64,000 bases of DNA from Gymnorhina tibicen (lineage: Eukaryota; Chordata; Aves; Passeriformes; Artamidae). Within the stretch, counting starts at the first letter, position 1. The number at the start of each line of letters is the position of its first letter. The position numbers and the translations under genes were made by a program. The notes beneath the pieces were generated by a model, which saw nothing but the letters and a program-made list of their open reading frames with translations, made no database searches and was not told the origin of the DNA. The stretch spans positions 1,666,640 to 1,730,639 of the forward strand of contig VXAZ01005703.1 of assembly GCA_013399875.1 (NCBI GenBank), given 5' to 3'. Below are positions 1 to 64,000 of the stretch, piece by piece.

Positions 1-1112
<1,112 letters not shown>

Positions 1113-1860
1113 CTAAAAAGAAATCATAACAAAACATAGCCCTCAAAAATTAAAAAATAAGAAGTAAATTTAAAAGGTTCTCATTTTCTCCTGTAAAGCT
1201 GAGAAAGGTATTAGAAGAGGATGAGCAGATGTGTATTTTGCTTCCACAAATATTCCATAGGAACTGTAATTTAATCCATACAATTTCTAAAAAGGAAAAT
1301 GATAATCTGTTTTCTAATGGAGAATACCCACTGTGGCTTCCTCACTTTCTTGAGCCACAGAGGCAGAGGGTAAATTATTCTCTCCCTGAGGCTGCTGCTA
1401 GAGCAGTGGGAGTTCAGATGTGCTGCTGCTGTGCCTTGCATTACCAGCTCACGTCCTTAGCTGTGATGACAGCAGCAGGAAAGCCACAGCCTGCCTGGGA
1501 CAATGCACTCATGGGCCCAGTGGGATTGCCAAGAACACAGCTCTGCAGCCTGCACGTGGGGCTGGCTCCGTGCAGGATTGCTGCATGCATTCCTCAGCAG
1601 AGCTGCTTTCCACAGTCGGGATTTACCGACTGTACTGCTCTCATCTGCTCATTTGCTTTGTTCTTGGTCTTACATGAGCTCTTGGAGCATGGATTTGGAA
1701 GAGAATATTATTTTAAATCAGGTGTTAAGAGCCTGGTCCAGCCGCAAATGTTCACAAATACAAAAATAAACCATAGGGAAATTAGCTGTGCTCTAGATTG
1801 ACTTACTGCATTAAGGAAAAAAAAAAGCAAATTTCTCAAGGGAAAAAAACCCAAGACAAT

Positions 1861-1908
1861 CCCCCCACAACCAACCAACCACACCACACCACCACACCCC
1901 CACCCCCC
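1861..1908. repeat. C/A-rich low-complexity tract
   Basis: Almost only C and A on the plus strand, with runs of 5-6 C at both ends and ccaa and ccaca units between. The FAM13C sense strand is correspondingly G/T-rich, with several G-runs. Confidence 0.9.
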
Positions 1909-3418
1909 AAAGTAACATTTTCCTCAGTGGATAAACGTCCAAACAGGGTCATGTGCACACTAGTCCATCATCAGCCTCTGCTCATCAGCTCCCACACCTA
2001 TGAGCACCGACTGGGTGCAATTTCACTGATTTTTGGCACTGCAGAGAGGCCCAGGTGCACCCGCTCAGATGAGTGAACACACGGCAGATCTGAAGAGACA
2101 CAGATTGCCTGATGGCACAGGCAGTAGTCCAGAGCTGCTCAGACAGACAAATGCCTGGTCAGCAGGAGCAAGGGGGATAGTAGACAAACTCAGGGTGGTG
2201 ACGCTGCACATGTCTGGCTGATGGAGTGCTTAGGAACCACTTCTAGAGCCACACTTCACTGCAGAATGTCAGGGATTGCCTATTCCAGCCAGGCCACTTG
2301 TCTTCCCCAGGCGTCACGTTCCATTTAACTACTACACGTAAGGGCTCCAGGGAATGCCAAACTAGCCAGAATAGATCATTTTTTGCTTTAAACATGGTCA
2401 GTGGCCTCCCTGTCTGACCTTGTTCAGGTAAGTCTGGATAAAGATGGTGCTGAGCCACACCAGACAGCAGCAGCGCAAACATCAGCCCCAGCACATTCCA
2501 CTGTGTTTCAAGGCTGCTGTTACAGACCTGCTTCAGCCCTGAGAAGAAACACCCTCTCTGAACCCTGTGCAACAAAGGTGCCCTGGTATTCTCTTTTCTA
2601 TCTCTGAATCAAGTCTCTTACCTCTACATAGCACTAATAATTTCTTTTTTGTTTTCCTTCTTAGGAAATATAATTTCTTCATACCCTTCTGGTATACTCA
2701 CTCCATCCCTCAGCTCTTATTCCAAGCCCAAAGAAGATGAACAAAAATGAGGTCAGAATCAGATCATTATTTTAACAGCTGACATATTTTTGGACAAATG
2801 CTGGTCCAGCTCCCTTTTCCTCTACCACAACTACTACTAGCCAGAAACAGAGACAGTCACAAGAATACAGACATTGATATCTAAAAGAAATTCCTCAGCT
2901 GTGTAGACAAATTTTCAAATCATCATCTGACCAATTAAGGCATTTTTTTGGTTTGCACCTAGATTCAGCAAAGAAGTCCCTTGAAGTGATTTTAATTAAT
3001 AGTTTAAGTCCTGCTGTGTAGTAAAGGCAAACACATATGACAGGTCATGCAGTTTTGTAGTTCATATCTCGGATGGTGCCCAATATAAAAACTTCCTCAG
3101 CTGATAAGCATTCGAATCATGCATGACAGCAGAGCCAAATCTGCTGTGAATATGTAATCTTCCAGCTTAATCCTCAAATCCTGCATTTTCCAATCATGAA
3201 GAGAGATACAGAGCCACTTTTTATTTTACTTTAATTTCTAACACATAAACCAAATTCATCAGTATCAGGCAATAACATTTATACCTGAAAATTAGTTTGA
3301 AATATATAAAATTATGTTGTGTAAAATTCATCTAATATATTTAATGTACCAGTCCAAAAATATTGGTTAGAGAAGTTAGATAATTTTTAATTTACCTATC
3401 TTTCCATGGCATACTTAC

Positions 3419-3502
3419 AGGTTGTCCATGAATACTCTCAAAATACAGTAGACATTTCTGAAGATTGATTTAACCCAAAGCCATTTGCTTTTTTGTCATA
3501 TC
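3419..3502 (-). pseudogene. FAM13C: Degenerate or poison FAM13 exon with in-frame TAA
   Basis: This is an 84-nt, 28-codon sequence bounded by ttaaatag|GAT and CCT|gtaagt, in phase 0 at both ends. It reads DMTKKQMALG, a stop (TAA at 3472-3470), then INLQKCLLYFESIHGQP. FAM13A has an exon segment of exactly 28 residues at the same place, beginning DMTKDQ and ending LLYYESIHGRP, directly before VTK...PLYDRY. Human FAM13C, as remembered, lacks this segment and joins K directly to VTKQ. The stop is visible. The homology is established by length, phase, position and about 60 percent residue match. Whether it is transcribed into mRNA is unknown. The donor is strong; the acceptor pyrimidine tract is broken by an A-rich run. 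Confidence 0.88.
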
Positions 3503-6500
3503 CTATTTAAAAAAGTTATTTATAAGATTGTGAGTCAGGATTTCATGACAAGGGTACAGGTACATATCTGTTTAATAATCTCTTCTTCCCAGATAAACAT
3601 TGATAATGAATTCTATTTCTGTCTGCACTGAGGTCAATGGGGACTTGGCATTAACTTAGCAAGAAGAGAGTCAAAAATAACATGACTTATATATTAACTA
3701 TGTTTAGTTGCAAAAAATGAGAACAACCACCATTCTAGACAAAATACTCAGAAAACTGGAAAAATGCAGAGAGGACATTCCTCAACTTTTTAATTATTCA
3801 TCAAGAAAGAGAAATAGATTTGCCTTGGCTGCTAAGGAATATAGAACAGAAAGATTCAGCAATGCAAACCCAACACGTTTATGGTGAACAGCTTATTTCT
3901 GCTCAAAAATTGCAATAAGAATCACTGGTACCAAAAGAACGTTGATTTCTCAGTGTTGGTGAATAATCAGTATTTGTACAGGTGTCTGCTGTGGGGAGCA
4001 CACAGTGTAAAAGTTATTTGTCTCCTCCCTTTCCCCAACAAGATCTGCTCCTGACACCTGCATCCATTCACCTGGGCCAGAACACCAAGGAGCACATGAA
4101 GGGAATGTCATTGCCCACAGTCTCTGCCAGGTCACAGTGGAGCTGCCTGAATTAGGGCCAAGTGTTCAGAGGTGGGGGAGAAGAATTAATGTGAAGAACC
4201 ATGGAGTTGGGGGCGCACACACACAGGGGACCTTTCTGCAGAAAGCCGAGGATGAGGGGGCTTTTAGTGACAACTTGGAGAAATGCTTTTCCTAATTAGA
4301 CCCTACTTTTAAAAATATATCCAGCCTTGAAAAGTGACACCCTTCTAATATTAGAGCACCTTGCTATTAACTTCAGCGGGAGCAAAACCTTTTTTGTTTG
4401 ATGCTCAAATGCAAAAGCAGCGCAGAGCCATTCATCAGAACTGCTAATCACATTTTCCCAAAAGGTCTGCATAAGTTAATCACTGTAAAATCGTCTGTCA
4501 TTCATGTTAAGAGATGAGCTGCTAACTAGAATGCAGGAGTATTATAAATCAGCTAATTTGTTTATTTATTGCTAGTTCTGCAATTAATACAAGGTTAATT
4601 CTTTCAAAAACTATTAAGCCTGGAGCAGCTGAATGGTTAGGAAGAAATGGGGTGATCATTAATATTGATTTTACACAAGAGAAATTATCTCAAGAGGGCT
4701 TAGCATTTGAGCCTATTTCATCAGCTCATTTTATTAGCAATCTCAAGACAGGTTGGTATTCAGCTAAGTTTGAAACAGCTGATAATTTCAAAATCAGAGA
4801 AGGCAGCTGGAGTCACAAACTACAGAATTGTCTGAGACATCTTAGGACCGTAGGCTACATACAGCAGCAGGAGGTTCAATGCTAATTAAATAGAAACACT
4901 GCTTCATAGCCAAGGAGAAGATGAAGTGAAGTGGGTCAATGATGAGAAGACAGATACATAAAGGAACAGTCTGAGCAAAGCCTTGGGGGACAGGCTGCAA
5001 ACATTCAGGCAGAAGTTGTTTGCAACATATAAAGAAAGAAAAGGGGGACTTCACCTAAAGATCAGGTCGTAGTTTGGTTTTCATAACTTGGAACAGAGGC
5101 ACACAAAATGCTATATACAGTTATCTTCCTTACTAGTCTGTTCTGTTCCCTGCATGCTTATGCCTTCAAGCTTGCTGTTGTTTTTCCAGACAGAAAGTAC
5201 AAACTCTGGGGACAGAAGGACAGACAGTCCGGTGACGGCTGGGCGTGCCTGGACCCTGTCGAAGGCAGTGCTTTGTTTCCACGCAGGCACAGAGTCAGGT
5301 TCCCAGGGCCTTAGTCTGCTACTAGGGGATGTGTGGTGGCTCATTACAAAGCAGCATTTAACACAAAATTAGAAAGAAAAAGTTTAAAGAAAGGCAACGA
5401 GTGACATGACACCTCCATAGAGCGCTGCCAGTTCCTGTCAGCCGAGGTGAGGCCAGCTCCAAGCTTGGCCCGCTGGGAAAGGCTGGTGAGCCAGAGCCGC
5501 GCACCACAGAGCTGCTGCTCCCGCAGGGCACCGAGGCAGCGATCGCAGCCCCAGCCGCCAAACACTCGGATTGGATTCAAAGCTGGGAGCTGGGTCTTGG
5601 ATCTGTTTTTTGGGGGATTTGGTGCACCTTTTTGAGTGATATGATTCAAAATGTGTTTATTCAAAGAGTGTCTCCTGAACTCCTACATTCATGCTCTTCA
5701 TCTTCATTTTTTCCTAAAGCCTTGTACCTAAACCCAAGGTGAGCTATACATAAATCACCATTTCCCTGCACAAGGAGCTAGTGACACAAACAGTAACAGG
5801 TGGCCACCCCATTGTGGGTTATGAGCTATTCACAGGTCAACCCCAATTTTCCCTACGCCTTCTCATTCAATAACTTTACTCACAGGTTTTTTGCAGGAGG
5901 GGTGTTTTGTTCTGGAAACCACATTCTGCTGTTTCCTATTCAGATCCTGTGGTTTGTGCTCTTTAGACATACTGGGATTTTACTCTGCACCTTTCTAAGG
6001 ACACACATTCTCTCATTTGTGTTTCAGCAGGGCTTTAGAGGCTTTCCACAGTGAACATCAGGGGAGAGCTTGGCAGGCTGGTACAGAAATGCTATCTTTG
6101 CCCAAAATGACTAAATATCAAAAAAGAAACATTTAGCTGCTATTTAGCTTACTATTAATCTAGCTCAGATTCTAGTGCAGGATCTAAATGTTATAAACAA
6201 AATGTTGCACATAAAATACATGTACAGTAACACCAAAGTTGTTTGTAGCTGAAATTAAGCCTTTGATCTTTGCTGTTACCACAGAATCCTTGATTCATTT
6301 CACATTGTCAGTGCCACAAACCTCATTCTCCCACAAAAGTCCAGGATGATTCATAATCAAAATCCAGTCTTTTTTAATGTTATGCTTAGGGAGCTACTAA
6401 AATATATCATTTTGAAGTAGATCAATTTGATTTCATGTTATTCCTGCTCAAGCTTCTGTTCCCCAGCAGTTTTGGACAACTATTACCAAGCATCTTTGCT

Positions 6501-8094
6501 AACAGATAGTTTTCACAGCACAAGTTCTCTCCACAAGAAAACAAGAAGAAAATTAGTAAGATTTAAAAAAAAAAAATTGAAAATATTGGCACGTGCAAAC
6601 ATTTAATTTACATTACTTCATTTTCTGTGAGAACATTTCAAGTCAGCACTGCTATTTCACAGACTTAGAAGGTTTTCTTGGAAAATCAGGAGAAGTCCAA
6701 AAGAATTGAAAAATTAGTGGGACAGATACCCACACCCAACTTACTTTTATAAGGAAGTTTTTTGTACAGGATTTCCTCACAGACATCTGTTTTGGTGTCA
6801 TCTGATCTCACCCCGTTAATTATAAAAAAAAAAAAAGACTGAAAATATTATCCTACAGTCTGCACTGTTGGGATTTTAGAACTATATACTGGTCAGCATG
6901 GTTTTGTTGCCTTTTTTTGTTTTCTGGTTATGAAACACTTTTTTCCTTTCATTTTTCTTTATAAAAAAGTAGTATATAAAAAGAAACAAAAAATCAGTCA
7001 TGTATGCAGAGCTAAAGATCTGGGAAGCATGGCATTGTTACACACAGTCCTGGTTTTTATATAGCAACTAGTTGTTTAAGAACCAAGAATAGAAACAAAA
7101 CAAAAATTAAAAATTATCTCTGCTAGGTATGCTCTGCTACTGAAATCCACACAGAATAATTTCTTAGTTCTCACATAGTTTAGCATTTAGTTGTTCACCC
7201 CCTCACCCATTCCCCTTTTTCATTCACCAGCCAAAGTCTAAATGTTACTGTCAACATTTGGATTTTAGGTACCTTTGAGGGCAGAATTTATTGTCTTGCT
7301 TGGCTGTAATAGCATCAGGACAGCAACATCATCTGACAGCAAAAACAGCCCCCCTGAAAAGTGGGGGTTTGAGGGGTACATATTGTTTTAGGGAACCCTA
7401 TAGTGTGCCAGGAATGTGAAGGCACAGATAAATTTTAATATATGTACTAGTATTAAAGCAAAAACTCATTGCCCAGCCAAGCAACCACGTTTCATGGAAT
7501 ATTGCTCCTACGTTCAGAAGAGCAATTGAGAACATGGAAGAGCAGAGGCAGGATCAGCACAAACGTACAAGATCAGGAGAGCAAAGCGGTCTGGGTGGTT
7601 GTGCTGTCCCTGTCAGCTCTGTGTGCTACTGACTGTGCAGAGGCTTTAGCATTTCTCAGCTGAGAGGGGACCTTTATCATCGAAATACCTTCGGGACTGT
7701 TTTTAGGCACACAGGTTCTGTGGACTCAAGGTGCTTGTGCTGCCACCAAGGTGTTCAGTACACCAGGATATGCAGTTCTGGGCACACAGCCTCAAGTACC
7801 TCATGCTGCTGGCAGGGGCCAGCAGTGCCTGGCAGTTTCACATGTGCATCTCTGAGCAAAAAATGCTTAGCACTGCTTGGAAAAGCCTTCTGCAGCTCTG
7901 CACCTGAGCAACTCTTCTCAAAAGAGTCACTTCAGGAAACTGCACTAGAGCTCCCACCTCACTAGAGAGAAAATGCACTGCAGTGCCAGCAGACCGAGGA
8001 TGTGCACACCCCAGCACACCCTGAGCCAGCCACACACCGATATCTGCCTCAGGTGAGAGAGAGTTCTGAGGGAACAGCCATGCTTCTTAAATAC

Positions 8095-8306
8095 CTTAAT
8101 AGTCTCAGGAAGGTTGAAGTGTTGCCTTTTCTCCTTCAGTCGTCTCAACACACTATCCATGGTTTCCTCCACTGAGGGAGCTGGTTCCGTGCTTGTGGCC
8201 TCCTGTGTGCCAGCCTCTTTAGAGGTCCCACTGCTTTCACAGTGCTCATTTCTTTGGGACACTGTGGAGGTACAATTTTGCTCTTCTGACATTCTGAGTT
8301 TCAGCT
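8095..8306 (-). CDS. FAM13C: FAM13C coding exon 10
   Basis: This 212-nt exon completes E363 and encodes residues 364-433. It starts LKLRMSEEQ (human LKLKLSEEQ), has a variable Ser/Thr/Glu-rich middle, and ends SVEETMDSVLRRLKEKR then QHFNLPETIK. The tail is closer to FAM13A (SVEATLESIQRKLQEKR, then PEDIK) than to human FAM13C, where this stretch has drifted. The acceptor is gcctttcag|AGCTG. The donor is ATTAAG|gtattt, weak at +4 to +6. It ends in phase 0 and joins in frame to the VTKQ exon at 1112, or to the degenerate exon at 3502. Confidence 0.95.
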
Positions 8307-18434
<10,128 letters not shown>

Positions 18435-18585
18435 CTCCACAACTGGCCCCATCAGCTTGCACACTGCTCTGGGCTGGAGAAGAGGCTGTGTCCTTGGGTG
18501 CCGGCAGCTGGGGAGTTTCCTCCTGGGCTGGCAGAAACGCAGAGCACAGATCGGTTTCCAGGGCTTGCAGCTTCAACAAAGAATT
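18435..18585 (-). CDS. FAM13C: FAM13C coding exon 6 (fast-evolving, Pro/Ala-rich)
   Basis: This 151-nt exon encodes residues 169-218 plus one base of E219. It reads NSLLKLQALETD near its start and SSVQADGASCG at its end. The acceptor is gtctgcag|AATTC and the donor GTGGAG|gtaagc. Only the last part resembles human (APASTQSVLADGTDS). Identity rests mainly on exact phase agreement with both flanking exons, good splice sites and the open frame. The segment is rich in Pro, Ala, Gln and Ser and is probably disordered. A 10-bp inverted repeat lies about 65 bases upstream of the acceptor. Confidence 0.82.
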
Positions 18586-18649
18586 CTGCAGACAAAAGCA
18601 GAACATTGGGCTGGGTAGAGAACAACAGGGATCAGCAATTGCTCTTCAA

Positions 18650-18706
18650 CTCCCGGAGCCCATCGGCAGCGCCTGCAAAGGGGTGTTCCACTGCCAGCTC
18701 CGGGAG
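18650..18706. repeat. Inverted repeat able to form a hairpin
   Basis: CTCCCGGAGC at 18650-18659 and its exact complement GCTCCGGGAG at 18697-18706 flank an inner pair GGCAG/CTGCC. It sits about 65-120 bases upstream of the acceptor of FAM13C exon 6. Confidence 0.85.
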
Positions 18707-20542
18707 AACGTGGGGAGAACAAACGTGCACTATTCCACGAGTTTCTTCACTCCTGGTTATTTAAGTCCCAGTTTACATGGATTATTCATGGCACGTGGGA
18801 AAGATGACTTTGTCAGCAAAAGACGATTTATTCTAGGAAGCCAAACTGAGATGGTGTCCCTCTTCTTGGGCTTGAAGCAATACATTAGGGAAGTATTTCA
18901 TTCATTGGGCTGACATCACGATCTGATGACATTATGTCCCTCCCCATTTACCATTCATAAAAAATCAAATCTGCCTCTCCAGCCTGTGAGTGCAGCACAC
19001 AGCAGTGAACAAAGAGTTACTGAGAACACGCTCACTCATGGGATTCTTGGGAGAGAGATTTCTTTAATTGGCTGTTTTAGAGATACTTCATTATGTAGAC
19101 ACCGCTTTTATGTAGGCTGCTGCCGGTTCTATAGGGCAGCGGATCGGTTGTGATCTGCTGCAAAGGTGAAATCAACACATCGTTGTCACCAGCTGCAGGC
19201 GGATCAGTGACAGGGACGCTTATCTGTCACATCCCTTCCAGCCTCTGTGCCACGCATGGTCCATCTCTGATTTGAATTTTCAATGCTGCATGCAGTACTG
19301 AGCTGCACGATCTGACACAAGCATCTCGCTGTGATGTAAATGCTGTGAAAGCCCTGATCACCATCTGACTGAGCAAAATGAGTCACGCCCCACGCCCCAC
19401 ACATTCAGCTCCCCCATCTCAAGGGAAATGCAGCTTAAAACATAAAACAAAACCACATAAGGCTGTCCTAATAACCACACAGCTGGCACTCAGAGAATGT
19501 ACGTATAACATTAAGTCACTCTAGTGGTACAGATTTATGAAGGGCATTTTCCGAAGAAAATAATCTGCGTTGCAAGAGAAAAAAAATTCCTCAAATTTAT
19601 ACCCTGAAAACTCCTTTCCCTACTCTGTCAAATACCTGAAACAAATGTATTGATTCATTTAATGAAAAATAAATTCATTAATTGGTCTGATTTCCTTTGT
19701 GTAACAATATATTCCTATGCAATGAGTAGTTTAATACATCTTTGCATTATATTTGTTGTAAGGCACTCCTTTTATAAACCCAAGGATAACTTTAGGTTAA
19801 AAAAAAAGAAAAAGAACCTAGTTTTTCTGAGAACAGCAGGGAAGACTTTCTGCCTTTATCCTTTTGTTCCTTTCATAGAATTCAGGAGAATTTAGGAAAC
19901 CTTCTCGCCCCTAAAAGCTTTCAGGTGGCAGTGAATTTCCTTGTCAAGCGAAAAGTACTGACTTGTATCGTACACTTGGCACTGTTTTGGGTAGGCCTCA
20001 TTTCCCACTGTCTCTCATCCCAGCTGAACCCAAACAAAGTGGCTGTGGAATTATCACAGGCAGAATTCAGAATTTTACAGTCATTAATGGAATCCAGCAA
20101 ATGATGACTATACCAGTTACAAATCAGTGAGGACTCTGATCCCAGCCTGGACCTTACCATGAGAACAGCTGATGAAAATTAGGGAGAACACAGATGACAA
20201 ACCGTAAGAATTTGCCAATAAGGAAAACATAACTGAATGTCTGACAAAAGAACTTAACCTTCATGGACTGTTACTTCAAGCATTTGACAAGAAAAATCCC
20301 ATTTCAAGAAAATACATTCACTTGGCATCACTATTCCTTATGATACATTAATATTTATGGGAAGATCAGTGTAAAAGCATTCTCACAGACTACATTGTTA
20401 AACATTACTTCAGCAATGCTTATGCTGTAATTCACCAGCTGGTTTATATTCAGTTGCTCTAAATGATATTTTTCACCCATCTGGGGAAGGTGGGTGGATG
20501 GCAAATTTCCAGCCACTGCCAAAACACTAAAAGAAAATCATA

Positions 20543-20562
20543 TAATAATAATAATAATAATA
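20543..20562. repeat. (TAA)n microsatellite
   Basis: Six to seven perfect taa units in FAM13C intron 5. Confidence 0.95.
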
Positions 20563-23500
20563 GAAATACCGTATCTATTTTCACGAGTGTGCCCTTGACA
20601 GGGATTTAATGTAGAGAGAAAAACACTAAGTAGCTTTGATCGTTCTGATGTTACCAGGGAGATGATGAATCTGGAGCGTGCCACCAGCCCCATCTTACTC
20701 CTAAACCACAGCAGAGTGTTAGGGCACTACCACACTGCGCTATCCAGGAAAAGTCACCACAGATTTACAGGAAAACACGGCAGGAGACACAGCCTAGAGC
20801 AAAGGCCAAACACAAGGCCAGCACATCTGCACCGGGGCAGAACCAGCCTGTGCCCATGCTGCTCACAACTCTCCCATGGCCAGACTTGTCCCCGGGGCCT
20901 GCCTGGGCCACCTCTGCTCGGGGCTGGTCAAAAAAAGTTGCTAAACCTGTTAGAAGCCAGTGCAGACAGCTGAAATATGCAGAGGGAAAAGTTAGGCCAT
21001 GGTGGGCACCATCATCAACTTGAGAAAGCGCCTACATGGAAATCCAGTATAACTGAAGTAATTTAAGCTATGGCATTCTGTATCAGTGATAATGCAAATG
21101 AAAGGACATATCAATATCTGAAATGGGTCCTGAAATTGTCTTGGGAAAATAACCATATTGTTGTCTCTTAAGAAGAGTATCCTGAAAGTTTGAAAAAGAA
21201 GCAATTATAATTGTCTTGAACAAAAGTTTCTTATCTCTTCTCATGTCCTCTTAGAGCAACTGAGAATTCAAAGATCTTGAGCTAAGCCAATTCCACTAGA
21301 GAAAAAGCACTGTACATTATTCAAAATAATGGTAAAATAAAGATATTTATAGGAAGTTGGAGGGAGACAGGAAGAGAAACAGTGTGGTCCTTCTCACCTG
21401 TTTTTTATTTTTGATAGTGCTTTAAGAAAATACAGTCACTGAAGTGTCATACCCTTGGCTGCTCAAGAAAGCAGAGTACAAAAGGACTGCCACTCCCAGA
21501 GGAAGCTCAGCCTGTAGTAGAGACATCTTCTCTACAAACAGCTGAGCCTGGACTCCACTGACCATGGCTCCTTCCAACCAGTGATTATTGATAATGAAGA
21601 GGCAAGGAATTACTGAGATAACAGATAATCTCTTACATCTAGAGATGAATGGCACACACTGTTAAATCCCCCTGGAGTATGGGACACTGAAAGAACAAAT
21701 TCTCCCAGTTCATCACCAAAATGCTGTGGCACTGAGAGGCAGTACCCTGATGTGGCATGGGGCCATGGCCAGCAGGATCAGTGCTTTGGATGTGTTGGTC
21801 AGCATGTCCAGGAGGCTACAGCCTGGCAGGAGACAATGTGACAAATGAGACCCTCTGCCCTTAGAAGGAATTCATTTCCCTGATAAAGCACTGCTATTAT
21901 CAGCATCCTTTGTTTCATCCTTGTGGACATCCAAAGGTTTGATAAATTTAAGAACTGAGGGAAAGGGAAAAGGCCAAGGTGTGCCCCAGCCTTGGGCTCT
22001 GCCCACTCTCAGGCAGGAGGCTGGCAGCAGGGATGAGGAGCAAAGCCGGGGCTTGGTGCTTTCCGCATAAACGGATATCACCCTGACCCACACACGGTGT
22101 TCCTGAACAAAAAGGATGCCTGCACCCTGCCCTTGGGCCTGCTCCTGTGCCTCCCAGACAGGAAGGCAGCTATTCCATTATAGTTTATTGATGGATTTAC
22201 TGGATTTATGAAATTGGCTGGGGCAGAGAAGGAGAATAATCCAAGCTTTCAGCATTTAATAGCCTTTAAAGTGATTCATATTGGAAAGAAACTGAGCAAA
22301 TTTCAACCTGTTCAGATTTTTCACTCTAAGGAAATTAATGCTTTTATATGTCACATTGGAACAGCTTTTTAATCTGAGAGTCCAGGTTAAAATAAGATAG
22401 GCACATTTTATGCGAACATAAATAAATCTCTGCAGTATCTGTTAAGGCAATATTTGTGCCTTGAGGCATATGACATTTTCAATTCAGAACTTCCTTTATG
22501 GGCAACAAACAAGCAACAATAAGATAGAACAAGATATGCCCTGGGTCTGCATAATGCCACGGGTGAGCAGTGAAGAGAGACAGCATTTTCTTTACTCCAG
22601 AAAGAGAATTTATTTTCTTACAACACGGGTTCATTTGGGTTTTCAGTAGACCTGAAATACAACAAAATCTAAGATTTTGCAAAAGAAAGTACCAGGCTGT
22701 AACTCTTATTCATTCCTCATTGGTTATTAACAATTTATTTTAATTTCTGATCTAATCATCGGTTTTAATATTTTACACTGATTAATTTGTCACAATATTT
22801 TTTCTTAGCCTTTCAGGAATCCTTTGCAAGGACTTTAAATGGACGCTTTCAAGCGGAAGCTTCAGTGAATATTTGCAGTGGGGCTTCTCAAAAGAAATAA
22901 TTTCATGATTTCTCCCAGGGCCCGAGGTGGCTCGGCAGAGGCCGAGTGTACTCCCTGTCACTGAATGTGCCCTGCTTGTCAGCACTGAGATTTTCTACAG
23001 TGAGCTGCACAACAGTGACACAAATGCAGAGGAAACAATTCATTGCAAGGAGAAGATTAGGTCTGAAGTCCTTTAAAAGGATGCATTGTGGTCTTCCCCT
23101 AATGAAAGTCAGGCATCTATTAATAGACATAGATGCTTTCTGGCTCATCATGGAAACAAAGCTTTCTTTTCCAGGGTCTGTCAGGAATGGGTTTCTCTTC
23201 ACCCAGTTTTCTTCTCCCACTGCTTCTGCTGTTGTATTGTCTTGGCCTACACTAAAAATCCCAGCTGCTCCCTGTGCAAGTCCCGTGTCCTCCACTGCCC
23301 TTGCAGTGTGAATGGGCTCTGTGCTGGGGTGCAGATCCCCCAGGTGTGGGGAGATGCTTTATAGAGTTTCCCACTTTGCATAACTGCAAAGCTTGGCTTT
23401 ACCCCCTGCCCCTCCCAGGATATTGCTGAGTGTGAGGACCTCGCCCAGGCTCATCCAGTGTTGCACATGATCACACAAACAGCTTTTCTGTGCTTCACTC

Positions 23501-24051
23501 ACACTGTGCTCCTGGCACAATCCCTCTGAAAGCAGCTTGTTTCAAGTGTCTCAGGTGTTATTTGGCTTCCCTTGCTTGCCCTCTTCAGCTCTCCCCGCCT
23601 TCCATCTTACAACCTGAGCACCTTTTAGCCTCCCTTGTACTGTTCACAGTTTATTTATGCAGGATGTAGCAACCTTGAGAACTCCTTGTTTTTAAACAAA
23701 ACATATTTAATGGATAAACCCCTTTGAGCTGTAATATGAGGAAAAAAATCAAACATTCTTCAAAGACGTCATTCCACTCAGTCAATACTGTTCGATTCTT
23801 TTCTTAGCACAAACAAAAAGCAGCTTAAAGTTGGCTTAAAATTTTTTTTAAATCTCTTGCTTCCAGCTTTTAAACAATTCTAGTAGTCTCATATCATATT
23901 TTTAAGCTTTTCTCCAAAAATATGACTACAGTGATTCATTAAAAAGCTAACCTAGGATTATTAAACAATTACATTATTCCAAGACCTGAAAATTAACAAA
24001 AACCAAATTCAAAATTTATAACATCACATTTCAGCTTTTGGTTAAGCTTAC

Positions 24052-24115
24052 CTCATTTAAGGTGTTAAATTGATCAGTTGCTTCTTTTGGTGAAATGCTT
24101 GCGTTCTGATCTATT
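24052..24115 (-). CDS. FAM13C: FAM13C coding exon 5
   Basis: This small 64-nt exon completes R147 and encodes residues 148-168 (IDQNASISPKEATDQFNTLN, then E). It aligns with human [22 protein letters not shown]. The acceptor is ttttgtag|AATAG and the donor AATGAG|gtaagc. It ends in phase 0. The SP dipeptide (ISPKE) is conserved with human and is a possible proline-directed phosphorylation site (inference). The exon lies alone between introns of 5.5 and 7.5 kb and would be missed by ORF length alone. Confidence 0.92.
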
Positions 24116-27100
24116 CTACAAAACAAAATTTTAAAAAATTCATTCAATAGATTCCTTATCTGTGCTGCAAATATATCAAACTTTTCATAGTGTGTGTATA
24201 TAATTTATAAATTACAGAATAAGTTTGTTTTATTTAAAAAAATAACATTTCTATGAAAGTAACATCTCTATTTTCTAACCCATTCGAAACAGTGATTTTA
24301 CAGGAATCCTAAATAATACATTTAAACTGTTAATGAAGTCCTGGAAACCATAACATTAATGTCTGAGCTCACTCTGTCATGTCAAAAAGTTCTACAGATG
24401 CATGATCAGTGTCTTGGTGAGCTAACAGGGTTAAAGCCAAGAAAAAGCTCGAACATATGCTTAAATCTAAGCACAATTTGTCCCACATGCTTTAAATCAG
24501 GAACAAGAGTTTTCCCATATCACAGCCATAAAGAATAGATCTTTCCAGATTTCAATTTGATGGCATTTCAGGTTCCCAATCTTCAGCTTTCTGCTTTTGC
24601 AAATTTCAGAAAGGTCCCAGGTGCCTGGAAATCCTGTAAGAGAGATGTCCCCATTTTCTAGTGAGCGTCACTTTGCTGTCATCAGGTATGCCCACACCTT
24701 TGGCCTTCTCTCAGTGTATTGCTGCTTCTCCACGTGGGAAGGGAAGGCCCTGGACTAGTAAGGGGCAAACCTCTTCCCTCTGACTGTGGCCACTGAGGCA
24801 GCTGTGCCCCATCCAGGCAGATGTGGCCCACCCAGTGCCCAGCTTCAGAGTCAGTTACTAATTCACTCCACCAAGGAAAGAAACGGAAGTCTGAAAACAG
24901 CTTCCCACGGATTAAGCGAGCAACCTCAACAGCCTCCCACCACCGCTCTGTCCTTCCCCAAAACCAACTGAGGCTTCCCACATGTGATGTCAGAGCCTGA
25001 CATGGGTGTACCACAAGCTGGCTCTCGACTCGGGGGAAGCAAGAAAACTGCACCTGTCTCAGAGAATGAGATTTCTCAGTGCTGAAAAGGTGGTGATGTT
25101 TGCTGGCCCCTGGAGACTCACACAGAGATGTGATCAAACCCAACACAAAAACCCAGATTCCTCTGCACAAAATAATTCATATTTTACCGGTCTCAGAGTC
25201 ATCCCAGCAAAAACAAATAGGTGTAAAAGCCTCTAGAGACCTTGAAACCAGGACAGACAGATGCACAAGTGGTTTTTGTAGTTCTTCCTGGATTTATGAG
25301 ACATTTAAAGACTGAAATTATGGCTATGCCACTTCTCTTACCAAACCAGACACAGCTACACCCGGGTGAACAACCACTTGGCTCCAAACAGGATCCAAGA
25401 TGTGCAATTCACATAGGAACAGAAATGAGTCATGAGAACAGCAAAAGGACTAATTTAATAGGAAAGAGTGAAATATTTGTAGTTTGGTTTAATAGCACGT
25501 AAAGAGGCAGCTGCAAGGCTACAAACAGCTGAAGAACTAATTCACTAATGAAGAAAAAATATTTAGGGTGATTTATTGCATTGAGCTGGAGCTAGACATG
25601 AAGGAAGGGATGAAAACAAGGTGTCAGATTTGGACACGTCTGATATTCATTTGGATGACGCCTTTCAGGGTGCAAATAGGAACTCTCCTTAATAAAATAA
25701 AAACAAAACAAATTTTTTTAAAAGACAAAAAGAAACAGTAAATGCTAGCAGCACTTTGTACAGGAACTGTACAAAGTTCTACATCATTCACAGCTTTATC
25801 ACTCATGAGTCTTGCACTCTGGAGAGTAAAAGGTTTACAGCAGCCATGAAGTACCACCTCTCTCTCGTTCAGGTTGGTGTTCTTGCCTGCTGTTTTAGGG
25901 ATGCATTTAATCTTTCACTTTAGTGTTCCTTTTACACTAAAAATACTGGAGTAAGATGCTCTTCTTTCTGCATTCTTTGGATTCTGGAGATACTGAAATC
26001 ATTAAGGTGAGTAATCATTTTCATATTTTTTGTGACAAGCATTTACATTTTCAGTCTCATGTGTGCTGAGCTGATCTTACTCTATACAGAGAGTTTTGGG
26101 GTGTGCTTTTTCATTTTCACCAAGATTAATTGCTCTGCTAGGCAAATGCAGGTTTTCTGATTGTCACCAGGCAACACAGGGCTTACAATTTAATAACTGT
26201 GGTTTGGATCCTACTCTCATTAAAAGTCAATCACAAAACATCCATTAACTTCAAAAGCAGCAGGAACAAGCCCTGATTTTCCATCTGTGCTGAGTACATT
26301 AAAATTATTTCAGGCCTTAGCTGAAATTTTGAATAATTGCAGGCGCCCTTATTTTGTGTAATTTACATCCTGTAAAATAATGAAAATGAAATTCTCTCTG
26401 TGGCTACTACTCAAATGTATGTCTCTCACCCTCCTTTATAGACTCTGGCTTTGGCAGAATTATCCTTTTCTCCATGACAAAGATGGCAAAGATGCAATAA
26501 GTAACATGTACATTTGAGGCTTGTGGACATAAAAGAAAAAAGCAAATCTAAGTACTAATTATCATAACAGAGCTCTTACCAGACTTCAAGGGGTAGATAA
26601 ATTTGCATGAGCACTGTGCTGTTTAAAAAACAGACCAGGACATGTGAAGTTTTGAATTATGCACAACATCACATTTAAACGTGCATAAAATTCAAATAAA
26701 ACCACATAATTTTAAAAGCTAGGAAAAATGTTTGAAGATAACCTAAGCAAATTCACATCCCATTTCCTCTGTGAAGCCCAGGAAGGAGCACTGCGTTCTG
26801 CAATTTGCAAATCTCCCTCCAGTCCAGCTCTGATCACACTAATCCCATCCCCAGGCAGTTTATGTGTTTATGCACCACAACACCACAAGTGCTCGGTGCC
26901 TTGGCACTGCTGATGCCAGGATAAGTCCTGCCCATCAACCTCACAGTGTTCTGTGGGATGAAACTCCTTTTCCAGATTCACCTTCAGTCTATCCTGGCCC
27001 AATATTCCTCCCCTGTGTGCAGTCTGGGAGTCAGTTCCACCCTTCCCACCATGAGGTTGACCTAGAAAGTTAACAGCTCATAAATGGAAATCTCAGTTCC

Positions 27101-30100
27101 CTATCACGGCACTGATTCAGCCTGTCCAGAGTTATACCACACGAGTTCTTAGAAAGGCAGAAACACAACCAGCACATCTCAGCACCAGGAAAAGAGACGG
27201 CTCCTTTCTGAGACCTTCCCAAATGGCAAAAAGCATCATGAGCTCCAAACACCTCAGCACGTGGCTGCAGGTGGATGCTTCAAAAGCATACCTATGACTC
27301 CTCAGAAAGCAACACAGAACTGCATCAGGCTTTGGGGTGAACAAAGGGCACACCTGCAACGAAAGAAAAATCCACCTCGGAGGGCCCAAGAGTACTCCCT
27401 GGGCAGTCCCTGAATGCTGGAATAGGAAGTCAGGCAGAGAGCCAGCGTAACAGTGCCTGTCTCATCAGTCCCAGCCCTTACGTAACCCAGCCAGCACTTG
27501 TTATTCTTACTACGAGCAGATCCCATACTCAGCAGGCACAGTCCTCACTGGGGCTGCAGCAAGAGCTGTTCTTTTCTTGCTCCTCTATCCTCTCCCCATT
27601 CCCCTTTTTGCTTTTTTTTCTTTAATTGCATTTCAACCCAAAGGCTTGGTCAGAGACTTTTCCATGCCTTGATACATGTAACACTGGAACCATAAACACC
27701 AGTATTTTAATACCAGCATTTCTGAAGAAACTTCTTAGGAACCAGTCAATCCTTTCCCGGCTTTCTCCCCGCTCACCTGGCTGCCTGTGCAGGTGAGGAA
27801 ATGCAGCCTCTCAGGCTCTGCCTCACCCATGCAGGTCTGCATGGGGACATCAGCAGCTCTGCAGCTTCCCTGCTGCCTCCCACTCATCCCTGAGTTATAG
27901 CTGTTCAGCAGAAAGCCTGGAAACCGCAAGAACTCGCACCTGGATCTGCGCTCTCAAAAGGCACTTGTCTTGCAAACTTAAATACTGAAAGCCTTGCTAG
28001 AGCTTGGCCTCCCCTCAGGGAAGCACAGAAACCTCAGGACACTCTGGCTGACCCCAAGATCCAGGGCAGACCAGGGCTACCAGCTTTTCCACTTCTCCTG
28101 CAGAACAATCATAGGTCTGACAACAATTGCCACCCTACAGCCTCTGCCAAAAATAGAATTATAGAATCACACAATAGGGACCAACCCTGGGACCAGATAA
28201 GTTCTGTTAAATGAAACCACCTCATTCCCAATTTATTTGGGGAATGGTGAAGATGGGGAAGTTGCAGGAATTTCTCTTTGGCAGAAAACTTCACCCCATA
28301 GTGTAGTTCTGAATTCCATACTTACTTGAAACGCAGCCTTCGCTGAAGCATTGACCTCCCCACTGCCCAGGAGTGCCTTGTTTCAGCCTCCTCTCTCTGT
28401 AACAGGCATCTGAGGAAAGCACCAGGCTCTGCTCAGGTAACTGCACACAGCCTGCAGCCCACTCCAGTTGTGCTGATTGCCTTTGAGAAGGCAATTGGCA
28501 GGAGCAGCTGTTTGTAATCATGTGTATTGTTCCATACTGGCTTTTCTAGGCTCTGTTAAAAAAAGGCAATTCCTTTATTTGCCCCCAGGACCTGCATATA
28601 ACTTTTATCTACCAAAGGTGCAGATTATATTGCAGTCCCATCCAAACCCAGCTACACACAATGACCAGAGCAGTATTCAGTGTAATCACTAGCAATAGTA
28701 TTAGAAATTCAGTGTCTGGAAACAAAATGTAGATGTTTCTTTCTATGCAGATTGACATTTCATCTACTAAATTAATGCTGATGTTCATAAATCATACATG
28801 ATAAACACCTCTTGAGACTGAAATCCTTGCTTCACAGGGCACGTACAGCTCAGCCAAAAACAAGACACTATTCCCTCATTCTTCTGGCTGCAAATCTTCT
28901 CACCAAGTCTACTGTTCCATTTTCCTCAAATCCCACAAAATCTTTCCATTATTGTTTCAGTGGTTACCACAAAATCAAAGTACCCCCTCAAAGAAACAAT
29001 CCATGCTTCTAAGTCATATTTTTGTGGATTGTTGCTCTTACATGGCCTGTTCTGTTCTCTGTCACACATCTGTTTATGAGCATCCCTTGTTAGAATACCC
29101 TAAACTTAGCTTTCTCTGCTTAACAGGGACTGTACTGAAAAGCTTTTCATATTTCAGCAGTCTTTAATCCATATTTAGACAAGTTAAGATGATCTGGTTT
29201 TCAGCTGCCTCACATTCACCAGAACAGATTTCTTAAAAACCTCTGTAGAGTTCAGAGGTAATCCCTAATGAGACAAATGGCAGAGGTGTAGCCCCCTGTA
29301 GAAACTAAGTTAAAGCAGAAGTAACAACAGGCTGCCCTAGAAACAATCAATCAACCTTGATCCTTCATCTGAGATGGAAATAAATCCTTCTTCTCCTGTC
29401 CTCAGCCTACACATCTGATATATGGAGAGAGCCTGCTCAGGGGCACCCCTGCAGCACTGTGTCCCTCTCTTCTCCTCCTAAAGACCGGAGAGCTTTTAGT
29501 CTGACTTTGGGACACTAGGCAGGTGCAGTGTCCCAGAGCATTGCTAGTTTTACCAGCAGCCCAGCAAAACCAGTGGAAGACAGTGAAATTTGGGTTTTGT
29601 GGTGCTGGCAGATTTGTCCTATCCAAATCTAGCTATGATTGCTGCCTGCTGCCAACACTGAATGCTTAACCTTTGCACATCCCGCAGCAGAGAAGGCAGA
29701 AAACCAGGCAAGACATCGTCCCCTGGCAGCAGTTTCACAGCCTATAGCTTGAGTCAGTGCTGTGAGCCTGACAGTCAAGTGCATCAGCCAGAGATCCATG
29801 TGAGCTGAGATAGGGACACTCACCTGCTGTGGCCCTGCCGAGGCCACCTGACAGCACAGGCATGGGGCAGCTGGTGTTGACCCTTAGGAGGAGTCACCAG
29901 ACACAGCGATCCTCAAACTGAAACTGGGAACTTCAGCACAGGTAAGTCGAAGTGCCCTGCCACAGCTGGGTGGTGGGAGTGTCCTTTCAAGGACAATTAA
30001 GACAGTTAAAATAAATAGAGAGTGCAGTGTGTGTGTGAGGCCAGAGACCACGTGTTATTGCTTGTTTACTCTATATTTAAAGTTCCTTATTTAACAGATT

Positions 30101-31617
30101 TAGCCCTTGTGAATAGCAGGCTTTCTAAGGAGCTAGCATGGTGTCAAACAAGAATAAGCAGTATAGTGAACAATGGTTTAATACCAGGCAAACTGGAAAG
30201 GCCAAACTGTTGAAGTGGACAGGGGAATTTTGCTGTGGTTGCTGTTTTACTCATGCACTCTCCACTCTGGTTCTTATCTTTAAAGTCCATGTGCCTTTCA
30301 TCATGTTCCTTGCAAAATCAACCAGTTATTTTATTACCTACCTGTACACAAACATCCCACCAGCAGAGCCAGGGTAGGTCTGACTCTCTGATACTGCACT
30401 CAGTAAGCTCCTCTTCACAAGAAATCCATGGGGTTCTTTCCTCACATGAGGAATGCCAAAAAAAGAGAAGGCAGGCTTCCTAACTAGAAACACTTCCTGA
30501 GATGCAGTGCCTCAACTGCACATACAAGCATTGGAGGGCAAAAGCACTTTGTTGTCCAAGCTAATTAAATGCTTCCCCATTGTGCTAAACTTCCTTTGAG
30601 AGCACAAATTAAGATCATTTACAACGTTGCCTCCTAAAAGCTGTGGTGAAGGCAACCAGTTCACGTCACATAAAGCACCAAAGTGCCATTGGATGGCAGC
30701 TGCCACTGCTGTCCCAGGGCTGACTGCAAACAAACCTTGGAGCCAGCGAGCTCTAGCTATCAACCAGCTGTGCCCTGAGCCACTGAGCATCCCTGGGATG
30801 GACTGCTGCTGCTCCAGACCCTCCAAATAGAGCCATAAACTCTGCCACAGAGCACCAAGGCTGTCGTGCACCTCAAGACAGATGACAAAGAGCAGATACC
30901 TGGCTCACCTGACAAACTCTGTGCACAGAAAAGCAGAGCCAAACCAGCACCTGAGCATGGGAAATTTGTGCCCCAGATTTAGTAAGGACTAAATCTTATC
31001 CTTAGGACACACCTTCACTGGTCAGTTGGGTGATTTGAAACCCCCTTTTCAGCCTTTTACATGGCCATGAAGGGTGAGAGTAGAAACTGTGACTTCCAAT
31101 ATTTAGCAGAGCTGAGTTACTCCGTCACCAGCTGAGTTACCTGCCATCAAGACTTGGTTAATGCCTGACCTGAACACAGTGCCCTTCCCAGCCCTGGAAC
31201 AAGCCACAGCACCCAGAGTCTAAACTACACATAAATAGATACCCTTGCTAAAATCAGGTGTGAATGTTCCCATTCCCATTTCACAATGAGAATGCAGCTC
31301 TGAGAAAGAGAGGCAATTCAGCACTGGGGGAAAAGAAAAGAAGTGGAGAAGTATTTTTGAAACTTGGCATGGAGGACCTGAAGTTTCTAAACTGAGGATG
31401 TTCTTTCCACTTCAGATATAAGGGGTTCAAAGAATGAAATTTGCATTCTTATCTTTATCCCTTCCTCTTTCTCCAAACAGTCCTAGACATATAAATATAG
31501 AATATAAGTGCCAACGAGAGCCAGGAGTCTGAATATTTTATGCAGAATGCAGCAAATGAATTAGCCTTTCCTACAGATAATCAGAAGTGAAATGTGCTGT
31601 GTTATCCCAAGGCTTAC
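24116..31617 (-). other. FAM13C: FAM13C intron 4 (7.5 kb)
   Basis: The longest intron. It contains an old interspersed repeat fragment at about 26206-26276, and possibly a very decayed CR1-like end near 28150-28185 (too short to assert). The short ORFs on both strands look random. Confidence 0.75.
26206..26276. mobile_element. Old interspersed repeat fragment (amniote type)
   Basis: The sequence ggatcctactctcatt, then aagtcaat, then cattaacttcaa and agcaggaacaagccctg resembles the semi-palindromic unit common in turtle, crocodile and bird genomes that reads like cattgacttcaatgggagcagg. Shorter look-alikes occur at 3629-3656 and 4362-4388. The family name cannot be fixed without a repeat library. 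Confidence 0.4.
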
Positions 31618-31739
31618 CTTGGTTGGAATCTCACGACAGCTTCCTGGCATTTTAAAGCCACGTTCTGTGCATAGTTATTAGCTGAGGATGCAGCCTTCCC
31701 CTGCCGCTCTGAGAGGCCTGGCAACGCACACTCCAGCTC
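31618..31739 (-). CDS. FAM13C: FAM13C coding exon 4
   Basis: This 122-nt exon encodes residues 107-146 and two bases of R147. The acceptor is tgtgcag|GAGCTG and the donor CCAAG|gtaag. The C-terminal half, NNYAQNVALKCQEAVVRFQP, aligns with human QNNAFKCQETVRLQP. The N-terminal half (ELECALPGLSERQGKAAS) is not convincingly alignable with human, as expected for a disordered segment under weak constraint. Phase agrees on both sides: it starts in phase 0 after ESQ and ends in phase 2 before the RIDQ codons. Confidence 0.9.
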
Positions 31740-34700
31740 CTGCACAACGAGGAAAAAAAAAGAAAAATTGAATGCACCCTGTCAGTACCAATCCAGTCTT
31801 AGCCGAATATTTTGCTTCAGAAAAAAATTGCTCTGTGAGACCAGATGCTGATCGTGGATCCTTGCTATTTTTTGGTAATAATCTGGAAACAACTGGAAAA
31901 CACAGAGGATAAAAGGTTCTAAGCAAAGTAGGATGTTATTTCACTGGAAAACAAAGCAGACTGTAACCCATTTTCTGTTTATTACTTAAATAACAGATGT
32001 CAGCTTCAGAGCTAAGAGGTTCTATACACAGAATTCATTTGAAATTATTTACTCACATGTCAGTAAGATTTTATTATTTGGGTATCATCAAAAAAATTCT
32101 GGCTGACAAAGGCAAATGCAGTTCACTTAAATAAGATTTGTAAGGTTTAACCATTTTCCTCTTTCACTTCCCTAGAATATGTAGCTTTATGAATAGAGTG
32201 TTACTCTGGGAGGAGGGGAAGGCAGTGAAGGGAAAAAAAGCCACATCACCCAATCTGCCACACAGAAAATAAAAAAGGCAATTTAGTCCAAAATACTGAG
32301 TAAAGGAATAGGAATGAGAAAAGCATCCATTTAACTCAAAGCTTTTGAGAACCAGTGGTAGGGCTGTAACAAGATGTGTTTGGCACATCTCAATTTCCTT
32401 ACCAATAAAATGGGTTGTAATATTTCCTTCACATTGCAATGGAGTAAGTTAATGAAGATCTTTGAAAATGTGATCATCAAAGTGGGACTTTTTTCCTACC
32501 TCTTTATAAGCTTTTGTAATCCAGTATTTTAGTCTAATAGTTAAAAAAATTAAAATGTGCTCTGTGAAACAGCAGAGTTCCCTTCCCTGGCAAAGCAATG
32601 TACCTGACTTTGCTCCAGTTCCAAAGCTTTGCTGGATGCATGGGAGCCAGAAGTTTGGATAGGACTGTTCAGATGGGAACTTGCAGGGCAGAGAGAACAC
32701 GGCAATTCCAGGTGCTCTCTGCTGGATAAAGGGGAAAGCTGAGGACAAGAGCATGTGCTGGCAATAACCGGCTTCATGTTTGAGGACTTGGCTGGTTTCA
32801 GGTTGCTTATGTATTTTTTTTCTCTTTTATGTTTTTGTTGCTGCTTATAAATCATGTCATTAGGGTGTTAACCAGTAACACCAGGGAAACACCTTCGATG
32901 GAACCTCTTTCTAAAGAGCAGTGAAATCCTGATGTGTCCCAGGCACCAGCAGCAGAGTCCTGTCTTCTACTGCATTTTTGTTTCTTTTTCACTGAAGAGG
33001 GTGACTTCTACAATGAAGTTGCATCATAACAAACAAACAGAGTATACCTGGAAACTGAAGCAAAACTTGCAGACTGCCTGATGTGTTCACCTGTTTGTGC
33101 AGTTGATGTGTCAACATCCCCTCTGGTTTTTTGATTGCTGTGCACTTAAAATCACAATTCTAATGTCAAATTATTGGAAGTTCTTTGACACCCAAGCAAT
33201 TTTCCCACTTCATTTATACTCAAAACACAAAACTTAACTCAGCAATTTTCAGCATTCTCATCTCTAGGCACTGATTGTCAAGCCACCATTTCATATTTAT
33301 AGCCATTTACCTTGATAATAACACTTTAAAACTGAACTTTTACTGTCTCTGCCTATTAGCTAGGAAGATTTGTGTCCTTTTATAAATATGTCTCAGTATC
33401 AATAGGGAATTTGAGGATGACTCATTTAAGAATCTATATTCGTGACTGTGCACCAAAGGTGAGTGACAGGAGAAAGGATTGGGCAAGAAAAGCAGATTTT
33501 CTATTCCTAACCAAGACTTCCTATTCCTTACCATCTGTTCTCACACTGACTCCCTGGAGTATGTTCTGGGCATATGCTTCCTCACCTCTCGAAGTCAGAT
33601 AAATCCTAATTAATTTGATTTTCTATAGATTAGTGTTGCAGAATTGCTAAGGAAGCTCATGGAACCATGGGAAAGATGAAACCAAAGAGCTGGAGTGCAG
33701 CGGTGCAGCCACATTCCAGCAGCCTCCTCTCTTCCCATGCTTTGTTTGGAAAGGTTACAGCTGCCTCCAGAGCCAGCTCCTGCCCCCGGGGAAATAACTG
33801 CAGGCAACATGCAAAGTACAGCTTTACTATGGGGACATTTTGTCATCTGGTAAGTGGTCAAGTGAAATCACCTGATACTGCTCTTTTATTAAACTTGGGT
33901 TTGTTAATCATCAGTGTAAATCTAATAACCTTTTCTTCATGAACACCTAGGGGGCATGAGCACAGGACTACACTTGTACCAAAAATATCAGAGGCACAGG
34001 AATCACACTTCAGCTGACTGAGAGCCGTGTGAAGCTCAAAATCCCCAAGCTGGCCATCTTTCCTCTACTTGATCACAGTGGTCTGTTCCCTCTCAGTGAC
34101 CTTTCTACAGTGGAAACGCCTTGGATTCTCACAACTGAAAGGCACACAAAAATGGTTCCCATCCAAACAGATTTTAATCCCTCCAACACGTGCAGCAAAC
34201 TTACTCATGTCCCAGTAGCCTCTTCTAATTTTAAAAGGACAATTCTCTGTAAAAGCAACTCATGGGCTTATAACACATAGGAGTGAATAGTAAAGAATTC
34301 CTTGGCTTATCAGAGCAACACCTTTAACAGAGATTCTATCACTGCTCTGGTGTCCCTCTTTCTGTTGCCACAGAGAAGTCAGGCTGGGGAAGTAGGAGAC
34401 TGCTGAAAAAGCACTCTGTCAATAATCTCAGGAAAACAAGGATGAACAGTTTAATCATGATGTGCAGTGCATCACGCTTTTCTTTCATAAATGCAGGTGC
34501 TCAGAAAATGCTGTTTGTCAGCTCGACATCAGCTGCTTGGGAGTACATCATTAATCCCAGCAAATGGCTTGGTGGCAAGGGGTTTCACCAAGGAAGATTC
34601 ATGCAGTTACAGTGTTTCATCACTTCTGTCTTTTCCTAACTCAAACCCTTGAGTTATGTGAAAATTATCTGCCTGGCACAGTTTTTCCTTCCAGAGGCTT

Positions 34701-36303
34701 CATACCTAAGTTGCACTGGTATTTTATGGCAGTCTAATTATATACTCAAAAAGTTTCCCATGAAAGAATATCACCATTTCCAGTTAACCCCTTGGGGCCA
34801 TGTAAAATGCCACAGAGCAGCAAATCCGTGCTGTGTTGGCTTTTGCTGGGTGAGAGGTACAGGCAGGACACACACGGGGGGCTCTGAAGAGGCTGAAAAA
34901 GCAACAGATGACCTATGATACAGACCTTGCCCTGTTCACTGCTTATTCATGACTCTTTTACTTGGTCTGCCTCCACTTGCTCTTCACAGGGCAAAATTCC
35001 CATCATTTTCCTCTTCAGCTGATAAACATGCACACCTCATCTCCCTGCAGGTTAAATAATATTTCCTAGTAATGCAGTACAGTTGCAAAAAAAGCCCAGT
35101 TATTGTTTCGTCTCTGGGATGAGCTCCAGAAGAACAGGCAGGAAGATCAGGGCTAGAGTTTGACATCAATATTCTGAAAGAGACTCTGAAAATACAATTG
35201 GGATGCCATTTGCTTTTCATTTTCTTTCAGGGATTCAAAAGGATAGTTGTCACTTAGAAGGTAAGACATTCTGTCTAAAATGATGAAATCCCATTCTAAA
35301 CTTGGTCCAAAATAATTCCTAGTGTATGAAGGCTTTGAAGCACTTCAGAAAGAGCTCTGCAAATTTCTATCCACAACCAAGAAGGGAGGCGAGACCAAAA
35401 GTAGCCACATACATCATACACCAAAGAAGAGGTGGAAATACAGACATCTGTATTTGTGTATGTACAATTTTATGTAAACACAGACATCTGCATTTACAGA
35501 TGTCAGGCCTTGTGCCTACTGCAGACCAACAAATCTACCAACATTAATATTAACTGTCTTGGATGTGAGAACATTTCCAGCTGAGGGGTTAAATCTGCAC
35601 CAGAGCTCTGCCCCTTACACCCCACATCCAACACAACTTGGGAAGCACCGGGGAAGAACAGAGGCATTTTCAGCAGCTTCTGAGAGGGGTAATTCTAGAG
35701 TCAACACAGCAAATGTATTTCCAGAGACAGCAGCAGAAGCTTCCTCATTTCTACTCTTCCTTTACACCCTTTACAAAAGTTATAGTTCTGTTCCCCACAG
35801 CTCAGCCTAGGAAGATGGTGGGCCAGAGCACTGCTACCAGAATCTGCACTGGTATGGACTTACTATTTAAATATGAGAAAAACTGAAATTAAGATGAAGG
35901 GAAACTATGAAATATCTCTATTGGCAGCCAAAATGCCAGCGCAAGAGATCCTTGATCAAATAAACAAAACAGAAACTGTCTAATCAAGTGCTGCAGCTAC
36001 CAAGTTTTTATGTTTGGTGCAAGGAAACACAGGAAAACTGAAGAGAAATATTTGCACATCTTCAGCTAGGCTCTCCACTCACTTCTGAAAGCAGTTGCAG
36101 CACAACCCTCTCTGCAATTCCCTGGCTGAGAAAAATTGTCTGTTGTTACAGGAGGGTTCCAGACTGCAGGTCCCTGGAAATCACAGTAGATTATTGTGGG
36201 GTCTCAAATCACACCACAAATTACCAGGGAGTCCCTCTTTGCATTTCAAAAGTTGCTCAGACACTGTGCCACAAACCTAGCCCCGGTAAGTTTAATTCTT
36301 TAC
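31740..36303 (-). other. FAM13C: FAM13C intron 3
   Basis: A 4.6-kb intron with a cluster of short inverted and direct repeats at 35436-35504. No further exon is supported. Confidence 0.75.
35436..35504. repeat. Two adjacent hairpins sharing a direct repeat
   Basis: The first hairpin is aaatacag/ctgtattt at 35436-35455 with a 4-base loop. The second is gacatctg/cagatgtc at 35483-35504 with a 6-base loop. The word acagacatctg occurs in both, 40 bases apart. Confidence 0.85.
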
Positions 36304-36502
36304 CTGACTTTCCTCATGGCTTTTTCCATTCTCCAGTTTTGCAATGGGCTTAGGTTTCCTCAGCTTTAAGTTGCCCATTTCAGGCTTTAGAGCACAGTCA
36401 ATTACAACCTGCTGCTTGTGCTGCTGGGTGTCTTGCAAAGGCAGCTGCCTTTCCTCTAAGACAGCAGAGTTGTCCGGGTAATTTTCTTTGTTATCATCGT
36501 CT
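36304..36502 (-). CDS. FAM13C: FAM13C coding exon 3 (KEN motif, basic stretch)
   Basis: This 199-nt exon encodes the end of R40 and residues 41-106. It opens with DDDNKENYPD (human DENNKENYPD) and carries MGNLKLRKPKPIAKLENGKS, which matches human [20 protein letters not shown]. The acceptor is tttcttacag|AGACG and the donor AGTCAG|gtaaag. NKEN followed by P is shared with FAM13A (INKENTP), so this short motif is old in the family; it fits the KEN-box pattern of APC/C substrates, but that function is not shown here. The Lys/Arg-rich stretch after it could aid nuclear import (inference). The middle of the exon is Gln-rich and variable. Confidence 0.95.
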
Positions 36503-38209
36503 CTGTAAGAAAATAAAATTGAAATGCATCAGGCAGAATTTCAGACACCTGTCAAAACATTATGAAGGAAGAAGAGCAACAAGTCTTTAGCTATTCATGG
36601 CATATTGCTTTTACTAAGTTTAGTGGTCTACACGTCAGTAATGGATCTAAACTACTGTTAGCATTATTACATACTCAACTGTGGAGCTACTTAAATGTTA
36701 GCTTTAGAGGTGTCCCCAAACCCCAACAAGAGGCACTCTTGGGCTTCAGCCCTACAGCTCCCCAAATTAAATCTGAAACTGTCTTTTTCAGGGATAAGAA
36801 TTTCTCCACCCAGTGATTCACAGTAAGCTATAATCTCACAAAAATACCATCACATACAATAATTCCTTCCTACAGCACACTTCCCTTCTGACAGTCTCTG
36901 GCTTTGAGGGCCCTTGGACAAAAGGAGGGTGGAAGCCATTCAAAGTAAGGTCTGAACAGCCAGAGATATATTTGGCTGGAAGGGACAAGTATTGTGCTCC
37001 CAGTTTGGAGAAAATGTCCTCCTTTATGAGGCACACCTGGTGCCTTAAACAGACACTGTTACTCATGGATGCTTAATCGGGGATCTGGGACAGGTATTTT
37101 CAATCCCTACCCAGACTACCAGGTGCAAGCTCTTTCCAAGAAGACCTTGCTAGTCTGATCCACACCCAGTCACTCCAGCCTTAGCCTGGTCTTGTGCCTT
37201 CCACTGGGAGCATCTCCACGGTGCCATGAAGTTACCGCAATGCAGAAGGCAAGGCTGCCTGATGAGTTGGCAGCATGAGCTGGGCGGCATCGCTGCTCCA
37301 AAATCCCTGGCTGGAGCTCAGCTTTCAGGTGGGATTTCAGACGTTAGCTTCAGCTGTAACATCCTAAGGGTTAGCTGCGAGATGACCTCTCTCCTGATGT
37401 GAAATTTCCACAGCTGAGGGAGTCGAGGGCTATTGAATTAAATCCCCTTGAGGTATTTTTTTTTTTCAGAAAGCATAATTTGCTAGTTCAATGTTTTCTC
37501 CTAAGGATTTTGAGCTGCCAAACTCACTTTCCATCTGCGGCCCATCAGCATCCAGATGGATGCTTGCAGGGTGCCTATGGAGTTGAACACCATTGCTGCC
37601 CATGCCTTCTGCAAGTGTGCTCCAAGGCAGTTGTTATAGTTACAGCTTTATAGCCCATGGGCACTCCAACGATGTGCACAAGTGTTGCTAATTTTAAGGT
37701 ATCATCTGATCTAAAAATCTTCCTCAAAGGTTAAGCTGAACACTCCAGCAATCAATATGTACTAACATAGCCATGAGAGAGGCATGCCTCAAGAATACTT
37801 TGGTTAAATTACAGTTTGAAGGATTATTTTTCCCAGACACACTAAGCAATGAGCATATCCTTGGACAGTTGCAAAACTCTGCTTACTACTGCTTTGTACC
37901 AGCTGCTGTAAAATTCAATGTATAAGCATCTGAGCTGCATCTGAATGACAGGAATATGATATGAAGTTAAGAATAAAGACCATAATATATTTAGTTATAT
38001 AATAACAACAGTAATTAATCTTCATATTGATCACACAAAAGTATACAAGATAAATATGCATTTCCCAGAAATACTAACAGCTTTTGCAGGAATACCCCAG
38101 AAATTCTGCATTCACTTGAGAAGAAAGGTTTCTTCCTAGTGGTTTAATGGAATCAGTCACAGCTTCATTTGCTGCCAATAGATTTCAGGCAAAGTTTACA
38201 GGAGAATAC
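36503..38209 (-). other. FAM13C: FAM13C intron 2
   Basis: A 1.7-kb intron; nothing recognisable. Confidence 0.8.
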
Positions 38210-38266
38210 CTGGGACTGGAACTGCCTGCTTGATCTTCATGCACAGAGTCTGAATACCCGTCACAC
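38210..38266 (-). CDS. FAM13C: FAM13C coding exon 2
   Basis: This 57-nt exon completes E21, encodes residues 22-39 (CDGYSDSVHEDQAGSSSP) and gives two bases of R40. It aligns with human CDEDPVSLHEDQTDCSSL. The acceptor is ttttcaag|GTGTGA and the donor CCCAG|gtattc; the donor lacks the usual G at +5, so it is weak. Its length is a multiple of three, with the same phase at both ends, so it could be skipped without changing the frame. It is acidic and probably disordered. It is too short to show as a free-standing ORF and was found by homology and splice signals. Confidence 0.9.
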
Positions 38267-41200
38267 CTTGAAAATGAATACAAGATAATTGCTGATTTTC
38301 TGCCACCTGCAGAAATGTAGCTTTTAATTACATGACAGTGCAGCTCAAAGTACAAACACATTTCTTCTTCTCCTCACACCTTAGTTAGGATCATTTAATG
38401 CCATAGCTGCTCCATGATAGTCTAAATCTCAGAGGAAGAAGAGGATTTGAGATGTTTAGTGTGCACAATTTGGTATAACATTTTCAGACAAATGGAGATA
38501 ATTACAAGGAATTCAGATGTTACCATAAAAATTACAGGAAAATTACAAGAAATTCTGTATTCTAATTGCCTTTAGTATACTTCATTAACCCCAAAATAAT
38601 TAGATACAAATAAGGATGTTTTTCTCCCAAATTCACAAAAAAAGTTAACTATCATAGAGCAGTCACCCTTTGTGCAGCAGGAAAAAGAATCCCCAAGTAA
38701 ATTATGAAGTGAAAGTTAGTCTTAAAAAGCAAACTAGCGGTAGCTTTTAAGATGCCTGAACAATCATAACCAATTACATCCCCTTAAGCTACAAACACCA
38801 GAATTGTCCTAAGGCTGCCTGATCAAAAGAGAAATCTGGATAAATACACTACACGACAGTCACTACACGACAGTCAGTTCAGAGAGCTTCTGGCAGAAAG
38901 GAGGCTGCATGGCTGAACTTTGCAGGATGATTTACCTGCAAAGCCCACGAGCAGTCTGTCTTCAAACAAACATGCATCCTTAAGCATGCACTCTGAAAAT
39001 ACCAGGCAAACACCCAGCCTGATATTGCTGGAGTAAGGTCAGGGCCCTCTCCTCACCCTCAGTTCATACTCACAGGGCACAGACTCTAAGGAGGCCTGGA
39101 TCCCTTGAAGTTTTCTGGCAGAGGAATCTCTTCATTTTGGGGGAAGCAGCCTGTACTTTCGCTGACTTGTTAAATTTTGAGAAGAACTGCCCCACTTAGA
39201 ACAGAGTACATTAAGTGACACATTCATTGCTCTGCATTGCAATTTGATGGCAAGGGTTTTAATATATTCCTCTTTCCCACCAGTCTTCTGCTGGTGTCTA
39301 TATCAAAAGTCAGACTGCAGCAGAAAATATTTAAAGGGCCACTCAAGTGTTTACACTTCCTGAATACATCAGCATATGCATGAAAGCATTTGCTGCTCAC
39401 AACTGGAGGACAGAACTAAGTGGCAGATCCCCCTAATCACACAATATTCCTGCAATGAGTGCAGCTTTCCCCACAAGGCAAAGTGGGGTGATGGGTGGAA
39501 GACAGGAGTTGATGTGCAAAACGGATAAATTTGCTGTAGAAAGCTGGTTGCCTCTGGATGTCAGTCACACCCTCCCCTCTGGCCTGTCCCGCAAGGTGTG
39601 AGCACAGGACACACTGAGGTATGAATAAGGAAGCCCAGGGTGGAAGGAACCAGGAACCTGGCTGTAGAACTAGATGGAATATTTCAGAGGCAGGAAACAA
39701 TAGAAAGAAAATGCACTGTGAGGACACAGTGCCAAGGTCAGAGCTGGATGGACAGAGCTCCCAGCACAGACACGGGAGAAGGGGAAGGTGCCAGCGGGTG
39801 GGGTGTGCACCACGAGTCAAGCCCAAAGTCCAGGGATCCCCTAAAGGGACAAACTCTCCCTCCTGCGTGTGCCTCGGAGAGAGGAAGTGGGAGAAAGCAG
39901 CTCTGCCACGAGTTTCACTCCCCCCTCCTCTCACCAGTCACCTCATTTGGCAGCCTTCAATGCTGAAGGACTACCTTGGCAATGGAGAACACTGTCTGGA
40001 GGGACAAGGGATGGCTGAGCACAAGTCCAGCAGCCCAGCCTGTGTGAGCACTCTCCTTAACTGGGGGAGCTGAGCTGGCTGTAAGGAGGTGATCTTGAGA
40101 AGCAGAAGTCCTAACTCAGCATTCAGCAACTGACAGAAGTCATAAAACAAGACACAACTTGTAAATAACATAAGTGAGTGTGACAAAATGTGTTGGAGTA
40201 ACCGGATGGCAACAGATAAGAAAGATAAGCAATAAGGAGTCAGGGAATACAATGACCATCACAACATTTAAAAGATCGTGAGGAAATTCAGAAGGAACAC
40301 ACTCTAAAATTTCCAACAGAAATTTTTGTCTGTGCAAGCATAAATTATAACCAGGAGGCTGAGAGCTCTCTCACACAAGACAGTGCTTGAGGCTGGGACC
40401 ACAGCAGGACCTTTAAAAAGATGAATTTGTGATATAATGCAAATATCCATCATTAAAGCATGGAGTGTTTTTACCTTGATTTCTTAAAGAAATGCATCTT
40501 CTGTGTTCATGCCTTGTGTTCTGTCTGCATATACCACAACAAACATGCACACCTTCCTTTCCTCTCACCAGTAACTTGTAAATCTTGTTGTCCAGCTTTG
40601 GCTGTATTTAATAGCTAGGGTGATATTTAGCAGTTTGGCAAGTTTTCTGATAGTGTGTGGCCATGTAGCAGAGAAAGTTCCCACCAACCAAAAAATGTAG
40701 CAGCATCTTCCTCACTCCTAAACCATCCAAGAATATGCCACAACAGCTTCAGGTCAGAAATCCAAACGGGTTGAAGCTTACACTGGGTAGGAGCTGTCTT
40801 TTTACAAAACCAGTGATGTGAATCCTTTCCCTTCAGTACCCAATCCAGCTCCTGACTGATGGATACGTCTCTTAAAAGTAAGGACATCCATTATCGATCT
40901 TATGGCATGGGCCAGAGACAGGTCAGAGATGGGATCCCAGCCTAGATGGAGTGTTGCTCTGACTCTGGGTAGTACTGCCTCTGTTTCTTCCAGGGTGTCT
41001 GGGTTAATGGGATCAGCTTCTTTAACTTTCTTCCATTTTTACCTTCCTGTAGGAGCCATTTCAGAGCAGTGTGGAAACTGCTCCCTCTTGCTGACTTGAC
41101 CTTTCAGCTGCTCACGTGAACAGCTCCCAAACCAGGCTGCACGCGTGGCTTGCTGGGAGCCTCGCACCCCCAGGCGCTCGACTTGTCTGGAGAAATGTTC

Positions 41201-43154
41201 CTGAAAGTGCTGTACCACTGCTTTATATCATTCAGGAAGCCCTGCCTTTGCCACAAATAAAGACAGAAATCGTTAAATGACGATGTCTAAATTTGCATGG
41301 CAAGCTCTCTCTTTCTTCCCCTAAATAAAAGTAAATCTATTTTCATCTGTTTTCAGAGATGGCCAGCACAAACAATGAGCTGAAATCAGTAAGAATTGTG
41401 TATCCCCAGCAGCTCTCAAAAACACGATTTGGGGGAAGGCTCCAAAAAAGACTTAGGAAAGGCAACTCTGGAAACCAAGTTTGTTCAACTGGACAATGCT
41501 TTTCAGATGTCATTGTTCACTTGTTTTGTTTTCTAAAAGCACATTTCTACCCTTTTGTTTGGAAATATAAAATGAAACATGAAACCCCACAAACCAGAAC
41601 CAACAATAGCTGAAATGAAGGAGATCCAGCCCTCCTGCCTGGCCCAGCCCAGCTCTGCCACTCTGCTGGCTCTCCCCCTGCACCCCTCTCCATCTCGCCA
41701 AGAGCAGTGTGGGCACCACACTCCCAGCTTTTATACCCTCCTGGGTTTAACACGAAGCCCCACAGAGAAAAGCCGTCACCTTCGGGTCCCAGAAACCTCA
41801 AGGGTGAGGCAGGCCTGGGGGCTGCTGCAGGGGAATCTCTACAGGAAACAATGGATGTACTTAGGGACAGAGAAAAGGGAAGGAGAAAAAAAATATGAAA
41901 AATGTATTATCTGTTATCTGGCTATTTCTCTGTGAAGCGGGAGCAACCCAGAATTTTACAGACCATAATTCATCACTTAACTAACAGGAACACAGGAAAT
42001 GAAAACAAACAAGCATACAAGCAAACAAAAACCCCTCCATGATTTATTAGCTTCAGTGCAATCTTCCCATATCTGCCCCAATCACACAAGAAGTGTGACT
42101 AAATTTAAATATTAAATAAAGCAAGGAAATATAAGCAAATACAGGAAAGCAATATAAGAGAGGGAAATCACTTAGATCTCTATGAACTATTACTTTTCCT
42201 GTAGTGGTTATGACAACACTTAGGGATGATTCAGATGATTACAACTTGGCCTGCTTTCAGAACATACCCTGTCCCCACAGCACTCAGCAAACAGCTCACT
42301 GTCCAGCTGGGGTGCTTTAGATTATGGGCATTTTAGCAGTGTAAAACTCACCCAATACACAAACAAATCCATACATCGTTTTCCTCCCGAAACACAGCTT
42401 GGCACCTCACTGCAGCAGAATCTTACCCAAAAACTTTTGAAACAATCAAAAGCATGCAAAATAATAATATACAGAACACCAATATTGAAATGGTTTAGAC
42501 TACAAGAACACAAAGACCATTTCATTTGCAATAGTTCCTAGAGCCTTTGCCTTTCTAACTTTCTAATGTCCTCCCTTGTTCTGTTGTCTCTGTGAAACAA
42601 CAAGAAAAATCAATGTATACATCCTTGTGATTATGATATATACAAAAGGCCTTCTAAAGAGTTTATGGAATTGATTACAAAGAAATGACGTCTTTGGTAC
42701 TTGGCCTGTCTAAATAATGTATAAGGTTTATTTTTAAATATTTGCTAATAATTTTTTTTCCTAACAATGCTTGTGGTAAGTAGAAACCATGTGTCCTTAG
42801 AAAACAGACATGCTTGTGCTTGACAGGATCATCAGTACCAGAAAGGAGCAATATTTTGACAGGAGGTTTATCTGACACTGAAAATCATGCATTTAAACAT
42901 GTGTGATGTGCACCCAGCATAGAGTCTCCCAAAAAAGGTATTTCACTGCTAAATGGTCACAGAGCATTTAAAGACAGCTGCTTTATGCAATCCTTTCCAT
43001 GCAGTCAATAATATATTTAGATTACAGAAAACGCAATCAAAATATATGACAGATAGCTTGGGACTTCTCACATACCACTTGCAATTATTCTGTACAGTAA
43101 CTAAACTCATCGTTCTCGTTTAAAAATAAGGACATCTTTAAAGTGTTCACTTAC
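38267..43154 (-). other. FAM13C: FAM13C intron 1
   Basis: A 4.9-kb intron. It contains an exact 14-bp tandem duplication at 38848-38875, GC-richer sequence at 39440-39960 that produces long but featureless ORFs, and a small CpG cluster at 41110-41180. Confidence 0.75.
38848..38875. repeat. Exact 14-bp tandem duplication
   Basis: The unit actacacgacagtc occurs twice with no spacer, in FAM13C intron 1. Confidence 0.95.
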
Positions 43155-43216
43155 TCTGCTAAAGCTGTCGTGTTGAAGGACTTATCCTGAATGCTGAAAC
43201 AGAAACAAGAAAACAT
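43155..43216 (-). CDS. FAM13C: FAM13C coding exon 1 (MFSCFCFS start)
   Basis: This encodes residues 1-20 plus two bases of E21. It begins MFSCFCFSIQ and continues DKSFNTTALA; human FAM13C begins MFSCFCFSLQDNSFSSTT. The donor is GCAGA|gtaag at 43154-43150. The start was chosen because it coincides with the human N-terminus. The frame is also open for at least 70 bases upstream of this ATG, so the ATG is not forced by a stop. Codons 2-8 form a pyrimidine-rich run ending in AG (43195-43194), a complete 3' splice site with a branch-like CTGAT about 20 bases further up. The exon could therefore also be entered by splicing at 43193 from an upstream exon that supplies two bases of the serine codon. 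The cysteines near the N-terminus might be lipid-modified; that is inference only. Confidence 0.9.
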
Positions 43217-44049
43217 CAGATAAATCAGCAAGGCAGGCAGGCTCCCTGGATCCTCCTCAGTTGTAGGAACACATGCACAAACATGGCATTGCGAGGCACG
43301 TCTCTGTGTGCTCGCTCTACATGCACGGCTCTACCTTGGGCTGCTCTGCACATGCTCATAATCAAGGAACCACAGGGATTAGTCCTACAACACTCACAAA
43401 GCCCATCCAGCAGCGCTCAAGACTCAGGCAGGGGTGCAGGTAGACTGTGAGGCTGAGATCATGATCTTTTATAGCTGTAACAGTGCTGCTAATAAAGGCT
43501 AAGGTTTACAAACAAGTATTTGGTGTTCTGTCCTTTAAATGTCTGCTCTGTGTAATTGGCTCATCAAACATAGGGGGTTTTATTACTTAAATAGGGTTGC
43601 CCAGCTAAGTCGTCTGGAGGTTTTCTTGCTTAGTGGTCTCTTACACACTCAGCTCATAGCCAAACCCCAAGAGATTCCATGAAAAAAAAATCTGGCAGAA
43701 AGGACAGTTCAAGTAGGAAAAGGTTATTAAGCTAACAGCAAGCAGTAGATGAAACCATTCCTGTGAAAGGAATAGGCTGCTGTGCTCCTGCAACAAAATG
43801 TTTCTGATGTAATTCGTTCAGCAGGGTCAGCTCAGGATATTGCAAACTGCTGGGTTTGAGGCAGCAGTGGAATTCCCCCTGGAACAACACCCCTCAAATC
43901 CAGTGAATACACTCTTGGATCATCCTGAAATCTTACAGCAGCAAAAACAAATAAACAAAAAAAACCCGACCAGCAAATAATCTCACTGCTACATAGCAGA
44001 GATGGGATTTTGTTGTTGTTGCTGTTTGGGCTGGGGGCGAGAAAGCAAA

Positions 44050-44320
44050 GCAGACAACAACGCCTTGTGAGCACTCCTGTTTGTGACAAAGGCACGTCTG
44101 AGACGCCAGCATCAAGCGGAGCGGGGATAAAGAGAGGCACCTCCTCCTCCTCCCCGCAGCAGCAGCTTGTGCCTCTGCGTGGTGTTGACACACATTCCCG
44201 GGCGGCAGTGGCAGCCAGGAATCACAGCCCTGACAATCGCTTTTCTTCCACCAGCAGCACTAACAACGCATCGCGTCTTCACCTCGTCCCAGCCTCCCCA
44301 CCTGCTCGCACGCACTGCTT
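44050..44320 (-). promoter_or_regulatory. Candidate CpG-rich promoter or 5' exon of FAM13C
   Basis: In an AT-rich window with sparse CpG, this stretch has around 15-20 CpG dinucleotides, including the words cccgggcggc and gcatcgcgtc. It lies about 0.85-1.1 kb upstream of the first coding exon. On the minus strand it contains GGGACGAG|gtgaag, a usable splice donor that could pair with the optional acceptor at 43194. No TATA box is evident. The role as a transcription start is inference from CpG density and position only. Confidence 0.35.
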
Positions 44321-47300
44321 GCTCTTTTCTTCCGTGTATTTGTACATATATGTCAATGTGTATAATGGCATGAATTACCTGGGGATCAGAATATCACAGC
44401 CAGTCTCCAGGGACTTCTGCCCTACAGAGTAGCAGGGCTTGTGAGAGAAGGGTGAACAGAAAAGCTTAACTTAATGGTTAGCAGTTAAATCCTGCCTCAA
44501 AACTTAAATTTCAAATTTTTTTCTCCTCCTGTTACCAGTTTCTTTGCTCTGACCATACAAATATAAATGTCTTCATTGCTATTCTATTTGCAGTACAGCA
44601 ACTGAACAAAGGTATGCTTCTAGATGTTGGGGGAATCAAAAGCTCAATTTACATGGTCAATAAGTACAGTGTCATTAAAAACAAGTGATATTATTTTTAA
44701 TGAATGTATTTCAGAATGCTTAAGTGCTTGACTCTTGATTTTCAGTGGTTGGGCTAGGTTCACAGCTTGCACTTCAAGTGTGTAATGGAAGAAACACTAC
44801 ATTTTATCACAAAATCACACTGGCAAGCATCACAGCTTGGCTAGAGTAGAAATTAAAGAAGGACTGGGTACCAGCACACACCCACACAAGAAAGGGAGTG
44901 AATGGAGAATGCTCTTGTAAACACGACTTCTCCATTTGTGGGTGCATAAGATAAGGTCTAATTCTCTGCGAATTTGTTGCAAACAGACTGTGGGGCTTTG
45001 ATGTTATTACTGGTAAGGTAACATGATTGTAAATCAGTTTGTAAGACAGGGATGCTTTGGACTGAGACCAAGTTTAAAGCATCATCACTTTTCTGTTGTT
45101 TGGACTTTGGTGCTGAACAGTGATGGCTAAATCTCCCATAGGGAAGCTCTTTACATTTCAGCTCACTCACAAACTTTCACTAGTTTTAAAGATAGCACTT
45201 GATCAGTGTAAATGGAGCATCTCTTCTTGCAAGCTTGTGAAACCATTCAACAAAAATGAAATTTCTTGTAAAAGAGGAGGAGTAATAACAAATGCACATA
45301 AGCAAAGGCCAGCCAAACTCAGGAAGCTGGTTCAGAGTAACGCCCCAGTCAGATAAATGGAGCCATCCTCCTCCCGGGGAACACAAGAGAGGAACTACAG
45401 TAGACTCACTATAACTTTACTTTTCTTCTTTTACCAGAAGGAGGTAATTTGTCTTTAGGGGCAAACACTTGTTTCAACAGTGATGTTGGCTTGGGCCTTG
45501 TTGGCTCCTTCCACCTGCTTCCCATCCACATGCTCAGGGTGAGACCAGAGAAGGCAAAGGGCCTCTGGCCTCACAAGGGAGAGCCAAAGGTGCTCAAACC
45601 TGTATCTCTGCTTCCTTTCCTCCAGGCATGGAGAAAACCTAAAACTGCTGTTACATCCTTGTTTTCAGCAATGACATTTAAGCCATTTAGGGCTGTTGTG
45701 CTATGAAACATCGCTCTTTACCACACTGAAATTCTCAGTGCCAGATGTATTTCATCACCACATTCAGATGACATGCCAGGCCTCTCATCATCCTGAAGTC
45801 TCAACGAAAATAAAGCTACACCTATATGTGAAAAAAGTGTTAAACTTCCCCACTAAATAGCAGATAAACTTCTAAGAACTTTTTATTTTGAATTCATCAA
45901 AATACATATTTCTGAAATTCTGAAAATAAAGGCTTTTAAATCAGTTTTTCCTTATTCCTTCTGAACAGTTTCAGTGATTCATATTTTTGCAAATCCTGTT
46001 TATGAAAAGACACTTTCTCTGTGGAAAAGCTTCCCATTTTATACCCAGTTTTGTTCTTACCCTCTTTTGCCAAATGTTGATCAAGCCAACATAAACATCA
46101 CGTGACAGCCCTTAGCTGACAACAAAAATGTCAGAGATCCCCAAAGAAAACATCTACATACATTTTGGAGATACCAAGATTCAGAAATATGTTGCTGTTC
46201 ACTAAAAAGTGGAAGTTTGACTAATATATTGCCTATTTATGGCTGACAGATTGGCACAGAAGTTCCATTCTTTATTTGGCTGGTACCATCAGGAGAAGTA
46301 CTGCTGGGTCAGGAAGAAGAATGAAACAGGAATCACAGCATCCAGCTTGGTTTTGCACATAACAGAAACACATATTCAAAATAAATGGTACGTTCATAAG
46401 CTCAGAACAGCATTAGCTGGCAGTGAGTGCCTTACAAAGACTGTAAGTCTGCAGAAGGAGAGAGAGATGGCGAGACAAAAGTGGGCAGAAATAGTTCCGG
46501 CTTCAGCAGAACAGGAGAGTGCAAAATGTCATTAAAGGAAGGAGGAATAGTGAAGCTCTCCAAGCTGCAGTTGTCTAAAAAGTCACACACCCCCCACGCC
46601 CACATCCCTGCAGGCTTCGTGGCTCTTTGGGCTCACCTGCAGAACAGAACCTTTGCCTCAGTTTCCAGAATTTGCTCATCTCACTAAATGACTGTTTTCT
46701 CTCAAGGGTGTTTCTGACTCAGACAAATGATGAGGCCTTTCAACCCTAACTACAGAATAATGAAGAATTTGTACTGGGAAATAAACTGTATTTTTAAAGG
46801 GGAAATCACATATTTACAAGGAACTCTAAACTATGTAAGGTTCTGGGAAAGTTAGTATTTCTGCATGTAATATCTACTACCTAATGGCAAACTCAGTGCA
46901 AGCCTATAGGGTGTGATTAGCATTTATTGCCAGACTATTTTCTTTATTATTATTTGTTATCCCACAGAGCCCAGAGTGCCTGTGCTGGAATTGCTGCATC
47001 AAAGACAATTATATTTTGCGGTGCGGTCAGGCCATACAAGGGAGCTGCCCTGGGCGCCCTGGAGGGACGTGAGAGGCACAGTGTGACACACACACACTGC
47101 AGGATGAGGAGCCCAGGGCAACGCCCTCCAGCTCAGGGAAGAAGTTACTCATGTTCCACTACCCAAATAAAGGGAAACTTGGAATGATCTCCCCACTACT
47201 GTCTCTCTGGATGAAGTCAAGTCATCCCTGCCAGACACAGCTGAGCTCAGAGACTCATAAAAATATTGAGCAAATTTGTTTTTCTTGGAGCACGTGTGTT

Positions 47301-50300
47301 CCTGCCAAGAAACAATACCCTGAAGAGCTGCAGCCGTCCTTCATCTCGCTCTCAAGTTGTACCAGCCAGGGGGGGCACTGAGTCCCACCTGTTTGCGTGC
47401 ACAGCATTTCCTGCTACGGACAGAACACATTCAGCTCCACTGCTCTGAGGAGCAGATTAAATATGCTTCCTTGGCAGGTCACACTGCTACTTCTGAGGCC
47501 ACACTCCTGACTTGTTTAGCAGTAACTCATTTCTGACTTTAGCAAGTCTGTTGTCTTCCCACACACAGGATTTGCTTGAGGGGTAAGGGCAGGAATCATT
47601 CCGCAGCAAAATGTTAACACTGTGGATCGCTCCAGTGCCTTGCCCTTTCTTCAAAAGTGATCCTGCAGGATACTTTTGCTATTTTCCAATCTGTAAGGCA
47701 TAAACCAAGGAGCTGCCACGTGAGAGAGGAGTCACATGCTCTCTCCTGTAGTGATAAATACCGAGTGCTACATGCTGCGGCTCAAAATATTCATGTGTTC
47801 ACCGACTTGCTTCCTTGACGAGCAGCCTGCCTTTTTATGGGCAACATTCTCTGAGACATCAGCAAACATCTCAGGAGAAATTAAACTAAAATACAGCAAT
47901 TACACGTAGGAACCAGTTGGCAAGCACTCAATCCAGTTTCTACATCTTTGATTTTCTCGGTGACCTAACTGGGACATCATCTGAGAGGGGGAACCTGGGG
48001 GAAAGAGCACTCAGTTGATCTTGCTGTGTGTGTCTTAAAATGAACCGACAGGCTCATGCAGGAAGAGACTCCAGCTGAGCGTAGGTGCAGACACAGTTGT
48101 CATAATCCAACCTAGGGAAATTCCATAAGGTGCCTTTCTGTTGCGTTGGGTAAAACCTTGTGCACCTGCACAGACCTTCAGGGCTGTGAATATATATATA
48201 TTTTCTGAAGATATTTCAGTGAGCAGTCAAACTGCACATAATTCCTTGCTCAAGCCTGCTAAGCAGCAGGCCCATGAATCCCATACACACTCCCACAGTA
48301 CACCCAAGTTTGCACTGAGGTGGGCACATCTACCCTGTAGCTCAAAAGGCACAGATCTCTGCTCTTTTAAAGGGAAAAATACCATGGAGCTACACAGTTT
48401 TGTGCAGATTGTGGACCTCTACCACCCCATCACTGGATTACATTTCTGCAGCCCGGGTGCACATACCTGAGCAAGCACCAACAGTGGCAGTGGGAGAGCT
48501 GCCACCAGCACAGGCAATTGCAGGGGCAAGGAGCCCACACCAAGCTCTGCTGGAAGGCTACACCGCTCCTGGTGCCCTGCTTAATCAGCATCAGCTGATT
48601 TCATACAGGCCTCTGGTCTGAGGAAGAGTGCTAAGCTGGAAATACAGAACCATGCCCTAACTTTGTTATTAAAGAACAAGTTGTTTTATGAAGTCCCATC
48701 ATCTCTGCTGAAAATCTCTGTAGAGATGCCCAAGAAACATTACCCAGTGCTCACAGGGCTGCATGGTAAGCCCAGCTGTACCAGCCTGAGTGGTGCTACT
48801 GACTGAGCTACTACTCAGCTGCAGTGATCCTCTGCAGATGATTTAATACTGTCACAGATGACAAAACTATTTCCAGCAGGTTTACACCAGTCAGGCTAGA
48901 CTCAGCACTCATTCATAACCGGTTTTTCCTCTGAACATTGCAAGATGAGGAAAAATACACACACACCTTTAATTTTTATGTTCATTCCAAACCTCTATTC
49001 ACAGAATCATAAACCTCAAAGACGTCAGTACTTGTCTTTTTGCACATCTGCCTGTAGTAATGCACTCACCTATGAGGTGCTTCACAGATCTGGCTCACTC
49101 TCCTCCCTGTAACTAGCAGACCAGCTCATACTACCTTGCCTCACCTGGACCTTCATCTTCCCAGCTGCAGAGAAGCCAGAACGATACAAAACAAAATCAG
49201 TACCAATCTAGATGACATGTATCAAAACCAACCTAAGGGAATTGCTGTCTAATTTCAGAGCTTATTCTCAGTGATGTATAGAAAACCTCTTTAATTAACA
49301 TTGTCATAGAGTTCCATTATCAGCAATTACGTGCTTTCAGAGGACACCAGGCCTTCCCCCCAAGCATTACTGTGCACCACATGACCCTCACCGATTAGTC
49401 CTACTGATATCTGAGGGACAGGTCAGGTAACACAAAAGACAGATTTGCAATGAATCCTCTGTAAGCCTCTTTCTAGTTTACAAAACCTGTAGGGGTATTT
49501 CTGCCCTCTGACCACCAGCAGAAAACACCCACAGGCTGCTCTCAGAGGGCTGGGCAGCTCTGCCAGGGGGCCAGGCAAAGCTTTGCCAATTACAGCACCC
49601 AAGGATGTTGCCCACAGTATTTATAGCCCAATGGGACAGATCCCTGTGACAAGACGTGCCTGAATTTTGGGTATGAAGACAGAACATCCAAGCCCTTGAA
49701 TATTTCTTTCTCAAGAGCTTACTTCCTATTTTCTATTTTTGTCGCACTGCAGGAAAATCTAACTGATACAGACAGATTATGAAGTATTAATGGATGAAAT
49801 AACCCAAGACATGAAATATAAAACTACACCATTATATGACACTTATGCCACTTAACAAACTGCTTTCTATTAATGTATTTACATCACATTCAAGGAACTC
49901 TGAATAACCACTGCTGTTTGTGTGACACCAGGAATGCTGAATGAAGTTCAGAAAGAGAATAGCAATGAATGCAGTTACAAAAGTACAACCTGTAACTTAA
50001 GTCTCCTGTGTCATAATAAAAAACCAAAACTACTTTTCTTTTGGAAACAAAAGGAAATACAGACAGTAATACATGGATGCTTAGCAGTGAATTTAGCTTT
50101 ACTCTGCATTACTCTGAACCCTTGGAATGTCTAAAAACCTAAATATATTCCTTCCTACATCAGAAACGGGTACAACTGTGCAAGACACAGGATCCCACAG
50201 AGAGGATTTTAGCCCCATTCACTGCAGTCAGTATTTTTATACATTTGAATCTTGTTACTCCTTTGCCAAGTGCTTATTAATTTCAGGGGCCAGTATGGTC

Positions 50301-53300
50301 AGAGAAGAAGCTGATGTCATTAAGTCAAAGTTGATGTAATGTGTTTATTTATATGCTCTTTTCTGAACTTGCTACGTGCATCATATAAATATAAACCCGA
50401 GACACATCCAGCTTCTCACAGGCCCCTCTGGAGCCCATTCTGAGCCATGGAAAAAATCTACAAAGAACTGCATTTAGTCAACTTACTCCTGGCTGTCAAT
50501 TCAGACATAATATTTTTTCCCAGCCATCTTAATCTCGTAGAGAGGAAAAGCTGTCCACATGTCAGAAAAGAAAATAATGTGGTGGACAAAAGAAAGGAAA
50601 CTCGTGTTGGGAAATATAATAGGAAGGTACAAGCAAAATCCAGAATAAATCCAGCAAATATAAGCAAACAGTCCCAATGTAAAACACAGTTATGATGGGC
50701 AGCCAAGGGAGATCTTCTGGGCATTAACTCATCCATTTTTGTGGGGGTTTATAAACCTCCAGTTGCTCATTCTCATTTCTGCCATTAAAACTGCTCAGTA
50801 ATGAATCCTACATTTTTTTTCCAAGTTATTTTCTGAATTACTATGCACTAAAATGTGTAGTCAGTGACATTTGAAACCTAGTGATTCAGGCCATTAACTT
50901 TTCTAATATCATGATCCACTGACATCAGAAAAGTCTCATCAGTTATACCATATTCCCCTGCACTTGTATTTCACCAAAATGCTGTGAATAAGCCACCAAA
51001 TATTAGCATTCACAGTCACTGGTCAATTCCTGCTCAGCTTCTACCTTGCTGTTTTAATTTCTTCTCCTAGCAAGTAGTGCTCCTCTGTTTGGCTTCTATT
51101 TCTATCCAGGCTCATGATCTGTGCTTGTGTCCTACCATGCACTATTTGAATTTACCAGGGCAATCCCTAGCTCCTCAGCATAGATATGAGTTTGTTCTTC
51201 CAAAGTCTGAGAATATTTTTAACTTTCAATACATTTTGGGTTGCTTTGGTTTTGTTGGATTTGGTTTTTTAGGTTGTTTTTTTTTTCCAGTAAGCAAAGT
51301 ATTTTTTTCTTTTATATTGAGGAAAGACAGAGGAAACTGTATTTCACCCAAACGTACATTCTCAGCACATTGTGTCTTTCAACACAGTAACACAGCCAGG
51401 ACTGGTCACAACACTCTACAGAAATTAAACAATACAATCCTCTTACATAATATTCAAATTTGTGGCATAAAATCAGAACCCTAGTTCTAGAAAATACAAG
51501 AAAATGGCACATGTTATGAAGCATAAATGTCTTATACACATATTCAAATTTATTTTCTCATTACTGAGAAGGATTTTCTTTTGTACAGTGGTACTTTAGG
51601 GAGGAGACGAACCTGTGGCAGTCACTGGAACACAGGACCTAATTTCTTTACAAAGCCGAGGAAATATCCACATAACCACACACCATCTGTGCTCTTGCCT
51701 TTTTATTCTCCTGCTGCACTGCCTCCTGCTAAAGTGTGTGTGTGTTTATCCTGTGGGCTGGCTTGGCTCCCTTGCTCAGGGGTGTCCTGAGATAGCACCG
51801 AGCCCAAGCCTGCCTGCAGACGTGTCCTGTGCCAGGGCCACTGGCACATCCCCTTTCCTCAGGTAACGGAGTCTCTCGCCCCAGATACCAGGATCCGAGT
51901 CCTGACACAGCCCGGCCACAGGTCATTTACCGTCTGTGGCACCACAGAAAGGTTCTACAACAGCCTCTTATCTTCACAGGGACAAGTTTAGTAGTTGTTT
52001 CCAGCTCCTAAGGGGAGGTTCTCTTCCAAGGACCAGGACAAACCTCACTCAACAAGACTTTGCAGAAGAGCTTTCTTCTCCTGCCTCAGAACATCCCAGA
52101 ACAGCTCACTGCAGGGCTGCAGCACACGGAGCACAGCGCTCAGCCCTCCGGTTACAAAACACGTTGCTCTCCCTGTCAGTCGGTTATTTGTTTGAATATG
52201 TTCTCATCCCGGGTTAGCAACAGCTTTTAAGGATCAAAAAGAATCTGAAGGCAACAATTTTCTCTGGGAAGATGTTGTGCAACTTCACAACAGCTGCTGA
52301 CAAGGAACAAATGACCTCGTTCACATAAATTTGGTCCCAATGCAAACTATTTGTGACTTGAATATTTCCTGTATAGATCTGCTGAAAGGGAGCAGAACCA
52401 TGTGGGAAAGAAATTTATGCAGAAAGCAGCTTTACCATTTTGCTATCTATTGCAAAAGGGCAGTGTAAATTACTTTTCCCTTTTGAAGCTTTTAAATCCT
52501 TTGTTGTAAAGCACATCAAGTGTTCTTAATGACATGATCACATTTTCGATCTCAAATTGTAAGTCCCCTGACCCTTTCATAAACTAGAGAAAATTGGTTT
52601 TGGTTTTACACTACTTAGAGAGAGTTGTAAATGTAAGAAAGACATTTTCATTCTAATTTTAATAATATTTTCCATCTAGCAGTTCTGCAGCATCAGTCAG
52701 AAAGATACCAATCACAGAAAAAAGTTTCATTTCTAGGTGAGCTATCCATTTGTAGAGAGAATTAGAGTCTTTAGAAAAATTCTCAGAAGCAGAGCCAGTG
52801 AAAAATAATAAATAATCCTTTAAAACCTGGCTGTAACTTCTTTTTATTTTAAGATTACAAGGAAAGGACATCTTGCCTTTATATTAACAAAAATGCTGAC
52901 AGTACTTATTAAAAAAGAGCAATGAATACTGTAGCCTAAAAGTAGGCATATTCAGGAATATTCAGAGCTACAGTATCTTCCCTCTCTTTGCTGAAGCTTG
53001 AAGAACTACAGCCTACACTTTCTAACCCAAATTCAGGCTCTCAAACCCACATTTAAGCACCTACACAGTTTCAGACTAATTTTAGGTAGCCACCAAGCTG
53101 AAAGCACTTGGCCAATACACACACTGCTAATTCAGTGTCTGGGATGATGGTTGTAAAGGCTCTGGGATTATGCCTAACACTACAGCTGTGTTGATGCATG
53201 CTCACCACAAATATAGAAAAAAAACCCTCCAACACACCCAAACTCAGCTCCAACAGTTATTAAGGCACCAACCCAGTTACCATCTCAGGGCATATTTGTT

Positions 53301-56300
53301 CTTCTCTCCCACCCCGTCATTTTTTCTGTTCCTCCCAGATCTTCTCTGCTCTGATTAACTACTCCAAAGTTCCTGTGGGTGCAAAAGGGATAATGCCAAC
53401 CAGGATAACCATTAAGATTTCCTACTAACCCCAGAGAAGTGTTGCCAATCATGGACTGGTAGTGAGAGCCCTTGCTCTCTTTTCTCTCCCCTCAATGCAG
53501 CACTCGGCACATTTCTCATCGCTTGTATCGTGCAACCAACCCCTCAACTTTTTTTTTGAGAGAATGGGCCGAAGAATGACTTTACAAACTGCCCAATGCA
53601 TAAACGTGTTCAGGCAGAGCAGGGAAAAGCCATTCTCCAAAGCAGTAGAGTTTTTATCACAGCATTACTCATAGCTGCGTGGAGAAACAGGAAAACCAGA
53701 TAATCTATAGCCACCAAAAAGTAAGCATGACTCAAATGGGGTGATTCACGGTTCTGACTAACCTGTTTAACAGCTCTCTTTTTAAAAAGAACCAGTTTTG
53801 AAATCATTTCTGCGTGTTCTTCCTCAATTGCCTTGCATTGCACAGTTTTAAAGCGATTACCAAAGCACAATCACAGTGCAGATCTAAGCAAACCACAACG
53901 GTGCATAAATGTATCTTAAAGCTTTAAATAAAACATGTAGTAAATAAGCGTTAGGAAGATGCATTTGTCTAGAACCTAGAAGATTATTTCTTAGTCAAAC
54001 AGAAGGCAGATCCAGCTGAATGCCAGGCTGGAGGATGGAGGGTTGAGTCATGCTGCTGTCAAGTGCCTGCACCCGGCCTGCAGGTGCACTACGCTCATCG
54101 CTCCATCGCATTCTCGCTTTGCGCAGTGAATTTCCAGCAGAATAAAGAAGTAGCTGAGTCCTCTCCCAGAAGCAAATGCAGCTGGGGTCAGGAACAGCAA
54201 TGCTTTTAAGGAGAACTTGAGGAACAGTCATCTCCCAGCATAAAGCAGTTTGCATCTTTAAATCGATAGGGATATTAAATTTGTAATAGAGATGGAAGTT
54301 TAGAGTTCATTCATTATTAGCCCACTCTTCAATACAGGGTAAATATTCCTCCTTATACACCATTAAAATGAATCCCCACATTTTAATAAAAATGCTTATA
54401 AAACCATAACTGCGCTTTGCATCTGCGATGTAGAGTAGACAAATTAATTTTTTACTAGCTCATTCTTATAAATAGTTACATGGCAAACAGCAAGTAGGCA
54501 GGAGAAAAGTGACCAAATGAAACCCATTCTCCAAATGCATCATCAAAGAAAGGGGTTTTCTAATTTCACCAGTTACCACAAAGTGTCCTGCAGCCTCTGC
54601 AGCAAATGAGGCTCACACCCACCCAAAGGAGCCAGAACTAACTGAAAAGGCTGGGAAATCAGCTGAAGAGACGTACACAAATTGCCAATATGGTGCTGTA
54701 ATTCATCTGCTATTCTACTCTATCTCTTGGTGAGTCTGTAGAGGTACCATGTTTCAAAATTACACTTGCATCTAAAACTACATATACAATAAATCATCCA
54801 TGTAGCATTCCTCAAGAGTCACAAAGCAGCTTTATCTGACATTGCCACTAATGGAAAAGAGGATTAACAGGCTTTGCTATTATTTATTACCCTTCCCTTG
54901 ACTGTGGAAAATCCAGTTGTTTTCCCCAAGTTGTTGCTGACGGCCTTGACCCAAATCCCTACTTACAGCCTTAGGTAACAACAAAAGGTTCGTGCTGTCA
55001 TTTCAAGGGTTAGGCAGTAACCAAGGACAGATTAAATTTAATCCGTACTGAAAGTACCATTTGATTGATCCACGGATTGATTGACAAGAGCTGAGGACCA
55101 GTCAAGCATCTCTGTCTGCTGTCTGGAAGAAAGGTTCCATGTCATTTTTTACAGAAAATGCTTACTTATGTGTGCTGATGAACTCCTGATTTTCCACTGT
55201 CTTCATCATCCTCACTCCCTTGCTTGTGCAGTGCATACTTTTAGACGGATCTGGAACTGTTCCATACTCAAAAGTATGATTAAATGATTACAACTAATGC
55301 AGCAGTCATTGTGATGAACCATTTAAACCACCTTTAGGAGTTTCATCTGATGCGTCAAAGCTGCAGGACCTCTGTATACAACAAATATGCCAGTGCACAG
55401 GTATTCAAGATTTCACCCAAATACCTTTTGGCTCACAGCAAAATAAGACTATAAAGCATTTCTCCCAGTTTATTTTTAAGAGGTGGTCATTTTGTTTCCT
55501 GGGAAAAATTACACTATGCAAAAACTGTATTATGCAACCCTGCATTCATTAATATTTCATTTGTTGGCAGAAGCTAGTTCCAGTTTTCAAAATCCATTAT
55601 GAATGTAGGGAATGATGCCCATGAAAAGAGTGAGTCACAACACTGCTGCCACTTGAAATGAGTAATCAGCAACATTTTTCATAATGTCCTCTGATCTGTG
55701 CAAAAAATAACTTTCCACTTAAATAGGAAAAGTTTGACAAAACTGGAAGCACATCTCAGAGAATCTCAAAAATAGTGGCCTTTTCTGATATTGTTTAAAA
55801 GTAGTCTTAACAAAATGAAATATTTATTATCAGCAGCAATCTGCTTTCACAGCAACACAAAGTGCACAACCAGAATAACGTCAGGACACGCTCCCTCCCA
55901 TGACAGTGAAATTACACACAGAACACTTTGTATGCACATACAAAAGAATTTCTATAAATTTCAGAGACACAATGAGGAATTCCTGCAGACCTCAGCCAAC
56001 TACCCAGACAGGCTTTTATCACCTGACTGCATTGCAACAGTCTGCAAAACCTGCAAAGGAAAAGTCACAGCAGCTACCCTTGCTCTTCATTCCTGATCTC
56101 TGTTGTACAGAGGTACATGGGAATTCACCTCCAGCAGTGCAGCTCCCCTGCTCCCACAGCACAGAATACCCAGCAACACTTGGCCCCAGGCCTTATCCAG
56201 GCATTTCCCTGGAAAGCTGCGAAGTCATTAGTGAGCTAGATGGGAGACTCCTCACCATGGAGCCCCAGGAGGTGCAGAGCTGAATTAGCCTTCTGCCACA

Positions 56301-59300
56301 GAAAGTTCTGTGCTGTGCAGATACCCTGAATTTGCCCTGCTACCTCCTACACAGTTGTTGTATTTTCTTCACCCGCCTCATCTCCCACTTGCAAAGCTGC
56401 TGGTCTCCTCAGGCTCTCCGGAGGAGAAATCTTAGACGTTTTTACTTAATGTGTCTCCTCCAAAATTAAAAATTTTAAGGAAATAGCCTCAAAACTTCTC
56501 ATATATAAGCATACTGCCTGGTTCTTCCACAAGTTATAAAGAGACAAGCAGGAAGTCTGCTTCCAATGTAGGACCATTGTCATCATTTTAACTTGTCATT
56601 GCAGCATTGATGTAGACAGCACAATCCATTTCTTGGTGCAGAACAGCCATCTAACCATGAAACACCCGAGGAATCTGAAGAACCACATAGTTCCCATAAC
56701 TCAAACCACCATCCAGACATCTGTGTTTCTATATAAGGTTCCACAGCGTGCAGTTTTCAGAATATAATTTTTGCTACTGCTTAGGTCAACAAGACCTCAG
56801 CATTCACCCAGTTGCAAGATTAAAAACAACCACACAACTATGAGTAGCTGAAGACCTGTCATTAATCTAGTAAAACATCCATTTCAGATAGAATCAACAT
56901 CTATATAACAAAGTGCCTTCCTTCTATTACTCACAGAAACATAAATTAAAAATGTACCAGCACTATCAGAATCCAACTTCATATGGAGCTACTTCGAACT
57001 GTTCTAACGTGACTTTGCTAAATCCCTAGACAATGAATACGAGCTTGAATATTCTTTTCCAATTGTTATTCAAAGTAAGATCAAAACTGAAAAGGACTGG
57101 AGTCATAAAAGAAAGGATGAAAAAAGTGGTGTTGCTTCCTCAAAAATCGGTCTAAGAAAACTGAAGGGAACAAAAGAAAGGTGACTGCCTGGCAGGGATG
57201 TGCTGATGCTCTCTGGTTTACTGACACCAGGTCAGCAACCTGCTAAAGCCCCCCTTGTTCCACACACCATGCACATTAAAAAGCCTTCTGACTTCTGGAA
57301 TCAAAGCCAGGCTAAGGACAAGATAAAAAAAGGGGAAATAGCACTGCTCTCACACCTAAAAAAAAAATAAAACTTAATGAACTGGTGAGCATGAGCAGAA
57401 ATAAAACCCATTAAAAGATCACAAAGAGCACAAGTACCTCAGGTCACGGTTGTCAAGAAGGCTGACAGAACCTGAATTGGTCAAGTGGGGTGAGAAGAGG
57501 CACTGAAAGAAAACAGAGTAGAGGGGAATCAGTCTGGTGTTGAGCTTGAAAAACAGAAGACAGAGAAATGAAAAGACTGAATCTTGATAAGTTTCTCGTA
57601 AGCACAGAATGAATTAATTATGATAACAGAAATACTAGACTAGAATAAAAAGTACTGATAAGAGCCAAGGTAACTTATCTTTCCAGTATTTATAGAGACA
57701 CAGAAATCTTCTTTTTATTCCCCAAAACCTGTAATAAAGTCCTGCAAACCAAACTGTTTAGATGAGACATCTTGTGAGTGACCCCTTCTTACTGTGCAGC
57801 GTAAAGACACTGCCATGCTTGACATTGTTTCCAGCTATATCTAAAAATAGGCTGTAGGATCTCTGAAAATTTGCAAACCTCATTATTCCAAGGCAGAGGT
57901 TTGGGCTGGCAAATATGCTTGATTTATTTTTCCTTCCATTCAAAGAAACCAGGGATGTTAGACCATCTTTTTCACTGAACTGATGCTCGACCATAAAAAG
58001 CCATCTGGAAATTCCAGCCGTGGAGCCAAGCCCAGGGATTGCTCTTTAACCTCACCTCAGAGAGGACTCAAAGCCCAGGAAATAGATACACAGCCAGCAA
58101 CATATGCAAACAGGAAAACACAATCTGCTTTTCTCCTTTGTTTGTATTTTCATCAATCTGCATTTCTGCATGTGTAAATGATCAGTTGGTTGTATAATTA
58201 TGTATAATAATACCATTCTTATTTGCATCAAATCATGATAAAACTAATGCTAATTGTATGGAAAAGTGACTTTTTTCTTGTGTGCCTATTTTGGTCTTCT
58301 GGCAGTTTGTTAGTACTCTAGGGTTGAGAATATTCTATGGAGTACAGTTTATAACAACCTCTGTGAGTGTGAAACAATTAGAAATAATTACAGCACTGAC
58401 TGATAAGAATTCAAATTAAAATTAGAATTACGATAAAATTAAAAACTTTTTTTTTTGTACCCATTTTCCTTTCTGGATGTGATAAAAACTAGTTTGACTT
58501 CAAAAAAAGAAGTCATTTATTAACAGAATTGTATGAAGACCTTTTCATGTGCAACTACCTCAGATCAGTATAAGATTTATACTGTAATTTATATCAGCCA
58601 CAGAGAGATTTTCATTTTAATTCATTCTCTCCTGTTGCCAGCTCTAATTTGCAGATGTTGTAAGCTTTCAGCCTAAAACAGAAGCAGAAATTCTGGCATG
58701 GTCAATGTTTGGAAGAAATTCATATCTGCAAAGATAGAGGCTAAACAGATAGGACAGATGGGCGGATGAAACCGGGGCACAGAAATAAATTACGCCTTGA
58801 TGTTACCTGCTCAAGAGAAAACCTTGCATGGATTTCTAGAGCTAAACTAAAACCACACTTCTCAGAACTCCATCACTTAGTCATCAGTGACAAACTGATG
58901 AAAAAAGAAGTGAAAAGTACCAACACAGTACCTATTTTTATCCAAAATAAAACATTTCCATTTGCAGATTTTTTTAAAGAGAAAAAAATAACAAATCATC
59001 CATGCAGGGATTTACAAGGAAAAAGTAAGAAAAGAGATTCTTACCCTCTCTCCCTCTCTTTTCAGCCCCTCAACCTCCTACCATTCCCATAATTCATGCA
59101 CTAGTTATACCAGGAACCACAGTTCAGTCTGTCTGTCCTGGAGTGTGAATACAAACTTCAGCTGTTCAATTCCAAAGAGTTCGCCCCAAACTCTAGGCTG
59201 CAGAGATTTAATCTCTCCTGACTTCTGCTGTTAAACTGCTCCAGTTCGTACCGTAATTCAACACAAGGGCTCTGGATGCATCTCTTGGTTTGGTGACACC

Positions 59301-61446
59301 CAATTGCCCATGTGAATCCTATTCCCCATTAAACACTACAGAAATGCTTCAATGATCTTGGAAAAGAAAAATTACTTGGGAAGTCCGGGGTTCATTTTTT
59401 CACCAAATGCAATCTGCATAAACCTGCACTTTTCAGTCAGTCCCTCATTCTTTTTTACAAGGCACAGTCAAGCTCAAAGACACACATTGCTGAACAGAAA
59501 CACAGCCAAGTCATGCTCTGGTTGGAGATGAACTAGAACTGAAAGAGTTATTCAGGAGCTCTGGTGTTGTTCCTGCTTTCTGAAGGCATCCTGACACATA
59601 ACTGTGTTCAATAAATGTGTTCCTCACTCATGGGGGAAAGTCATGCCCTGAGCTCCCGTCTTACCACACCTGTGAAACAAGTAGATACTCTTCTGGAGGA
59701 TGAGGCAAAGATGTGCCAACCTTTTTCTACAGCAACTTTGTCAGACAAAATGAAAAGCCCAGTGCCATTCAACAGAGATAGCACAAAGCAGCCAGTGCCC
59801 TCCTTCAGCAGGTTATTAAACAGGTATTTATACAGCGTTTTGCACAGAAAACCTAGATTATAATTTTCGTTTGAGTGAAGCTCTTTATTTAGAGCAGTGT
59901 CACATAGAAAGTAGCAATAAGCCCAGGTTACCAGTGGAATTGTATTGCTTCTCGTCAGTTCATTGCATAAGCACAGAGAATGTCCCAAAAATAGGTACGA
60001 ATATAGATGCATCCAGTTTTTCTAATATTCACCATTAAAAGCATCAAAGATTTAAACTGGTACCAGAACTCAGTGGCACTGAGTTTAATGTTCTGACTAC
60101 TTGCAATAACTTTCAGGACCAACATCATTTTACAGGTAATTTTACAGTATTCATTAGAATTCTAATGGAGCTCAGTAGCATTGAATGTGTGCACAAAGAT
60201 GCTTTAAGGTCAAATCCAGCATAGATCAATGAATAGAAGGGCCATAAAGTGAGAACCAGCTCAGGATGGAAATTTAGTTTTGACAGACATAAGTCAGAAG
60301 TGTTGGTGAATGGTTTATTCCCAGTGAGTTAAACAAATGAGATGTTCTTCCTACCCGGTGTCCCATACATATTTTCACTCAATATTTCACTCATAATTCC
60401 TGTGAGAGGGATGAATCACGTATTGATCTTCCCTCATGGAAAACCTTGACTCATCTTCCCAGCTCCTAAAAACCTTAACAAAACACTCTTATAAGCCACA
60501 AGCACTGAGAAACACAAAACCGATTTGCTTGTTAACAGATATAAATTTTTTTGTATGAGTATTTACTCAAAATAATGAAACCATAAGCAGCATGGCCTGA
60601 AAACCCTCCAAGTTCCAGCAAGCTGTGCCCAGCACACCCTCAGTGGGCCGTGGCAGGGCAGCTGATGCTGCTCAGGCCCAAAGCCGTGCGGCTCTGTGCA
60701 TTAGGAGCTGCATCCCCACATGTGACGTGTGCCTGCACATCCCCCAGAACCACAGCACAGCTGCTGCCAGGCCCCTCAGCTCCAGTGTGCCCAGCACGCT
60801 CTGGGCTGCCAGCTGCTGCAATGCAGACTCGTTCTGCCTGTCTGGATGTGCTCTGGGAAACTGATCTGCCTTGTTTATCACCACTACACCCTCAGAGCAT
60901 CAGGAGCTGCTTTCTCAAGTCCTAGTCATGGGCCCCATTAATTTTATTGAAACACAAATTTCACATTGGAGTTTTGATCTGTCATTTTGACAAAGACACT
61001 AATTCTCAGACAGAAAATTTTCATCAAGCATACAGTGTTTCCTACTAGGATACTGTATATATTTTCTATTTCAAATTACAGAGAGCCTCTATACATGCTA
61101 ATGATATATTATGCCCTGCAATACCTTTATGTACAGTGTGCAGTCCCAGAGTCCCTAAATTATTCAGCATGATGTGCTTCAGAAGCAGAATTTGTTCACA
61201 TCTCTTTAGGTAGTTGGAAGCACAGTAGTTCTATTTAACCCATTCTGTACACTAGCAGAGTTCATTTGGTTAATACTAAGCAAAAGAAATAAGTCTTTTC
61301 TTTTGGTCCTCACTTTCATATTTTAAATTAATCTAGGAGGTCCAAATCACCCTATTTTACTTTCAGTTCAAGCCTTACAAATAAGGACATCACGAAAGCT
61401 AAGGAATTGTGACAGATGACAAAAGGCAATGTGTAGCTGAAGATGA

Positions 61447-61465
61447 AAGAGAGAGAGAGAGAGAA
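61447..61465. repeat. (GA)n microsatellite
   Basis: A perfect dinucleotide run of about nine ga units, immediately left of the CR1-like fragment. Confidence 0.95.
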
Positions 61466-61507
61466 ATTAGCTAAGTCCTGGAGTAAATCCTTCAGGGATG
61501 TTGCTCA

Positions 61508-61632
61508 ATCTCCATCTGTGGTGGGGAGATCAGGTTAGACAAATGTCTGTAAGGAATGGTTTAAGCGGAGTTTACCTTTCCTCCAGGCAAAAGTATGGAT
61601 TAGATGACCTCCAGAGGCTTCCTTCAGATCAG
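61508..61632 (+). mobile_element. Decayed CR1-type LINE, 3' end fragment
   Basis: The order of short words follows the 3' region of sauropsid CR1 elements: a tccatct box, ggagat, a gttagacaaatgtctgt stretch, a ggaatggttta box, then ggattagatgacctccagagg with a ccttc tail. The terminal octamer repeats typical of young CR1 are not evident, so the copy is old and truncated at both ends. No reverse-transcriptase frame remains. Recognition is from remembered consensus, not a database search. Confidence 0.65.
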
Positions 61633-64000
61633 TGAGGAATCAGTTTACAAACACAGCAGCATTAATCACTGTCTTTGGAGTAGCCTTCCTGGTCCTTGTA
61701 TCTCTCAGGATGATGCTCAGGAACTGCAGCTTCTATAGCAACACCACAGAGCTGCTTCACCTCCTTCTGTAGGGCAAAGACTGGCAATCAGTAACAGCCC
61801 TGAGGCTTGATATAACTTGGACATCTTTTTCTTCAGCTGGCTGTGTCTTACAGGGTAAGGCAAAGTGTTCTAAAGCATTTCAAGCACCAGGCTTTCTAGT
61901 TGGCTGGCAAAACCTTTGTACCTCATCTGTTGAGAAAGAAAAAGCAATGCACTTTCAGGGTTCAAAAAGTTGTGAGTTTGAGAGCTGCTTAAAGGGAATG
62001 AGGACTAAGGGAAGGCCTCCTGCACCTGCAGGTTCCTGGCACTGCCCCAAGACCATCTGTGTAAAAACCTGTGGGAAGGAGAGATTTATATATTCAATGT
62101 ATTAAATCTTTTTTTCTGTTCTGTTCTGCTTTGGGGCACTTACACTTCTTCTCAAAATCCTGTCACCACACAAACTAAAATAATGCTTTCTATTTTAAAG
62201 TTTCCTTAGTAGAAGCTGAAGGATGGTAATAACTCCATGAAAGCCAGGCCTTCATTTTTATCACCTCCTCACTGCCCAGTATCTCCAGGTCAGAAACAGG
62301 TTTTCAATTTCCCTTTTGGCACCCACAGCAGACCTGTTACAGGAACATACAGCTCTGTGCAAGCAAGAAATCCAGAGACACAGACAGGCAGTGTCTTTGG
62401 GGAGCAGGCAGATGGAAACCGATACTGAAATCCTTGTGCACTTTGGGAGAAAATGGGAACGTTTTTAAGTAATTTCTTATCCTGAAACTATTCATTCAAT
62501 TATACCTGAAATATGGCTTGAAACGTAATAGGCAAACTACAGGAGAAAGTATTTCCAGAGGGTTTTTTTCCCCTCTTTTACCATACACCTCAAATAAACG
62601 GCAGCTGATATAACAGAAAAATAGCCTGACATATCGAAAGAAGTAAAGAGGGAGCAATTCAGGGAGAAGAAAACAAGATTGTACTTGCATTTTATTCTTT
62701 TGGCTTTCAAGCGAGCGCTTGCCTGAAACGTTATCAACTGTCAGAACAGAGCAGCAGCGTACACTTCCTTTATGTCAGGAGAGCCTTGTTCTGTGTGTAA
62801 GAGCTGATTAGTCCCAAAGGCTGGAGGAAGAAGACAAGCAGCACGTGCTGCACTAAGGGAAGTCCTGCCATGCTTCAGAGTGGGCAACAGAGGTCAAAGC
62901 AGTGGCTGCTTTGTCAAACCAACAGACATAAAATCTATTGTGCAATTTATGTTTCATTAATACGAATATTAGAAAAGTTTTATTACTTTTCACATTTTCA
63001 AGACTTAGGTCAATTGATTCCCAGGAGTTTCTAAGCTTCATAAAAGCTCTTTGAAAAAATTAGGGGGGTTTTTGGCATAGATGTGGTTTTAAAATCTGTG
63101 ACCAGTATCGTATCTGGACAGTCACTATTACTATAAATGCAATAAAAGTCAAAAATGCTTTAGGAGCAATTGTTTTCAGCAATATTTGAGATACCTCTCA
63201 TTTGAGGAAACATATAAAACGTAGAATATTCACTTTTGAAAAAGAATATAGATGGCATTCTAACAGACAGTAATATAAGGCAATTCTTTCAATAGCATGA
63301 AATAAAATACCTAAAAGCATAATGCCAAATGAAAACAGAATGCAAGTTCCTAAGACTGCAAGAAAATGACCAAAATTATTTTACTATTCTTGAAATTCAT
63401 CACAGCATCTTGGTACCGGATTAAAAAAACCAAGAAAAACAAAACAAAAAACCCAAAACCCTACAATTCTTTTATTTATATGTACGCATGTACACAGAGA
63501 TACATTTATGTTTCTTATGTGTATTCTCCCTGCTTTTTTGATGATCTTTTTTTAGCCCCACTGATAAAGCAGAACTTCAGAGCTCTATTCTGCTTACTTA
63601 TTCCCTAATTTTTCATTGAAAGCTACCATGATCACCAGTAGGACCTGTGCTACATCACTGAAGATGGAATAAAATGTATTTCTCATTGAGGTTTGCATCA
63701 CTGGAGCATGTAAGTGAATTCAGGATAGAAAATTATTGAAGTGATGAGTACCTTTAGGATCAAAGAGCTTCACAGCAGATGATATAAAATTCAGTAACTC
63801 ATAGGAGAGCTAAATGTTCAGATATGTTAGTCTATCTTCAGGATTTTGGATTTTAAATACCTATATATGTAATATTTTACAGTAGTACTTTGGAAAATGT
63901 TGAAAGAAATCACCCGCTACAGCATGCCACCATGCACACCGGAGTCCTAACGCAACCTGAGAGCAAACATCCATGGGACAGTGGCTCTACATGAGCCAGC

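What the first reader, a model, noticed from the sequence alone, without database searches (positions are those of the whole stretch)
3419..3502. Fossil or poison exon of the FAM13 family inside FAM13C, broken by one in-frame stop
Between exons 10 and 11 there is a 28-codon segment with an AG acceptor, a strong gtaagt donor and phase 0/0. It has the same length as the FAM13A segment that runs from DMTKDQ to LLYYESIHGRP, and ends LLYFESIHGQP. A TAA at 3472-3470 (codon 11) is the only stop. The second half is well conserved while the first half has drifted. Two readings fit. Either the exon was lost recently in this lineage and is decaying, or it is kept as a cassette whose inclusion truncates the protein at about residue 443. 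Human FAM13C, as remembered, lacks the segment, so exon loss may have happened more than once or early.
Basis: partly seen in the sequence, partly recalled or inferred. Interest (0 to 1): 0.85.

Follow-up and report, generated by a model that had tools for sequence, protein, structure and literature searches.

The report
Freshly broken alternative exon of FAM13C
A songbird's FAM13C gene carries an optional 28-codon exon that many other birds, turtles, snakes, a lizard and two frogs have intact, and in this sequence it is spoiled by one small change that makes a stop codon: a modest but clean example of an optional piece of a protein being switched off.

Summary
The segment is real: 84 nt, phase 0/0, AG acceptor, GTAAGT donor, one TAA at codon 11. 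It is neither an old fossil nor, on present evidence, a conserved poison exon. It is the orthologue of a live in-frame cassette exon of FAM13C. Of 255 proteins fetched with FAM13C queries, 84 carry the exon by pattern, plus a drifted turaco copy: songbirds, many other bird orders, turtles, snakes, a lizard, two frogs. For 13 named species the set also holds a protein that skips it at the same junction. Codons 10 and 11 are Glu-Lys in 84 of 84; here they are GGT TAA. The other 26 residues equal those of seven songbird orthologues, so the first half has not drifted. The lesion needs at least three contiguous base changes and was seen nowhere else. Splice signals look intact, so inclusion should give a premature stop and probably decay, while the skipped form stays in frame. 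No fetched protein holds the altered MALG. A regulated poison exon, a private allele or an assembly error cannot be excluded: no reads and no DNA of other birds could be compared.

The parts
3419..3502 (-). 84-nt cassette exon of FAM13C, phase 0/0, broken by one stop
   Evidence: intact orthologues
3470..3472 (-). TAA stop, codon 11 of the exon; codons 10-11 read GGT TAA where 84 of 84 relatives have Glu-Lys
3503..3504 (-). AG splice acceptor of the cassette, after a short pyrimidine tract (CTTTTTTAAATAG)
3413..3418 (-). GTAAGT splice donor of the cassette
8095..8306 (-). upstream FAM13C exon, ending NLPETIK, donor AAG|GTATTT
1017..1112 (-). downstream FAM13C exon VTKQEK...ITTI, donor GTAAGT

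Best explanation
This is an in-frame cassette exon of FAM13C, alternatively included in tetrapods, that has recently been knocked out in this songbird (fixed in the species, or an allele of the sequenced bird). A change of at least three contiguous bases turned GAR AAR (Glu-Lys) into GGT TAA. Shown: the exon, its splice signals, the stop, and intact orthologues in other oscines. Inferred: transcripts that include the exon end at codon 11 and are degraded by nonsense-mediated decay, because the stop lies 51 nt before the end of the exon and a further 96-nt exon with a donor follows; the gene lives on the skipped isoform, which keeps the frame. Also inferred: the change removes a purine-rich GARAAR motif, so it may itself lower inclusion.
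For: Exon and splice signals intact. Orthologous exon in 84 of 255 fetched proteins, Glu-Lys at codons 10-11 in 84 of 84. Seven oscine species have one identical 28-residue exon, from which the window differs only at codons 10-11. 13 named species have both an exon-bearing and a skipping protein with the same junction (names), so the skipped form is a normal product. P0029, an unnamed bird-like protein with the exon, comes from a 5360-base contig although its exons span over 17 kb in this window, so it is most likely a spliced transcript. All other FAM13C exons found in the window are open. GA to TT, which fits if codon 10 was GAG, is a reported signature of polymerase zeta (PMC6633265, section 5 read).
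Against: No read, no second individual and no DNA of another bird was compared, so fixation and even correctness of the TAA are unproven; the ancestral codons are inferred from protein only. Over 68 exon-bearing bird proteins the exon varies slightly more (1.70 mean pairwise differences per 28 residues) than the 28 residues before (1.06) or after it (1.27), so it is conserved but not exceptionally so.
Confidence: 0.68

Rival explanations
1. The stop is not real for the species: a consensus or assembly error, and the exon is a live coding cassette. (A true private allele of the sequenced bird counts under the best explanation.)
For: Everything but three contiguous bases is intact; 84 of 84 relatives have Glu-Lys there; no fetched protein shows the altered residues.
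Against: The window has no N and the other FAM13C exons found are open. A block of three substitutions is not the usual error of long-read consensus, which is mostly indels (general knowledge).
Confidence: 0.2
2. Poison exon: in this lineage the stop-bearing exon is still spliced in, in a regulated way, and lowers FAM13C amount through nonsense-mediated decay.
For: Splice signals are kept, the donor is the full GTAAGT, and the exon is alternatively included in 13 named relatives.
Against: The stop was seen in no relative; MALG in 0 of 255 proteins, weak evidence because the collection is clustered at 90% identity and decayed transcripts are seldom annotated. The intact splice signals are explained just as well by a recent lesion.
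Confidence: 0.07
3. Old fossil: the exon was lost from FAM13C long ago and is a decaying remnant.
For: One stop; no exon-bearing protein among 35 mammal-like, 9 galliform (6 readable) and 13 palaeognath (11 readable) proteins.
Against: Intact in oscines and many other bird orders; 26 of 28 residues intact here.
Confidence: 0.03

Closest known systems
Intact FAM13C cassette exon of relatives (e.g. Vidua P0123, Geospiza P0131, Chelonia P0163, Hymenochirus P0113)
   Same: Same place in the gene, same 28 codons, same phase; 26 of 28 residues equal to oscines
   Different: Codons 10-11 are Glu-Lys there and Gly-stop here
Poison exons that trigger decay (e.g. SCN1A exon 20N, PMC7790302: only the listing and start of abstract seen)
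   Same: Would act alike if included: premature stop upstream of further junctions
   Different: The stop is not shared by relatives and inclusion is not shown
   Different: No call compared them

Membership tests
FAM13C alternative cassette exon | Orthologous position and sequence between the LPETIK and VTKQEK exons | tested here: met
FAM13C alternative cassette exon | Both included and skipped in relatives, in frame | tested here: met
   13 named species with both forms and the same junction; mostly gene predictions
FAM13C alternative cassette exon | Open reading frame through the exon in this species | tested here: not met
   TAA at 3472-3470; so it is a broken copy, not a working member
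Poison exon | In-frame stop upstream of later splice junctions | tested here: met
   51 nt plus 96 nt before the donor at 1016
Poison exon | Stop conserved between species | tested here: not met
   Lys at codon 11 in 84 of 84, and in the drifted turaco copy
Poison exon | Regulated inclusion and decay of the transcript | not testable with these tools
   no RNA-seq reads at hand
FAM13A/B segment | Sequence similarity to the FAM13A/B exon | not tested
   recalled only; the three protein searches went to FAM13C

The most novel reading that the evidence does not exclude
A single multinucleotide mutation turned a conserved coding cassette into a poison exon in one step, and at the same time removed the exon's purine-rich GARAAR motif, so that this songbird now tunes the amount of FAM13C where its relatives tune its form.
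Probability: 0.06. Interest if true: 0.6.

Novelty: new member of a known kind. Interest (0 to 1): 0.3.

Why it matters
If real, it is a natural knock-out of one isoform of a poorly understood gene, caught early: only two codons are hit. With mammals, and perhaps landfowl and palaeognaths, showing no exon-bearing protein and a turaco letting it drift, FAM13C offers several lineages in which to ask what the exon does and what follows its loss. The claim is small and easily tested by resequencing and RNA-seq.

Tried and rejected
The old-fossil reading was set aside; chance similarity. Local template switching as the source of GGTTAA: within 600 nt before and 700 nt after the start of the exon, the only match of 7 bases or more was one 7-base direct match 371 nt upstream, which is no evidence. 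Rescue by an inner acceptor (CAG at codon 15, in frame, after the stop) was considered; 0 of 255 fetched proteins has KCLLY without LQ before it, and the tract before it is poor, so it is not proposed. Bird DNA elsewhere: a degenerate exon pattern gave one hit in genome contigs, inside a bacterial reading frame that I recognise by recall as Mfd-like, and none in viral contigs. Pfam gave no match for the exon region; the PDB gave two weak matches, E 0.36 and 0.73. No tRNA and no Rfam family in the window.

Papers: in the listings (20 of 94 shown; 3 of 3; 8 of 8; 5 of 5), no title or start of abstract mentions this exon; I did not read those papers, except passages of PMC6947481. Listings served as background. 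Of PMC6633265 I saw passages and section 5.

Caveats on counts: the protein collection is clustered at 90% identity, so absence of an isoform there is weak evidence. The 84 of 255 is a count in a set chosen by FAM13C queries (120 of 330 listed, 82 of 82, 120 of 226), not a prevalence. In one search I first saw only three exon-bearing proteins among 120; the pattern finds eight. Galliform, palaeognath, crocodile and fish rows were picked by hand from names; mammals by a motif. An eighth exon-bearing oscine row (P0136, a second Onychostruthus isoform) was left out of the comparison.

Full report
What is there. The 84-nt segment 3419-3502 on the minus strand is as described: AG acceptor, GTAAGT donor, phase 0/0 between FAM13C exons ending NLPETIK and starting VTKQEK, with one TAA at 3472-3470. 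It is the only stretch of 84 nt in the 6982-nt intron that runs from an AG to a GT(A/G)AGT, and exon peptides from relatives match it at E down to 3.2e-14; the same search gave one other row, at 27451-27401, and 223 control peptides gave 17 rows at E<=0.1.

What it is. A protein search with the joined FAM13C exons of the window returned 330 proteins, 120 listed. Similarity to named proteins places the window in a passerine bird, most likely an oscine. Eight of these 120 carry the segment intact by pattern: Acanthisitta (P0020), an unnamed bird-like protein (P0029), three snakes (P0076, P0081, P0109), the lizard Phrynosoma (P0097) and the frogs Engystomops (P0111) and Hymenochirus (P0113) (names, pattern). 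A second search with 40 residues around the exon of P0020 gave 82 proteins: oscines (Haemorhous, Cyanistes, Vidua, two Passer, Onychostruthus, Geospiza), suboscines, storks, owls, raptors, waterfowl, gulls, parrots, pigeons, a cuckoo, a woodpecker and a barbet, turtles, pit vipers and Hymenochirus, among others. In all, 84 of 255 fetched proteins carry the exon by pattern, and a Tauraco protein carries a drifted copy that the pattern missed.

It is a cassette. For 13 named species the fetched set holds both an exon-bearing and an exon-skipping protein with the same junction: Hymenochirus boettgeri, Geospiza parvula, Balearica regulorum, Theristicus caerulescens, Neopsephotus bourkii, Pezoporus occidentalis, Accipiter gentilis, Rissa tridactyla, Larus michahellis, Athene cunicularia, Haliaeetus albicilla, Calonectris borealis and Cuculus canorus (names; junction test). 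Most of these are gene predictions. P0029 comes from a 5360-base contig although its exons cover more than 17 kb in this window, so it is most likely a spliced transcript.

What is broken. Positions 10 and 11 of the exon are Glu and Lys in 84 of 84 relatives; here they are GGT TAA. Seven exon-bearing oscine proteins, one per species, have the same 28 residues, and the window differs from each only at these two. So the statement that the first half has drifted is wrong for FAM13C. From any GAR AAR at least three contiguous base changes are needed. A multinucleotide mutation is a natural source: GA to TT is a reported signature of polymerase zeta, and AAA to TTT was the most prevalent among adjacent triples in one human study (PMC6633265, section 5 read). 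I carry this over to birds by analogy; the ancestral codons are not known.

How conserved the exon is. Across 68 exon-bearing bird proteins the mean number of pairwise differences is 1.70 in the 28 residues of the exon, 1.06 in the 28 before it and 1.27 in the 28 after it; among the seven oscines 0.0, 1.43 and 0.0. The exon is thus kept about as well as its neighbours, not better.

How it most likely works. Shown: the broken frame and the splice signals. Inferred: an included exon ends translation after 443 residues of the short isoform, 147 nt before the donor junction of the next exon, so decay is expected by the usual rule (recalled). The skipped form is unaffected; it is the form of the closest protein in the collection (P0012, 98% identical over 79% of the query) and the only form seen among the 35 mammal-like proteins (24 readable). 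Loss of the optional form is therefore tolerable. The lesion also removes a purine-rich motif of a kind that often promotes exon inclusion (general knowledge), so it may reduce its own inclusion.

Age. If the other 26 codons had been free of constraint, no residue change would be expected with probability 0.31 after 10 and 0.05 after 25 million years, at an assumed rate of 0.002 per site per million years. This is a rough bound that rests on the assumed rate.

Poison exon or not. A search with the window's own 40 residues up to the stop gave 226 proteins, 120 listed; MALG occurs in 0 of the 255 proteins held. This is weak evidence, because the collection is clustered and decayed transcripts are rarely annotated. 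Regulated inclusion in this one species stays open at low probability.

Repeated weakening. No exon-bearing protein was seen among 9 galliform (6 readable), 13 palaeognath (11 readable) and 3 crocodilian proteins (1 readable), and the four cartilaginous fishes and the coelacanth showed the skipped form. Absence from clustered annotation is not absence from the genome. The Tauraco copy has changes at residues that are otherwise invariant or nearly so. The exon may thus be dispensable in more than one lineage.

Limits. Similarity to FAM13A and FAM13B is recalled, not tested.

Noticed in passing
P0197 (Tauraco erythrolophus): Its exon reads DIKKKQMALEKVSLQRCLLYFESIHRRP: no stop, but changes at residues that are otherwise nearly invariant, a sign of relaxed constraint in another bird order.
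   Followed up: partly
proteins: Long FAM13C forms of birds and turtles carry a RhoGAP domain (P0123 residues 55-202; others by precomputed Pfam), while the mammal FAM13C rows listed show none. Residues 1-259 of P0123 were not found in the window.
   Followed up: no
window 43154-43216, minus strand: Start of the short isoform, MFSCFCFSIQ: the bases TTTCAG inside the coding start look like the acceptor used by the long form.
   Followed up: no
window 17993-18058, minus strand: A 22-codon exon EQYHFISPIIDFNLMHQQRDSE, present in P0123 but missing from some other songbird proteins, so probably a second cassette.
   Followed up: no
P0202 (Hirundo rustica): Its skip junction reads LPETIKVKQEK, one residue shorter than in the other songbirds.
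   Followed up: no
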